A DNA stretch of 64,000 nucleotides, from positions 1 to 64,000 of the forward strand of contig JAIUOW010000002.1 in assembly GCA_020161775.1 (NCBI GenBank), given 5' to 3'. The notes below the pieces were generated by a model that saw only the letters and a list, made by a program, of their open reading frames with translations, did no database searches and had not been told where the DNA came from. Of the stretch, positions 1 through 64,000 are shown piece after piece. The stretch is from Pseudomonadota bacterium (GTDB taxonomy: Bacteria > Pseudomonadota > Gammaproteobacteria > Burkholderiales > Burkholderiaceae_C). Numbering within the stretch: the first letter of the stretch is position 1; every line of letters starts with the position of its first letter. Both the position numbers and the translations under genes were made by a program.

Positions 1-124
1 ACCCATTGGGTATATCCCGCCGGCAGAAGCTGAGGCAAACTACTACCGGCAACTCGCCAGTCAGCCCTCCACGGTGGAGGCCTGACTTAAACCAACGGGC
101 CTCCATGAAACTCGGGGCGGTTCA
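1..124 (+). mobile_element. Right end of an IS3-family insertion sequence
   Basis: The left edge of the window is the 3' end of an insertion sequence. A transposase C-terminus (2-85) is followed by about 40 bp ending in CGGGGCGGTTCA at 113-124. Read inward, this end begins TGAACCGCCCCG, a terminal inverted repeat I recall from IS3-family elements of proteobacteria. The left end lies outside the window, so completeness and target duplication cannot be judged. Base composition becomes AT-richer just past the end. Confidence 0.7.
2..85 (+). CDS. IS3-family transposase OrfB, C-terminal fragment (cut by window edge)
   Basis: Only the last 27 codons are in the window; they read PIGYIPPAEAEANYYRQLAS followed by eight more residues and TGA. 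This matches the usual C-terminus of IS3-family OrfB proteins, the DDE integrase-fold half of the OrfAB transposase. The catalytic core lies upstream, so activity cannot be judged. The stop falls about 40 bp before the element's inverted repeat, which is normal for this family. Confidence 0.7.
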   Translation, partial: PIGYIPPAEAEANYYRQLASQPSTVEA

Positions 125-318
125 GTCAGATCATCAGTTAATACTTAACGAGAACTTTAACTCTGTTTGTGGTTGTACCCAGAATCTTGGCTTTTTTATA
201 GGAATTGCATTTCAACTACGTACAAGCCTGCTTTGGGCTGTTCAAAGTTGCGCGACTAGATCGCTGATTGAACAGGTATAACGCACGCCATAACTACGGA
301 TCCCTACACTGGCCTGGA
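125..318. other. AT-rich intergenic stretch without identifiable gene
   Basis: This stretch lies between the IS3 end and the stop codon of the LysR-type regulator. It is clearly AT-richer than its surroundings. No open reading frame with family resemblance, hairpin terminator or repeat was recognised. It may be target DNA of the insertion or an older remnant. Confidence 0.4.
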
Positions 319-1230
319 TCAGCCGGCGCGCCCGCCCGCCGCGCGCCAGAACGCCTGGGCCGCTGGCGTGAGGGCCCCGGCATCGCGGTACAGGCGGATG
401 TCCAGCGGCACCTGCCAGGCGGGTGCGCCGGCCGCTACCAGCCGCCTGGCGTCCAGGTCGTCCTGCACCAGTGTGGCGGGCAGCCAGGCAATGCCGCGGC
501 CGTCCACCGCCATGGTCTTGAGCACCGTGGCCAGGTGCGCCGTGACCACGGGCCGCGCACCCAGGGCCTGCAGCGCCGCGCCGTGCACGGCCTGCACCAC
601 CCGGCCGATGCCGGATTCCTGGCTGTAGGCCAGCAGCGGCACGCCGCGCGCGGCCTTGCCGTCCAGCGTGTGCAGCGGCTTGCCGCCGCGTCCGGGCGCG
701 GTGACGGGCAGCAGCGCGTCGGTCCCGACCTTGACGCTGGCCGCGCCCGCGGCGTCCAGCGCGCCGGGCGCGGCGGCATGGGCATGGCAAAGCAGGAACT
801 GCACGCGGCCTTGCTGCAGCAAGGCTTCGCACTGCTGCAGTACGTCAGACACCAGTCGCACCGGGCCCAGCGTGGTGTGCGACTCGAGCTGGCGCAGCCA
901 GCCCGGCAGGAAGGTGAACGACAGCGCATGCGTGGCCGCCAGCCGCAACGTGGCCGAGGTCGATTCGGCCACGGCCTGGGCGTCCGCCGGGATGCGCGCG
1001 GCGCGCGCCAGCATGTCGTGCGCCACGCCCAGGAACCATTCGCCCGTGGCGGTCAGCCGCGCGGGCTGCGAGCTGCGGTCAAACAGCGCCACACCCAGCC
1101 ATTCCTCCAGCGCGCGGATGCGCCGGCTGAAGGCGGGCTGCGTCAGGTGGCGCGCGTGCGCCGCACGCGAGAAGTTGCCGGCGTCGGCCAGCGCCAGGAA
1201 GTCTTCGAGCCAGGACAGGTTCAGGGTCAT
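319..1230 (-). CDS. LysR-type transcriptional regulator, probably of the adjacent tartrate dehydratase gene
   Basis: This 303-residue protein has the LysR layout. An N-terminal winged helix-turn-helix lies at about residues 1-60 (FLALADAGNFSRAAHARHLT, then QPAFSRRIRALEEWLG). It is followed by a linker helix and a periplasmic-binding-like effector domain to about residue 290. The length is typical. The gene is transcribed away from tarD with about 100 bp between the two starts, the classic arrangement in which a LysR protein controls its divergent neighbour. I infer it senses D-tartrate or a related hydroxy acid; no effector can be read from sequence. The first ATG of the frame is used because the HTH starts right after it. 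Confidence 0.88.
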   Translation of the reverse strand: MTLNLSWLEDFLALADAGNFSRAAHARHLTQPAFSRRIRALEEWLGVALFDRSSQPARLTATGEWFLGVAHDMLARAARIPADAQAVAESTSATLRLAATHALSFTFLPGWLRQLESHTTLGPVRLVSDVLQQCEALLQQGRVQFLLCHAHAAAPGALDAAGAASVKVGTDALLPVTAPGRGGKPLHTLDGKAARGVPLLAYSQESGIGRVVQAVHGAALQALGARPVVTAHLATVLKTMAVDGRGIAWLPATLVQDDLDARRLVAAGAPAWQVPLDIRLYRDAGALTPAAQAFWRAAGGRAG

Positions 1231-1331
1231 GCAGGGGCCGGTTATTCCGGGGCATCAAAGCAGAGAAAAAGGGCATTGGCGCGACGGGCGCCACCCCGCC
1301 ATCATCGCACCCTGACCCTTTGGACCGCATC

Positions 1332-2498
1332 ATGAAAATCGTTGAAATCCGCGAAAAGACCTGCCCGATCAGCTCTCCCATCCGCAATGCCTACATCGAC
1401 TTCAGCAAGATGACGCTGAGCCTGGTGGCCGTGGTGACCGACGTGGTGCGCAACGGCAAGCCGGTGATCGGCTACGGCTTCAACTCCAATGGCCGTTACG
1501 GCCAGGGCATGCTGATGCGCGAGCGCTTCATCCCCCGCGTCCTGCAGGCCGAGCCCGCGTCATTGATCGACGACGCCGGCACCAACATCGACCCGCACAA
1601 GGTCTGGACCACGATGTTCACCAACGAAAAGCCCGGCGGCCACGGCGAGCGTTCGGTGGCCATCGGCACCATCGACATGGCGATCTGGGACGCGGTCGCC
1701 AAGATCGAGGACAAGCCGCTGTACCAGTTGCTCGCGGACCGTTACGGCAACGGCCAGGCGAACCGCCGCGTGTTCGTCTATGCGGCGGGCGGCTATTACT
1801 ACCCGGGCAAGGACGACGCCCAGCTCAAGGACGAGATGCGCAGTTACCTGGACCGCGGCTACAACGTGGTCAAGATGAAGATCGGCGGTGCAAGCCTGGA
1901 CGACGATTTGCGCCGCATCGACTCGGTGCTGTCCATCCTGCAGGACGGCCAGCGCCTGGCGGTGGACGCCAATGGCCGCTTTGACCTGGACACGGCCATC
2001 GCATACGCCAAGGCGCTGTCGCAATACAACCTGTTCTGGTACGAGGAAGCAGGCGACCCGCTGGACTACGAGCTGCAGGCCACGCTGCGAAACTACTACG
2101 CCAACCCCATGGCCACGGGCGAGAACCTGTTTTCGATGCAGGACGCGCGCAACCTGATCCGCCATGGCGGCATGCGCGCCGACCGCGACTGGCTGCAGTT
2201 TGACTGTGCCCTGAGCTACGGCCTGGTGGAATACCTGCGCACGCTGGACATGCTGCGCCAGCACGGCTGGTCGGCGAGCCGCTGCATCCCGCACGGCGGC
2301 CACCAGATGTCGCTGGCCATCGCGGCCGGCCTGGGCCTGGGCGGCAACGAGTCCTACCCCGACCTGTTCCAGCCCTTCGGTGGCTTTCCTGATGGCGTGA
2401 AGGTGGAAGGCGGCCACGTGGTGCTGCCCGAGCTGCCGGGCATCGGCTTCGAAGGCAAGGCCGACCTGTACCGCGAGATGAGCGCGCTGGCGTCCTGA
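1332..2498 (+). CDS. tarD: D(-)-tartrate dehydratase (enolase superfamily)
   Basis: Predicted to dehydrate D-tartrate to oxaloacetate in the cytoplasm. The 388-residue protein closely follows the Bradyrhizobium TarD sequence as I remember it: CPISSPIRNAYIDFSKMT near the N-terminus, then GYGFNSNGRYGQG, FVYAAGGYYYPGK and GGNESYPDLFQP. Expected catalytic residues are present with a one-residue offset: the KxK lysine K183 (VKMKIGG), metal ligands D212 (AVDANGRF), E238 (FWYEE) and E264 (ATGENLF), and H321 (IPHGGHQMSL). The start is ATG at 1332; an in-frame TTG 12 bp upstream adds only four residues and is less likely. Its neighbour is the divergent LysR regulator. Related acid-sugar dehydratases are the main alternative, but the similarity is specific. 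Confidence 0.9.
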   Translation: MKIVEIREKTCPISSPIRNAYIDFSKMTLSLVAVVTDVVRNGKPVIGYGFNSNGRYGQGMLMRERFIPRVLQAEPASLIDDAGTNIDPHKVWTTMFTNEKPGGHGERSVAIGTIDMAIWDAVAKIEDKPLYQLLADRYGNGQANRRVFVYAAGGYYYPGKDDAQLKDEMRSYLDRGYNVVKMKIGGASLDDDLRRIDSVLSILQDGQRLAVDANGRFDLDTAIAYAKALSQYNLFWYEEAGDPLDYELQATLRNYYANPMATGENLFSMQDARNLIRHGGMRADRDWLQFDCALSYGLVEYLRTLDMLRQHGWSASRCIPHGGHQMSLAIAAGLGLGGNESYPDLFQPFGGFPDGVKVEGGHVVLPELPGIGFEGKADLYREMSALAS

Positions 2499-2597
2499 GC
2501 GACGCGGCCGGCGTGGGGCCGCGCGGGCGAGAGATGCAGGAGCGCGCGTTAGACTTTGCGCTTACCCCGTCTGCAACCCCGAAACCGGAAGCACCCC

Positions 2598-4439
2598 ATG
2601 GCCGCAGAAGCAGGCACCGAACTCGTCAAGGTCGTCGTCCTGCTGGCCGCGGGTGTCGTCGCGGTGCCGCTGTTCAAGCGGCTGGGCCTGGGCTCGGTGC
2701 TGGGCTACCTGGCCGCCGGGCTGGCCATCGGGCCCTTTGGCCTTGGCTTTTTCAGCGAGGCGCAAACCATCCTGCACATCGCCGAGCTGGGCGTGGTGAT
2801 GTTCCTGTTTGTCATCGGGCTGGAAATGCAGCCGACCAAGCTGTGGTCCATGCGCCGCCAGATTTTTGGCCTGGGGCTGATGCAGGTGGCGGTGTGCACC
2901 GCCTTGCTGACCGGCGTTGGCATGCTGGGCGGGCTGTCGGGCAAGGTGGCGTTCATTGCGGCGGCGGGCTTTGTGCTGTCGTCCACCGCCATCGTCATGC
3001 AACTGCTGGACGAAAGCGGCGACACCTCCACGCCGCGCGGCCAGCGCATCGTGTCCATCCTGCTGCTGGAAGACCTGGCCATCGTGCCGCTTTTGGCCAT
3101 CGTGGCCTTCATGGCCCCGGAACCGGCGCAGGCAGAGGTGTCGCGCTGGGTCACGGTGGGCGTGGCGGTGGCGGCCGTGGTGGGGCTGATTGCCGTTAGC
3201 CGCTGGCTGCTGAACCCGCTGTTTCGCGTGCTGGCCCATGCCAATGCGCGCGAGGTCATGACGGCAGCGGCGCTGCTGGTGGTGCTGGGCGCGGCGCTGG
3301 CCATGCAATGGGGCGGGCTGTCCATGGCCATGGGCGCGTTCGCCGCCGGCGTGATGCTGTCCGAGTCCACCTTCCGCCACCAGCTGGAGGCCGACATCGA
3401 GCCGTTTCGCGGCATCCTGCTGGGCCTGTTCTTCATGAGCGTGGGCATGTCGCTGGACATCCCGCTGGTGCTGGCTGACTGGAAGCTGCTGCTGGCGGCG
3501 GTGCTGTCTTACATGACGCTCAAGGGCGCGGGCATCTATGCGGTGGCGCGCATCACCAGGGCCAGCCATGGTGATGGCCTGCAGCGTGCGGCGCTGATGG
3601 CGCAGGGCGGCGAATTTGCCTTCGTGCTGTATTCGGCGGCGACCGCGGCCGGCATCGTGGACGGCAACGTCAATGCGCTGCTCACGGCGGCCATCATCCT
3701 GTCCATGGCGCTCACGCCGCTGGCCGCGCTGGCGCTGCGCTGGGTCATGCCCGCGCCACCCCCGCCCAGCATGGACGGCGTGGAAGACATCACGGCGGGC
3801 GAAGGCCAGTCGGGCAGCGTGCTGGTGATCGGCTTTGGCCGCTTTGGCCAGATCGCCAGCCAGGCGCTGCTGGCCCGGGGCATTGATGTGGTGATCATCG
3901 AGAACGACACCGACATGATCCGCGCGGCAGCGCAGTTTGGCTTCAAGGTGTTCTACGGCGACGGTACGCGGCTGGACGTGCTGCACGCCAGCGGCGCCGG
4001 CCATGCCAAGGCCATCCTGGTGTGCGTGGACAAAAAAGAGGTCACCAGCCGCATCGTCGAATTGCTCAAGCACGAATGTCCTCTCACCCCGGTGATGGCG
4101 CGCGCGTTCGACCGGCAGCACGCGATCGAGCTGATCCGCCATGGCGTGGATTTCCAGCTGCGCGAAACGTTCGAGTCGGCACTGGCGTTCGGTGCCGAGG
4201 CGCTGCGCGTGTTCGGCGTGGATGAAGAGGACATTGCCGAGGTGGCCGGGGACATCCGCCGCCGCGACGCCGAGCGGCTGCAGCTGCAGATGGCCGGCAC
4301 GCCCGTCAGCGGCGTGAACCTGATGCACGGCCAGCGCTGGCAGCCCGCGCCGCTCACGCAGCCGCAGCGCGAGGGCCGCGCGCTGAACGAAGAGGCGGCT
4401 GACGCGATCGAGGAGCGGCCGTCGGCCGGGCTTCCCTAA
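2598..4439 (+). CDS. CPA2 monovalent cation:proton antiporter, KefB/KefC type
   Basis: A 613-residue inner-membrane protein. Residues 1 to about 385 form a hydrophobic Na+/H+-exchanger domain of roughly 12 segments (GYLAAGLAIGPFGLGFFSE, MFLFVIGLEMQP). After a short linker comes a TrkA-N/RCK nucleotide-binding domain from about residue 410, with the Rossmann motif GFGRFGQ and downstream GDGTRLDVLHASG. This is the layout of glutathione-gated K+ efflux systems KefB and KefC, which protect against electrophiles by acidifying the cytoplasm. No KefF/KefG ancillary gene is adjacent. The start at 2598 places the first membrane helix at residue 8. The stop overlaps the stop of the convergent DUF2061 gene by 3 bp. 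Confidence 0.88.
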   Translation: MAAEAGTELVKVVVLLAAGVVAVPLFKRLGLGSVLGYLAAGLAIGPFGLGFFSEAQTILHIAELGVVMFLFVIGLEMQPTKLWSMRRQIFGLGLMQVAVCTALLTGVGMLGGLSGKVAFIAAAGFVLSSTAIVMQLLDESGDTSTPRGQRIVSILLLEDLAIVPLLAIVAFMAPEPAQAEVSRWVTVGVAVAAVVGLIAVSRWLLNPLFRVLAHANAREVMTAAALLVVLGAALAMQWGGLSMAMGAFAAGVMLSESTFRHQLEADIEPFRGILLGLFFMSVGMSLDIPLVLADWKLLLAAVLSYMTLKGAGIYAVARITRASHGDGLQRAALMAQGGEFAFVLYSAATAAGIVDGNVNALLTAAIILSMALTPLAALALRWVMPAPPPPSMDGVEDITAGEGQSGSVLVIGFGRFGQIASQALLARGIDVVIIENDTDMIRAAAQFGFKVFYGDGTRLDVLHASGAGHAKAILVCVDKKEVTSRIVELLKHECPLTPVMARAFDRQHAIELIRHGVDFQLRETFESALAFGAEALRVFGVDEEDIAEVAGDIRRRDAERLQLQMAGTPVSGVNLMHGQRWQPAPLTQPQREGRALNEEAADAIEERPSAGLP

Positions 4440-4672
4440 GCCGTGGCCGGCGCCGGTTCGGCGGCGTCGGCTCGCGCCACGCGATTCCAGGCTTTCTCAT
4501 GGAAGAAAAATGCCACGGCCTGCACCGAGGGCTCGATCAGGCTCAACGTGAAGGCCATCCACAGGTTGCCGGTGACCGCGTAGCCCACCAGCGCAGCCAC
4601 GGTGATGTGCAGCAGGTAGTAGCTGGCGGTTTTTTTCAGGGTGGGCAGGTGGGGGCGGATCAATCTGGACAT
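4436..4672 (-). CDS. DUF2061 small membrane protein
   Basis: A 78-residue protein, MSRLIRPHLPTLKKTASYYL and onward, with two hydrophobic segments (about residues 17-35 and 38-58). The KTASYYLLHITVAALVGYAV and SLIEPSVQAVAFFFHEKAWN signatures are those of DUF2061. The function is unknown; members are predicted inner-membrane proteins. I chose the ATG at 4672 because it is preceded by a purine-rich stretch (AAAGAG) and begins the conserved domain; an upstream in-frame ATG at 4729 would add 19 residues running through the Fur-box-like palindrome. The gene converges on, and overlaps by a few bases, the antiporter gene. Confidence 0.82.
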   Translation of the reverse strand: MSRLIRPHLPTLKKTASYYLLHITVAALVGYAVTGNLWMAFTLSLIEPSVQAVAFFFHEKAWNRVARADAAEPAPATA

Positions 4673-4697
4673 GGTGCGCTCTTTCAAAACATTGCCC

Positions 4698-4718
4698 AAA
4701 TGATAGGAATTCTCATTT
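4698..4718 (-). promoter_or_regulatory. Fur-box-like palindrome upstream of the DUF2061 gene
   Basis: On the minus strand the core reads AATGAGAATTCCTATCATT. It agrees at 15 of 17 fixed positions with the common proteobacterial Fur consensus form AATGAGAAT-N-ATT-N-TCATT. It ends 26 bp upstream of the chosen start codon, where a repressor could block transcription. The match is by eye only. Iron control of this gene is an inference. Confidence 0.5.
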
Positions 4719-4820
4719 AAAAAGGCCAATTGGCGTTCGCTACCAAGACAATAGTCCGGCGTTGGGGCCTGCGGCGAGGGCTATCATCCGCACACCTTTT
4801 AGCTAATCGGAGGATTCGCC

Positions 4821-5858
4821 ATGGGCCTGATGGACTTCATCAAGAAGCAGTTCATAGACATCATCCAGTGGACGGAAGACGGCGACGGCACGCTGGCCTG
4901 GCGCTTTCCCATGCGCGACATGGAAATCCAGAACGGCGCGTCGCTCACGGTGCGCGAATCGCAGATGGCGGTGTTCGTCAACGAGGGCAAGGTGGCCGAC
5001 GTGTTCGGCCCCGGCACCTACAAGCTCACGACCCAGACGCTGCCGGTGCTGACCTACCTGAAGAACTGGGACAAGCTGTTCGAGTCCCCGTTCAAGAGCG
5101 ACGTGTATTTCTTCAGCACGCGCCAGCAGGTGGACCAGAAATGGGGCACCCCGCAGCCCGTGACCATCCGCGACAAGGACTTTGGCGCCGTGCGTCTGCG
5201 CGCGTTTGGCAACTACAGCTTCCGCATCGCCGACCCCCGGCTGTTCCACACGGAAATCTCGGGCACCCGGGAAAGCTATGGCACCCAGGAGCTGGACGGC
5301 CAGCTGCGCGGCCTGGTGCTGCAGCACCTGTCGGACGCCATTGCGCAAAGCGGCATTCCGTTCCTGGACCTCGCAGCCAACCAGATTGAATTTGCCAAGG
5401 CACTGTCCACCGAGCTGGCGCCGGCGTTTGCGGCCATCGGCCTGCAGCTGGACGGCATGACGGTGCAGAACGTGTCGCTGCCCGAGGAACTGCAGAAGAT
5501 CCTGGACCAGAAGATCGGCATGGGCATGGTCGGCAACGACATGGGCAAGTTCATGCAGTATCAGACCGCGCAGGCCATACCCAAATTTGCCGAAGGCGGC
5601 GCGGGTGGCGGCGGAGGCATCGCGGGTGATGCCATGGGCCTGGGCGCGGGCGTGGCGCTGGGCCAGGTGCTGGCGCAGAACCTGCAGCAGGGGCTGCAGG
5701 GCGGGGCAGCGCAGGCCGGCCAGGCCGCGGCCGCCGCCATCAAGCCCGAGGACGTGATGGCCACGCTGGAGAAGCTGGGTGAACTCAAGGCCAAGGGCAT
5801 CCTGACGGACGAAGAGTTCAGCGCCAAAAAGGCCGAGCTGCTGAAGAAGCTGGTGTAG
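4821..5858 (+). CDS. SPFH-domain protein with C-terminal SHOCT domain
   Basis: A 345-residue protein. Residues 1 to about 240 form an SPFH (band 7)-like domain of the 'virion core protein' type (MGLMDFIKKQFIDIIQW, FGPGTYKLTTQTLPVL, VQNVSLPEELQKILDQKIG). A glycine/alanine-rich linker (about 250-305) follows, then a C-terminal SHOCT motif (ELKAKGILTDEEFSAKKAEL). SPFH proteins scaffold membrane microdomains; SHOCT pairs commonly occur on membrane-associated oligomeric proteins. There is no obvious transmembrane helix, so peripheral association is likely. SD GGAGG sits 7 bp before the ATG. It heads a co-directional run with DUF4178, DUF350, speE and a flavin oxidase. Confidence 0.85.
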   Translation: MGLMDFIKKQFIDIIQWTEDGDGTLAWRFPMRDMEIQNGASLTVRESQMAVFVNEGKVADVFGPGTYKLTTQTLPVLTYLKNWDKLFESPFKSDVYFFSTRQQVDQKWGTPQPVTIRDKDFGAVRLRAFGNYSFRIADPRLFHTEISGTRESYGTQELDGQLRGLVLQHLSDAIAQSGIPFLDLAANQIEFAKALSTELAPAFAAIGLQLDGMTVQNVSLPEELQKILDQKIGMGMVGNDMGKFMQYQTAQAIPKFAEGGAGGGGGIAGDAMGLGAGVALGQVLAQNLQQGLQGGAAQAGQAAAAAIKPEDVMATLEKLGELKAKGILTDEEFSAKKAELLKKLV

Positions 5859-5870
5859 CAGGCAAAGCCT

Positions 5871-5942
5871 GTCATCCCGGGCTTGACCCGGGATCCATGT
5901 TGGCACGCCAACGTCTGGATTGCGGGTCAGGCCCGCAATGAC
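5871..5942. repeat. Palindromic REP-like element, copy 1
   Basis: The element is bounded by GTCAT and ATGAC. It contains two small hairpins, CCCGG-GCTTGA-CCCGGG type at the left and GCGGGTCAGGCCCGC at the right, around the conserved word GGATCCATGT. A second copy with the same ends lies at 27851-27937. Here it sits between the SPFH stop and the DUF4178 start, so it is transcribed within the probable operon. Confidence 0.75.
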
Positions 5943-5952
5943 AGGAATCCCG

Positions 5953-7470
5953 ATGGCCACCGAACCCACCCCCCACCGCGCCTACCGCGCTCCCTGCCCC
6001 GGCTGCGGCGCGCCGGTTGAATTCCGCAGCGCCCAGTCCACGCATGCGGTGTGCGGCTACTGCCGCAGCACGGTGGTGCGCGACGGCGACGTGCTCAAGC
6101 GCGTGGGCAAGATGGCCGAGCTGTTTGACGACCACAGCCCGCTGCAGCTGCAGGCCAGCGGACATTGGCAGGGCCGCGCCTTCACGCTGGTGGGCCGGCT
6201 GCAATACAAGTCGCCCGCTGGCACCTGGACCGAATGGGAGGCGCTGCTGGACGATGGCAGCATGGCGACGCTGGCCGAAGACAACGGCGCGTATGTGTTC
6301 AGTGTGCCGGCTGCCATGCACCGCGAAGTGCCCGCGGCCGACAGGTTCCGCGTGGGCGCCATCACCGCCATCGGTGGCAAGCCGTTCAGCATTGCCAGCA
6401 ATGACCAGGCCGTGCTGGTGGCCGCGCAGGGCGAGCTGCCGCACCTGCCGCCGCTGGGCCAGCCGTTTGCGTTTGTGGAGTTGCGCAGCGCCGAGGGCGA
6501 GGTGCTCGGCATCGACTACGGCACGCAGCCGCCGTCGGTCTCGCGTGGGCGGGCGGTGCTGCTGGAGGAACTCAAGCTCAGCGGCCTGCGCGACGACATG
6601 GTCAAGCAGGAGCGCGGCCGGCAGTTCGCCTGCCCCCACTGCGGCGCGCCGGTGGAAGTGACCCTGGCCAACAGCAAGGCCATCACCTGCCGCTCGTGCA
6701 ACAGCCTGATTGACCTGGATTCCGGCATGGGCGCACAGCTGCGCCACGCCATCCAGGACGAGCCGGTGCAGCCCATCATCCCGCTGGGCAGCACGGGCCA
6801 GCTGCAGGGTGTGCAGTGGCAGGTGGTGGGCTTCCAGCACCGGCTGGGCCATGACCCGCAGGAGGAAGACGCGGAGCACTTCGGCTGGGACGAGTATTTG
6901 CTGTACCACCCCAAGCGCGGCTTCAGCTTCCTGGTGGACAGCGAAGAGGGCTGGAGCATGGTCAAGCCCACCACGGGCGCGCCGCAGTTGTCTGGCAACG
7001 GGCAAAGCGCCAGCTACCTGGGCAGCACGTACAAGCTGGAGTACAGCTACGAGGCCGAGACAACCTATGTGGCAGGCGAGTTTTACTGGCAGGTCGCGCG
7101 CGGGCAAAAGACCTTCAACCGCGACTTCGCCAAGGGCAAGGCGCTGCTGTCCATGGAGCAGACGCCGGCCGAGATCACCTGGTCCAGCGGCAGCCGCATG
7201 GAAGCGGACGCCATCATCAAGGCCTTTGGCCTGCAGGATAAAGCGGACCTGCTCAAGCGCACCGATGCCGCGCCTGTCAGCGCATCATCGGGCGTGGGCT
7301 GCATGACGGTGATTGTGCTGGCGCTCATCCTGCTGGTCTTCCTGGCGGTGTTGCGCGGCTGCATAGCCTCGTGCGACCCGCAGCGCGAGAACTGCAGCAG
7401 CTCGGGCAGCACCTGGCGTTCGGGCGGCGGCTCCTACGGCGGCTATTCCAGTGGCGGCAGCCACAAATGA
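5953..7470 (+). CDS. DUF4178-domain protein with zinc ribbons and C-terminal membrane anchor
   Basis: A 505-residue protein of unknown function. It opens with a zinc-ribbon-like CPGCGAP ... CGYCRS pair (about residues 16-37). A DUF4178 domain follows (SGHWQGRAFTLVGRLQYK, TEWEALLDDGSMATLAEDNG), then a second ribbon CPHCGAP ... CRSCNS (about 226-246). A second DUF4178-like unit follows (WQVVGFQHRLGHDPQEEDAE, WDEYLLYHPKRGFSFLVDSE). Near the C-terminus lie one transmembrane helix (MTVIVLALILLVFLAVL) and a Ser/Gly-rich tail. The start is ATG 5953, the first that excludes residues encoded by the REP element. DUF4178 genes recur beside DUF350 and aminopropyltransferase genes in other bacteria; a membrane-stress role is inferred from that context. 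Confidence 0.85.
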   Translation: MATEPTPHRAYRAPCPGCGAPVEFRSAQSTHAVCGYCRSTVVRDGDVLKRVGKMAELFDDHSPLQLQASGHWQGRAFTLVGRLQYKSPAGTWTEWEALLDDGSMATLAEDNGAYVFSVPAAMHREVPAADRFRVGAITAIGGKPFSIASNDQAVLVAAQGELPHLPPLGQPFAFVELRSAEGEVLGIDYGTQPPSVSRGRAVLLEELKLSGLRDDMVKQERGRQFACPHCGAPVEVTLANSKAITCRSCNSLIDLDSGMGAQLRHAIQDEPVQPIIPLGSTGQLQGVQWQVVGFQHRLGHDPQEEDAEHFGWDEYLLYHPKRGFSFLVDSEEGWSMVKPTTGAPQLSGNGQSASYLGSTYKLEYSYEAETTYVAGEFYWQVARGQKTFNRDFAKGKALLSMEQTPAEITWSSGSRMEADAIIKAFGLQDKADLLKRTDAAPVSASSGVGCMTVIVLALILLVFLAVLRGCIASCDPQRENCSSSGSTWRSGGGSYGGYSSGGSHK

Positions 7471-7509
7471 ATACACAGGTCTTTTTCATGTATCCAACCG
7501 GAGGTCATC

Positions 7510-7731
7510 ATGGGTTTTGAATGGCTGAAAGCAGGGGCCTTCTTCGGCTCCATCGTGTACGCGCTGGTCGGCGTGGTGGTGTTCTGGCTGAGCTTCATCG
7601 TCATCGACAAGATCACGCCCTACAACCTGTGGGAAGAGATCGTGGAGAAGCAGAACGTGGCGTTGGGCATCGTTGTGGGCGCCATGAGCCTGGGCATTTC
7701 CATCATCGTTGCGGCGGCTGTGCACGGATGA
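7510..7731 (+). CDS. DUF350 (YjfL-type) small membrane protein
   Basis: A 73-residue inner-membrane protein with two hydrophobic helices (about residues 8-30 and 50-70) separated by ITPYNLWEEIVEKQNVALGI. The pattern VVFWLSFIVIDKITPYNLWE followed by a GAMSLGISIIVAAAVHG end is typical of DUF350. In enterobacteria the family member YjfL lies in the PspA-like yjf operon. A GGAGG ribosome site is placed 7 bp before the ATG. It is 39 bp after the DUF4178 stop, so co-transcription is likely. About 590 bp of repeat DNA separates it from speE downstream. Confidence 0.85.
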   Translation: MGFEWLKAGAFFGSIVYALVGVVVFWLSFIVIDKITPYNLWEEIVEKQNVALGIVVGAMSLGISIIVAAAVHG

Positions 7732-7771
7732 CGCCTTGGCTGTTGTTCTGTAGCGCTCGTTGCATCGAGAG

Positions 7772-8014
7772 GCAAAGCTGCGCGGCTGGGCGCACCGGCC
7801 TGGCGGCTTCACTGGAACGGTCGCCTGCGGCGACTCCCCTGCGCTGCTCAGGGTTCGGTCGCACTGCGGAACTCGCTACGCGCTGCGCGCTGCGCTCGGA
7901 CAGCCGCAGTGAGTCAGAGCACGAAGCGCGCTGGCGCGCGCCGACACTCTCCCTTGCGCTGCTCGGCGTCCCAGAGGCGCCGCCAGGCCGGTGCGCCCAG
8001 CCGCGCAGCTTTGC
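7772..8014. repeat. Large palindromic element, locus A unit 1 (243 bp, 36-bp perfect terminal inverted repeats)
   Basis: The left arm 7772-7807 begins GCAAAGCTGCGCGGCTGGGC. The right arm 7979-8014 is its exact reverse complement over 36 bp. The 171-bp interior contains further short GC-rich hairpins such as CGCGCTGGCGCGCG. It is homologous to 36885-37127 in inverse orientation, with identical total length. The interior is also related to unit 2 (8056-8299) read on the other strand. No real coding sequence is present. Together with unit 2 it fills the 592-bp gap between the DUF350 and speE genes. Confidence 0.88.
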
Positions 8015-8055
8015 AGAGGCGTTGCTGATACGCCAACGGTGGTGTACTTGGGTCC

Positions 8056-8299
8056 GGGGTTCGCGACGGGCGGTGTGCGGCGGGGCGATTTCTGCGGTGG
8101 CGAGAAGCGCAGGGGGGAGTGTTGGCGCGCGCAGCGCGCAACGTGCACATGCTCGCTGCGGCTGTCTGAGCGGAATGGAGCGAAGCGCAATGCAGCGAGT
8201 TCCGCAGCGCAACCGACCCCCGAGCATCGCAGCGGAGTTTTCGCGAAGCGAAAGCCACCGCAGTATGAGCCCCGCCGCACACCGCCCGCCGCGAACCCC
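8056..8299. repeat. Large palindromic element, locus A unit 2 (244 bp, 31-bp terminal inverted repeats)
   Basis: The left arm 8056-8086 and right arm 8269-8299 are inverted repeats matching at 30 of 31 positions; the inner part reads GGGCGGTGTGCGGCGGGGC. Its reverse complement aligns with 36601-36844, which has the same length. The spacer to unit 1 is 41 bp. The right end lies only 24 bp from the proposed speE start, so the element would supply most of that gene's immediate upstream region. Confidence 0.87.
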
Positions 8300-8323
8300 G
8301 CGAGAGCGACAGCAAACTCCAAC

Positions 8324-9862
8324 GTGAGCACACAACCATCACCCCGCCCGGTCGAGGTGGCGCTGCTCGCCAGCGTCTTCGTCGTAGCCGCCTGCGGGCT
8401 GGTGTACGAGCTGGCAGCGGCAGCGCTGGCCTCCTATGTGCTGGGCGACTCGGTGCTGCAGTTCTCCACCATCATTGGTGCCTACCTGTTCGCGATGGGC
8501 GTGGGCTCGTACCTGTCCAGGTTCTTTGAGCGGCAGCTGCCCGCGCATTTCTTGCGCATCGAGCTGCTGGTGGCGCTGATCGGCGGCGCGCTGCCGGCCC
8601 TGCTGTTCATCGCCAACGCCTGGACGCCCGGCGCTTTCCGCCTGCTGCTGTACGGGCTGGTGCTGGTGGTGGGCATGCTGGTGGGGCTGGAGATACCGCT
8701 GGTCATGCGCATCCTCAAACGAAACGTGGCGCTGCGCGACCTGGTCTCGCAGGTGCTGACGTTTGACTATCTGGGCGCGCTGGCCGTGTCGGTTGCGTTC
8801 CCGCTGGTGCTGGTGCCGCAGCTGGGGCTGATCCGCACCGGGCTGCTGTTCGGCCTGATGAACGCGGCGGTGGCCGTATGGGCGCTATGGCTGTTCCGTG
8901 ACGAGCTGCGCCAGTGGCGCGCCCATGCCGCCGCCTGCGCGGGCGTGCTGGCCCTGCTGGGTGCGGGCTTTGCAGGGGCGGACCAGATCACCACGCTGGC
9001 CGAAGACCGCTTCTACCAGGACCGCATCGTTGCCAGCGAACGCTCGCCCTGGCAGCGCATCGTGGTGACGCAGGGCCGCACCGGCCACCGGCTGTTTCTC
9101 AATGGCAACCTGCAGTTTGCCGAGCGCGACGAATACCGCTACCACGAGGCGCTGGTGCACCCGGCCATGGCCGCGCATGGCGCGCCGAAGAAGGTGGCCG
9201 TGCTGGGCGGCGGCGACGGCATGGCGGTGCGCGAGGTGCTGAAGTACCCGTCGGTGCAAAGCATCACGCTGGTGGAGCTGGACCCGGCCATGACGCGGCT
9301 GTTTGCGCAGCAGCCCGCGCTGGCGCGGCTGAATGCCGGGGCACTGGCCTCGCCCAAGGTGACCATCGTCAACACCGACGCCTTCAAGTGGCTGGAGCAG
9401 GGGGCGGATCAGGGTGGAGGCAGCTACGACGTGATCGTGGTCGACTTCCCCGACCCGACCAACTTCGCCATCGGCAAGCTGTACACCAACTCGTTCTATG
9501 CGCTGCTGGACCAGCGGCTGGCCGCGGGCGGCTATGCCGTGGTGCAGACCACGTCGCCGCTGGTAGCGCGCAAGAGTTTCTGGACGGTGGTGGGCACGAT
9601 TGAATCCGTGGGCCTGCGCGCCGCGCCGTACCACGCGCATGTGCCCAGCTTCGGAGAATGGGGCTTTGTCATCGCCAGCCGCAGGCCCTGGCGCCTGCCC
9701 GATGCCCTGCCTGGGGGCTTGCGCTTTCTGGACCTGCCGGCGCTGGCGCCGATGTTTGACTTCCCGCGGGACATGGCGCGCGTGCCGGCGGACGTGAACC
9801 GCCTGTCCAACCAGGCGCTGGTCACCACCTACGAGCGCGAATGGGGCAAGGTGCACGAATGA
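8324..9862 (+). CDS. speE: Membrane-fused polyamine aminopropyltransferase (spermidine synthase-like)
   Basis: A 512-residue protein fusing an N-terminal membrane region (residues ~10-220, six to seven helices) to a C-terminal spermidine-synthase domain. The catalytic part shows YHEALVHP (273-280), the decarboxylated-AdoMet-binding GGGDG (295-299), VELDP (317-321) and FPDP (375-378). The predicted reaction transfers an aminopropyl group from decarboxylated AdoMet to an amine acceptor at the membrane; the acceptor is unknown. The GTG at 8324 is the only sensible start: the first helix begins 10 residues in, and upstream codons come from the repeat element. No strong ribosome site is visible. 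It overlaps the following flavin-oxidase gene by ATGA. Decarboxylated AdoMet could come from SpeH at 15197-15574. Confidence 0.85.
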   Translation: MSTQPSPRPVEVALLASVFVVAACGLVYELAAAALASYVLGDSVLQFSTIIGAYLFAMGVGSYLSRFFERQLPAHFLRIELLVALIGGALPALLFIANAWTPGAFRLLLYGLVLVVGMLVGLEIPLVMRILKRNVALRDLVSQVLTFDYLGALAVSVAFPLVLVPQLGLIRTGLLFGLMNAAVAVWALWLFRDELRQWRAHAAACAGVLALLGAGFAGADQITTLAEDRFYQDRIVASERSPWQRIVVTQGRTGHRLFLNGNLQFAERDEYRYHEALVHPAMAAHGAPKKVAVLGGGDGMAVREVLKYPSVQSITLVELDPAMTRLFAQQPALARLNAGALASPKVTIVNTDAFKWLEQGADQGGGSYDVIVVDFPDPTNFAIGKLYTNSFYALLDQRLAAGGYAVVQTTSPLVARKSFWTVVGTIESVGLRAAPYHAHVPSFGEWGFVIASRRPWRLPDALPGGLRFLDLPALAPMFDFPRDMARVPADVNRLSNQALVTTYEREWGKVHE

Positions 9863-11442
9863 TGCGCCGGCGCAGCCTGTTGGCCGCCACCGTGGCGGGT
9901 GGTGCGCTGGCGCTGCCGGGCTGCGAACGCGCGCCTGGCATCGCGGGCGATTTCACCGGTACCAGCCCCGGGCGCGGGCATCTGCTGCGCGAGCCGCCGC
10001 GCGGCATGGCGCCGGGCGTCACGCGCCGCGTGCACACCCTCATTGCCGGTGGCGGCGTGGCCGGGCTGGCCGCGGCGCGCGCGCTGCGCCTGCAGGGGCG
10101 GGATGACTTTGCCCTGCTGGAACTGGAAGACACCGCCGGCGGCAACAGCCGTGCGGGCAGCCTGCGCGGCATGGCCTGCCCGCTGGGCGCGCATTACCTG
10201 CCGGTGCCGGGCGACGATGCGCATGAAGTGCAGGACCTGCTGGAAGAGCTGAGCCTGCGCCAGCGCGTGGCCGGGCGCTGGCAGTATGACGAGCGCCACC
10301 TGTGCCACAGCCCGCAGGAGCGCCTGTTCTTCAACGGTGAATGGCAGGACGGCCTGCTGCCGGTACAGGGCGTGGGCGCGGCGACGCTGGCGCAGTACAC
10401 GCGGTTTGCGCAACGCATCGCGCAGCTGCAGCGCACCGCGCGCTTTGCCCTGCCGTCGTATCAAGCGCCCTTTACGTCGCAGCACGCAGCGCTGGACGGC
10501 ATGACGTTTGCGCGTTGGCTGGACGAAGAAGGCCTGGACGATGCGCACCTGCGCTGGTACCTGGACTACTGCTGCCGCGACGACTACGGCGCCGGCATCG
10601 CCACGGTATCGGCCTGGGCCGGCGTGCATTACTTCGCCAGCCGTCATGGCTTTCAGGCGCCGGGCGGTGACGATACGCCGCGCGACGCAGTGCTGACCTG
10701 GCCTGAAGGCAATGGCTGGCTCACCCGGCAGCTGGCTGCGCCGCTGGGCGACCGGCTGCGGCCAGCGCGCACGGTGCTGCGCATTGCCGAAACCCGTCAA
10801 GGCGTGGAAGTGGACGCGTGGGACCACGCCACCCGTACGCTGGAACGCTGGCAGGCCCGCCTGTGCATCGTGGCGTTGCCGGTGTTCGTGGCCGCGCGCA
10901 TTGTGCAAGACCCGCCAGCCGTGCTGCGTGCTGCAGCGGCACGCGCCCGGTACGCACCCTGGCTGGTGGCCAACATCCACCTGCGCGCGCCGCTGCATGA
11001 CCGCCCCGGCGCACCGCCCAGCTGGGACAACGTGCTGTACGGCTCCGCCGGGCTGGGCTATGTGGACGCGCGCCACCAGCTGCTGGACCCGCGCCCCGGC
11101 CCCACCGTGCTGACCTGGTACCACGCGCCAGGCCCGTCGCCACAGGCCCGTGCGCAGCTGCTGGACGCACCGTGGTCACATTGGCGCGCCCACGTGCTGG
11201 CCGAGCTGGCTCACGCCCACCCCGACCTGCCGGACGTGGCCACGCAAATCGACATCACGCGCTACGGCCACGCGATGGCCGTGCCGCTGCCCGGCGCGCG
11301 GCACGCGGCGGCCGCGGCCGCCGTGGTGTCGCCGCCTGGCGGCGTGCTGCGCTTCGCCCACAGCGACTGGTCGGGTTACTCGGTGTTTGAAGAGGCGTTC
11401 ACGCGCGGCCACCATGCCGGCATGGCGCGTTCTGGCGCATAA
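9859..11442 (+). CDS. FAD/NAD(P)-binding amine-oxidase-like flavoprotein, predicted lipoprotein
   Basis: A 527-residue protein. The N-terminus [20 protein letters not shown] followed by GC looks like a lipoprotein signal with C22 as acceptor, with a twin-arginine flavour. A Rossmann FAD motif AGGGVAGLAAARAL follows at 63-76, with an ELEDTAGGNS second-strand acidic region typical of flavin amine oxidases and protoporphyrinogen-oxidase-like proteins. The C-terminus carries YSVFEEAFTRG. It is translationally coupled to speE (ATGA overlap), so I infer that it oxidises the aminopropyl product or a related amine outside the cytoplasmic membrane. The substrate cannot be read from sequence. Confidence 0.78.
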   Translation: MMRRRSLLAATVAGGALALPGCERAPGIAGDFTGTSPGRGHLLREPPRGMAPGVTRRVHTLIAGGGVAGLAAARALRLQGRDDFALLELEDTAGGNSRAGSLRGMACPLGAHYLPVPGDDAHEVQDLLEELSLRQRVAGRWQYDERHLCHSPQERLFFNGEWQDGLLPVQGVGAATLAQYTRFAQRIAQLQRTARFALPSYQAPFTSQHAALDGMTFARWLDEEGLDDAHLRWYLDYCCRDDYGAGIATVSAWAGVHYFASRHGFQAPGGDDTPRDAVLTWPEGNGWLTRQLAAPLGDRLRPARTVLRIAETRQGVEVDAWDHATRTLERWQARLCIVALPVFVAARIVQDPPAVLRAAAARARYAPWLVANIHLRAPLHDRPGAPPSWDNVLYGSAGLGYVDARHQLLDPRPGPTVLTWYHAPGPSPQARAQLLDAPWSHWRAHVLAELAHAHPDLPDVATQIDITRYGHAMAVPLPGARHAAAAAAVVSPPGGVLRFAHSDWSGYSVFEEAFTRGHHAGMARSGA

Positions 11443-11463
11443 TGCGCCAAAAAGGAGGACGCC

Positions 11464-11820
11464 GTGGCCGAGAACCCCGCATTCGTTTCCGTCAAGCTGC
11501 CGGCCGAGCTGGTCAACCAGGCGCGTGAGGCGTCGCAGACCATGCGCCGCTCCGTGGCCAGCCAGATCGAGTACTGGGCCACGCTGGGCAAGGCGCTGGA
11601 GCACGCCGGCCTGACCACCAGCGACAGCCAGGCGCTGATCGCCCGCCAGGAACGCGCGCCTTACACCCTGTCCCCTCCTGCCAGCGGCCTGTCGCCGGAC
11701 CTGGACGACCTGCAAGGCCATGTGGTGGCGCTGGCCAAGTCCGGCGCGCTGGCAGACCGCACCCAGCAGGCCGTGGCCACCAACCGGGCCAAGCGCGGCA
11801 AGGACCCCAAAGCAGCCTGA
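11464..11820 (+). CDS. ParD-like antitoxin
   Basis: A 118-residue basic/acidic protein. The N-terminal FVSVKLPAELVNQAREASQT and MRRSVASQIEYWATLGKALE are typical of the ParD-like antitoxin family (ribbon-helix-helix fold). The C-terminal half is low-complexity and probably disordered, as expected for a toxin-binding tail. The start is GTG 11464, preceded by a perfect AAGGAGG about 6 bp upstream, which decides it. The zeta-type toxin gene follows after 6 bp. It likely represses its own promoter, though no palindrome stands out in the 21-bp gap to the flavoprotein gene. Confidence 0.8.
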   Translation: MAENPAFVSVKLPAELVNQAREASQTMRRSVASQIEYWATLGKALEHAGLTTSDSQALIARQERAPYTLSPPASGLSPDLDDLQGHVVALAKSGALADRTQQAVATNRAKRGKDPKAA

Positions 11821-11826
11821 CGGCGC

Positions 11827-12420
11827 ATGCCGGTTCTGCACCTGATCGCCGGGCCCAATGGCGCCGGCAAGTCCACGCTTTACCGCTGCCTGCTGGCGCC
11901 GCGGTATCCGGCCCTGCCGTTCGTCAACGCGCAGGCCTATGAGCAGGAACACCTGCAGCACCTGCCCACCCCCGAGGCCCGGGCGCTGGCCGCGCGCGAA
12001 TGGGCCGACGCCCAGCGCCAGGCGCTGCTGCGCGCCGGCCGGCCCTTCGTGACGGAAACCGCGCTGTCGCATCCGTCACGCCTGGCGCTCATGGCGCAGG
12101 CCCGCGCCATGGGCTACGAAGTGGTGCTGTATGCCCTGTGCGTGGACGAGCCGCGCCGCCTGCTGCAACGCGTGAGCCAGCGCCAGCGCGAGGGCGGCCA
12201 CGGCGTGCCGTCGCACAAGGTGCTGGAGCGTTACCCGCGCTGCGTGGACAACCTGCGCCGCGCCGTGCACATGGCCGACCTGGCGCTGCTGATGGACGGC
12301 AGCGATGCGGGCCAGGGCGGCCCGCGCCTGATTGCGACCATTGCCGCGGGCCAGATGCAGCTGCACGCGGTGCTGCGCCCGCGCTGGGCCGAGAAGGTGC
12401 TGGGGTTTGCCGAGGGCTGA
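11827..12420 (+). CDS. Zeta-toxin-family kinase
   Basis: A 197-residue P-loop protein: LIAGPNGAGKSTLYRCL with the Walker A at residues 9-16. The zeta-family TETALSH motif and the R-rich lid RQREGGHGVPSHKVLERYPR are present. Zeta toxins phosphorylate UDP-N-acetylamino sugars; chromosomal relatives paired with ParD-like genes are usually annotated as toxins. The usual acidic residue after the second strand (VNADxIA in many members) is replaced here (FVNAQAYEQEH), which could alter activity. The gene lies 6 bp after the antitoxin gene, so the two form a bicistronic unit. Confidence 0.82.
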   Translation: MPVLHLIAGPNGAGKSTLYRCLLAPRYPALPFVNAQAYEQEHLQHLPTPEARALAAREWADAQRQALLRAGRPFVTETALSHPSRLALMAQARAMGYEVVLYALCVDEPRRLLQRVSQRQREGGHGVPSHKVLERYPRCVDNLRRAVHMADLALLMDGSDAGQGGPRLIATIAAGQMQLHAVLRPRWAEKVLGFAEG

Positions 12421-12435
12421 GGCGCGCGGGCGCGC

Positions 12436-13824
12436 TCAGGCCTTCATCAGTGCTTCGATCTCGTCCGCGTTCACCGGCACGCCGCGCGAGATCAGCTCGC
12501 AGCCTGACGGCGTCACAATCGCGTCGTCCTCGATGCGGATGCCGATGTTGTGGAACTGCTCGGGCACGCCTTCGCCGGGGCGCACATAAATGCCGGGCTC
12601 GATGGTCAGCACCATGCCCGGCTGCAGCACGCGGCTGGGGCGGTTCTTGATGAGCTCGTTGCTCAGCGGGTCGCGCCGCTCGCTGACCTCGCCCGCCTGG
12701 CTGGGCTCCACATAGCTGCCGCAGTCGTGCACGTCCATGCCCAGCCAGTGGCCGGTGCGGTGCATGTAGAAGCGGAAGTACGCGCGGCTGTCGATCACGT
12801 CGTCCACCGTGCCCACCTTGTTCCTGTCCAGCAGGCCCACGTCCAGCATGCCCTGGGACAGCACGCGCACCGTGGCGTCGTGCGGGTCGGTGAAGCGGTT
12901 GCCGGCCCTGGTGGCTGCCACGGCGGCCTCCTGTGACGCCAGCACCAGGTCGTACAGCACGCGCTGTGGGCCGGTGAACTTGCCGTTGGCGGGGAAGGTG
13001 CGGGTGATGTCGCTGGCATAGCCGTCCAGCTCGCAGCCCGCGTCAATCAGCACCAGCTCGCCCGCGCGCACCGGCGCGGCATCGGCGCGGTAATGCAGCA
13101 CGCAGGCATTGGCGCCTGCCGCCACGATGGAGCCATACGCCGGGTACTGCGAGCCGCCCAGGCGGAATTCATGCAGCAGCTCCGCGTCCAGGTGGTATTC
13201 GCGCACGTCCTGGCCCTCGCGCAGCATGCGTGCGCTCAGGCGCATGGCGCGGATGTGGGCGCGCGCGCTGATGGCCGCCGCGCGGCGCATCACGTCCTGC
13301 TCATGCGCGTCCTTGACCAGCCGCATTTCGTCCAGCACGCCGCACAGGTCGCGCTGCTGCTCGGGGCACAGGGCGCCATAGCGCACCCGCGCGCGCACCT
13401 GGTTGAGCCAGCCGCCCACGCGCGCCTCCAGCCCCGGGTGGATGGCAAACGGGTACCAGACGGCGTCGCGGTTTTCCATCAGCTTCGGTAACTGCGCATC
13501 CAGCTCGCCCACCGGGTGGGCGGCGTCCACGCCCAGCGTGGCGGGCGCGGCGTCCGGGCCCAGGCGAAAGCCGTCCCAGATCTCGCGCTCCAGGTCCTTG
13601 GGCTGGCAAAACAGCGTGCTGGCGCCGTCGCCGGTGATCACCAGGCAGGCGTTGGGCTCGGTAAAGCCCGTCAGGTAATAGAAATAGCTGTCATGCCGGA
13701 ACAGGAAATCGCTGTCGCGGTTGCGCGGGTGTTCCGCCGCGGTGGGGATGATGGCAATGCCGTCGCGGCCCAGGTCGGCGGCCACGCGGGCGCGGCGCTG
13801 GGCGTACAGGGACGCTTGATTCAT
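12436..13824 (-). CDS. pepP: Xaa-Pro aminopeptidase P
   Basis: A 462-residue cytoplasmic metallo-aminopeptidase that removes N-terminal residues preceding proline. The N-terminal aminopeptidase-P domain (RNRDSDFLFRHDSYFYYLTG) is followed by a pita-bread catalytic domain. The five metal ligands are recognisable in LIDAGCELDGYASDITRTFP (two Asp), the His of TGHWLGMDVHD, TIEPGIYV (Glu) and IRIEDD (Glu). Length is standard. The start at 13824 overlaps the RHH antitoxin stop by ATGA. pepP is often near murU in Burkholderiales; here a toxin-antitoxin pair sits between them. Confidence 0.95.
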   Translation of the reverse strand: MNQASLYAQRRARVAADLGRDGIAIIPTAAEHPRNRDSDFLFRHDSYFYYLTGFTEPNACLVITGDGASTLFCQPKDLEREIWDGFRLGPDAAPATLGVDAAHPVGELDAQLPKLMENRDAVWYPFAIHPGLEARVGGWLNQVRARVRYGALCPEQQRDLCGVLDEMRLVKDAHEQDVMRRAAAISARAHIRAMRLSARMLREGQDVREYHLDAELLHEFRLGGSQYPAYGSIVAAGANACVLHYRADAAPVRAGELVLIDAGCELDGYASDITRTFPANGKFTGPQRVLYDLVLASQEAAVAATRAGNRFTDPHDATVRVLSQGMLDVGLLDRNKVGTVDDVIDSRAYFRFYMHRTGHWLGMDVHDCGSYVEPSQAGEVSERRDPLSNELIKNRPSRVLQPGMVLTIEPGIYVRPGEGVPEQFHNIGIRIEDDAIVTPSGCELISRGVPVNADEIEALMKA

Positions 13825-14045
13825 TGCAGGCCTCCCCGCGCCTTGCGGAGCAACTCGATGCCACGCTCAACGCGGTTGGCGCCGCGCTGGGCCCGCACCA
13901 TGAAATGGGTTTCGGCGTCGAACTCCACCAGCGCCTGTGTGGTCAGTTCGTCCAGCAGCCGGGCAAGGCTTATGCCGCGCTGTTCAGCCATGGCTTTCAG
14001 GCGCTCGTGCTTGTGGTCGGGCAGTCGCAGGGTCAATGCACTCAT
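13821..14045 (-). CDS. Ribbon-helix-helix antitoxin partner of the PIN protein
   Basis: A 74-residue protein. MSALTLRLPDHKHERLKAMA followed by EQRGISLARLLDELTTQAL is a typical CopG/Arc-type ribbon-helix-helix N-terminus that would dimerise and bind palindromic DNA. The C-terminal part (FDAETHFMVRAQRGANRVER) would contact the toxin. The start overlaps the stop of the upstream PIN gene by 4 bp and its stop overlaps the pepP start by 4 bp. The likely operator is the perfect palindrome at 14460-14497. Toxin preceding antitoxin is less common than the reverse, but occurs in PIN families. Confidence 0.78.
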   Translation of the reverse strand: MSALTLRLPDHKHERLKAMAEQRGISLARLLDELTTQALVEFDAETHFMVRAQRGANRVERGIELLRKARGGLQ

Positions 14046-14461
14046 GTTGTCAGCTCCTTCAGCATTTGGGGTGGGGTGGCCAGCCTCAACAAGGGAAAGC
14101 GAAGCTCCATCGCGGAAAAATCGCGGACGTTCCAGGTGACGATGTGCGACGCGCTACAGGCGACCGCCAACTCCACCACATGGTTATCCGCCTCATCGCG
14201 GACGTTGGGGCGCCACAAATAATATGTTTTTGTCCATCGAGCGCTGGCAAGAAAAATGTCCAGCAACTCGTCTCGTTCACTGGCTGTCAGGTGGCTGCCT
14301 TCAAAAAGGCTTTCGCGTGAAAGCACGTCTTCGTATTCGCTCAACAGGGCGGGTCCTACGGCTGGCGTCCATATGCCGCGCAGACAGTTTTCGACAACTG
14401 CAGCGGACGCGCCAACGCCCAGACAGGCGCCAACAAGCACGTTGGTATCCACGATGATCAT
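14042..14461 (-). CDS. PIN-domain toxin (putative ribonuclease)
   Basis: A 139-residue PIN-domain protein of the 'putative toxin-antitoxin system toxin component, PIN family' type. Acidic metal-binding positions are visible as D5 (MIIVDTNVLVGA), E in LLSEYEDVL, D in VRDEADNHVVELA and D in WNVRDFSAME. PIN toxins cleave RNA with Mg2+ or Mn2+. The ATG at 14461 is the only start covering strand one; its first two bases belong to the right arm (mRNA sense) of a perfect 17-bp inverted repeat, and no Shine-Dalgarno is evident. It is the first gene of a PIN-RHH unit running into pepP. Confidence 0.83.
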   Translation of the reverse strand: MIIVDTNVLVGACLGVGASAAVVENCLRGIWTPAVGPALLSEYEDVLSRESLFEGSHLTASERDELLDIFLASARWTKTYYLWRPNVRDEADNHVVELAVACSASHIVTWNVRDFSAMELRFPLLRLATPPQMLKELTT

Positions 14462-14497
14462 CCCAAAATGATACCGCTAACGGTATCATTTTGGGAT
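14460..14497. promoter_or_regulatory. Perfect 17-bp inverted repeat over the PIN-toxin start, candidate operator
   Basis: The left arm is ATCCCAAAATGATACCG (14460-14476), the loop CTAA, and the right arm CGGTATCATTTTGGGAT (14481-14497). The arms are exact complements. It lies between the murU stop (14508) and the PIN start codon, which it overlaps by two bases. It could be a binding site for the RHH antitoxin, or, as RNA, a hairpin hiding the start codon. A T-run follows only on the plus strand, where no gene ends, so a terminator role is unlikely. Confidence 0.7.
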
Positions 14498-14507
14498 ATT
14501 TTTGATG

Positions 14508-15200
14508 TCAATTCTCGTTGATCTGGGCCAGCCGCTCGGGCGTGCCTACATCGGTCCAAGGGCCGGTGTACAGCTCGGCGGTGATGTGCCCATTGTCCAT
14601 CGCAGCACGCAGCAACGGGGCCAGCGGGGCTTTGATGCCCGCGGGGTTGCCGGACGGGATGGTGCACCAGGGCGGCTCGAACAGCGCGCGCCGGTACAGG
14701 CCGATCGTGGAAAAGGTGTATTTCACCTGCGCCTGGTTCAGCGCCAGGCCTTCAGGCGACAGGCCAAAGTCGCCCTTCAGGTTGTGCGCGGGGTTGGGCA
14801 CCAGCCAGATATGGCCCAGCTTGCCGCTGGCGGCGAAGCGGTCCACCGCTGCCTGCGTGAAGGCAAAGTCGGGCGCATACACGTCGCCCGCCAGTACCCA
14901 GAACACTTCGTCCAGCATGGGCAGTGCGCGCACAATGCCGCCCGCGGTCTCCAGCGCGCTGCCGAAGTCGCGGCCCTCGTGGGAACAGGCCAGCCGATCA
15001 CCGTAACGCTGTTCGATCTGCTCGCCCAACCAGGCCGTGTTGGCCAGCTGGCGCGTGAAGCCGCCCGCGGCCAGTGCCTCCATGGGCCATTGCATCAGCG
15101 GCTTGCCTTGCACTTCCAGCAAGGGTTTGGGTGTGGCGTCGGTCAGCGGCCGCATGCGTTCACCGCGTCCCGCCGCCAGAATCATGGCTTGTGCCGTCAT
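14508..15200 (-). CDS. murU: N-acetylmuramate alpha-1-phosphate uridylyltransferase (nucleotidyltransferase)
   Basis: A 230-residue nucleotidyltransferase of the GlmU/RmlA fold. The N-terminal signature AMILAAGRGERMRPLTDATP with KPLLEVQGKPLMQW, and the metal/nucleotide-binding FWVLAGDVYAPDF, are diagnostic. MurU converts MurNAc-1-phosphate to UDP-MurNAc in cell-wall recycling, bypassing fosfomycin-sensitive de novo synthesis. The partner kinase gene amgK is not adjacent here; speH is directly upstream with an ATGA overlap. Substrate assignment is by family resemblance; sugar-1-phosphate guanylyl- or thymidylyltransferase activity is the alternative. Confidence 0.78.
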   Translation of the reverse strand: MTAQAMILAAGRGERMRPLTDATPKPLLEVQGKPLMQWPMEALAAGGFTRQLANTAWLGEQIEQRYGDRLACSHEGRDFGSALETAGGIVRALPMLDEVFWVLAGDVYAPDFAFTQAAVDRFAASGKLGHIWLVPNPAHNLKGDFGLSPEGLALNQAQVKYTFSTIGLYRRALFEPPWCTIPSGNPAGIKAPLAPLLRAAMDNGHITAELYTGPWTDVGTPERLAQINEN

Positions 15201-15574
15201 GCTGCGTCACCCCTGTCCAGTGATCGTTGCTCGGTCCATTCCGGCGCGAACCGGTCCACCAGCGCATCCATCAGGACGCGCGCCTTGGCCGAGTGGTCGG
15301 CGCCGAAGTTGCACACATAGACATCGAGCGTCACGGCGCGCTCTTCGGGCCAGGTGTGCACGCACAGGTGCGATTCGGCCAGCAGCACGGTAGCCGTCAC
15401 GCCGCCCGGCCCGCGCGGCGTGGCGGGAAAGGTGTGGAACAACTGGTTTACCGGCTGCAGCCCTGCGGCCTGCACCGCCTGCACGCACCAGGCGCCCAAG
15501 TGGGCCGCGTCGGTCAGCCAGGCCGCGTCGCAGCGGCACTGGTACAGGTCGGCGGTCAGGTGAAGGCCTTGCAT
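15197..15574 (-). CDS. speH: S-adenosylmethionine decarboxylase proenzyme
   Basis: A 125-residue pyruvoyl enzyme. The processing region LLAESHLCVHTWPEERAVTL contains the Ser that would become the pyruvoyl group after self-cleavage at E-S, and the His/Trp-Pro-Glu box; it is followed by DVYVCNFGADHSAKA. The length matches prokaryotic SpeH. It makes decarboxylated AdoMet, the aminopropyl donor for SpeE. The start is ATG 15574, placing GLHLTADLY at the N-terminus; longer readings run into the tkt leader. It overlaps murU by 4 bp. It may feed the membrane aminopropyltransferase at 8324-9862. Confidence 0.87.
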   Translation of the reverse strand: MQGLHLTADLYQCRCDAAWLTDAAHLGAWCVQAVQAAGLQPVNQLFHTFPATPRGPGGVTATVLLAESHLCVHTWPEERAVTLDVYVCNFGADHSAKARVLMDALVDRFAPEWTEQRSLDRGDAA

Positions 15575-15696
15575 GGGCTGCACTGTAGAGCATTGGATGT
15601 TCGTTACCCGGACAACCCGGCCCAGGGGGCACCGGCTGGCGCAGCCCGGTAAAATGCCGGGTTTCCCCCAAGTCTTTCCCTCCCGGAGCCCCCCTG

Positions 15697-18767
<3,071 letters not shown>

Positions 18768-18787
18768 TCCGGCCCCGAGCCTGCCAA

Positions 18788-18812
18788 ACGCGCCTTCGGG
18801 CGCGTTTTTTTT
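18788..18812 (+). terminator. Rho-independent terminator after gap
   Basis: The stem ACGCGCC (18788-18794) pairs with GGCGCGT (18799-18805) around a TTCG tetraloop, followed by eight T residues. It closes the tkt-gap unit. Confidence 0.95.
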
Positions 18813-18864
18813 GGTCACCCGCGCCATATACTCCCAAAGTACACAAGACTTCAGGGAGTGGACG

Positions 18865-20100
18865 ATGCAGGAAGTGGCATTCCGGGAATGGCTGGCAGCC
18901 CGCAGCTGGGGTTTGGCGGTGCGCTACTGCCGCGCCGTGGCCTGGCTGTTGCCACCGGCGGCGCTGGCGGCCAACGCGCCTTACCTGCGCACCAGCGGGT
19001 GGGCTGACGACCCCGGCTTTCTCTGGCTGCTGGCCTGGCAGGTGACGGCCGAGCTGGTCTGCATTGCCACCGTGCTGGCCGACCGCTGGCTGCCCCGGCT
19101 GCGCGGGCGCGAATGGCCGCTGTATGTGTTCTGTGCGGTATTCCTGGCCATGACCACCTGGATCGGGCTGGCCGACGGCGCGTTGCGCGGGGACCTGTCG
19201 CTGTACGCGGCGGGCAGCACGTTCGTGGCCGCCGTCATCTGCACGCCCCGGCCGGTGCGCAGGCCGATGTACGCGCTGAGCTTTGCCGCCCTGGGCGTGG
19301 CCGCAGGGTTTGGCGCGAGCGGCGACGCGGCGGCCACGGTGGCGGCGCTGGTCAACCCGTTTTGCGTGGTGGTGCTGTGCATGGAGCTGGACCGGCTCAC
19401 GCTGTCGCGCGCGCGCACCCTGTACGCGCAGACAAAGCGCGCCGAGGCTGAACGCGAGCGCGCCGACAGCGTGCTGTACGACCTGCTGCCCGTGCACGTG
19501 GCCGAGCAGCTCAAGCAGGGCGAGCGCGCCCCCGCGGTGAAATACGCCAACATGGGCGTGCTGTTCGCTGACATCGCGGGCTTCACGCGCTATGCCAGCC
19601 GCCTGCCGCCGGACGCACTGGTGATGATGCTCAACCAGGTGTTCTCCAGGTTTGACGCGCTGGCGCGCGAGCATGGCGTGGAGAAGATCAAGACGCTTGG
19701 CGATGGCTACATGGCCGTGGCGCACGATGGCGTGCGTGGCCTGTGCGCCCTGGCGCTGGCCATGCATGAGGCCATGGCGGCCTACAACCGGGCCAACGGC
19801 ACCGACCTGAGCCTGCGCATCGGCATCCATGCCGGGCCGGCGGTGGCGGGCGTGATTGGCACGCAGCGGCCGCTGTACGACGCGTGGGGCGACACGGTCA
19901 ACGTCGCCAGCCGGCTGGAGAGCGCCGCGCCGCCCGGTGCCACGCTGGTCAGCGCCGCGGTCCATGCACAGGCGGCGGGGCGCTTCGTGTTTGACGCCGT
20001 GCCCTGCGTGCCGCTGCGCGACTGCGGCAGCGTCAAGGGGTGGTTGTTGCAGGCAGGTGCCGCAGCAGCAGCACCAGCGCGTCAGGCTGCACCAGCTTGA
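18865..20100 (+). CDS. Class III adenylate cyclase with N-terminal membrane domain
   Basis: A 411-residue protein. Residues ~15-190 carry about six hydrophobic segments, and a short coiled-coil-like linker (RAEAERERADSVLYDLLPVH) leads to a class III cyclase domain from about 225. Metal-binding GVLFADIAGFTRYASRLPP, VEKIKTLGDGYMAV with the adenine-selecting Lys, and RPLYDAWGDTVNVASRLES are intact. This predicts ATP to cAMP conversion controlled by a membrane signal. The start is ATG 18865 just after GGGAG. The last 68 bp overlap the 3' end of the convergent nuclease gene. Confidence 0.88.
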   Translation: MQEVAFREWLAARSWGLAVRYCRAVAWLLPPAALAANAPYLRTSGWADDPGFLWLLAWQVTAELVCIATVLADRWLPRLRGREWPLYVFCAVFLAMTTWIGLADGALRGDLSLYAAGSTFVAAVICTPRPVRRPMYALSFAALGVAAGFGASGDAAATVAALVNPFCVVVLCMELDRLTLSRARTLYAQTKRAEAERERADSVLYDLLPVHVAEQLKQGERAPAVKYANMGVLFADIAGFTRYASRLPPDALVMMLNQVFSRFDALAREHGVEKIKTLGDGYMAVAHDGVRGLCALALAMHEAMAAYNRANGTDLSLRIGIHAGPAVAGVIGTQRPLYDAWGDTVNVASRLESAAPPGATLVSAAVHAQAAGRFVFDAVPCVPLRDCGSVKGWLLQAGAAAAAPARQAAPA

Positions 20101-20617
20101 CCTGGTTCGCGCGCGCAAAGCGCTGGGCGTTGTCGCTCAGCGTGCCCAGGGTGACGTACTGGCATTCGCTGGCGCCGCGTGCCTGCATGGCCGCGTGCAG
20201 CTCCTGCAGCGCCTCGATGCCGGGTTTGGCCGCCTTCCAGCGCTTGGCTGCCACCACGGCGGTCTTGCCCTGGCGCGTGAGCACGAAATCGGCAGCGCCA
20301 TCGGTGCGCTCCACCGTGTAGCCGTCGCGCTGCCAGGCCTGCTCCAGCGCGTTCGCAAAATCGCGCCAGGTCATGGCGGACACGGCCCCCAGGATGGCCT
20401 CGGTCTTTTTGGCGCTGGGCGCCTGCAGTTGCTGCCACAGCGCGATGCAGCCGATGACCAGCATCGGGAAGCCACCCATGGCGCCAAAGATCCAGTACTC
20501 GTCGGGCAGCAGTGCCTTGGATGCGCCGGCAAACACGACGGCGATCAGGATGCTGATCCACCACGGCGAGCGCAGCAGGATGGCGAACAGCGAGTTCGGC
20601 GCCATCTTGAATTTCAT
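20033..20617 (-). CDS. Membrane-anchored Mrr-like restriction-endonuclease-fold protein
   Basis: A 194-residue protein with two N-terminal membrane helices (about residues 12-30 and 38-58). An Mrr-type PD-(D/E)xK domain follows (AMTWRDFANALEQAWQRDGY, then AADFVLTRQGKTAVVAAKRW). The usual QxK after the third strand reads AAK here, so one catalytic side chain differs from canonical Mrr. This architecture is widespread in beta-proteobacteria and its role is not established. The start is ATG 20617; longer readings run into the slyD stop region. It is 10 bp after slyD and probably co-transcribed. Confidence 0.75.
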   Translation of the reverse strand: MKFKMAPNSLFAILLRSPWWISILIAVVFAGASKALLPDEYWIFGAMGGFPMLVIGCIALWQQLQAPSAKKTEAILGAVSAMTWRDFANALEQAWQRDGYTVERTDGAADFVLTRQGKTAVVAAKRWKAAKPGIEALQELHAAMQARGASECQYVTLGTLSDNAQRFARANQVKLVQPDALVLLLRHLPATTTP

Positions 20618-20627
20618 GGCGTGGCTT

Positions 20628-21104
20628 TCAGTGGTGGTGGCCGCCCGCGCCGTGCACATGGCGGTGGGCGATCTCTTCGGCCGTGGCGGCGCGCGTGCCC
20701 ACCACCTTCAGCGTGAAGCGCAGCGCCTTGCCGGCCAGCGGATGGTTGCCGTCCAGGTGCACCTCGGGGCCCTTGATCTTCATCACGGTGAACGCGACCA
20801 CCGAGCCATCTTCACCGCGGCCTTCCAGCTGGCCGCCAACCTTCACGCCGGGCGGGAACTGGGTTTTAGGAATGACCTGCACCAGCGATTCATTGCGCAG
20901 GCCAAAGGCGTCTTCAGGGCCGAGGTTCAGCACGACCTGGTAGCCGGGTTCCTGGCCGTCCAGGGCTTCTTCAATCTTCGGCAGCGTGTTCTCGTAGCCG
21001 CCGTGCAGGTAAACCATGGGTTCCTTGCTCTCTTCGATCAGCTTGCCCGTGGGCTCGGCGATCTTGAACTGGAGGGACACAACCGTGTCTTTGGTGATTT
21101 TCAT
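20628..21104 (-). CDS. slyD: FKBP-type peptidyl-prolyl cis-trans isomerase SlyD
   Basis: A 158-residue SlyD-like prolyl isomerase and metallochaperone. It has the N-terminal FKBP half (VVSLQFKIAEPTGKLIEESK, MVYLHGGYENTLPKIEEALD), the inserted IF chaperone domain in the middle (GPEDAFGLRNESLVQVIPKT), and the second FKBP strand segment VHLDGNHPLAGKALRFTLKV. The C-terminus HRHVHGAGGHHH is a short His-rich metal-binding tail, as in SlyD proteins linked to nickel delivery. No hydrogenase genes are nearby. Confidence 0.93.
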   Translation of the reverse strand: MKITKDTVVSLQFKIAEPTGKLIEESKEPMVYLHGGYENTLPKIEEALDGQEPGYQVVLNLGPEDAFGLRNESLVQVIPKTQFPPGVKVGGQLEGRGEDGSVVAFTVMKIKGPEVHLDGNHPLAGKALRFTLKVVGTRAATAEEIAHRHVHGAGGHHH

Positions 21105-21166
21105 TCCGCGATTTTGCCTGTCCGGGCGCAGTACAGTCAGGGGTTGCCGATTTTGAACGCTTATTG

Positions 21167-21802
21167 ATGACTGAACCTGTTGCCCAGCCTGCCAGGCCCA
21201 CCCAACCCGCCGCCAGGGCGAAGCAGCGGCCCGCGCGCCAACCCAGCCCGGTGCTGGAAAAGCTGTTTGCGCTCTATCCCAGGATGTTCGGCGCGCGCTT
21301 TTTGCCGCTGAAGCTGGGCGTGTACCAGGAGCTTCTGGCCCTGCACCCCGAAGAATTCAAGAAGGAAGACCTCAAGATCGCGCTGGGCCAGCATGCCCGG
21401 TCCACGCGCTACCTGGAGGCCGTGGCCATGGGCGAGCAGCGCCATGACCTGAATGCGCAACCCGTGGAGCCCGTGGCCCCCGAGCATGTGCACCACGCCA
21501 TCCTGGAGGTGTTCCGCCGCCGCCAGGCACGCGGGCCGCAAGCGGCGGCCATCTGGCTGCGCGCGCGCTTCGTGGCCGCCATTGAAGCGTCGGGCCTGGC
21601 GCGCGACGCCTACATGGAGCGCATGCCCACGCCCGACCCGGTGGCCGCCGCCGTGCTGGAGGAAGCCTTTGCCGAGATCGGCGAGCGCGCCGCCAAAAAC
21701 GAGGCCCTGCGCCGGGCCTATGCGGCCAGCGGCAAGACGGTGGAAGCGTTTGCCGAGATGTACGGCATGGACCTGGGCGATGTGATCAAGGCCGTGCTGT
21801 AA
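21167..21802 (+). CDS. ProQ/FinO-domain RNA-binding protein
   Basis: A 211-residue basic protein. After a disordered Pro/Ala/Gln-rich N-terminus (~1-27) comes a ProQ/FinO domain: VLEKLFALYPRMFGARFLPL followed by KLGVYQELLALHP and LKIALGQHARSTRYLEAVAM. Members bind structured RNAs and act as sRNA/mRNA chaperones. The C-terminal half (about residues 95-211) is helical, without a recognised domain. The start is ATG 21167; a TTG three bases earlier is possible. The gene is divergent from slyD with a 62-bp gap. Confidence 0.85.
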   Translation: MTEPVAQPARPTQPAARAKQRPARQPSPVLEKLFALYPRMFGARFLPLKLGVYQELLALHPEEFKKEDLKIALGQHARSTRYLEAVAMGEQRHDLNAQPVEPVAPEHVHHAILEVFRRRQARGPQAAAIWLRARFVAAIEASGLARDAYMERMPTPDPVAAAVLEEAFAEIGERAAKNEALRRAYAASGKTVEAFAEMYGMDLGDVIKAVL

Positions 21803-21816
21803 ACCAGCGGGCCGGC

Positions 21817-22587
21817 TTACAGCTGGACCGTTACCTCACCCACCCCGTCAAAGCGCGCAATGACTTGGTCGCCCGCGGCAGCCTTGAGCATGCCGCACCA
21901 GGTGCCGGTGGTGACCACCGTGCCCGCGGGCACGGTCTGGCCGTCGCGTGTGGCATGGCGCAGCCAGGTGGGCAGCAGCCAGGCTGGGTCGCCCAGGGAA
22001 TGGGTGCCGGTGAAGCTTTGTGGGGCCTGCGGCCCAACCGTCACCTCGCAGGTCTGTGCGGACCAGTCGCGCGCCACAAACGGCACCCAGGCGCCCAGCG
22101 CCAGCGCGCCGTGAACCTGCAGGTCGGCCAGCTTGAGCAGCGGTGGCACGCGGGGCAGGCCCTGCCAGCGTGAATCCACCACCTCGATGGAGACCGCCAT
22201 GCCGTCCGGCAGCGCGGTGGCGTTTTCAGGCGTCAGCGCCGCGGCCTGCGCCGGGGTGACGGCCTGGCCCAGCCGCAGGGCGATTTCGGCCTCGATCAGG
22301 CGCAGGTTGAAATGCAGGTCGCGCATGTCGGCGGGGCTGGCGCGCACACCGCTCGCCGGCAGCGGCGCATGGGTCAGCGTGGCGTCGCGCGACGGGCCGC
22401 CGGACTTCCAGTGCCGCGCGACGGCGGGGCCGGCGCTGTCCAGCGCTTGCGCCACCGCGGCCTGCACCGCATAGGCTTCCTGCGGGGTTTGCAGCAGGCC
22501 GGCCAGTGGCTGGGCGTCACAGGGGGTGCGTTCGCGTCGGGCGGTGATGAGCGCCTGTGCGACGGTCTGGATGGCGGCAGTGTTCAT
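21817..22587 (-). CDS. 2-keto-4-pentenoate hydratase / fumarylacetoacetate-hydrolase family protein
   Basis: A 256-residue protein of the MhpD/FAH-type fold. The acidic metal site is seen in LRLIEAEIALRLG and in SIEVVDSRW, and GTVVTTGTWCGMLKAAAGD is the usual C-terminal strand motif. Relatives hydrate 2-oxopent-4-enoate or decarboxylate 2-oxo acids in meta-cleavage pathways. The gene starts 4 bp after the stop of the flavoprotein gene upstream, so it is probably the last gene of the minus-strand phosphonate operon. Its role there is unclear, because no ring-cleavage genes are nearby. Confidence 0.78.
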   Translation of the reverse strand: MNTAAIQTVAQALITARRERTPCDAQPLAGLLQTPQEAYAVQAAVAQALDSAGPAVARHWKSGGPSRDATLTHAPLPASGVRASPADMRDLHFNLRLIEAEIALRLGQAVTPAQAAALTPENATALPDGMAVSIEVVDSRWQGLPRVPPLLKLADLQVHGALALGAWVPFVARDWSAQTCEVTVGPQAPQSFTGTHSLGDPAWLLPTWLRHATRDGQTVPAGTVVTTGTWCGMLKAAAGDQVIARFDGVGEVTVQL

Positions 22588-22591
22588 GGAT

Positions 22592-25003
22592 TCAGGACGG
22601 TGTGGGCCAGCGGTCATGCAGTGTGACAGGAACGCGCTGGCCCCACAGCTCGATGTGGGCGCGTGTGCCGGCATGCGGCTGGTTGGCGCCCGCGCCACGC
22701 ACATAGCCCAGCGCCACGCAGGCGCCGGCCAGCGGGCTCCATCCCACCGATGAGATCTCGCCTACCGTTTCGCCCTCCAGCACGATGGGCTCGCCGCCCC
22801 AGCCAAAGGCCTGCGGGTCGCCAAACACCAGCGTTACCAGCTTCTTGCGCAGCGGCTTGCCCTGCGCGGCCAGCAAGGCGTCGCGGCCCATGAAGTGTGC
22901 GGGCTTGTCCAGCTTGACGCTGAACGCCAGGCCGGCGTCCCATGGCGTTTCATCGGGCCCCAGCTCGGCGCCCCAGGCACGGCGGCCCTGTTCGATGCGC
23001 AGCGCGTCCAGCGCGTAGTAGCCCGCGTCCTTCAAGCCGAGATCGCGCCCGGCTTCGTGCAGCGCCAGATACACATGGCGCGCCATCTCGATCGGCACAT
23101 ACAGCTCAAAGCCCGGCCCGCCCACATAGCTCATGCGCGCGGCGCGCACGCGGGCATGGCCCAGGTCGATTTCCTTCGTCCAGGAAAACCTGAGCGCCTC
23201 GGGTGACAGGTCATCCGGGCTCACGCGCGCCAGCAGTTCGCGTGCCTTCGGCCCCATGACCGACAGCACGCTGTACAGCGCCGACACATCGGTCAGCACG
23301 GCGTGGTCATCAGGCTTGATATGGCGGCTGATCCAGTCAAAGTCGCGCACCGTCTGCGCCGAGCCGGTGACGATGAGGAACTTGTCCGTGGCCTGGCGCA
23401 TCACGGTCAGGTCGCTTTCAATGCCGCCCCGCGCATTGAGCATGGGCGTGTAGACCATCTTGCCCACGGGCACGTCCATCTCGTTGGCGCACAGGCGCTG
23501 CAGCAGGGCCAGCGCGTCGCGGCCCTGGAGCAACAGCTTGCTGAAGGATGTCTGGTCGTAGAGCGCTACCGCCTCGCGCGTGGCACGCTGCTCGGCCTGC
23601 ATCCAGGGCAGCCAGCCGGGCGTGCCCAATGTGGGGTTGGGGCGCCCAGCGCCATCGGGCTTGAAATAGTTGGCGCGCTCCCAGCCGTTCTTGCTGCCGA
23701 ATTCGGCGCCCCTGGCCAGCAGCGTGTCGTATAGCGGCGACGTGCGCAGCGGCCGCGCCGTTTCCAGCTCCTGCCGCGGCCAGCGCATGGCGTAGTGCAG
23801 GCCCAGCGTTTCGCCGGTGCGCTCGGACAGCGCCCGCCGGTTGCCGGTGAAGGCGCCAAAGCGGCGGATGTCCACTTCCCACAAATCCATGGAGGGCTCG
23901 CCGCCCACGATCCATTCGGACATCAGCCGGCCCGCGCCGCCGCTGTTGGCAATGCCGGCGGAGTTGAAGCCCGCGCACACAAAGTAATTGCGCAGTTCCG
24001 GCGCCTCGCCCAGGATGAAATTGCCGTCGGGCGTGAAGCTCTCCGGCCCGTTGAGCAGCATCTTGATTTCCGCCGTTTCCAGGCAGGGCGTGCGCTGCAG
24101 GGCGTTGGTCATCAGGATTTCAAACTGGTCCCAGTCTTCACCCAGCAGCTCGAACTGGAAGGTGGACGGTATCGGGTCCATCGCCCAGGGCTTGGCCTGG
24201 GGCTCAAAGCCGCCCATCACCAGGCCGCCCACTTCTTCCTTGTAATAGATGTAGCCGTCCGGGTCGCGCATCACCGGCAGCATGGGGTGCACGCCGGGGA
24301 TCTTGCCGGTGACGATGTAGAAATGCTCCGCCGAATACAGCGGCACGTTCACGCCTGCCAGCCGGCCAAACTGCCGCGCCCACTGGCCCGCGCAGTTGAC
24401 CAGGGTTTCGCAGCGGACTTCACCCTGGGCGGTGCGCACGCCCACGGCGCGGCCAGCCTCGGTGATCACGCCGGTCACCTCCACGCCCTCGGCCATCTTC
24501 ACGCCGCGGTTGCGCGCGCCCTTGGCCAGCGACATGCACAGGTCGGCCGGGTTGGCCTTGCCGTCGCCCGGCAGCCAGATGGCGCCCGCCAGGTCGTCGG
24601 TGCGCATCACCGGGTATTTGTCTCCGGCCTCGGCGGGCGTGATCTCGTGGCATTCCACGCCAAAGCTGTGGGCCAGCGCCACCTGCTTTTTCAGCATCTT
24701 CATGCGCTCGGGCGTGCGCGCCACGTTCACGCTGCCGCATTGCTTCCAGCCAGTGGCCAGGCCGGTTTCCTGCTCCAGCGTGGAATACAGCTCGATGCCG
24801 TACTTGCTCATGGCCGTCATGCTGCGGTTGGGCCGCATCTGGCCCACCAGGCCGGCCGCGTGCCAGGTGGTGCCGCTGGTCAGCTTGCCCTGCTCCAGCA
24901 GCAGCACGTTGGTCACGCCCAGTTTGGCCAGGTGGTAGGCCACCGAGCAGCCGGCAATGCCGCCGCCGACGATGACGACTTGCGCATGGGAAGGAAGTGT
25001 CAT
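22592..25003 (-). CDS. Dimethylglycine/sarcosine dehydrogenase-like flavoprotein with GcvT domain
   Basis: An 803-residue two-module protein. Residues ~8-400 form a DAO-type FAD domain (VVIVGGGIAGCSVAYHLAKL) with TSGTTWHAAGLVGQ, where the His corresponds to the covalent-FAD residue of dimethylglycine oxidases. Residues ~430-795 form a GcvT/aminomethyltransferase module (YYALDALRIEQGRRAWGAEL, PWDAGLAFSVKLDK) expected to bind tetrahydrofolate. The family demethylates N-methyl amines and passes the one-carbon unit to folate. It sits 4 bp after the EamA gene inside a phosphonate operon, so N-methylated 2-aminoethylphosphonate or a betaine-derived amine is a plausible substrate. The start is ATG 25003. 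Confidence 0.85.
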   Translation of the reverse strand: MTLPSHAQVVIVGGGIAGCSVAYHLAKLGVTNVLLLEQGKLTSGTTWHAAGLVGQMRPNRSMTAMSKYGIELYSTLEQETGLATGWKQCGSVNVARTPERMKMLKKQVALAHSFGVECHEITPAEAGDKYPVMRTDDLAGAIWLPGDGKANPADLCMSLAKGARNRGVKMAEGVEVTGVITEAGRAVGVRTAQGEVRCETLVNCAGQWARQFGRLAGVNVPLYSAEHFYIVTGKIPGVHPMLPVMRDPDGYIYYKEEVGGLVMGGFEPQAKPWAMDPIPSTFQFELLGEDWDQFEILMTNALQRTPCLETAEIKMLLNGPESFTPDGNFILGEAPELRNYFVCAGFNSAGIANSGGAGRLMSEWIVGGEPSMDLWEVDIRRFGAFTGNRRALSERTGETLGLHYAMRWPRQELETARPLRTSPLYDTLLARGAEFGSKNGWERANYFKPDGAGRPNPTLGTPGWLPWMQAEQRATREAVALYDQTSFSKLLLQGRDALALLQRLCANEMDVPVGKMVYTPMLNARGGIESDLTVMRQATDKFLIVTGSAQTVRDFDWISRHIKPDDHAVLTDVSALYSVLSVMGPKARELLARVSPDDLSPEALRFSWTKEIDLGHARVRAARMSYVGGPGFELYVPIEMARHVYLALHEAGRDLGLKDAGYYALDALRIEQGRRAWGAELGPDETPWDAGLAFSVKLDKPAHFMGRDALLAAQGKPLRKKLVTLVFGDPQAFGWGGEPIVLEGETVGEISSVGWSPLAGACVALGYVRGAGANQPHAGTRAHIELWGQRVPVTLHDRWPTPS

Positions 25004-25007
25004 GGTG

Positions 25008-25850
25008 CTATCCAAGCCTTAGTGCCATCACGCCCGCAACAATGACCGCCGTGCCGAGAGCGCGGCGCAAGGTGAATGCTTCTTTCAGGAACCAGCTGCC
25101 CAGCAGCGCCGCGAACAGCACAGACGTTTCGCGCAGGGCCGCCACCGTGGCCACTGGCGCGCGCGTCATGGCCCACAGCGCAATGCCATAGGAGCCAAAC
25201 GATGCCAGCGCGCCGCCCATGGCCAGCGGCCAGCGCTTTTTGGCATAGGGCCACACCGCGCCACGCCGGCGCGCCAGCACGATCAGCGCAAACGGCCAGC
25301 CGTCCAGCACGAACAGCGTCACCACGTACTGCAGCGCATTGCCCGACAGGCGCGCGCCGATCGCGTCCACCACGGTGTAGATGGCAATGATCACGGCGTT
25401 GGTCAGCGCAAAGCGCACGGCGCGCGGTGACTCCATGGCGTGGCGGCTCAGGCCCAGGGTGAGCACGCCGCAACACACGCCCAGCACGCCGGCCCAGGCG
25501 ATGGGTGAGAGGCTTTCACCCACGGTGAAGGTGGCCGTCAGCGCCACCAGCAGCGGCGCCGTGCCGCGCATCAGCGGGTAAGTTAGGCCCAGGTCGCCGT
25601 GCTTGTAGGCGCCGGTCAGTGCGATGTAGTAGCCGATGTGGATGACCGTGGACGCGATGATGTAGGGCCACGCCGCCGCGGGCGGCCAGCCCATGACCAT
25701 GACCGCAGGCACGGCCAGCAGCGAGCCGATCAGGTGGATCAGCGCGGTGTCCATGGCCTTGTCGGTGCTGGACTTGACCAGCGCATTCCAGCTGGCGTGC
25801 AGCAGGGCACCGAACAGCACCAGCCCCACCACGCTCCAGGTCAAGGTCAT
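25008..25850 (-). CDS. EamA/DMT-family transporter
   Basis: A 280-residue inner-membrane protein with about ten hydrophobic segments and the internal duplication of EamA transporters (WNALVKSSTDKAMDTALIHL; YPLMRGTAPLLVAL; ALRETSVLFAALLGSWFLKE). The family exports or imports small metabolites. The start at 25850 overlaps the HD-gene stop by ATGA and its stop is 4 bp before the flavoprotein start, so it belongs to the phosphonate operon. The substrate is unknown; an amino- or methylamino-phosphonate is possible. Confidence 0.85.
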   Translation of the reverse strand: MTLTWSVVGLVLFGALLHASWNALVKSSTDKAMDTALIHLIGSLLAVPAVMVMGWPPAAAWPYIIASTVIHIGYYIALTGAYKHGDLGLTYPLMRGTAPLLVALTATFTVGESLSPIAWAGVLGVCCGVLTLGLSRHAMESPRAVRFALTNAVIIAIYTVVDAIGARLSGNALQYVVTLFVLDGWPFALIVLARRRGAVWPYAKKRWPLAMGGALASFGSYGIALWAMTRAPVATVAALRETSVLFAALLGSWFLKEAFTLRRALGTAVIVAGVMALRLG

Positions 25851-26398
25851 GGGGCCAGAGCGCAGCGGCGTGCACGTTCCATGAAATGGGCCAGGCCGGG
25901 TGTGGCCAGACCCTCTGCCTTGGCCAGGTCGTCCCAGATGCGCAGCCGCACGGCGGCTTCGGCGCCCGGCTGGCGGATGAAGGCCTCGGCCTGGCTGGGG
26001 CTGAAGACGCCGCCTTGCAGGGCCAGCGACCGCCTGGAGTCGTCCGACAGCGCCGCAAAATAATCCGCCCGCGTGGCGCACAGGTAGCGCTTGGCGTTCA
26101 CATGCAGCTTGATCGGCTCCAGCACCTCGTCGCCAAACAGCCCGCGCAGGAACGGCAGCGCGCGGTACTGGTGCACATCGTCCACGCCCTGCAGCGTGGG
26201 CGTGGCGCCCAGGTCATGCAGCAAATGACCCAGGTCGTGCAGCAGCGCGGCGGTCACCAGCGCGTCGCTGGCGCCTTCGTTTTCGGCCAGCATGGCGCTT
26301 TGCAGCGCATGCTCCAGCTGCGTGACGGGCTCGCCGGTGTACTGTTCGCCACCCTTGTCGGCGAACAGCTGTTCGATGTCCTGGAGGCTCAGACCCAT
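25847..26398 (-). CDS. HD-domain hydrolase of the phosphonate-operon-associated family
   Basis: A 183-residue HD-domain protein of the 'phosphonate degradation operons associated HDIG' family. The metal ligands are seen in EHALQSAMLAENEGASDALV (His) and AALLHDLGHLLHDLG (HD), with downstream HQYRALPFLRGLFGDEVLEP and HVNAKRYLCA. PhnZ, a mixed-valent di-iron oxygenase cleaving the C-P bond of 1-hydroxy-2-aminoethylphosphonate, is the best-known relative. Its partner PhnY* dioxygenase is absent in this window. The start at 26398 overlaps the phnY stop by 10 bp, so translation is coupled. Confidence 0.85.
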   Translation of the reverse strand: MGLSLQDIEQLFADKGGEQYTGEPVTQLEHALQSAMLAENEGASDALVTAALLHDLGHLLHDLGATPTLQGVDDVHQYRALPFLRGLFGDEVLEPIKLHVNAKRYLCATRADYFAALSDDSRRSLALQGGVFSPSQAEAFIRQPGAEAAVRLRIWDDLAKAEGLATPGLAHFMERARRCALAP

Positions 26399-27846
26399 GG
26401 CAAGGAATAGGTCTTGAGGTTGGTGAAGCTCTTGATCGCTTCCTGCACACCTTCCTTGTACCCCAGGCCCGAATCCTTGATGCCGCCAAACGGCGTCAGC
26501 TCCAGACGGTAGCCGGGTACCTCGCGCACGTTGACCGTGCCCACGTGCAGCTCGTTCACAAAGCGGGTGATGTAGTCCAGCCGGTTGGTGCACACCGAGC
26601 TGGACAGGCCATAGGCCGTGCCGTTGGAGATGCGGATGGCGTCGTCAATGTCCTTGAAGCGGATGATGGGTGACACCGGGCCAAAGGTTTCCTCCAGCGC
26701 CACGGTCATGGAAGGCTGAACGTTGTCCAGCACGGTGGGCGCATACAACGCGCCCTGGCGCTGGTTGCCCACCAGCAGCCTGGCGCCCTGGGCCACGGCC
26801 TCATTGACGCGTGACTCGAACAGCATCGCGGCCGGCTCGTCGATCACGGTGCCCATGTCGTTGGCCTTGTCCGCCGGGTCGCCGTATTTCCAGGCGCGGG
26901 TCTTCTCGGCCACCTGCTCCACAAACTGCGCGGCCACCGATTCATGCACCAGCATGCGCTTGATGGCCGTGCAGCGCTGGCCGGAATTCTTGTAGCTGCC
27001 CTGCACCGCCAGCGTGGATGCCTCGTCGATGTCGGCGTCTTCCATCACGATGATGGGGTCGTTGCCGCCCAGCTCCAGCACCATGCGGCGGTAGCCCGCC
27101 TTGTGAGCGATGTACTTGCCGATGGCCACGCCGCCGGTGAACGTCACCAGGTCCACATGCTCGTTGGTGATCAGCTCGTCGGCGATCTCGCGCGGGTCGC
27201 CGGTGATGACGCTCAGCATCTGCGGCGGCAGGCCCGCCTCGTACAGGATGTCGGCAAACAGGATGGCCGAGAACGGCACCTTCTCGGACGGCTTGAGCAC
27301 CATGCGGTTGTTGGTGGCAATGCTGGGCACTACCTTGTGCGCCACCTGGTTCATCGGGTGGTTGAACGGCGTGATGGCGGTGATCACGCCCAAGAGCGGC
27401 GCGCGCTGCGTGTACACGCGGCGCTTCTTGCCATGGTGCGTCAGGTCGCAGCTGAAGATCTGGCCGTCGTCCTTGAGCACCTCGTTGGCGCCGAACAGCA
27501 GCACGTCGCTCACGCGGCCGGCTTCGTACAGCGCGTCCTTCTGGCACAGGCCGGCCTCGGCGGTGATGAGGTCGGCCACCTCCTGCACGCGCGACGCGAT
27601 GATGGCCGCGGCCTTGTTGAGGATGGCCGCGCGCTCAAAGCGTGTGAGCCGGGGCTGGTAGGCATGCGCCGCGGCATAGGTCTGGCGCACCTCTTCCAGC
27701 GTGGCCTTGGGCACGCTGCCGATCTGCTCGCCGGTGTAGGGGTTGTGCACGGCGATGGCGCGCTCGCGACCGGCGCCGACCTTCTGGCCGGCGATGCGCA
27801 TGGCGTCCAGCGCGTGGTCGCGGATGTAGCTGTTGATGTCACTCAT
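26389..27846 (-). CDS. phnY: Phosphonoacetaldehyde dehydrogenase
   Basis: A 485-residue NAD-dependent aldehyde dehydrogenase predicted to oxidise phosphonoacetaldehyde to phosphonoacetate. The catalytic Cys lies in NSGQRCTAIKRML and the general-base Glu in LELGGNDPIIV. The PhnY-like segments THHGKKRRVYTQRAPLLGVI and NVREVPGYRLELTPFGGIKD are present. The context with phnA upstream and phnW in the divergent arm fixes the role. The start is ATG 27846; longer readings run into the REP element. Confidence 0.93.
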   Translation of the reverse strand: MSDINSYIRDHALDAMRIAGQKVGAGRERAIAVHNPYTGEQIGSVPKATLEEVRQTYAAAHAYQPRLTRFERAAILNKAAAIIASRVQEVADLITAEAGLCQKDALYEAGRVSDVLLFGANEVLKDDGQIFSCDLTHHGKKRRVYTQRAPLLGVITAITPFNHPMNQVAHKVVPSIATNNRMVLKPSEKVPFSAILFADILYEAGLPPQMLSVITGDPREIADELITNEHVDLVTFTGGVAIGKYIAHKAGYRRMVLELGGNDPIIVMEDADIDEASTLAVQGSYKNSGQRCTAIKRMLVHESVAAQFVEQVAEKTRAWKYGDPADKANDMGTVIDEPAAMLFESRVNEAVAQGARLLVGNQRQGALYAPTVLDNVQPSMTVALEETFGPVSPIIRFKDIDDAIRISNGTAYGLSSSVCTNRLDYITRFVNELHVGTVNVREVPGYRLELTPFGGIKDSGLGYKEGVQEAIKSFTNLKTYSLPWV

Positions 27847-27850
27847 GGCG

Positions 27851-27937
27851 GTCATCCCGGACTTGATCCGGGATCCATGTCCCGCCGGGCGTGATGGTGC
27901 CGCAGTGAAGTGGATTGCAGGTCGAGCCCGCAATGAC
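27851..27937. repeat. Palindromic REP-like element, copy 2
   Basis: It has the same GTCATCCCGG start, CTTGA spacer, GGATCCATGT word and CCCGCAATGAC end as the copy at 5871-5942, but a longer centre. It lies in the 98-bp gap between phnA and phnY, inside a transcribed operon. Confidence 0.75.
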
Positions 27938-27944
27938 AAAGTCA

Positions 27945-29946
<2,002 letters not shown>

Positions 29947-29954
29947 CAGGCCAG

Positions 29955-29992
29955 ATTGTCAACAATCTACAAATAACAATTGACAACAAATT
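29955..29992. promoter_or_regulatory. Candidate PhnR operators between phnR and phnS
   Basis: Two related AT-rich near-palindromes are seen in a GC-rich genome: ATTGTCAACAAT (29955-29966) and AATTGACAACAAATT (29978-29992). Both contain TTGTC/GACAA half-sites of the kind bound by FadR-type GntR dimers. They flank the divergent promoter region 9-46 bp upstream of the phnR start. Binding by PhnR is inferred. Confidence 0.5.
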
Positions 29993-30009
29993 TGGAGCGA
30001 AGTTAAATG
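29980..30009 (+). promoter_or_regulatory. Candidate sigma-70 promoter of the phnS transport operon
   Basis: TTGACA (29980-29985) matches the -35 consensus exactly. TTAAAT (30003-30008) lies 17 bp downstream as a possible -10. The -35 overlaps the second proposed operator, which would allow repression by PhnR. The start codon of phnS is about 100 bp further on. Confidence 0.45.
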
Positions 30010-30114
30010 AACGCAAGGTGCGCGGAGTGCGGGGGAATGAAGATTGCTTGTGTGTCATCACGCCGTCACCGTTGGGTCACAGCATTGCAACCTTTTGCCT
30101 TCAGAGGAGTTCAC

Positions 30115-31152
30115 ATGCGTATTTCCAGGTTCTTCAAATCCCTTGCCCTGACCGGCCTTGTCGCGTTTGCCGCGGCGGCTTCGGCCCAGAAAACCCAGCT
30201 GCTTGTTTACACGGCGCTTGAGACCGACCAGCTCAAGGCCTACCAGGAAGCCTTCAACAAGGTCGAGCCCAACATCGAAATCAAGTGGGTGCGCGACAGC
30301 ACGGGCGTGATCATCGCCAAGCTGCTGGCTGAAAAGGCCAACCCCCAGGCCGATGTGATCTGGGGCGTGGCCGCCTCTGGCCTGGCCTTGTTTGACCAGC
30401 AGGGCATGCTCATTCCCTACGCGCCGCTGAACCTGGACGCCATCATGAGCCAGTACCGCGACAAGAAGAACCCGCCCGCCTGGTGGGGCATGGACGTGTA
30501 CGGCGCGACGGTCTGCTTCAACACCGTCGAGGCCAAGAAGCGCAACATCCCCAAGCCCGAAACCTGGAAGGATCTGCTCAAGCCTGTTTACAAGGGCCAG
30601 GTCGTGATGCCCAACCCGGCGTCGTCGGGCACGGGCTACTTCGACGTGGTGGCCTGGCTGCAGCTGTGGGGTGACGACAACGGCAAGGGCGGTGGCTGGA
30701 AATACATGGACGGCCTGCACGAGAACATCGCGCAGTACACCCACTCGGGCTCCAAGCCCTGCAACATGGCCGCCGCCGGTGAATACGTGATCGGCATCTC
30801 GTTCGAATACCGTGGTCACAGCAACAAGGCCAAGGGCGCCCCCATCGACCTGGTGTTCCCCAAGGAAGGCCTGGGCTGGGACCTGGAGGCTTTTGCCATC
30901 CACAAGGGCACCAAGAAGCTGGACGCCGCCAAGAAGCTGGCCGACTGGGCATCGAGCAAGGACGCGATGATTGCCTACGGCAAGAACTTCGCCATTACCG
31001 CGCAACCCGGCGTCGCGCCCAAGCTGGCCAACATCCCGGCCGACTATGAGTCGCGGCTGATCAAGATGGACTTCAACTATTCCGCCAGCAACCGCGAGCG
31101 CATCCTGGCTGAGTGGAACAAGCGGTACAACGCAAAGTCCGAAAAGCGATAA
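30115..31152 (+). CDS. phnS: 2-aminoethylphosphonate ABC transporter, periplasmic binding protein
   Basis: A 345-residue secreted binding protein. The N-terminus MRISRFFKSLALTGLVAFAA then AASAQK is a Sec signal with probable cleavage after ASA. The mature part follows the iron/phosphonate-type class (LLVYTALETDQLKAYQEAFN, KLLAEKANPQADVIWGVAAS, MPNPASSGTGYFDVVAWLQL). A GAGGAG ribosome site precedes the ATG. It heads phnS-T-U-W. Specificity for 2-AEP is inferred from phnW, phnY and phnA beside it. Confidence 0.88.
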   Translation: MRISRFFKSLALTGLVAFAAAASAQKTQLLVYTALETDQLKAYQEAFNKVEPNIEIKWVRDSTGVIIAKLLAEKANPQADVIWGVAASGLALFDQQGMLIPYAPLNLDAIMSQYRDKKNPPAWWGMDVYGATVCFNTVEAKKRNIPKPETWKDLLKPVYKGQVVMPNPASSGTGYFDVVAWLQLWGDDNGKGGGWKYMDGLHENIAQYTHSGSKPCNMAAAGEYVIGISFEYRGHSNKAKGAPIDLVFPKEGLGWDLEAFAIHKGTKKLDAAKKLADWASSKDAMIAYGKNFAITAQPGVAPKLANIPADYESRLIKMDFNYSASNRERILAEWNKRYNAKSEKR

Positions 31153-31245
31153 ATCGCCTCCCCCCGAAGCGGCCTTTGGCCGCCTCCCCCCAGAGGGGGG
31201 CAACGCCAGCGGCCCGGCAGAGCCGGTTCCGCGGCGTTCTGGAAT
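31153..31245. repeat. GC-rich hairpin repeat between phnS and phnT
   Basis: Three consecutive inverted repeats are visible: GCGGCC-TTT-GGCCGC, CCCCCC-AGA-GGGGGG, and an imperfect CGCC...GGCG arm containing GGCCCGGCAGAGCC. It resembles an intergenic repeat I recall as widespread in Comamonadaceae. Lying between a binding-protein gene and its ATPase gene, it could stabilise the phnS 3' end or reduce read-through. Confidence 0.7.
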
Positions 31246-31268
31246 AAGACACGGCCTCCTTACTCACG

Positions 31269-32321
<1,053 letters not shown>

Positions 32322-32322
32322 C

Positions 32323-34038
32323 ATGAGCACCGTGCTGCGCCAGCCTGGCGGTGAAGTGCGGCTCAAGTCGCACTGGACCGACCGCATCGCCCATGTGTCC
32401 ATTGCCGTCGTGGCGCTGGCGCTGGTGGTGTTCCTCGCGTTCCCGCTGCTGGCCATCCTGACGCAGGCGGTGGAGGGCAAGCAGGGCGAGTACGTGGGCT
32501 TGCGCAACTTCATTGAATACGCGCAAACGCCCATGCTGCTGCAAAGCCTGTGGAACAGCGTGTGGGTGTCGGCGGTGGTGACCTTCATCACCGTGCCGCT
32601 GGCCTTCGGCTTTGCGTATGCACTCACGCGCTCGTGCATGCCCTTCAAGGGACTGTTTCGCGCCATCACGCTGGTGCCGCTGCTGGCGCCATCGCTGCTG
32701 TCGGCCATTTCGCTGATCTACTGGTTTGGCAACCAGGGCGTGCTCAAGGGTTGGCTCACCCTGCTGGGCATCGAGCAGATCTATGGCGCGCCCGGCATCA
32801 TCCTGGCCGAATGCCTGGCAGTCTTTCCGCACGCGTCCATGATCCTCGTGACCGCGCTGACGCTGGCCGACGCGCGGCTGTACGAGGCCGCCGACGCCAT
32901 GGGCACCACGGCCGCGCGCAAGTTCTTCACCATCACGCTGCCGGGCGCCAAGTACGGCCTGATCTCGGCGGCGCTGGTCACGTTCACGCTGGTCATCACC
33001 GACTTCGGCATCCCCAAGGTGATCGGCGGCAGCTTCAACGTGCTGGCCACCGACGTGTTCAAGCTGGTGATCGGCCAGCAGGACTTTGCCAAGGGCGCTG
33101 TGGTGGCCATCCTGCTGCTGCTGCCGGCGGTGTTCACGTTTGGCGTGGACCATTTCGTGCAGCGCAAGCAGACGGCCATGCTCAGTGCGCGTGCCGTGCC
33201 CTACCGGCCCAAGCCCTCGCCGCGCTACGACGCGGCCATGACCGCGTATTGCGGCTTCATCACCTTCCTGATGCTGGCCATGCTGGGCATGGCGGTGTTC
33301 GCGTCGTTCGCCAGCTTCTGGCCTTACAACCTCACGCCCAGCTTCAAGCATTACATCTACGGCCTGGTGGACAACGAGGTCGCGGCCGGCTTTGTCAACA
33401 GCATCAAGATGGCCGCGGGCACGGCGGTGTTTGGCACGGCGCTGGTGTTCACCGGCGCCTACATGCTGGAGAAAACCCGCGGCATGGACGGCTTGCGCGG
33501 GATGGTGCGCCTGCTGGCCATGCTGCCCATGGCGGTGCCCGGGCTGGTGCTGGGGCTGGGGTACATCTTCTTCTTCAACGCACCGGACAACCCGCTGAAC
33601 GGGCTGTACCACACGCTCACGCTCATGATGCTGTGCACCATCGCGCACTTCTACACCACAGGCCATCTCACGGCGCTCACGGCGCTGAAGGCCCTGGACG
33701 CGGAGTTCGAGGCCGTCAGCGCGTCGCTGAAGGTGCCGTTCTTCAAGACCTTCTGGCGCGTGACGCTGCCCATCTGCACACCGGCGCTGGTGGACATCGC
33801 GCGCTACTTCTTCATCAACGCCATGACGACGATCTCGGCGGTGATCTTCCTGTACTCGCCCGAGACCAAGCTCGCCTCCATCGCCATCCTGAACATGGAC
33901 GAGGCGGGTGAGTTGGGCCCGGCTGCCGCCATGGCCGTGCTGATCGCGATCGTGTCCGCGACGGCGCTGGGCTTCTTCGCATTGCTGGGGTGGTTTGTCG
34001 AGCGCAGAACCCAAGCGTGGCGGACAACCGCGAGATAA
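32323..34038 (+). CDS. phnU: 2-aminoethylphosphonate ABC transporter, fused permease
   Basis: A 571-residue inner-membrane protein with about twelve helices, containing two binding-protein-dependent permease modules in one chain. EAA loops are seen as [20 protein letters not shown] in the first half and [20 protein letters not shown] in the second. This fused form is typical of the iron(III)/phosphonate class. The start ATG 32323 is within 2 bp of the phnT stop. Confidence 0.9.
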
Positions 34039-34057
34039 CGACACACAAGAGATATCC

Positions 34058-35185
34058 ATGGACAGAGACAAAATCCTCCTCACCCCCGGCCCCCTGACCA
34101 CCACGCTGCGCACCAAGCTCGCCATGCTGCGCGACTGGGGCTCCTGGGACAGCGACTTCAATGCCGTGACGGCGCGCGTGCGCAAGAGCCTGCTGGCCAT
34201 CATCAATGGACAGGACAGCCACGTGGTGGTGCCGCTGCAGGGCAGCGGCACGTTCAGCGTGGAGGCGGCGGTCGCCACCATCGTCCCCCGCGAAGGACAC
34301 GTGCTGGTGCTGGACAACGGCGCCTACTGCAAGCGCGCGGCCAGGCTCACCAACCTCATGGGCCGGCGCTGCACCGTGGTGGACTTTGGCGACCACGAAC
34401 AGGTCTCGCCCGCCGTGCTCGACGAAAAGCTCAAGGCCGACCCCAGCATCACCCACGTGATCGTCATCCACTGCGAGACGGGCGCCGGTGTGCTGAACCC
34501 GCTGCAGGCGCTGGCCGATGTCTGCGCCGCGCACGGCAAGGGCCTGATCGTGGACGCCATGAGCTCGTTCGCGGCCATCGAGATCGACGCGCGCAAGCTG
34601 AAGTTCGACGCGCTGATCGCCGCCAGCGGCAAGTGCCTGGAGGGCGTGCCCGGCATGGGCTTCGTCTTCATCCGCAAGGCGATCCTGGACGGCTGCGCCG
34701 GGCAAAGCCAGAGCCTGGCCATGGACCTGCACGACCAGTACACCTACATGGAAAAGACGGGCCAGTGGCGCTTCACGCCGCCCACGCATGTGGTGGTGGC
34801 GCTGGCCGAAGCCATTGCCCAGTTTGAAGCCGAAGGCGGGCAGCCAGCGCGCCTGGCGCGCTACACCGCCAACTACCGCGCGCTGATCGACGGCATGGGC
34901 CGCCTGGGTTTCATGCCCTTCCTGGACCCGTCCATCCAGGCGCCCATCATCGTGACCTTTCATGCGCCGGGCGATGCGCGCTACGAGTTCAAGGCGTTCT
35001 ACAACGCCGCGCGCGCCCACGGTTTCATCCTGTATCCGGGCAAGCTCACACAGGTAGAGACGTTTCGCGTAGGCTGTATTGGCGCGATCGGCCCGGACGA
35101 AATCAACCAGGCTGTGCACGCGGTAGAGCTTGCCCTGCAAGACCTGGGCATCGCCTCTGGTGAGCCTGCCATCCAAGGAGACTGA
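34058..35185 (+). CDS. phnW: 2-aminoethylphosphonate:pyruvate transaminase
   Basis: A 375-residue PLP-dependent class V aminotransferase that converts 2-AEP and pyruvate to phosphonoacetaldehyde and alanine. Diagnostic segments are [72 protein letters not shown] and the PLP Lys in [15 protein letters not shown]. It is followed 3 bp later by a glutamine-synthetase-like gene, which is an unusual partner. Confidence 0.95.
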
Positions 35186-35188
35186 CAC

Positions 35189-36568
35189 ATGGCCAAAGTC
35201 CATCCCGCCATTGCCGCGGTGCAGAAGTCCGGCACGCAAAAGGTCAAGGTTGCGGTCAGTGACATCGACGGCATCCTGCGCGGCAAGTACCTGCACGTGG
35301 GCAAGTTCATGGGCGCGGCAGAGCCGTACCCGAATGGCGGCTTCGGCTTTTGCGACGTGGTGCTGGGCTGGGACATGATGGACACCTGCTACGACAACAC
35401 CACGGTGACGGGATGGCAGCATGGCTTTCCGGATGCGCTGGCGCGGCTGGATCTGGACACGGCGCGCAACGTGCCCTGGGACAGCAACGTGCCGTTCTTC
35501 CTGGGTGAGTTCGTCAACGCCGACGGCACACCGCACCCGGCCTGCCCGCGCCAGACCTTGAAGCGTGTGCTCAAGCGCGCCGACAAGCTGGGCTACCAGG
35601 TCATGACGGGCATGGAATTCGAGTGGTACAACTTCCTGGAGACGCCTCAGAGCTGGGCCGCCAAGAAGGGCGTGGCGCCCGAGGTGCTGACGCCGGGCAT
35701 GTTTGGCTATTCGCTGCTGCGGGCCAACCAGAACCGCGATTTCTTTGCGGCCATCATGGACGAGATGCTGGCGTTCAAGGTGCCGGTGGAAGGCCTGCAC
35801 ACCGAAACGGGCCCCGGCGTATATGAAGCCGCCATTGGTTTCAGCGAGGCGCTGGAGCAGGCCGACCGTGCCATCCTGTTCAAGACCGGCACCAAGGAAA
35901 TCGGCTCGCGCTTTGGCATCATGCCCAGCTTCATGGCCAAGCCGCACCAGCCGCTGCCGGGCTGCTCGGGCCACATCCACCAGAGCTTGATGGAACGTGG
36001 AGATGTGGGAAAAAAGAACCTGTTCTTCGACGCGAAGTCACCGCGCAAGATGAGCAAGCTGTTTGAGAGCTACCTGGCTGGCCAGGTGGCCTGCCTGATG
36101 GAGTTTGGCCCCATGATCTGGCCGACCATCAACAGCTACAAGCGGCTGGTCGATGGCTTCTGGGCCCCGGTCAAGCCGACCTGGGGCATGGACAACCGCA
36201 CGGCGAGCTTCCGCGTGATCGCAGGTTCGCCCAAGGCCACGCGGCTGGAGACGCGTTGTCCCGGCGCGGACGTGAACCCTTATCTGGCACATGCCGCGCT
36301 GATCGCTGCCGGCCTGTACGGCGTCGAGAAGGGCCTGAAGCTCACCACGCCGCCCATCACCGGCACCAACGGCGGGGCAGAGAACATTCCGCGCGCACCG
36401 CGCACCCTGATCGAGACGACGCGCATCTTCCGTGAGTCCAAAATCGCGCGCGACATGCTGGGCGACACATTCGTCGACCACTTTGCAGCAACGCGTGAAT
36501 GGGAATGGCGGCAGTGGCTGGATGCGGTCACCGATTGGGAAATGAAGCGGTATTTCGAGATCATCTGA
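35189..36568 (+). CDS. Glutamine-synthetase-family gamma-glutamyl-amine ligase
   Basis: A 459-residue GS-fold protein with an N-terminal beta-grasp (VAVSDIDGILRGKYLHVGKF) and a catalytic domain with metal-binding GMEFEWYNF, ETGPGVYEAAIGFSEALEQA, GIMPSFMAKPHQPLPGCSGH and the NRTASFRV ... ETRCPGADVNPYLAHAALIA region. It is closer in style to PuuA/IpuC-type gamma-glutamylation ligases than to true GlnA. I predict it joins glutamate to an amine using ATP. Its ATG is 3 bp after the phnW stop, so it is co-translated with the 2-AEP genes. The next genes, past the repeat, encode alcohol and aldehyde dehydrogenases and a PuuD-like hydrolase. Confidence 0.85.
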   Translation: MAKVHPAIAAVQKSGTQKVKVAVSDIDGILRGKYLHVGKFMGAAEPYPNGGFGFCDVVLGWDMMDTCYDNTTVTGWQHGFPDALARLDLDTARNVPWDSNVPFFLGEFVNADGTPHPACPRQTLKRVLKRADKLGYQVMTGMEFEWYNFLETPQSWAAKKGVAPEVLTPGMFGYSLLRANQNRDFFAAIMDEMLAFKVPVEGLHTETGPGVYEAAIGFSEALEQADRAILFKTGTKEIGSRFGIMPSFMAKPHQPLPGCSGHIHQSLMERGDVGKKNLFFDAKSPRKMSKLFESYLAGQVACLMEFGPMIWPTINSYKRLVDGFWAPVKPTWGMDNRTASFRVIAGSPKATRLETRCPGADVNPYLAHAALIAAGLYGVEKGLKLTTPPITGTNGGAENIPRAPRTLIETTRIFRESKIARDMLGDTFVDHFAATREWEWRQWLDAVTDWEMKRYFEII

Positions 36569-36600
36569 AATGCTTGTGTGTGTTGCTTCTGTGGCGCTCG

Positions 36601-36844
36601 CTGCTTCGCGGCGGGCGGAGTGCGGCGGGGCTCATACTGCGGTGGTTTTTGCTGCGCAAAAACTCCGCTGCGATGCTCGGGGGTCGGTTGCGCCGCGGAA
36701 CTCGCTGCATTGCGCTTCGCTCCATTCCGCTCAGACAGCCGCGGCGAGCATGAGTACGACGCGCGCTACGCGCGCCAACACTCCCCCCTGCGCTTCTCGC
36801 CACCGCAGAAATCGCCCCGCCGCACTCCGCCCGCCGCGAAGCAG
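36601..36844. repeat. Large palindromic element, locus B unit 2 (244 bp, 31-bp perfect terminal inverted repeats)
   Basis: The left arm 36601-36631 and right arm 36814-36844 are exact inverted repeats; the inner sequence is GGGCGGAGTGCGGCGGGGC. This is the reverse complement relative of 8056-8299, with the same length. The T at arm position 19 in locus A is A here, and the paired base in the other arm changes with it. The interior holds a TTTTTGCTGCGCAAAAA hairpin. It begins 32 bp after the ligase stop. Confidence 0.88.
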
Positions 36845-36884
36845 AAGAGTGGCACTCCAACGGTGGCGCGCCAATACTGTCACT

Positions 36885-37127
36885 GCAAAGCTGCGGCTGC
36901 GGGCACACCGGCCTGGGGGCGCCTCTGTGGCGCTGAGCAGCACAGGGGTGAGTGTCGGCGCGCGTAAGCGCGCTTCGTGCTCTGACTCGCCGAAGCTGTT
37001 TGAGCGGAGCGCGCAGCGCGTAGCGAGTTCTTCGGCGCGACCGAACCCCGAGCAGCGCAAGGGAGTCGCCGCAGGCGACCGTCACAGTGAAGCCCCCAGG
37101 CCGGTGTGCCCGCAGCCGCAGCTTTGC
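36885..37127. repeat. Large palindromic element, locus B unit 1 (243 bp, 36-bp perfect terminal inverted repeats)
   Basis: The left arm 36885-36920 begins GCAAAGCTGCGGCTGCGGGC. The right arm 37092-37127 is its exact reverse complement over 36 bp. It is the inverse-orientation relative of 7772-8014. Seven of 36 arm positions differ from locus A, and all seven are compensated in the opposite arm. It ends 53 bp before the Fe-alcohol dehydrogenase start. Together with unit 2 it fills the 612-bp gap; nothing else is seen there. Confidence 0.88.
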
Positions 37128-37180
37128 CGCGAGGTCTAACCCAGCACAACAACGCAACGAAAACAACGAAGAGCACCCAC

Positions 37181-38314
37181 ATGAGCATCACCGGCTTCTC
37201 CTTCCCCACCGCCATCAAATTCGGCGCAGGCGCGCGCAAGCTCGTGGCCGATCACCTGAAAGAACAGGGCCTCAAACGCCCGCTGATCGTGACCGACAAG
37301 GCCCTGGCGGCACTCCCAGTGCTGCAAGAGTTCAAGACGCACCTCAACGGGCTGGACGTTGCGGTGTTCGGCGGCGTGTTCGGCAACCCCACCTGCAGCC
37401 AGGTCATGGACGGTGCCGCAGCGTACAAGGCGCACAACGCCGACTGCGTGATCGGCTTTGGTGGCGGCGCGGCGCTGGACGTGGCCAAAGTCGTGGGCAT
37501 AGCGGCCACGCACGAGGGCGACATCCTGGAATACGTGTGGGACCACCCCCAGGTGCGCCCCATCGTCAATGCCCTGCCGTACTTCGTGGCGCTGCCCACC
37601 ACCTCGGGCACAGGCTCGGAAGTGGGCCGCTCGTCCGTCGTGAGCGAAAACGACACGCACCTCAAGCGCGTGGTGTTCAGCCCGAAAATTCTGGCGAAGT
37701 GCGTGTTTGCCGACCCCGAGCTCACGCTGGGCCTGCCCCCGCACGTCACGGCGGCCACCGGCATGGACGCGCTCACGCACAACATTGAGAGCTACCTGTC
37801 GCCCGCCTACCACCCGCTGTGCGACGGCATCGCGCTGGAAGGCACGCGCATTGCCGCCGCCGCGCTGCTGACGGCGGTGAACGAGCCCGGCAACCTGAAG
37901 GCGCGCAGCGACATGATGATGGCGTCCATGATGGGCGCGATCGCCTTCCAGAAAGACCTGGGCGCGGTGCACTCGTGTGCCCATGCGCTGGGGGCGGTGT
38001 GCGACCTGCACCACGGCCTGGCCAACGCGCTGATGATCGACACCGTGATGGAATGGAATTACGAAGCCGTACCGGCCAAGTTTGACGAGCTGGCCCATGT
38101 GTGCGGTGTGTCCGGCGGCGGCGAGAACTTCGTGCCCTGGCTGCGCGCGCTCAAGGCCCGCGTGGGCATCACCGGGCGGCTCGCTGCGCACGGCGTGAAG
38201 GCCGAACACATCCCGCGCCTGGTGGAAATTGCCACGGCCGACATCTGCCACCAGACCAATCCGCGGCCCTGCACGGCGGCGGATTTCAAGGCGCTGTTCG
38301 AGGCGGCGCTCTGA
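37181..38314 (+). CDS. Iron-containing alcohol dehydrogenase
   Basis: A 377-residue group III (Fe-dependent) alcohol dehydrogenase. The dinucleotide site is VIGFGGGAALDVAKVVGIAA, the central motif PTTSGTGSEVGRSSVV, and the Fe-binding histidines lie in HSCAHALGAVCDLHHGLANA. In a gamma-glutamylation pathway it would oxidise the alcohol end of a gamma-glutamyl amino alcohol to an aldehyde, which the ALDH downstream could take. It is the first gene after the repeat and is followed by the PuuD-like and ALDH genes with short gaps. Confidence 0.9.
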   Translation: MSITGFSFPTAIKFGAGARKLVADHLKEQGLKRPLIVTDKALAALPVLQEFKTHLNGLDVAVFGGVFGNPTCSQVMDGAAAYKAHNADCVIGFGGGAALDVAKVVGIAATHEGDILEYVWDHPQVRPIVNALPYFVALPTTSGTGSEVGRSSVVSENDTHLKRVVFSPKILAKCVFADPELTLGLPPHVTAATGMDALTHNIESYLSPAYHPLCDGIALEGTRIAAAALLTAVNEPGNLKARSDMMMASMMGAIAFQKDLGAVHSCAHALGAVCDLHHGLANALMIDTVMEWNYEAVPAKFDELAHVCGVSGGGENFVPWLRALKARVGITGRLAAHGVKAEHIPRLVEIATADICHQTNPRPCTAADFKALFEAAL

Positions 38315-38331
38315 CCAGCGTGGCACATCCC

Positions 38332-39108
38332 ATGGACCGCCTGAAGATCGGTATCAGCGCCTGCTTCTTCCACCCGGACCCTGTGCGCAAGGTCGCGGCC
38401 AGCAAGACGCTGCAGTTCATTGAACAGTCCACCGCACACTGGGTCATGTCGCTGGGCGCGCTGCCGTTCATGGTGCCTGCGCCCAGCGGCGACACCTTTC
38501 GTGGTGACGTGGCCGTGGCCGACTATGCGCGCGCGCTGGACGGCATCGTCATGCATGGCGGTGCCGATGTGTGGCCCGGCAACTATGGTGAAGAACCGCT
38601 GCGCCCCGAATGGTCCGGCGACCGCTTGCGCGACGAGTACGAGATGGCGCTGGTGCGCGCCTTCAGCGCGGCCGGCAAGCCGGTGTTCGGCATCTGCCGC
38701 GGGCTGCAGCTGATCAACGTGGCGCACGGCGGCACGCTGTACCAGGACATCGCCACGCAAAAGCCTGGCTCGCGCACGCACCGCGATGCGGATGCGTACG
38801 ACCTGAACTTCCATGATGTGAGCATCCTGCCCGGTACGCGCCTGGCCGACCTGCTGGGCGGGCCGGGCGCGCACAAGATCAACAGCGTGCACCACCAGGG
38901 CATCAAGGACCTGGCGCCGGGCTTCACGGTCGAGGCGACATCACCCGATGACGGCGTGATCGAGGCGATCCGGGCGACGGGCGACGCGTGGATCCACGCG
39001 GTGCAATGGCACCCCGAGTTCCATCGCGCGGAGTTGGGCGTGGTGGACGACTCCCCCTTGCTGAAAGACTTTCTGGACGCCGCCCAAGCGGCGCGCCGTA
39101 CTTTGTAA
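38332..39108 (+). CDS. Class I glutamine-amidotransferase-type gamma-glutamyl hydrolase (PuuD-like)
   Basis: A 258-residue peptidase C26 protein. The nucleophile lies in VFGICRGLQLINVAHGGTLY (Cys) and the His-Glu pair in AVQWHPEFH, with MHGGADVWPGNYGEEPLRPE near the N-terminus. PuuD hydrolyses gamma-glutamyl-GABA; here I infer release of the amino acid product from a gamma-glutamyl conjugate. The start is ATG 38332; a GTG 12 bp upstream is possible. It is 17 bp after the Fe-ADH stop. A paralogue lies at 53660-54565. Confidence 0.87.
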   Translation: MDRLKIGISACFFHPDPVRKVAASKTLQFIEQSTAHWVMSLGALPFMVPAPSGDTFRGDVAVADYARALDGIVMHGGADVWPGNYGEEPLRPEWSGDRLRDEYEMALVRAFSAAGKPVFGICRGLQLINVAHGGTLYQDIATQKPGSRTHRDADAYDLNFHDVSILPGTRLADLLGGPGAHKINSVHHQGIKDLAPGFTVEATSPDDGVIEAIRATGDAWIHAVQWHPEFHRAELGVVDDSPLLKDFLDAAQAARRTL

Positions 39109-39113
39109 ACACC

Positions 39114-40490
39114 ATGACCACACTTGCCGTACACAACCCCGCCACCGGTGCAAAGATCACTGACCTGCCCGCCGACAATGCCGTATCCGTCGCGGCCAGG
39201 GCCGCCGCCGCCCGCGCCGCGCAGCCCGCCTGGGCCGCCACGCCGCTGGCCACGCGCAAGGCCTGCATCACGCAATTCCGCGCCGGCGTGGTGCGTGACC
39301 TGGAGCAGCTGGCCGCCACCATGACGCGCGAAACCGGCAAGCCCATCAAGATGTCGCGCAATGAGCTCAACGGCCTGCTGGGCCGCATCGACTTCTTCCT
39401 GGAAGAAATCGAGCTGTCGGTGGCGACGGAGACCGTCTATGACGAAGGCGGCATGACCGAACAGATCCAGCACACGCCGCTGGGCGTGGTGGCCAACATC
39501 TCGGCCTGGAACTACCCGTGGTTCGTGGGCTGCAACGTGATCATCCCCGCGCTGCTCACGGGCAACGCGGTGCTGTACAAGCCGTCGGAATACGCGGCCA
39601 TGACCGGGCTGGAAATCGCCCGCCTGCTGCACGAGGCCGGTGTGCCGCGCGACGTGATGGCCTGCCTGATTGGCACGGGCGAGGTCGGCACGGCGCTGCT
39701 GGCGCAGCAGATCGACGGCGTGTTCTTCACCGGCTCGGTGGCCACGGGCCGCAAGATCGCGCAAGCCGTGTCGGGCAAATTCATCAAGCTGCAGCTGGAG
39801 CTGGGCGGCAAGGACCCGACCTACGTGGCCGACGACGCTGACCCGAAGGCTGCGGCTGAGTCACTGGCCGACGGCGCCATGTACAACACCGGCCAGAGCT
39901 GCTGCAGCGTGGAGCGCATCTATGTGCATGAGGCGATCCACGACGCGTTCGTCCAGCATTTCGTCGATACCGTCAAAGGCTTCGCGGCCGGCGACCCGAT
40001 GAGCGACGGCACCTACATCGGCGCCATCACCCGCGCCCCGCAGCTGGACGTGCTGGACGCACAGGTGGCCGACGCCAAGGCCCGTGGCGCCACGCTGCTG
40101 GCCGGTGGTGCGCGTGGCGCGGGCCCTGGCAACTGGTACCAGCCCACGGTGTTCAGCAACGTGAACCACACCATGGAGTTGATGAAGGAAGAAAGCTTCG
40201 GCCCCATCATCGGCATCCAGAAAGTGTCGGGCGATGCCGAGGCGGTACAGCTGATGAACGACACGCACTACGGTCTGACGGCCGGCGTGTACACGCGCGA
40301 TGAGGCCCGTGCCCAGCGCATCCTGGAAAAGGTGAACGCCGGCAGCGTGTACTGGAACTGCTGCGACCGCGTGAGCCCGCGCCTGCCCTGGAGCGGCGTG
40401 GGCGACAGCGGCGTGGGCCTCACGCTGTCCACCTACGGCATCGACACGTTCACGCGGCCGAAAGCGTGGCACCTTCGGCAAGCCGGATGA
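39114..40490 (+). CDS. NAD(P)-dependent aldehyde dehydrogenase
   Basis: A 458-residue ALDH. The catalytic Cys is in NTGQSCCSVERIYV, the Glu in LQLELGGKDPTYVAD, the coenzyme fold in FFTGSVATGRKIAQ, and the C-terminal motif is PWSGVGDSGVG. In context it would oxidise a gamma-glutamylated amino aldehyde to the acid, comparable with PuuC. It starts 5 bp after the PuuD-like stop and overlaps the HAD gene by ATGA. Confidence 0.92.
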   Translation: MTTLAVHNPATGAKITDLPADNAVSVAARAAAARAAQPAWAATPLATRKACITQFRAGVVRDLEQLAATMTRETGKPIKMSRNELNGLLGRIDFFLEEIELSVATETVYDEGGMTEQIQHTPLGVVANISAWNYPWFVGCNVIIPALLTGNAVLYKPSEYAAMTGLEIARLLHEAGVPRDVMACLIGTGEVGTALLAQQIDGVFFTGSVATGRKIAQAVSGKFIKLQLELGGKDPTYVADDADPKAAAESLADGAMYNTGQSCCSVERIYVHEAIHDAFVQHFVDTVKGFAAGDPMSDGTYIGAITRAPQLDVLDAQVADAKARGATLLAGGARGAGPGNWYQPTVFSNVNHTMELMKEESFGPIIGIQKVSGDAEAVQLMNDTHYGLTAGVYTRDEARAQRILEKVNAGSVYWNCCDRVSPRLPWSGVGDSGVGLTLSTYGIDTFTRPKAWHLRQAG

Positions 40491-41149
40491 AGCTGACGCT
40501 GTTCGACCTGGACCACACGCTGCTGTCGGGTGACAGCGACGTGCTGTGGATTGACTTCCTCATGGACCAGGGCGTGCTGGACCGCACGGCGTTTGCCGCG
40601 CGCAATGCGGACGTGGAAGCGCGCTACAAGGCGGGCACCGTCAACGCGCAGGAGTTTGCCGACTTTTACGTGGGCACACTGGGTGGCCGCACCCGGGCCC
40701 AGTGGGAGCCGCTGCGCCAGGAGTTTCTGGCCACACACATCGTGCCGCGCATTCCGCCCGCAGCCATCGCGCTGGTCAACCAGCACCTGGACGCGGGCGA
40801 CCTGGTCGTGCTGACCACGGCCACCAACCGTTTCATCACCGAGCTGACGGCGCTGTACCTTGGTATCGAACACCTGATCGCCACCGACTGTGAAGTGGCA
40901 GACGGCACCTTCACCGGCCGCACCCAGGGCACGCTGAACATGCGCGAAGGCAAGGTCACGCGGCTGCACGACTGGCTGCACGCGCGCGGCCATGCGCTGG
41001 CGCAGCTGGACAGCACCGCCTACAGCGACAGCATCAACGACTTGCCGCTGCTGTCAGCGGTGAACCACCCGGTGGCGGTGGACCCGGACGCGAAGCTGGC
41101 GCAGCAGGCGCGCGAGCGCGGTTGGCGGGTGATCCAGCTGGCGCGCTGA
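40487..41149 (+). CDS. HAD-IB family phosphatase (SerB-like)
   Basis: A 220-residue HAD hydrolase. Motif I is LTLFDLDHTLLSGDSD with the nucleophilic Asp, motif II lies in VVLTTATNRF, and motif IV in AYSDSINDLPLL. A helical cap between motifs I and II marks subfamily IB, as in phosphoserine phosphatase. The substrate is unknown. The ATGA overlap with the ALDH gene suggests co-translation, so a phosphorylated amino alcohol or hydroxy acid is conceivable. Confidence 0.85.
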   Translation: MKLTLFDLDHTLLSGDSDVLWIDFLMDQGVLDRTAFAARNADVEARYKAGTVNAQEFADFYVGTLGGRTRAQWEPLRQEFLATHIVPRIPPAAIALVNQHLDAGDLVVLTTATNRFITELTALYLGIEHLIATDCEVADGTFTGRTQGTLNMREGKVTRLHDWLHARGHALAQLDSTAYSDSINDLPLLSAVNHPVAVDPDAKLAQQARERGWRVIQLAR

Positions 41150-41162
41150 ACCTTGCGCGGCA

Positions 41163-44100
41163 TTACTTCACCAGCGCCATCAGCTTGTCAAAGCTGTTCA
41201 CCACGTCATAGCGCACGTTCTCGGGCGCGAACCTGCGGTTGATCTCGTCAAAGAACTTGCGCGCGCACGCAATCTTGGTTTCCTCGATCGGCCGCAAGTC
41301 CATGCTGGACATGGAGCCCTTGGTCTCGGCAACAAAGTACACGTGCTTGACGCTGCCTTCCTTGAACGAAATCGCCCAGTCGGGGTTGTAGTCGCCCACG
41401 GGGGTTGGGATGAAAAAGCCGCGCGGCAGCTTGGCATACACCACCACGTCGCTGCTGGTGTCCAGCTCGGTCACAAAATCGCGCTCCACCTGGGAGTCGG
41501 TGATGGCGTAGTCATAGATATGCCGGTTCAGCTTGTCGCCGGCCTTGCTGAAGTCTTGCCGCGTTTCAGCGGCCGTGAAAATCTCCAGGTCAAAGCGGTC
41601 CTGCGTGGTGTCGTAGGCCAGGTGTTCGATGATCACCGTGGCCTTCTGCTCGTTGATGAGCCGCGTGGCCTCGGCAATGAAATGCTCCGGGTTGCTGCGA
41701 AACTGCGCGAACGCGGCCGCGTTCATGCCCTTGAGCATGTCCACCACCGTGCGGCGCGTCAGCGTGGTGCCTTCGGCCAGCTTGCCCACCAGGTCGTACT
41801 GCACGCCGGACTGCACCGACAGCCGCTCGGCCTCCGTCTCCGTGGCCGTCAGCACAAACGCGTCGCCGCCCTGCAGGCCGTCATAGGTGACCTGCGCGCG
41901 CTGCTCGCCGCGCTGCACGGTGTATTGCAGCGGCGTCACGCGCAGCCCGTCCAGCGCCTGTACAGCCTTGGCGACCAGCTCGGCGGAATCAAACGACACG
42001 CTGTAGGCGGCCTTGTGGTTGATGCGATCCCACAGCGCGCGGAACTCCTGCTTGTCGAAGTTGCTGTTGCGCGGGTTGCGCTTGGGCTGGCGGTCGTTGC
42101 CGATCTGAACGCCATGCCCCTCGCTGTACACGCTGTCGATCAGCTGGAAAACCTGGGCTTCCAATGGCTTGAGCTCATCGGGCAGCGGCGCCAGCGTGCC
42201 GTCCTTGCGCGCTTGGTGGTACTTGTCGGCGATATGGCGCTTGCGATCTACGTAGCCGTTCTGGATCAGATAAAACTCGATGTCGGTGGCCTGGTCTTCG
42301 GACACTGTGGCATCACCCTGCGCGGTACGGATCACCTTGCCCAGGAAGAATGCCTTGTCGGCCACCTTCGGCCGCGCCGACAGCGAATCACTGATGTCTT
42401 TTTGCAGCGCCGCCACGAAATCCTTGTAGCTTTCGCTGGCCACCACCGTCAGCTGGTTCACTTCATGCACGGTGGCCGGGTGGTCCATGCGGTCGCCCTG
42501 CTGGTTCACGGCCAGCCGCAGGCCGCGCCCGACCTCTTGCCGGCGCGACACGGTGTTGTCACTGTGCTTGAGCGCGCAGATCACGAACACGTTGGGGTTG
42601 TCCCAGCCTTCGCGCAGCGCCGAATGCGAAAAGATGAACCGCACGGGCTCCGCCAGCGACAGTAGCTGCTCCTTGTTCTTCAGGATCAGGTCGTAGGCGT
42701 CCACGTCGTCGGCCTCGGTCGCCTTCTTGCCCATCTCGGGGTCCACCAGCCGCTTGGTCTTCTTGTCAATGGAAAAGTAGCCGCTGTGCGTGGCCGCTGC
42801 GGTAATGCGCTGCAGGTACTGGATGTACGGCGTCTCGTCCAGGCTCAGCACCTCGTTCAGATGCTGCGTGTACTCCTGCTCGAAGATGCGCGCGTACTCC
42901 CCTTTTTCATCCGGCGCGGCGTAGTCGCGGTACTTCACCACCTCGTCAATAAAGAACAGCGTCAGCACCTTCACCCCCTGCGGGTGCAGCGCTGCCTCGC
43001 GCTCGAAATGCGCCTTGATCGCCTCGCGGATCTGGATGCGGCGCAGTGACGCCTCGCTCACGTCGCCGGTCGCCTCGCCCGCGGCCAGCTCCACGCCGTT
43101 GACGAAGCTCACCGTATCGGTGACGGCATTCACGTCCGACACCACGTGCCCATGGCGGTACTGGTCCAACCCGTTGGACAACGTGAACAGATCGTCGCCC
43201 TTGCCCAGCTTGCGCATCACGCGGCGGATTTCACCGCTGGCCAGCTTCTGCTCAAACTCCACGCGCGCCACCGGTGCCGCCTTGGACACCTCGATCGCCT
43301 CCAGATACAGGTAGGCGCTGGTGCCCGCCAGCCCCTTGACGGAAATGCCGCGCACCGCGATGCGCTTGACCAGCTTCTGGTTGTAGGCGTCCAGCGCGTC
43401 CAGGCGGTACACCTTGTTGTGCGTGGTTTTGTGCGTGGCGGAGTAGCGCAGCACCATCAAAGCCTTGAATGCTTCCAGCGACTTGAGCGTCTGCGGCCCT
43501 TCCATTTTTTGCGGTTCGTCCAGAATCAGGATGGGCCGGTTGGCGCTGATCACATCGATGGGCCTGCGGCTTTGAAAGTCGTCCAGCTCCTCGTAAATGC
43601 GCAGGTTGTCCTTGCTCTTGGCGGCAAACGCCTGCACGTTGATCACCATCACATTGATGCCCGCGTCCGACGAAAAGCTTTCCAGGTGGTGCAGCTGGCG
43701 CGAGTTGTAGATGAAAAACCGCGCCTTCTTGCCGTAGGCCTCCAGAAAATGCTCGGCCGTGATCTCCAGCGACTTGGCCACACCCTCGCGGATGGCGATG
43801 CTGGGCACCACGATGATGAACTTGCTCCAGCCATAGCGCCGGTTCAGCTCGAAGATCGAGCGGATGTAGCAATACGTCTTGCCCGTGCCCGTCTCCATCT
43901 CCACGTCCAGGTTGATGGGCGCCACCTTGGTCTGCACCAGCCCGGCCGACACCGGCAGGTTCTGCTGGCGCTGCACCGTCTGCACGTTGCCCAGCACCAC
44001 GCCGGCGGGCAGCCGCAGCTCGGCATTGCGAAAACCGTCGCCGGCAAACAGGCTGCCCGTGGTGGGGCCCGCCGGGCCGGTGCGGCCCGGGTCCACGCGG

Positions 44101-44204
44101 TAGCTCACCGCGTCGGCCGTGGCCGGGGGCTGGCCGGCAAAACAGTCCACCACCGCCTGCACGGCGGCCAGCTGGTAGGCCTGGGTTTTGAACTTGAGCT
44201 TCAT
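41163..44204 (-). CDS. Type III restriction enzyme Res subunit (helicase-nuclease)
   Basis: A 1013-residue protein. The superfamily II helicase core has Walker [15 protein letters not shown] (~103-116), motif [14 protein letters not shown] (~226-237) and SATHKT. The C-terminal PD-(D/E)xK nuclease is visible as NPDWAI ... VYFVAETKG. Res subunits of type III systems translocate or diffuse on DNA and cut with a Mod partner. The likely partner is the methyltransferase two genes upstream. The start is ATG 44204 ([12 protein letters not shown]). It is separated from the AlbA_2 gene by a 157-bp AT-rich gap with repeated motifs, so it may have its own promoter. Confidence 0.93.
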
Positions 44205-44215
44205 TGGCGCTGGGG

Positions 44216-44311
44216 TTCTCTGCATTTTCTCTGCAAAACGACGGCCTGGTGACCTTGCAGAGAAGCGTAAGTTATTGATTTATAAGGAATTATTCTTGCG
44301 TAGTCTCTGCA
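44216..44311. promoter_or_regulatory. Array of TCTCTGCA motifs upstream of the res gene
   Basis: TTCTCTGCA occurs at 44216-44224 and again at 44227-44235 (11 bp apart). The inverted form TGCAGAGAA is at 44256-44264 and TCTCTGCA is at 44304-44311. The surrounding gap 44205-44361 is AT-rich and contains TTATAA-type -10 candidates. The array lies 12-107 bp upstream of the res start and looks like a multi-site operator. Confidence 0.5.
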
Positions 44312-44361
44312 CTCTGCTACTTTGCTTGTGGAGTGCAAAACTCCTTTCAGGCTCCACAACA

Positions 44362-46026
44362 TCATGGGACCAACTGCCAGCTCGGCGCCACGTCGGATCC
44401 TGCATTAAAGATGGTTCCCCGCCGCCGCAGCTTGGTGAGCAGGTTGTTGATCTTCTTGAGCTTCTGCTGTTCTGACAGTGCCTCGCTGAGCTTGGGCAGC
44501 AAGAGCTGATTGATTTCTTTGCGCGACGCTTGGCCGAAACTCCGCAGATAGTCCGTCACCAGCTTGGCGTAAAACTCGTCATCCTGTGCGCGGGTGCGGA
44601 TGTATTCGGCCTGACTGGCTGTGGCCTTGGCAATGGCCGCCGAGACGTGATAGCGGGGTTTGCGCCCCTCGATCAGGTCGGCCTTGCGCAATTGTCTTGC
44701 CGTGGCATCGTCAATAGGCAGCTTCTTTTGCACGCGGTCCAGCGCCAGGATATCGCTCAGTGCCAAATCCGTCTTCTGCATCAGCAAACGGGTGTAGGTC
44801 GGGTCCACCACGCCGCCGTGGATCGTGAGCTTGACCGAGCGCCCGTCGTCCAGGTCGTAGTCCGGCATGGGGAAATACCGCCGCGCCTGCCGCGCATGCA
44901 TGTCGTGGATGCCGTAGCCCATGGTGTCGATCATGTTCAGCGCGGCCATCGCTTGCGTCAACAGCGGGTTGCGGTAGCGGCGGGGGATGGTTTTGCCCTG
45001 CACGTAATCCTCGGGCTTGCCCTCAAAAAAGCCGCCTTCGTTCTCGAACACCAGACGGTCCAGCGTTTCGGTCACCACCACGCGGCCCTGACGGGTGTAA
45101 TCCTGGTGCGCGATGCAGTTATGCAGCGCCTCCAGCACGATCTTCTGGTCGTATTTGGCGACCTCGATGGGCAACAGCTGGTCCTGCGGCAGCAGGCGCA
45201 GCTGGATGTTGCGGATGCGCTGGTACAGCCGCGTGGTGGCCAGCAAAAACGGCGGGGCGAAATGCTCATACGCCCGCTCCGGCCCCTCCAGCCGCCAGGT
45301 CAGTTGCGCCGGGTGGGGCGACAGCAGCCACACCGATTCCGCCCTGCCCAGCAGCAACAGTGCCGCCCGGGTCAATTGCCCGCGCTGGGTCAGGCGCGCG
45401 CGTTCCAGAAGGGTTTCGGTGGGCCAGCCCATGACTTCTTCAACCGTGAACCGGTTGTCATGCTTCTGCGCAAACGCTTCCTGCGCCACGCGCACGGCCT
45501 CGGTGTCCAAGTCGGCCAGCGTTGCCTCGGGCACCACCTGCGCTGTCCAGTCCTGCGGCAACGTTTGGCCCCGAATCTCGTCCTGTTTGCCCAAACCCAG
45601 CGAGGTCAGGCTCTCGCCAGCCCGGGCGTAATAGTGGCCCTTCCACGCAATGGGCAGGCCGCGCGGGGCGGCGGGCACCTCCAGCAGCAACACCCGGCCG
45701 TCGGGGTGCTGCAGCTCATGGATGTGGCGCAAGGTGGTGGACGGCGCGGCGCCTTCCGCCATCTGCATCTTCAGCGATTGCAGGCGCTCTGGCTGGGGCC
45801 GGTAGTCGGTGCCGACGACGCGCCGCGTCTTGTTGTTCACGCCAAACACCAGCCAGCCCGACTCCATCCCGCGCAAATTGGCTTCATTTGCCAGCGCGGA
45901 AAAATACTTGCCGATGTCGTCGGTGCTGAAGCCGTCGCCGGCCTGTTTGAACTCCACCACCTCGTTCTCCCAGGTGGTGATGAGCTCATTCAGCAGCCGG
46001 GTCAGCTCAGCGGCGTCCATGTGCAT
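44362..46026 (-). CDS. AlbA_2-domain ATP-binding protein
   Basis: A 554-residue protein. The AlbA_2 (Schlafen-like, divergent AAA-4) domain is N-terminal: WENEVVEFKQAGDGFSTDDI and SGWLVFGVNNKTRRVVGTDY. A GHKL-type ATP-binding region (IVLEALHNCIAHQDYTRQGR, DRLVFENEGGF) follows, with winged-helix-like C-terminal segments. These proteins are often inserted in restriction-modification loci and called transcriptional regulators or RecG-like; biochemistry is poorly known. It starts 12 bp after the mod stop (ATG 46026 or 46020), so it is co-transcribed with mod and may bind the motif array before res. Confidence 0.82.
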   Translation of the reverse strand: MHMDAAELTRLLNELITTWENEVVEFKQAGDGFSTDDIGKYFSALANEANLRGMESGWLVFGVNNKTRRVVGTDYRPQPERLQSLKMQMAEGAAPSTTLRHIHELQHPDGRVLLLEVPAAPRGLPIAWKGHYYARAGESLTSLGLGKQDEIRGQTLPQDWTAQVVPEATLADLDTEAVRVAQEAFAQKHDNRFTVEEVMGWPTETLLERARLTQRGQLTRAALLLLGRAESVWLLSPHPAQLTWRLEGPERAYEHFAPPFLLATTRLYQRIRNIQLRLLPQDQLLPIEVAKYDQKIVLEALHNCIAHQDYTRQGRVVVTETLDRLVFENEGGFFEGKPEDYVQGKTIPRRYRNPLLTQAMAALNMIDTMGYGIHDMHARQARRYFPMPDYDLDDGRSVKLTIHGGVVDPTYTRLLMQKTDLALSDILALDRVQKKLPIDDATARQLRKADLIEGRKPRYHVSAAIAKATASQAEYIRTRAQDDEFYAKLVTDYLRSFGQASRKEINQLLLPKLSEALSEQQKLKKINNLLTKLRRRGTIFNAGSDVAPSWQLVP

Positions 46027-46038
46027 GTGTACCTCAAC

Positions 46039-48144
46039 TCAGATGCACTTCACGTCCGTGCCCGGCGACAGCAGCTTGAAGATCTGCTCCACATTGATGC
46101 GGGCCGCGCTGTCGCGAAAGCCCGCGTCGCGGAACACGGCGCGCAGCGGCTTGAGCCGCGCCAGTTCTTTCACAAAAGCCTCGTCCACGCCGCCCTGCGC
46201 GTCAAAGCAGGCGGCCAGCGCGTTGCCGTCCACCAGCAGTACGTCCTTGCCCGCCACCGTCTGGCGCGTGATGGGCAGCGCCAGGTCCACGCCCCAGTCC
46301 AGCATCACCTGGAATAGCAGGTCCTCGGCCGTGCGGTCGGGCTTGATGTTGTCGGCAAACAGGTCCAGCTTGGCGCGGTCCAGCGCGTCGGGCGTGTAGT
46401 GGACGTCGGCCATGTTGGAGGTGTCGATCTTGAGGACGCGAAAGCCGATGTCGCGGCTCCAAGTAGCGCTCACATCCGCTTCCAAAACAGACCTGCCTGC
46501 ACGCCTCAATCTTTCTTTCGTGATTTCTGAGAGAGTTCTTGGTTTATGGGATTTGTCGGCCAGAGCTATAGCTGCTTGGACAGTTTTCTTCGCCGTACCT
46601 GCTGTCGATTCAAGCGCTTTGTCCAAGCTCTCTGGTAACTGCACAAGAATGTATCGATGGTTGCTTCCAAAAGCTGCATTTGCGCGCAGCACTGCATCGC
46701 CTGTGCTTCCAGAGCCAGCAAAGAAGTCAACGATGATTGCATTCCTATCTCTAGGCGTCACGTACTCGATAAGCTTTACTAGCTCCTCATGATCCTTGGG
46801 ATTGCTGAACACTTTCGCGCCCATCAGCGCGCGGAGGTATCTCACCGAAACTTGCGATTGCTTGTAAAAGTATGAGCCACGTACTTGTGTGGCTAACTCA
46901 GCCTCGTCACTTTGATCGCTGCTGTCTTGCTCGACTAATTCAGAAGTCTCGATGGCTTCTTCGGGTATCGGCCGAATATGTGCCTTTCGAAAAGGTGGCT
47001 CGGTATGGTCTTCCCGAAACTCCACTAGTCCCAACTTAATCTGCCGTTGCATTTCATCTGGAGACGCATAAATCCATCCCCTCTCGGGCACGGCGCAAGG
47101 CCGTCGAGTCACTGGATGAGGAACGTCATACTTCGGACCGTCTCCACCAGGCCAAGAGATGTCACGATCCCGCCAAGGACCGTGCTTGTCGACTCGCTTG
47201 TATCGTGCCCATCGTTTCGAAGGGTGTCCTTTGGGCAGCTCCGAATACCATCGACTTAAATGAGCTTCAATTTCTGAAAAGTCTCCGCCATAAATTTTCT
47301 TTAAGCGAAGAAATTCGTCCCAAATTTCACGAGCTCCCGGCTTCTCTTCTCTCCACAACTCACCGCGACTTTTCAAGGCGGCTAGATCTCTGGCGTATAC
47401 AAGCAAGTACTCGTGTCCAACAGAGAAGAGCTTCGCGTCGTTCTTGCGACCCTTCTCCCAAATCAGCTGGGCAACAAAGTTCTGTTCCCCGAAAACTTGA
47501 TCGCATATACGCCGCAACGAAGCTTGCTCAGCGTCATCTATGCTGATCATGATTAGTCCTTCAGAGCTCAACAACCGCTTTGCAAGCGTGAGCCGAGGAA
47601 AGATCATGCTTAGCCAGTTCGTATGAAATCTGCCGCTAGATTCTGGATTGCTAACAAGCTGTCCTCCCTCTGAATCGCGCTGTCCAGACGCTTGTTCGAA
47701 ACTCTCTGCGTCCGCCGCAAACTTGTCGCGGTAGATGAAATCGTTACCCGTGTTGTACGGCGGGTCGATATAGATCAGCTTGACTTTGCCCAGGTACGTC
47801 TCCTGCAGCAGCTTCAGCGCGTCCAGGTTGTCGCCTTCGATGAACAGGTTCTTCGTGGTGTCAAAGTCCACGCTCTCTTCGCGGCTGGGGCGCAGCGTCT
47901 TGGCGATGGGCGCGTTGGCGGTCAGCAGTGCCTCGCGCTTGCCGGGCCAGTTCAGGTGGTAGCGCTCCTGCGGGCCTTCCACCAGCGTGTCGGACAGCTC
48001 CTGGCGCAGCTGGTCAAAGTCCACGGCCAGTTGGGTCTGCCCGTCGGCGCCCTTGGCTTCCGTCACGCAGCCGGGGAACAGCGCGCGCAGGCGCGCGATG
48101 TTGTCCTGCGTGAGGTCGGGCGAATGCATCTTCAGTTTGTCCAT
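46039..48144 (-). CDS. Type III-like site-specific DNA methyltransferase (Mod)
   Basis: A 701-residue beta-class N6-adenine methyltransferase. The catalytic IYIDPPYNTGNDFIYRDKF (DPPY at 127-130) precedes the AdoMet-binding VDFFAGSGSTGDAV (DFFAGSG at 473-479). The variable region between them (~145-470) should hold the target-recognition domain. The flanks are GC-rich, but about 46460-47710 is conspicuously AT-richer with different codon use, pointing to exchange of the specificity module. Its neighbours are the DUF4391 gene 36 bp upstream, and AlbA_2 then res downstream. Confidence 0.92.
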   Translation of the reverse strand: MDKLKMHSPDLTQDNIARLRALFPGCVTEAKGADGQTQLAVDFDQLRQELSDTLVEGPQERYHLNWPGKREALLTANAPIAKTLRPSREESVDFDTTKNLFIEGDNLDALKLLQETYLGKVKLIYIDPPYNTGNDFIYRDKFAADAESFEQASGQRDSEGGQLVSNPESSGRFHTNWLSMIFPRLTLAKRLLSSEGLIMISIDDAEQASLRRICDQVFGEQNFVAQLIWEKGRKNDAKLFSVGHEYLLVYARDLAALKSRGELWREEKPGAREIWDEFLRLKKIYGGDFSEIEAHLSRWYSELPKGHPSKRWARYKRVDKHGPWRDRDISWPGGDGPKYDVPHPVTRRPCAVPERGWIYASPDEMQRQIKLGLVEFREDHTEPPFRKAHIRPIPEEAIETSELVEQDSSDQSDEAELATQVRGSYFYKQSQVSVRYLRALMGAKVFSNPKDHEELVKLIEYVTPRDRNAIIVDFFAGSGSTGDAVLRANAAFGSNHRYILVQLPESLDKALESTAGTAKKTVQAAIALADKSHKPRTLSEITKERLRRAGRSVLEADVSATWSRDIGFRVLKIDTSNMADVHYTPDALDRAKLDLFADNIKPDRTAEDLLFQVMLDWGVDLALPITRQTVAGKDVLLVDGNALAACFDAQGGVDEAFVKELARLKPLRAVFRDAGFRDSAARINVEQIFKLLSPGTDVKCI

Positions 48145-48180
48145 TGATTCTGTGTCCCTGTATTGCGCGTTGGGGTGTCT

Positions 48181-48843
48181 TCAACTCGTCAATTGCGCCA
48201 GTTCAGCCCGCAATTGTCGCAAGACGGCGTTGGCTTCCACCCGGCGGTTGAACTGGCGTTCGCGTTCCAGCTTTCGGGCAGCATGAGCCACCTCGCGTTC
48301 CTTGGCGCGCACCTGGGCCGCGCGGTCGATCAGCGCGGCCAGGGGTTCACCCTCGCGCCCCTGCAGCGGCACCAGGCGGCGCAGCAGCGCCTCGTACAGC
48401 CCGGCCAGGCTCACGGCCACGGGCAGCGGCTCGCGCGTGGCATCTGCGGGCAGCCAGGGGCTGGTGAAGTGGTCCGACGCCTGCCAGCGCGTGGCGTCCG
48501 CTGTGGCGGGCCGCTTCCACGCGGCGCTGACGCGGCGGCGGTCGCCCCACACCAGCTCAAACACGATGGGAAAGGGCACGGCGCCGTCGATGCAGCGCAG
48601 CACCTGGGCGTCCAGCTCGGGGGTTTTCAGGTGCAGGGTGAAGATCTGGATTTCCGGCACGTCAGTGCTGGCGGGCAGGTTGATGGTCTCGGGCGCCAGC
48701 TTGTACTGCCACACGATCTGTTCCACCTGCGCCACAAACAGCGCGCGCAGTCGGCTGCCGGCGCCGCTGTGTTCGTACAGCTTGTTTTTGGGCAAGGCGC
48801 GGCCATAGGCCGCCTGGGGCGGGTACTGAATCAACGCGCTCAT
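48181..48843 (-). CDS. DUF4391-domain protein
   Basis: A 220-residue protein of unknown function. MSALIQYPPQAAYGRALPKN then KLYEHSGAGSRLRALFVAQV and EQIVWQYKLAPETINLP are typical of DUF4391. The C-terminal third is predicted helical or coiled-coil (AAQVRAKEREVAHAARKLER). Members are found almost only between SNF2-type helicase and methylase genes. The start overlaps the helicase stop by ATGA, so the two are translated together; a role as adaptor or complex subunit is inferred. Confidence 0.85.
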   Translation of the reverse strand: MSALIQYPPQAAYGRALPKNKLYEHSGAGSRLRALFVAQVEQIVWQYKLAPETINLPASTDVPEIQIFTLHLKTPELDAQVLRCIDGAVPFPIVFELVWGDRRRVSAAWKRPATADATRWQASDHFTSPWLPADATREPLPVAVSLAGLYEALLRRLVPLQGREGEPLAALIDRAAQVRAKEREVAHAARKLERERQFNRRVEANAVLRQLRAELAQLTS

Positions 48844-51800
48844 GCCGCGCCCTGGATCACCAGGAAGGTGATGAGCTCAAAGTCGTCCAGCCCCGGCACG
48901 TCGTTCACCAGCGCGCTGGTGCGGCCGGGGGTGAACAGGCTGTCCAGGTCTTTTTCTTCCTTCACGTCCAGCATGGCGCGGATTGCCTGGCTCAGCAGGG
49001 TGGAGTAGTCGCCCATGCGCCGGCCTTCGTCGGTGGTCTGGTTGAACCGGCGGCACACGTCGGCCAGCGGTTCGGCCCGACCCTTGCAGGCGGCGCGCGC
49101 CAGGTCCAGCAGCCGTTTCACTTGCGTGTGGTCGTGCACCACCTGGCCTTGTTGGTTTACATAGATCAGGTAATAGGGGTGCAGGCGGTTGTGCTGCGGC
49201 AGATGGGCGGCATGGTTGATGCCGGGGTGGCGGTTGCGCAGGGTAAAGATCACGCCGGGGTACAGCCCGGCGTCGGGCTGGGCCGGCACCACGGCGTGCA
49301 GGCCGTTGGGCATGCGGTCCAGCTCGCCGTGGGCCTTGACGTGGTTCAGCAGGTCCATGCGAAAGTCGTTCAGCCCCAGGTCGGTGATGGACACGCCGGT
49401 TTTCAGGTCTTCCAGCTCGATCACTTCGGTCTGCAGGCGGCGCAGCTGTTCCTTGCGGTAGGCCACGTCATTGGCCTGGGCAGACAGCACGTTGTCGTCG
49501 CCGGTGGCTGTCACGTCGGCGATCATCATGCGGCTTTCGACCCGGTCCTTGAGGTTGATGTATTCGTCCAGCGAGATGTCGGGCCAGTAGTTCACCAGCT
49601 GGATGCTGTCGTTGGGCGAGCCGATGCGGTCCACGCGGCCAAAGCGCTGGATGATGCGCACCGGGTTCCAGTGGATGTCGTAGTTGATGACGTAGTCGCA
49701 GTCCTGCAGGTTCTGGCCTTCGGAGATGCAGTCGGTGCCGATCAGCAGGTCCACCTCGGCGGGTTCATGCGGCAGCACCAGCGCCTTGTCTTTGGAGCGG
49801 GGCGAGAACAGCGTCAGCAGCGACTGGAAGTCATACCCCCGCCCGACTGTGGACTGGGGCTCGCCCTGGCCCGTGACGCGGGCGCTGTGCAGGCCCTGCG
49901 TGCGCAGCACGGGCGCCAGGTGTTCGTACAGGTAATTGGCTGTGTCGGCAAACGCGGTGAACAGCAGCACTTTGCGGTTGCCGGGGTTGATGGGCTGCGC
50001 CAGCTTGGTCAGGATGTGGCCCTTCAGGTGCTGGAGCTTGGCGTCATGCTCGGGCGTGACGCGGTGCATGTCGGTCAGCAGCCGGTCGATGATCCGCAGG
50101 TCGTGGCGCAGCTGGCGTTCCCACGACGGCAGGTCCATGTCGGCCAGACTGATCTTGACCTTGCCGCCGATCTGGTCGTCGGCCGAAAACGGCAGTTCGT
50201 CTTCTTCGGGGTCCAGATCGGCCAGCGCGTCGGTCAGGTCCGTCACTTCACCACCGGTGCCCGCGGGCAGGCCGCCCTGTTGGAAGGCGGCGATGCGCGC
50301 CAGCGTGCCCGTGTGGTTGTCGTGCAGCAGTTGCAGCGTCATGCGAAAGGCATGCACCGAGCTTTCCAGCCGCTTGAGCAGGTTGGTGACCATCAGGGCC
50401 TGCAGGCTCTTTTCGCGGTCCACCTGCTTGAAGGTGCCGCCGCCACCCGCCACCTGGGTGTCGTACAGCTCTTCGTACTTGCGCCGGCGGCTGGGCAGGA
50501 TGTAGCTCAGCGGCGCATAGACGGCCAGCCGCAGCCCCGACAGTTCGTCATAGATGCCGTTGAAGGACATGACGTCGGGCAGCGTCGTCAGTGCGCAATG
50601 GAATGACAGCGGCTTGCGCCGGTCCGGAAAGCGGCCGATGTCTTTGGTGTCGTAGAAGGTCTGGATGTGCTTGCGCGATCGGGCAATCGTCACGCTGTCC
50701 AGCAGCTCGAAGAAGTCGAAGTCCAGCGCGTCCAGGATGGCGCGGGCCGTGCGCGCTTCGGGCGGCAGCCGCGACCATGCATTGAACGCGGCCTGTGCCG
50801 CGCGAAAGATTTCCTCCACCGACCGGCCGGTCCGCAGCTTGCGGCTCAGGGTGTCGGATTCACCTTCGTAGGCCAGCGCCAGCTGGTTGCGCAGGTCGTT
50901 GAAGCGGTTGTTGACCGGCGTGGCCGACAGCATCAGCACCTTGGTCTTCACGCCTTGCTTGATGACCTTGTTCATCAGGCGCTGGTAGCGCGTCTCGCGC
51001 TCCTTGAAGGCGTCGTTGTTGCGGAAGTTGTGCGATTCGTCAATGACCACCAGGTCGTAGTTGCCCCAGTTGATGCGGTTCAGCGATGTGCCGAAGGATT
51101 CGCCGCTGGTGCGGCTCAGGTCGGTGTGGCACAGAACTTCGTAGCCGAAACGGTCCTTGGCAAAGATGTTGGTGGTGAGGTTGCGGTTGTAGTTGAGCCA
51201 GTTGTCGGCCAGCTTCTTGGGGCACAGCACCAGCACGCGGCTGTTGCGCAGCTCGTAGTACTTGATGACGGCCAGCGCGGTAAAGGTTTTGCCCAGGCCC
51301 ACGCTGTCGGCCAGGATGCAGCCGTTGTAGGTCTCCAGCTTGTTGATGATGCCGGTGGCCGCGTCTTTCTGGAAGTTGAACAGCTTGTTCCAAATCAGCG
51401 TGTCCTGGTAGCCGGTGCGCTCGTTGGGCAGCACGTCCTCGCTCAGGTCTTGCAGAAATTCGCTGAAGATGTTGTAGAGCATCAGGAAGTAGATGCTCTC
51501 GGGCGAGTTTTCCTGATAGACCGATGCGATGTGGTCGCAGACCTGGGCCGTCACGTCGTCCAGCTTTTCGGCGTCGTTCCAGATCAGGTTGAACAGGTTG
51601 AGATAGTAGGCGGCGTACTGGGGCTCATCCACCTTCTGCACGATGTTGGACACCGCGTTGCCGCGCTGGTAACCCAGGTCCACCGCGGTGAAGCCATGCA
51701 GCGGTGTGTAGATGTTCTCTGCGCCGCCGGCCTGCACGCCGGCAAACTGCTGCATGGGCGCCTTGCTGCGGTTGCTTTTGAAGGTGGCCTTGCGCCGCAT

Positions 51801-52133
51801 CCAGTCAGCGCATTCACGGGCAATGGCGCGCTGGGTCAGCTTGTTGCGCAGCTGGATTTCAAATTCGCTGCCGTACAGGCTGCGTTCGCGGTCCAGCTTG
51901 GGGATGTGGAATTCGCGGCGCTCCTTGCGCAGTTTGTCGGTCACTTCATCCGGTGTGAAGGCGGGGGACGTAAAGATGAACTGGATTTCTTCGATCTGCT
52001 CCAGCTCTTCTTTCAGCGCCTCGTAGGCATACATGGAAAAGCATGACGCGGCGATCTTCAACCGGGCCCCGGGGCGTAGCGTTTTCTTCAGGTCGTCGCC
52101 GAGCAGGCGGTTGATGTTGTCGATGAGTTCCAT
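48840..52133 (-). CDS. SNF2-family helicase with N-terminal PLD-like domain
   Basis: A 1097-residue protein. Residues ~1-130 resemble a phospholipase-D-like domain (LKIAASCFSMYAYEALKEEL) without a clear HKD catalytic motif. The helicase has Walker A LADSVGLGKTFTALAVI (~275-290), motif II VVIDESHNFRNND (~362-373), LSATPVNNR, and motif VI RIIQRFGRVDRIGS. It is the first gene of the defence operon and probably moves on or remodels DNA for the Mod/Res proteins. DrmD-like and phage-defence helicases are relatives in architecture. Confidence 0.9.
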   Translation of the reverse strand: MELIDNINRLLGDDLKKTLRPGARLKIAASCFSMYAYEALKEELEQIEEIQFIFTSPAFTPDEVTDKLRKERREFHIPKLDRERSLYGSEFEIQLRNKLTQRAIARECADWMRRKATFKSNRSKAPMQQFAGVQAGGAENIYTPLHGFTAVDLGYQRGNAVSNIVQKVDEPQYAAYYLNLFNLIWNDAEKLDDVTAQVCDHIASVYQENSPESIYFLMLYNIFSEFLQDLSEDVLPNERTGYQDTLIWNKLFNFQKDAATGIINKLETYNGCILADSVGLGKTFTALAVIKYYELRNSRVLVLCPKKLADNWLNYNRNLTTNIFAKDRFGYEVLCHTDLSRTSGESFGTSLNRINWGNYDLVVIDESHNFRNNDAFKERETRYQRLMNKVIKQGVKTKVLMLSATPVNNRFNDLRNQLALAYEGESDTLSRKLRTGRSVEEIFRAAQAAFNAWSRLPPEARTARAILDALDFDFFELLDSVTIARSRKHIQTFYDTKDIGRFPDRRKPLSFHCALTTLPDVMSFNGIYDELSGLRLAVYAPLSYILPSRRRKYEELYDTQVAGGGGTFKQVDREKSLQALMVTNLLKRLESSVHAFRMTLQLLHDNHTGTLARIAAFQQGGLPAGTGGEVTDLTDALADLDPEEDELPFSADDQIGGKVKISLADMDLPSWERQLRHDLRIIDRLLTDMHRVTPEHDAKLQHLKGHILTKLAQPINPGNRKVLLFTAFADTANYLYEHLAPVLRTQGLHSARVTGQGEPQSTVGRGYDFQSLLTLFSPRSKDKALVLPHEPAEVDLLIGTDCISEGQNLQDCDYVINYDIHWNPVRIIQRFGRVDRIGSPNDSIQLVNYWPDISLDEYINLKDRVESRMMIADVTATGDDNVLSAQANDVAYRKEQLRRLQTEVIELEDLKTGVSITDLGLNDFRMDLLNHVKAHGELDRMPNGLHAVVPAQPDAGLYPGVIFTLRNRHPGINHAAHLPQHNRLHPYYLIYVNQQGQVVHDHTQVKRLLDLARAACKGRAEPLADVCRRFNQTTDEGRRMGDYSTLLSQAIRAMLDVKEEKDLDSLFTPGRTSALVNDVPGLDDFELITFLVIQGAA

Positions 52134-52194
52134 GCGTGGCCGCCATAGTGCCTGATTGGTTACAAATTCACCAGCGGCTCAGGGGTTTTTGACA

Positions 52195-53544
52195 CTATCC
52201 CAGCCTTGTAATCTTCTCCCGCGCCTGTTCCAGATGCACCCCCAGCGCCGCCAGGCAAGGCGCAAACCGGCGGCTGAACCCGTCGGCCTCCCGCACCCGC
52301 GCCAGGAACTGCGCCGCCAGTGCATCGGCTTGCCGCCAGGTGTCGTGGCCCACGCTGGCGTGCAGGTTTGCCGGTGCCAGTGTGTCGGGCAGCCCGCCGC
52401 CCGAGCGCGGTGCGAATGCCATGGGCGTCATATCGTAGGCCGGTGCCAGCGCCCACGGGCGGCCCTCTTCGGTCATGAACGACAGGTTGCCCGCGTGCAT
52501 GTCGGTGTTGCCCGTCAGCGTGCCGAACGCCCACAGCAGCGCGGCGCCCTGCACCGCGTCGGCGCGCACGTGGCCCGCGTCGGCCAGGCGTTGCACGGTC
52601 ACGGGCCAGGGGGCGGCGCCGCCGCCCACAAATTCCGCGTCCAGCGCCGTGAGCGACAGCAGGCCGCACCGCCCCAGCGTGTTCACGCGGTCAAAGCGCT
52701 CCACTTCCAGAAAGCGTTGCCCCACCGCGTCCAGCAGCGCCGTGCGCGCGGCGGGTACGCCCGCGTCGGCCAGTGTCTGCAGGGCCAGGTGCTCGGCCAG
52801 CAGCAGGTCGCGCCAGCGCTGCGTCACCGGGCCGGGCTCGGGTTCGCTGAATTTCACGATGACGTGGCGCGGCCCGGCGGCGGTGTCAGCCCATGCCGTG
52901 AATTTGGGCTGCTCACCGCCGGCGGACGAGCCGGGTGACTCGCCCTGGGCTGCTTCACGCGCCAGCCGGGGGTATGCGGTGGCTTTGCCGGTCTGCGGGA
53001 TGGGGGGCGACACAGCGGCGGCCAGAAACTGCGCGCGCGCCGCATCGCCCAGCAGCAGGTTGCCCACCGGGTCGTGCCCCTGCGCCAGCAACGCGCGCAG
53101 GGCGTGGGTGTCCGACCAGTCCGCCAGCCGGGGCGGCAGACCCAGGGCGCTGCCATGCCGCGCCACGTAAGCGCGGCCCAGGTAGCCCTGTGGGCGCATG
53201 TCCAGCAGCCACCACGGCAGGCCAGGGGTGTGGTGGGTTTCGCCTGCTGGCGTTTGCATGACGAAGCCGTCGGGCCGCACGGGCACCAGCGTGCCCAGGG
53301 GCTGCAGCTGGCCCGCCGCGTCCACCCGGTAAACCGGAATGTCGGGCAGCGCGCGGGCCGTGTCGCGCAGCGCATATTGAATAGATCGCGCGGCGCCGAT
53401 ACGCACCACCTCGCTGCCCAGCGCGGCCAGGCGCCGCGACAGCGTGGGCTGGCTTACACCCAGCGCCTGGGCCAATGCCCGCGCGGGTTGCGGCCCGCCG
53501 GCCAGCTGCAGGCGCAGGGGGTCAATAGCGGGATTGGCGGCCAT
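52195..53544 (-). CDS. yjjJ: HipA-family kinase YjjJ with N-terminal winged helix
   Basis: A 449-residue protein. The N-terminal HTH is ARALAQALGVSQPTLSRRLA. The HipA-type kinase fold follows: phosphate-loop region SSAGGEQPKFTAWAD, LEVERFDRVNTLG, catalytic loop TGNTDMHAGNLSFM, and metal motif APAYDMTPM. HipA kinases phosphorylate aminoacyl-tRNA synthetases or related targets; YjjJ is a solitary HipA-like protein whose own HTH could replace HipB. Three phased TGAATAGAT repeats lie just upstream, suggesting autoregulation. It is the terminal gene next to the defence locus and not coupled to it. Confidence 0.88.
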   Translation of the reverse strand: MAANPAIDPLRLQLAGGPQPARALAQALGVSQPTLSRRLAALGSEVVRIGAARSIQYALRDTARALPDIPVYRVDAAGQLQPLGTLVPVRPDGFVMQTPAGETHHTPGLPWWLLDMRPQGYLGRAYVARHGSALGLPPRLADWSDTHALRALLAQGHDPVGNLLLGDAARAQFLAAAVSPPIPQTGKATAYPRLAREAAQGESPGSSAGGEQPKFTAWADTAAGPRHVIVKFSEPEPGPVTQRWRDLLLAEHLALQTLADAGVPAARTALLDAVGQRFLEVERFDRVNTLGRCGLLSLTALDAEFVGGGAAPWPVTVQRLADAGHVRADAVQGAALLWAFGTLTGNTDMHAGNLSFMTEEGRPWALAPAYDMTPMAFAPRSGGGLPDTLAPANLHASVGHDTWRQADALAAQFLARVREADGFSRRFAPCLAALGVHLEQAREKITRLG

Positions 53545-53556
53545 ATCCGCAAGGTT

Positions 53557-53589
53557 TGAATAGATTTGTGAATAGATAAATGAATAGAT
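53557..53589 (-). promoter_or_regulatory. Three TGAATAGAT direct repeats at 12-bp spacing upstream of yjjJ
   Basis: TGAATAGAT starts at 53557, 53569 and 53581, exactly 12 bp apart, ending 13 bp from the yjjJ start codon. A fourth exact copy lies inside the gene at 53378-53386. The regular phasing suggests cooperative binding of a repressor along one helical face, most simply YjjJ itself. Confidence 0.65.
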
Positions 53590-53659
53590 ATTCTAGCCAT
53601 TTCGGCGCTGGCAAGGTTGCGGCACCGTCCGACAGGCCGGCCGTGGCGGCGGGTTCACA

Positions 53660-54565
53660 ATGATTCCCAACATGCCCGACAACCGCCTCAAGATCGGCCT
53701 GTCGGCGTGCTTTTCGCACGCCGACCCTTCGCGTTCGCTGTTCACCAACAAGACGCTTCAGTACGTGGAGCAGTCCATCGCGCACTGGCTCATGTCGGCC
53801 GGCGCCATGGTGGTCATGGTGCCCTGCCCCACGGGCGAGACGGCGCGCGGTGACGTCAAGCTGTCGCACTACGCGCAATGGCTGGATGGCGTGGTGATGC
53901 ATGGCGGCGCCGACGTGTGGCCCGGCAGCTATGGCGAGGAGCCGCTGCAGGACGCATGGATTGGCGACCGCATCCGCGACCTGTACGACCTGGCGCTGGT
54001 GGAGGCCTTCGAGCAGGCGGGCAAGCCCATCTTTGGCGTGTGCCGTGGCATGCAGCTGATCAACGTGGCCTTTGGCGGCACGCTGTACCAGGACATCGAA
54101 ACCCAGCATTACCACCCCAAGACGCTGCGCCACCGCGACGCGGTGACCTACGACCAGAACTTTCACGAGATCGAGCTGGTGGAGTATTCGCACCTGGCCG
54201 CGCTGTACCCCGGCGTGCTGCGCGCGCGGGTCAACAGCATCCATCACCAGGCGGTCAGGAACCTGGCGCCGGGCTTCACGGTGGAGGCCTGGAGCGAGCC
54301 GGACCGCATCCCCGAGGCGATCCGGCGCCTGGCCCCGGCCGGGCGCGACCAGGCGGGCGGCTACATTGCCGCCACGCAATGGCACCCCGAATTTCACAAG
54401 GTCGGCGGCAACACGCTGGACGACACGCCCATCCTCATGGACTTCCTGTCGGCCTGCACGCAGGCGCGCAACCGCAAACGCCCGCCGCCGCGCAGCCTGC
54501 CGGGCCAGATACGCGACCGGGCGGCGCGCCTGCTGCGCCAGGCGCTGCTGGCGCGGGGCGATTGA
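53660..54565 (+). CDS. PuuD-like gamma-glutamyl hydrolase, second copy
   Basis: A 301-residue peptidase C26 protein related to 38332-39108. Shared segments are LKIGLSACFSHADPSRSLF, VVMHGGADVWPGSYGEEPLQ, IFGVCRGMQLINVAFGGTLY (nucleophile Cys) and ATQWHPEFH. It is longer at the C-terminus by about 40 basic residues (RNRKRPPPRSLPGQIRDRAA). No ligase or oxidase is adjacent, so the substrate is uncertain. The start is ATG 53660 or 53672. It is divergent from yjjJ. Confidence 0.87.
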   Translation: MIPNMPDNRLKIGLSACFSHADPSRSLFTNKTLQYVEQSIAHWLMSAGAMVVMVPCPTGETARGDVKLSHYAQWLDGVVMHGGADVWPGSYGEEPLQDAWIGDRIRDLYDLALVEAFEQAGKPIFGVCRGMQLINVAFGGTLYQDIETQHYHPKTLRHRDAVTYDQNFHEIELVEYSHLAALYPGVLRARVNSIHHQAVRNLAPGFTVEAWSEPDRIPEAIRRLAPAGRDQAGGYIAATQWHPEFHKVGGNTLDDTPILMDFLSACTQARNRKRPPPRSLPGQIRDRAARLLRQALLARGD

Positions 54566-54595
54566 CGCCGGTTCGCGCTGGCGGCGGCTTGAACC

Positions 54596-54892
54596 TCAGT
54601 CGAAGTCGAACAGCTCGCCCAGAAAGCCCTCGCGCTTTTTCTTGCGGTAGTAGCCACGGTTGTCGTAATGCTGCGGCGGGCGCTGCTGCGGGTAATAGGG
54701 CTGCTGGGGCGGCTGCTGCACCGGCGCGGCCTGCGGCGCCGCTGCGGCGGTGGTGGGCGTGGCCCGCTCGATGATCTTGTCCAGCTCGCCGCGGTCCAGC
54801 CAGACGCCGCGGCATTGCGGGCAGTAGTCGATCTCGATGCCGCTGCGCTCGGACATCACAAGGTTCACGCCATCACAGGTCGGGCATTTCAT
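54596..54892 (-). CDS. TFIIB-type zinc-ribbon protein
   Basis: A 98-residue protein. The N-terminal zinc ribbon is MKCPTCDGVNLVMSERSGIE then YCPQCRGVWLDRGELDKIIE, typical of zf-TFIIB small proteins. A Gln/Pro-rich linker (~48-80) and a basic/acidic tail KKKREGFLGELFDFD follow. The function is unknown. The start is ATG 54892 at the first ribbon cysteine pair; upstream in-frame codons have no similarity. It is divergent from the small ABC ATPase gene. Confidence 0.82.
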   Translation of the reverse strand: MKCPTCDGVNLVMSERSGIEIDYCPQCRGVWLDRGELDKIIERATPTTAAAAPQAAPVQQPPQQPYYPQQRPPQHYDNRGYYRKKKREGFLGELFDFD

Positions 54893-54964
54893 GTTGGGGG
54901 CTTTCAGGGGTAGCAAGCGGGTATTGTTCCCGGTTGGGATGCGCGCCAATGCAGGAAGTTTCCG

Positions 54965-55546
54965 ATGCAGATACAAAACCTGGGCTTTGCCTGGCCCGGC
55001 CAGCCACCGTTGTTCAGCCGCCTGGACCTTGCCGTGCCGCCGGGCGTGACCTGGCTGGGCGGTGATGAAGGCACGGGCAAGACCACGCTGCTGCGGCTGA
55101 TGGCCGGCGAGCTGGCGCCCCGGGCCGGCACCGTGCAGGCGGGTGGCAGGGTGTTCTGGGTCAACCCGCGTGCCGACGGCTGCGATGGCCTCACGCCCGG
55201 CCAGTGCTTTGACCGCGTGGCCCGGCAGCACCCTGCGCTGGACCGCGCCTTGCTGCACGACCTGGTGCACGCGCTGGACCTGGCGCAGCACCTGCCCAAG
55301 CGGCTGGACATGCTGTCCACCGGCTCGCGGCGCAAGGTCTGGCTGGCGGCGGCCTTCGCGTCAGGCGCCGCGCTCACGTTGCTGGACCAGCCGTTTGCCG
55401 CGGTGGACAAGGCGTCGATGGGCGTCATCACCGGGCTGCTGCAAGAGGCCGCCACGCACCCGTCGCGCGCCTGGGTGGTGGCGGACCATGTGGCGCCTGC
55501 GGGTGTGCCGCTGGCGGCCATGATCGACCTGGACGCAGCGTCGTAG
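54965..55546 (+). CDS. Small orphan ABC-type ATPase
   Basis: A 193-residue ABC ATPase domain. Walker A GGDEGTGKTTLLRL, a degenerate signature LSTGSRRKVWLAAA, and Walker B ALTLLDQPFAAVD are present. It is shorter than usual transporter ATPases, the Q-loop region is unusual, and the switch His appears in VVADHVAP. No permease gene is adjacent. It might be a CcmA/heme-exporter-like or non-transport ABC protein; the partner is unknown. Confidence 0.78.
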   Translation: MQIQNLGFAWPGQPPLFSRLDLAVPPGVTWLGGDEGTGKTTLLRLMAGELAPRAGTVQAGGRVFWVNPRADGCDGLTPGQCFDRVARQHPALDRALLHDLVHALDLAQHLPKRLDMLSTGSRRKVWLAAAFASGAALTLLDQPFAAVDKASMGVITGLLQEAATHPSRAWVVADHVAPAGVPLAAMIDLDAAS

Positions 55547-55581
55547 ACGCGTGCCGTCGCGGGCCAGGGTGAGCTTGCCTT

Positions 55582-56748
55582 TCAGGTACCGTGCGTCCAC
55601 CCCGGCACGTTGACGTAGTAGCGCACACCCTTGCCCTGGCCCGTGGTCCTCAGCAGGCCCGCAGCCACCAGGCTCCCCAGGTCGCGCGTGGCCGTGGCTT
55701 TGGACACGCCCGTCATCTTCATGTACTTGTCTGCGTTCAGGCCGCCCAGAAAGCCGCCGTCGCCGTCATCCAGCAGGCGCTGCAAGACCTTGCGCTGGCG
55801 CGCATTGAGTTCCGTGGCGCTGTGGTCGGCCCAGAACCGGCTCTTTTCGATGGCGCGGTCCATCACCTGGCTGGTTCGCCTGCAAGCCGCGGCAATCTGG
55901 CGGGCAAACCACTGGACCCAGGCCGTCACCTCGCCCGTGCCGCGCTGCGCCTGGTTCAGCGCGTCGTAGTAGCCCGCGCGTGACTCAAGCAGTTGCCGTG
56001 ACAGGCTGTACAGCCTCAGCGGCCCGTCTTGGTCCTGCGCCAGGGCCATGTCCACGATGGCCCGGCCGATGCGGCCGTTGCCGTCTTCAAACGGGTGGAT
56101 GCTTTCAAACCACAGGTGCGCGATGGCGGCCCGGGCCAGGCCTTCCATTGCCGGGGGGTGGCCGGGCACAGGTGTGGTGTCGGCAAACCATTGCAGCAGG
56201 CGGTCCATGTCGGCGCGGACCTGGTGTGAAGGCGGGGCCTGGTAGTGCACGACCTCTTTGCCGGGCAGGCCGCTGACGATCTGCATGGGGTCTGCATGGT
56301 CGCGGTAGCGGCCCACGGCAATCCTGCGGATGCCGCTGGCGCCGCCGGGGAACAGGGCCGAATGCCAGCGGCACAGCCGATCGTGGTCCAGCGGTTGCTG
56401 GAATGCGCTGGAGGCATCATTGATGACCTGGACCAGGCCATCCACATGGCGGTCGCGCGGCCCGGCATCAGCCAAACCCAGGTGCCGCAGTACGGATGAG
56501 CGCACGGATGCGGGGTCGAGCTTTTCGCCCTCGATGGCAGCGGTGGCCAGCACCTCTTGCGCCAGCACCTCCCTCATGACTTCGCCCGCGCGGTCAATGC
56601 CGATGGCGCGGGCTTTGCCTTGCACCTCGCCCTGAAGGCGGCGGGCTTCCGAGAGAGCGGCGCTGACGGATTCGGGGGCGAATGTCAGTTCGGGCCAACC
56701 AGGCAGTTGCCAGAGATAGGTGGTTGAACGAGCGGCCATGAGCCGCAT
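55582..56748 (-). CDS. Fic-domain AMPylase-like protein with C-terminal winged helix
   Basis: A 388-residue protein. An N-terminal DUF4172-like region carries an apparent inhibitory helix (TAAIEGEKL, S/T-x3-E-G/N). The Fic core has the complete motif HPFEDGNGRIGRA, predicting nucleotidyl transfer from ATP to a hydroxyl group of a target protein. The C-terminus is a winged helix (KMTGVSKATATRDLGSLVAA) that could bind DNA. The start is ATG 56748 or 56739. The start region overlaps an array of four CGGCTCA half-sites, suggesting autoregulation. Confidence 0.88.
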   Translation of the reverse strand: MRLMAARSTTYLWQLPGWPELTFAPESVSAALSEARRLQGEVQGKARAIGIDRAGEVMREVLAQEVLATAAIEGEKLDPASVRSSVLRHLGLADAGPRDRHVDGLVQVINDASSAFQQPLDHDRLCRWHSALFPGGASGIRRIAVGRYRDHADPMQIVSGLPGKEVVHYQAPPSHQVRADMDRLLQWFADTTPVPGHPPAMEGLARAAIAHLWFESIHPFEDGNGRIGRAIVDMALAQDQDGPLRLYSLSRQLLESRAGYYDALNQAQRGTGEVTAWVQWFARQIAAACRRTSQVMDRAIEKSRFWADHSATELNARQRKVLQRLLDDGDGGFLGGLNADKYMKMTGVSKATATRDLGSLVAAGLLRTTGQGKGVRYYVNVPGWTHGT

Positions 56749-56799
56749 TCTAGCGAATACGGCTCATCGGTTGAGCCGTATCTGCGCCATAGCGGCTCA
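56739..56799. promoter_or_regulatory. Two identical-layout inverted repeats (TGAGCCG-N14-CGGCTCA) at the fic start
   Basis: Half-sites are TGAGCCG 56739-56745, CGGCTCA 56760-56766, TGAGCCG 56772-56778 and CGGCTCA 56793-56799. The two 28-bp units are separated by 5 bp, and the inner pair extends to a 10-bp perfect palindrome (ATACGGCTCA/TGAGCCGTAT). The array overlaps the fic start codon. It also lies roughly 80-140 bp upstream of the probable sigma-54 start site, so it may serve either gene. Confidence 0.72.
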
Positions 56800-56853
56800 A
56801 TCTTCTGAAAGCCGCGACGCTTCGCGCGACAAGGCAAACCCCATCGCTGCGCG

Positions 56854-56870
56854 TGGCACGGTCTTTGCAT
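56854..56870 (+). promoter_or_regulatory. Sigma-54 (RpoN) promoter of the allophanate hydrolase operon
   Basis: TGGCACGGTCTTTGCAT carries the -24 TGGCAC and -12 TTGCA elements with exact spacing (GG and GC 10 bp apart). It ends 32 bp before the atzF start, leaving room for a transcription start near 56881. RpoN control fits a nitrogen-scavenging operon and would need an enhancer-binding protein such as NtrC. Confidence 0.8.
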
Positions 56871-56902
56871 CTCAACTTGGATACAAGATTGGATGCTCAG
56901 AT

Positions 56903-58630
56903 ATGGTGCACACCGTCCTTCCTGCCGACACTGCCGCTGCCGCCCCCGTGGGCGCCGCGCCGGCCAGTGCGCCGCAGGCCTGGATTTCCCGCTTTGACAC
57001 ACCGCTGCGCCTGACGGATGCAGGGCCGCTGGCCGGGCTGCGCTTTGCCGCCAAGGACAACATCGACGCTGCCGGCCTGCCCACCACCGCAGCCTGCCCG
57101 GCCTTTGCCTACCGCCCGCAAGCACATGCCGCGGTAGTGGCCAGGCTGCTCCATGCTGGTGCATCCTTGGTCGGCAAGACCAACCTGGACCAGTTCGCCT
57201 GCGGCCTGAACGGCACGCGCTCGCCCTATGGCGCGGTACCCAACGCCTTCAACCCGGTCTATGTGTGTGGCGGCTCCAGTTCGGGTTCGGCCCACGTCGT
57301 GGCCACCGGCGAGGTGGACTTTGCCCTGGGCACCGACACCGCCGGGTCGGGCCGCGTGCCCGCCGGGCTCAACAACATCGTGGGCCTGAAGCCCAGCAAA
57401 GGGCTGATCAGCGCGCACGGCGTGGTGCCGGCGGCGCAGAGCGTGGACTGTGTGTCGATCTTCGCGCGCACGGTCGGCCTGGCCGCGCAGGTGCTGCAGG
57501 CGGCCATGGGGCCGGACGCGCGCGACCCGTTCTCGCGCACGCTTGTGCTGGCGGACGCGCCGTTTCCCGCGGCGTTCCGCTTCGGCGTGCCGTCGGAACT
57601 GCCATTCTTCGGCGACGACGCGGCCGAGGCCGCGTTCCGGCAGGCCGTCACGCGGCTGCGCGAACTCGGTGGCACGCCGGTGACGGTGGACTTCGCGCCG
57701 CTGGCCCAGGCCGCCAGCCTGCTCTATGAGAGCGCGCTGGTGGCCGAGCGTTACGCCGCCATCCGCGAGTTCTTCGACGCGCACGAGGCCGAAGCCATGG
57801 AGCCCGTGCGCGGCATCATCGCGGCCGGCCGTGGCTACAGCGCCGCCGACCTGGTGGCTGCGCAGGTGCGCCTGCGCGCGCTGGGCCAGCGCGCGAGCGC
57901 GATGTGGCAGGACATCGACCTGCTGCTGGTGCCCACGGCGCCCACGCACTACACCATCGCCGCCATGCAGGCCGACCCGGTCGCGCTGAACCGCAACCTG
58001 GGTGCGTACACCAACTTCGTGAACCTGCTGGACTATGCGGCGCTGTCGGTGCCTGCCGGCATCCGCGCCGACGGTCTACCGTTCGGCATCACGTTGATCG
58101 GCCCCTGCGGTAGCGACTGGCAGCTGGCCGAGCTGGGACAACGCTACCACCACGACACCGCGCTCACGCAGGGCGTAACGGGCCAGGCGCTGCCCGCACC
58201 CATCGCCATCCCCGGCATCAGGCCCCAGGCCATGGTCAGGGTTGCCGTCGTCGGCGCGCACCTGTCGGGCATGCCGCTGAACAGCCAGCTCACCGAGCGC
58301 GGCGCGCGCCTGGTGGCCACCACGCAGACCGCGCCCGACTACCGCTTTTATGCCCTGCCCGGCACCGTGCCGCCCAAGCCCGGCCTGGTGCGCGTGGCCG
58401 CTGGCACAGGCGGCGCGATCGCCGTCGAAGTGTGGGAGATGCCCGCCGCGCACTACGGCAGCTTCGTCGCGCTGATCCCTGCGCCCCTGGGCATTGGCAC
58501 GCTGACGCTGGCCGACGGCGCCAGCGTGCAGGGCTTCATCTGCGAATCGCTCGCCACCCAGGGCGCGCAGGACATCACCCACCTGGGCGGCTGGCGCGCG
58601 TACATCGCGTCGCTCAAAGCCCCGGCCTGA
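56903..58630 (+). CDS. atzF: Allophanate hydrolase
   Basis: A 575-residue enzyme of the amidase-signature family with the C-terminal domain of AtzF/DUR2-type proteins. The catalytic Lys is in RFAAKDNIDAAGLPT. The Ser pair is in VCGGSSSGSAHVVATGEVDF and GTDTAGSGRVPAGLNN. The C-terminal domain (~445-575) contains GITLIGPCGSDWQLAELGQR followed by VVGAHLSGMPLNSQL. It splits allophanate to carbonate and ammonia. The start is ATG 56903, 32 bp past the sigma-54 box. It is the first gene of the operon. Confidence 0.93.
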   Translation: MVHTVLPADTAAAAPVGAAPASAPQAWISRFDTPLRLTDAGPLAGLRFAAKDNIDAAGLPTTAACPAFAYRPQAHAAVVARLLHAGASLVGKTNLDQFACGLNGTRSPYGAVPNAFNPVYVCGGSSSGSAHVVATGEVDFALGTDTAGSGRVPAGLNNIVGLKPSKGLISAHGVVPAAQSVDCVSIFARTVGLAAQVLQAAMGPDARDPFSRTLVLADAPFPAAFRFGVPSELPFFGDDAAEAAFRQAVTRLRELGGTPVTVDFAPLAQAASLLYESALVAERYAAIREFFDAHEAEAMEPVRGIIAAGRGYSAADLVAAQVRLRALGQRASAMWQDIDLLLVPTAPTHYTIAAMQADPVALNRNLGAYTNFVNLLDYAALSVPAGIRADGLPFGITLIGPCGSDWQLAELGQRYHHDTALTQGVTGQALPAPIAIPGIRPQAMVRVAVVGAHLSGMPLNSQLTERGARLVATTQTAPDYRFYALPGTVPPKPGLVRVAAGTGGAIAVEVWEMPAAHYGSFVALIPAPLGIGTLTLADGASVQGFICESLATQGAQDITHLGGWRAYIASLKAPA

Positions 58631-58671
58631 ATCATTCATCCATCCAACCAAACCTCAAGCAGGAGCGTTCC

Positions 58672-59670
58672 ATGACCGATACTCGCCACGCCGTCTCTTC
58701 CACCCGCCGCACGCTGCTCAAGGCCGCTGGCGCCGCCGTCGCCGTCGCCGGCGCGCCCATGGTGCGCGCCCAGGCCGGCCCCAAGATCCGCATCGGCTAC
58801 TGGCCCATCGCAGCGGGCCTGCCGTTCTATTCAGCCATCGAGCTGGGTTACTTCAAGGAAGCCGGCCTGGACGTGGAGCCGCTGAAGTTCGCGGGCGCGC
58901 AGCAGGTGATGGAGGCCGTGCTGTCCGGCCGCGCGGACGGCACCGCCAACGGCACGGGCTCGGCCAACATCGCCATCGGCGAGATTGCCGCGCCCGGCAC
59001 CTTCAAGATCTTCTGCTCCAACCCCAGCAACGTGAAAAACGTGCTGGACGAGGTGATCGTGCCCGTGGCCAGCCCGGCCAAGGTGATGGCCGACCTCAAG
59101 GGCAAACGCGTGGGTTCGGGCCCCGGCATCCAGAACGTGACCTTGGCCAAGACCGTGCTGGAGCGCGGCGGCGCCACCGGCGCCACGGTGGTGGAGCTGC
59201 CCATCGGCCAGCACGTGGCCGCGCTGGCCGCCGGCCAGATCGACGCCGCCTACACGCTGGAGCCCACCGGCACCATTGGCCGCATGAACGGCACCACGCG
59301 CGTGCTGGAGCCGGGCGTGATCGCCAGATACGTGCTGGGCGACCCGATGGCGCCGTGGTTTGGCGGCTCGGCGTCGCTGGCCTCGGCCTTCATCCAGAAG
59401 AACCCCGAGGTGGCGAAGAAATTCATCACCGCCTATGGCAAAGGCGTGGCCTATGTGCGCAGCAAGCCGGCCGAGGCGCGCCAGTACATGAAGGGCTACA
59501 CCGCCATTGAAGGCCCGCTGACCAGCGAGGTGCCGCTGGCCGCGTACACCATGTACAACGAGTTCACGCCGGCGGATGTGGCGCACTTCCAGAAGTTCTT
59601 CGACCTGTTCAGCGAGAAGGGCATCTTCAGCAAGCGGCTGCTGGTGGACAGCATGCTCTACAAGGGCTGA
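58672..59670 (+). CDS. ABC transporter substrate-binding protein (SsuA/NMT1 type)
   Basis: A 332-residue exported protein with a twin-arginine-type signal (STRRTLLKAAGAAVAVAGAP, cleavage near VRAQA). The mature part is a type 2 binding fold of the nitrate/sulfonate/taurine class (IRIGYWPIAAGLPFYSAIEL, GYFKEAGLDVEPLKFAGAQQ). GGAG precedes the ATG. Between atzF and its permease, it probably binds a ureido or amide compound; the exact ligand is unknown. Confidence 0.87.
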   Translation: MTDTRHAVSSTRRTLLKAAGAAVAVAGAPMVRAQAGPKIRIGYWPIAAGLPFYSAIELGYFKEAGLDVEPLKFAGAQQVMEAVLSGRADGTANGTGSANIAIGEIAAPGTFKIFCSNPSNVKNVLDEVIVPVASPAKVMADLKGKRVGSGPGIQNVTLAKTVLERGGATGATVVELPIGQHVAALAAGQIDAAYTLEPTGTIGRMNGTTRVLEPGVIARYVLGDPMAPWFGGSASLASAFIQKNPEVAKKFITAYGKGVAYVRSKPAEARQYMKGYTAIEGPLTSEVPLAAYTMYNEFTPADVAHFQKFFDLFSEKGIFSKRLLVDSMLYKG

Positions 59671-59674
59671 AGCC

Positions 59675-60538
59675 ATGCGCGCCACACCAGACGCCATGCC
59701 GGGTGCGCCCGTGCCGCCCACGGCGGTGGCGGCGCCCAAGCCCTGGACGCCGCCCGCCGCCCACGCCACCGCCGCGCCGAAGAAGCCGCAGTGGGAGCGC
59801 TTCCTGCCGTTCATCGGCCCCATCGTGCTGTTCATCTTGTGGGACCTGGCCGTACGCACGGGTTTCATCAAGGCCATCCTGCTGCCGCCGCCGCTGGATG
59901 CCCTGGGCACGCTGATCAGCGGCCTGTGGGGTGGTCCGCTGCTCAAGGACTTTGGCGTCACCGTCATGCGAACGGTGCAGGCCTTCCTGATCGCCGCCGC
60001 CGTGGGCATGCCGCTGGGCGTGCTGCTGGGCAGCAACGAGCGGGCCTACCGCAGTGTGGAGTTTTTGATCGACTTCTTCCGTTCCACGCCGTCGTCGGCG
60101 CTGATTCCGCTGTTCCTCATGATCTTCGGCGTGTCGGACATCAACAAGGTGGCGATTGCCGCGTTCGGCGCGTTCCTGATCGTGGTGTTCAACAGCGCCT
60201 ACGGCGTCATCAACGCGCGCAAGCAGCGGGTGATGGCGGCCAAGGTCATGGGCGCGACGCGCTGGCAGATTTTCAAGGACGTGCTGGTCTGGGAAAGCCT
60301 GCAACCCAGCTTCGTGGGTTTGCGCTCGGCGGTGTCCATGGCGCTGGTGATCGTGATCGTGGCCGAGATGTTCATCGGCGCCGACAGCGGCCTGGGCAAC
60401 CGCATCATCAACTCGCAGCAGGTGATGAACGTGCGCGACATGTATGCCTCCATCCTGGCGGCGGGCGCGTTGGGCTACGCACTCAACATCCTCTTTCTTG
60501 TCGCCGAACGCAAGATCGTTCACTGGAGTGGCCGATGA
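59675..60538 (+). CDS. ABC transporter permease
   Basis: A 287-residue inner-membrane protein with a Pro/Ala-rich cytoplasmic N-terminus (~1-40) and about six helices. The EAA loop region is KVMGATRWQIFKDVLVWESL. It is an SsuC/TauC-type permease. The start ATG 59675 is 4 bp after the binding-protein stop and its stop overlaps the ATPase start by ATGA. Confidence 0.9.
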   Translation: MRATPDAMPGAPVPPTAVAAPKPWTPPAAHATAAPKKPQWERFLPFIGPIVLFILWDLAVRTGFIKAILLPPPLDALGTLISGLWGGPLLKDFGVTVMRTVQAFLIAAAVGMPLGVLLGSNERAYRSVEFLIDFFRSTPSSALIPLFLMIFGVSDINKVAIAAFGAFLIVVFNSAYGVINARKQRVMAAKVMGATRWQIFKDVLVWESLQPSFVGLRSAVSMALVIVIVAEMFIGADSGLGNRIINSQQVMNVRDMYASILAAGALGYALNILFLVAERKIVHWSGR

Positions 60539-61356
60539 ACGCCGTGATCAACGCCCCCGTCTTCGCCGACGTGCCCGCGCGTGAATTCGTGCCCGGCCCG
60601 GCCGGCACGCACATCACCATCCGGGGCCTCACCAAGTACTTCGCGGGTTGGCCGCTGTACGAGAACTTCGACCTGGACATTCCCAAAGCAAGAATCGTCT
60701 CGGTGTTCGGCCCCAACGGCTGCGGCAAGAGCACGCTGATCAACATGATCGCGGGGCTGATCCCCATCGACAGCGGTGAGATCCTGTTCGATGGCAAGAG
60801 CCTCAAGGACACCAAGATCGGCTACGTGTTCCAGAACTACCGCGAAGCGATGTTCCCGTGGATGCGCACCATCGACAACATCGCCTACCCGCTCAAGCTC
60901 GAAGGCAAGAGCAAAGCCGAGGTGGACCGCCGCATGGCCGAGCTGGTGGCGAGCTTCGACGTCAAGTTCGACCTGAACCGCTATCCGTACGAGCTGTCGG
61001 GCGGCCAGCAACAGACCGCGTCCATCATGCGCGCGCTGGCCAACAACCCCGAGGTGCTGTTCCTGGACGAGCCGTTCTCGGCGCTGGACTTCGAGATGAC
61101 GCTGTTCATCCGCGAGAAGCTGCAGGAAGTGTTCATGAAGACCGGCACCACCATGCTGCTGGTGTCGCACGACCTGGAAGAGGCGGTGTACCTGGCCGAC
61201 CAGGTGCTGCTGCTGACCAAGCGCCCGACCAAGGTGGCGGAAATCCTGGCGTACGACGATGCGCGCCCGCGCACGGTGGACACGCTGTCGACGCCGAGCT
61301 TCGTGGCGACCAAGAAGCTGTCGCTTGAAATCTTCCAGCGCGAGGTGCGCCGGTGA
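60535..61356 (+). CDS. ABC transporter ATP-binding protein
   Basis: A 273-residue ABC ATPase of the SsuB/TauB type. Walker A is FGPNGCGKSTLIN, the Q-loop VFQNYREAMFPWM, the signature LSGGQQQTASIMRALANNPE, Walker B LFLDEPFSALD and the switch VSHDLEEAVYLAD. It is coupled by 4-bp overlaps to the permease before it and the atzG-like gene after it. Confidence 0.94.
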   Translation: MNAVINAPVFADVPAREFVPGPAGTHITIRGLTKYFAGWPLYENFDLDIPKARIVSVFGPNGCGKSTLINMIAGLIPIDSGEILFDGKSLKDTKIGYVFQNYREAMFPWMRTIDNIAYPLKLEGKSKAEVDRRMAELVASFDVKFDLNRYPYELSGGQQQTASIMRALANNPEVLFLDEPFSALDFEMTLFIREKLQEVFMKTGTTMLLVSHDLEEAVYLADQVLLLTKRPTKVAEILAYDDARPRTVDTLSTPSFVATKKLSLEIFQREVRR

Positions 61357-61559
61357 CCGAAGCCGAAACGCTCGCCTATGTGAAGGCCAGTGCGGTTGCG
61401 CTGGGCATCCCGCTGGACGCTGCTCGCGCGCAGCGTGTGGCAGCGCACCTGGAGCGCACGGCGGCGCTGGCCGCGCTGCTGGAGCGCGTGCCGCTGTCGC
61501 CCGAGGATGAGCTGGCTGAAATATTCAATCCCGATCCGGACAGGACGCACGCCGCATGA
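61353..61559 (+). CDS. atzG: DUF4089 small subunit (AtzG/HpxX-like)
   Basis: A 68-residue GatC-like protein (MTEAETLAYVKASAVALGIP ... EDELAEIFNPDPDR). In cyanuric-acid degraders AtzG forms a complex with the amidase AtzE, and in purine degraders HpxX plays the matching role with HpxY. ATGA overlaps on both sides tie it to the ATPase and the amidase gene. The name depends on which pathway is present. Confidence 0.83.
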   Translation: MTEAETLAYVKASAVALGIPLDAARAQRVAAHLERTAALAALLERVPLSPEDELAEIFNPDPDRTHAA

Positions 61560-62974
61560 CCGCCGCCGAAGCACTGGAGGCCTGCATCGCCCGCATCGAC
61601 GCGACCGACGGCGAGGTGAACGCCTTCACTGGCAAGAGCTACGCCCGCGCCCGTGCCGAGGCCGCGGCCATCGATGCACGCCGCGCGCGCGGCGAGGCGC
61701 TGGGTCCGCTCGCCGGTGTGCCCTATGCGGTCAAGAACCTGTTTGACATCGAAGGCGAGGTGACGCTGGCCGGGTCCAGGGTCAACCGCGATCACGCACC
61801 CGCGTCATCGGACGCCTTCCTGGTGCGACGCCTGCAGGCCGCCGGTGCCGTGCTGGTGGGCTCGCTGAACATGGACGAATACGCCTACGGCTTTACCACC
61901 GAGAACACCCATTACGGCCCGTGCCGCAACCCGCATGACCTGACGCGCATCGCGGGCGGGTCGTCCGGTGGTTCGGGCGCGGCCGTGGCGGCGGGCCAGG
62001 TGCCGGTGGCGCTGGGCTCGGACACCAATGGCTCCATCCGCGTGCCGTCTTCGCTGTGCGGCGTGTGGGGGCTCAAGCCGACGTTCGGGCGGCTGTCGCG
62101 GCGCGGCAGCTACCCGTTCGTACACAGCGTCGATCATCTGGGGCCGTTTGCCGATTCGGTCGAACGGCTGGCCGCGGTGTACGACGCACTGCAGTCGCCT
62201 GACCCGCTGGATGCGGGTTGCCACGCGACGGCTATCGAGCCCACGTTGCAGTCGCTGTCGCAAGGGACGAAAGGCTTGCGCATCGGTTTGTTGGGCGGCT
62301 ACTTCCACGACAACGCCACGCAGCCCGCGCGCGAAGTGGCCAAGGCCGCCGCCCGCGTCCTCGACGTGATCGAGATCGTCGAATGGCCCGATCCGGCGGC
62401 CGCCCGCGCGGCGGCCTTCATCACCAGCGCCAGCGAAGGCGGCGCGCTGCACCTGGCCGACCTGCGCACGCGCGCGGATGACTTCGAGCCGCTGTCGGTG
62501 GACCGTTTCATCGCGGGCGCGCTGCAGCCCGCGGCCTGGTACCTGCGGGCGCAGCGCTTTCGCCGCGTCTACCGCGACAAGGTCAATGCGCTGTTCCAGC
62601 ATTGGGACGTGCTGATCGCGCCCGCCACGCCGGTGGCCGCGCCCTTGATTGGCACGGAGTGGCTGGACATCAATGGCCAGCGCCTGCCCTGCCGGCCGTC
62701 CATGGGCCTGCTGACGCAGCCGATCTCGTTTGCGGGTTGCCCCGTGGTGGCCGCGCCGATGTGGCCGTCTGGCACCGGTGGCCTGCCGGTTGGCGTGCAA
62801 CTGATCGCCGCGCCCTGGCGCGAGGACCTGGCGCTGCGCGCGGCGATGGTGCTGCAGCAAACGGGCGTGGCGCACCTGCGTCCTCCCTCCCCCGCTGGGG
62901 GAGGGTTGGGGTGGGGGCAATGGGGTGCTGCGATGGCCCCCACCCCCGCCCTCCCCCATCGGGGGAGGGAGTGA
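61556..62974 (+). CDS. atzE: AtzE/HpxY-family amidase (probable 1-carboxybiuret or oxalurate-pathway hydrolase)
   Basis: A 472-residue amidase-signature enzyme. The Lys is in [13 protein letters not shown], the Ser residues in [20 protein letters not shown] and [18 protein letters not shown]. AtzE converts 1-carboxybiuret to urea-1,3-dicarboxylate, which AtzF can then degrade. The last ~30 residues (from about 443) are encoded by an inserted palindromic repeat and are Pro/Gly-rich with no family similarity, so the natural C-terminus has been replaced or extended. It is translationally coupled to the atzG-like gene. Confidence 0.87.
62884..62970. repeat. Palindromic GC-rich repeat at the 3' end of the amidase gene
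   Basis: The left arm starts TCCCTCCCCCGC and the right arm ends GGGGGAGGGA, with inner GGGTGGGGGC / GCCCCCACCC arms around a short AT-containing loop. It resembles the CTCCCCC...GGGGGAG intergenic repeats known from many beta- and gamma-proteobacteria. It lies inside the reading frame and supplies the stop region of the amidase. Confidence 0.75.
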
Positions 62975-62979
62975 ACACC

Positions 62980-63372
62980 ATGGACATCAACCTGCCCGAC
63001 ATCGTGCTCGAAGTCACGGCGGCCTTTGCGCGCTACGAAAAGGCCCTGGTCAGCAATGAAGTGGCCGTGCTGGACGAGCTGTTCTGGGACAGCCCGCACA
63101 CGCTGCGCTACGGCGCCACGGAAAACCTGTACGGGTATGACGCCATCCGGGCCTTTCGCGCGGGGCGCTCACCCCAGGGCCTGGCGCGCCAGCTGATGAA
63201 CACCGTCATCACCACCTACGGCCGCGACTTTGCCACGGCCAGCACCGAATTCCGCCGCGCGGGCGCGGCACGTACCGGCCGCCAGAGCCAGACCTGGCTG
63301 CGCACGCCTGCAGGCTGGCGTGTGGTGGCCGCGCATGTGAGCCTGCTGGACACACCGCCGCCCCTTGCATGA
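62980..63372 (+). CDS. hpxZ: HpxZ/AtzH-like NTF2-fold protein (DUF3225)
   Basis: A 130-residue protein of the SnoaL/NTF2-like DUF3225 family ([60 protein letters not shown]). It accompanies AtzE/HpxY amidases; a catalytic role has been suggested but is not settled. The start is ATG 62980, just past the repeat; a GTG 9 bp upstream is in frame. Confidence 0.87.
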
Positions 63373-63406
63373 ATCCTGCTAACCCCTTTCAACCCCGGAG
63401 AAGACC

Positions 63407-64000
63407 ATGACCCTGCAGCACACCAACCGCCGTGACTCCCTCAAAACCCTGGCCGCGCTCGGCGCTGCCGCCTCCGCGCCGCTGGCCTTCGCGCAAAAGC
63501 CGCTGACCGTGGGCGTGATCTACGTGGGCCCGCGTGACGACTTTGGCTACAACCAGGCGCAGGCCCAGGCCGCCGCCGAGCTGAAGAAGATGCCCGGCAT
63601 CAAGGTGGTGGAAGAAGAAAACGTGCCCGAGACCGCCGCCGTGCAGAAGACCATGACCGGCATGATTGCGCAGGACGGCGCCAGCGTGCTGTTCCCCACC
63701 TCGTTCGGCTACTTCGACCCGCACATGCTGGCCATGGCGGCCAAGTACCCCGACGTGCGCTTTGCCCATTGCGGCGGCATGTGGACCGAGGGCAAGCACC
63801 CCAAGAACACCGGCAGCTTCTTTGGCTACATCGACGAATGCCAGTACCTCAACGGCGTGGTGGCCGGCCACATGAGCAAGAGCGGCAAGATCGGCTTCGT
63901 CGCGGCCAAGCCCATCCCGCAGGTGTTGCGCAACATCAATGCCTTCCTGATGGGTGCGCGCTCGGTCAAGCCCGGCATCACCTGCAGCGTGATCTTCACC
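63407..64000 (+). CDS. BMP-family ABC transporter substrate-binding protein (cut by window edge)
   Basis: The first 198 residues are visible. An N-terminal signal with a twin-arginine flavour (TNRRDSLKTLAALGAAASAP, cleavage near AFAQK) precedes a basic-membrane-protein/PnrA-like fold (VGVIYVGPRDDFGYNQAQAQ, TSFGYFDPHMLAMAAKYPDV, GYIDECQYLNGVVAGHMSKS). BMP proteins bind nucleosides or nitrogenous bases, so this second transporter may bring in the heterocycle that the operon degrades. The reading frame runs off the window. Confidence 0.88.
   Translation, partial: MTLQHTNRRDSLKTLAALGAAASAPLAFAQKPLTVGVIYVGPRDDFGYNQAQAQAAAELKKMPGIKVVEEENVPETAAVQKTMTGMIAQDGASVLFPTSFGYFDPHMLAMAAKYPDVRFAHCGGMWTEGKHPKNTGSFFGYIDECQYLNGVVAGHMSKSGKIGFVAAKPIPQVLRNINAFLMGARSVKPGITCSVIFT

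Follow-up and report, generated by a model that had tools for sequence, protein, structure and literature searches.

Operons that combine SpeE-7TM, DUF350 and DUF4178 proteins, and PspA-less variants with band-7/SHOCT proteins, have been described previously (Ravi et al. 2024, PMC11237479). According to the section of that survey on DUF350-holding operons, one variant without PspA has band-7/SHOCT operons with an AdoMet decarboxylase and a polyamine oxidase, and Li et al. 2019 (Biochem J 476:2579) is cited there for a polyamine-independent role of AdoMet decarboxylase. The same source gives a CesT/Tir-PspA operon (e.g. AAN56744.1), in which membrane SpeE, DUF350 and DUF4178 occur with PspA, CesT/Tir and a Ctha_1186 lipoprotein. 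In Bacillus subtilis, the pspA-ydjGHI operon encodes an SPFH protein, YdjI, which depends on the membrane proteins YdjG/H and recruits PspA to the membrane (PMC8581546). Among the matches listed for literature on DUF4178, DUF350, YjfL and MFS-SpdSyn, DUF4178 is named in no paper other than Ravi et al. 2024, and among the matches listed this is also the only paper that brings spermidine synthase, flotillin, polyamine oxidase and operon together.

The stretch of bacterial DNA analysed here (the window, 64,000 nucleotides) contains a related gene set, with the following features:

4821..5858, plus strand: SPFH (Band_7_1) protein with a C-terminal SHOCT domain, 345 aa (Band_7_1 E 1.1e-78, SHOCT 2.4e-9)
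5953..7470, plus strand: DUF4178 protein, 505 aa (E 2.1e-28 in two stretches)
7510..7731, plus strand: DUF350 protein, 73 aa (E 2.7e-15)
7771..8314 (approximate), no strand: ORF-less nested inverted-repeat element, an insertion outside the module function
8324..9862, plus strand: membrane SpeE, 512 aa, with an N-terminal membrane domain and a C-terminal aminopropyltransferase domain
9859..11442 (alternative start 9841), plus strand: flavin oxidase with the MAO/putrescine-oxidase fold, twin-Arg and lipobox-like Cys
15197..15574, minus strand: AdoMet decarboxylase SpeD, about 125 aa, candidate source of decarboxylated AdoMet (dcAdoMet)

The original prediction named five co-directional genes of these families, and translation together with Pfam/NCBIfam profiles confirmed all five reading frames; it overlooked the sixth gene, speD, and the repeat element of about 550 bp. 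It also described a polyamine-linked membrane set without PspA and ATP-grasp partners. This is borne out by the conserved neighbourhood described below and by searches of the whole genome that holds the window, in which neither PspA (PF04012) nor the ATP-grasp partner (GSP_synth, PF03738) has a match; a PspA match occurs in 10 of 120 genomes surveyed and in six of the 44 that carry the module. As a gene set it is not new, since gene sets of this kind are already in Ravi et al. 2024 (PMC11237479). We lean towards reading the six genes as a dcAdoMet-dependent membrane aminopropyltransferase module with an exported oxidase and an SPFH-SHOCT/DUF4178/DUF350 platform.

The module agrees with the PspA-less variant of Ravi et al. 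in having band-7 and SHOCT domains, AdoMet decarboxylase and polyamine oxidase without the PspA dyad, and it may be the same set (PMC11237479). However, that variant has two transmembrane segments between band-7 and SHOCT, whereas a simple hydropathy scan detected none in the SPFH-SHOCT protein here; it is placed among the variants of the ATP-grasp group, and the section text compared mentions neither DUF4178 nor export of the oxidase. The CesT/Tir-PspA operon shares membrane SpeE, DUF350 and DUF4178 with the present module, which has SPFH-SHOCT and a flavin oxidase in place of PspA, CesT/Tir and the lipoprotein (PMC11237479). The likeness to pspA-ydjGHI lies in an SPFH protein acting with membrane proteins; YdjI, however, joins PspA to the membrane without SpeE or an oxidase, whereas the SPFH protein here seems to do without PspA (PMC8581546). 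The layout of YdjG (a pair of zinc ribbons, another domain and a transmembrane segment) resembles that of the DUF4178 protein (PMC8581546, PMC11237479), which has two CxxC pairs with eight cysteines, all invariant among 36 sequences, and a C-terminal hydrophobic segment followed by a Gly/Ser tail. The DUF350 protein has two hydrophobic segments within its 73 aa in the hydropathy scan. Four points are added by our analysis: SpeD belongs to the module as its sixth gene, an ordinary SpeD takes its place in four genomes, the SpeE loop is distinct, and the export signal of the oxidase is conserved; none of the four was seen in the papers cited here. A short REP-like inverted repeat was recognized by eye at 5864-5948, between the SPFH and DUF4178 genes.

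The regions around the oxidase gene were sampled from 43 relatives belonging to 43 different genera. All five genes are present in 32 of these regions, 30 of them with identical order and strand, so that the set is conserved well beyond close relatives. The SPFH, DUF4178 and DUF350 genes are directed away from SpeE and the oxidase at two loci (L101 and L103), and in the other 11 regions at least SPFH is missing within the stretch examined. In a second sample, the best 80 distinct loci of at least 589 matching stretches, 63 extend for at least 6.5 kb upstream of the oxidase, and all five genes are present in 47 of these 63; the named genera among the best 80 are Burkholderiales, e.g. Variovorax, Acidovorax, Ramlibacter, Rhodoferax and Polaromonas. 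A DUF4178-SpeE-oxidase run was also found in G179, from a different family of the same class, with no match to SPFH or DUF350 in the stretch. Neighbourhood matches scoring below the thresholds were excluded before counting. At nine loci, further genes are inserted among those of the cluster; by eye, they resemble sensor kinases, a helicase and others.

Co-occurrence was counted in 120 genomes, including the one under study, and is far above chance expectation by Fisher values that ignore kinship. Membrane SpeE is present in 44 genomes and DUF4178 in the same 44 (7.5e-34). The oxidase also occurs in 44 genomes and shares 43 of them with membrane SpeE (2.5e-30); SpeD occurs in 49 and shares 40 (1.5e-18). 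Seven partial matches with E values of 1.6e-8 to 9.1e-4 (G026, G033, G044, G057, G074, G089 and G100) were left out of the oxidase counts, and two weak matches (G056 and G113) and the fragment in G016 out of the SpeE counts. The two mismatches between oxidase and SpeE, one in each direction, are G040, a genome 74% complete whose SpeE lies at the edge of a contig, and G016, whose locus (L104) has a broken oxidase and an SpeE fragment, with no match to DUF4178 or SpeD; to judge from its sequence, it is a module decaying as a unit. These patterns bear on whether the oxidase, and perhaps SPFH and DUF350 too, is a mere neighbour, that is, a general flavoprotein of the periplasm that acts on a substrate of its own and is kept near by shared regulation or inheritance. 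The gap between SpeE and oxidase exceeds 1 kb at 11 of 67 loci, the two genes lie on different contigs in G103, and the fold of the oxidase leaves its substrate unfixed, all of which would suit such a neighbour. However, the median gap over the same 67 loci is only 29 nt, and 43 genomes share both genes with a single exception each way. We consider mere neighbourhood improbable.

Membrane SpeE matches NCBIfam NF002956/PRK03612, named polyamine aminopropyltransferase, at 681.6 bits (cut-off 472) over residues 7-509, so that the match spans both the membrane and the transferase domains. The catalytic residues checked are retained in all 40 membrane SpeE sequences compared. The same 40 carry a loop of their own after the catalytic Asp, which is found in none of 11 cytosolic SpeE proteins. 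In 40 of the 44 module genomes, the search gave no match to a cytosolic aminopropyltransferase (SpeE); the remaining four (G004, G010, G015 and G025) carry both the membrane and the cytosolic form. The genome under study has an ODC-type gene, and a second, weak PF01564 match (28.9 bits) lies at G000:C3:130831-131088 (L002).

The main rival to the preferred reading is plain spermidine synthesis with turnover at the surface: SpeE would be an ordinary, if membrane-bound, spermidine synthase delivering spermidine to the periplasm or surface in amounts limited by the exported oxidase, and the other genes would aid envelope stress. The retained catalytic residues, the NCBIfam name, the ODC-type gene and the 40 genomes without a cytosolic SpeE match are all consistent with this, as is the 5.13% spermidine reported for Caenimonas aquaedulcis (PMC9628874), a member of a genus that has the cluster (L169). 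However, four genomes retain the membrane SpeE beside a cytosolic one, and the membrane form consistently differs in its loop after the catalytic Asp. Furthermore, Li et al. are said to have reported in 2019 on organisms that possess AdoMetDC and a membrane-fused SpdSyn yet no spermidine, and on a non-polyamine role of an AdoMetDC that stands, as in the present module, beside a membrane-fused SpdSyn-like protein. We regard ordinary spermidine synthesis as possible, but rather unlikely.

The sixth gene lies 3.8 kb downstream of the oxidase on the opposite strand. An AdoMet decarboxylase search of the 120 genomes gave a single match in the genome under study, at 15209-15562 minus in the window, and the gene (15197-15574) scores 98 bits against a PF02675 cut-off of 25. 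ESH and HT/SWP motifs and a downstream Cys are present in all 54 SpeD sequences (duplicates included), one of which reads HSWP; we take these to be the functional motifs of AdoMet decarboxylase. The distance between SpeD and oxidase is below 15 kb in 22 of 40 genomes, and in the other 18 SpeD lies farther away or on another contig; no SpeD match was found in the module genomes G008, G009, G040 and G061. In all nine SpeD genomes without membrane SpeE, a cytosolic SpeE gene is found no more than about 160 bp from speD. In the four genomes with both forms of SpeE, the only SpeD found adjoins the cytosolic SpeE in an ordinary speD-speE pair, and SpeD is thus most likely the provider of dcAdoMet to the membrane SpeE. 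The plain reading of these four genomes is that a spermidine synthase does not make the membrane SpeE redundant. Because speD co-occurs with the module, the proposed link to dcAdoMet has become stronger than first claimed.

SpeD proteins altered to ornithine or arginine decarboxylases have been described from genomes that lack SpeE or have a second SpeD, and that lack canonical ADC/ODC (PMC10407285). We rejected such a change for the SpeD of this module, against which speak the presence of SpeE and an ODC-type gene and the ordinary SpeD that replaces it in four genomes. The speD gene and the start of a nucleotidyltransferase gene (NTP_transferase) overlap, the two genes together spanning 14508-15574 on the minus strand; the nucleotidyltransferase is presumably MurU-like, and a gene group with NTP_transferase-type proteins appears in the regions of some relatives. 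A lone PIN_3-domain gene (14042-14461 minus) lies between an M24 peptidase gene and the nucleotidyltransferase gene.

Two starts are available for the oxidase gene. Position 9841 would give a 22-nt overlap with speE, whereas ATG 9859 gives an ATGA overlap and places a twin-arginine signal at the N-terminus, and is for these reasons the likelier start. The only Pfam model above its cut-off is NAD_binding_8 (E 1e-10); Pfam amine-oxidase models gave no match up to E 1, and none of the NCBIfam models exceeded its cut-off. The name amine oxidase is thus based on profile and fold matches rather than on Pfam/NCBIfam. By fold match the protein belongs with the monoamine and putrescine oxidases (PDB 2yg6, 8p84), with which it shares the fold and the FAD domain; it differs from them in an identity of around 20% and in being predicted to be exported. 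Among 43 oxidases, the twin arginine is present in 42 and the cysteine in all, and 29 fit a strict lipobox pattern. Given this signal, the oxidase should be a Tat-exported lipoprotein facing the periplasm.

A ParD-like antitoxin gene and a zeta-toxin/AAA_33 gene (11464-12420) begin 21 bp behind the oxidase. This pair is not in the gene groups common to at least six of 47 regions, as defined with a crude gene caller that skips many small genes, and we rejected it as a member of the module. The rejection is provisional, because a ribbon-helix-helix gene ends some related operons (Ravi et al. 2024, PMC11237479).

Probably, the module couples a small amine group to some target at the cell membrane and, outside the membrane, oxidises an amine. 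In the reading that we prefer, SpeD would convert AdoMet to dcAdoMet, and membrane SpeE, working at the inner face of the cytoplasmic membrane, would pass the aminopropyl group to an acceptor that probably differs from free putrescine or is not limited to it. On the periplasmic side, the putatively lipid-anchored flavin amine oxidase would oxidise the SpeE product or an amine released from it, thereby either maturing the product or turning it over. SPFH-SHOCT, DUF4178 and DUF350 may form a membrane platform that holds or regulates SpeE, standing where PspA, SPFH and zinc-ribbon membrane proteins stand elsewhere. The original proposal, in which a membrane target is aminopropylated and then oxidised, would agree with both the distinct SpeE loop and the oxidase export signal. 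We give little credence to its most specific form, in which the acceptor is a lipid, a quinone-like compound or a protein amine resident in the membrane and, once it has passed to the other side, the periplasmic oxidase turns its new amine into an aldehyde; if true, it would amount to a two-sided modification of the envelope with dcAdoMet as donor. More generally, the module bears on uses of dcAdoMet besides ordinary polyamines, being compact, conserved and mostly with no match to a cytosolic aminopropyltransferase alongside.

The gap between the DUF350 and SpeE genes measures 592 bases and is mostly occupied by the nested inverted-repeat element, so a single transcript for the five genes is not to be assumed. 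About 10-20 bases separate the element from the SpeE start codon downstream, which suggests that the ribosome-binding site of speE may be supplied by the element. Ten near-complete copies at 81-91% identity, one at 72% and many partial copies are found elsewhere in the genome. Within the window, the element of about 550 bp also occurs at 36589-37128 on the minus strand.
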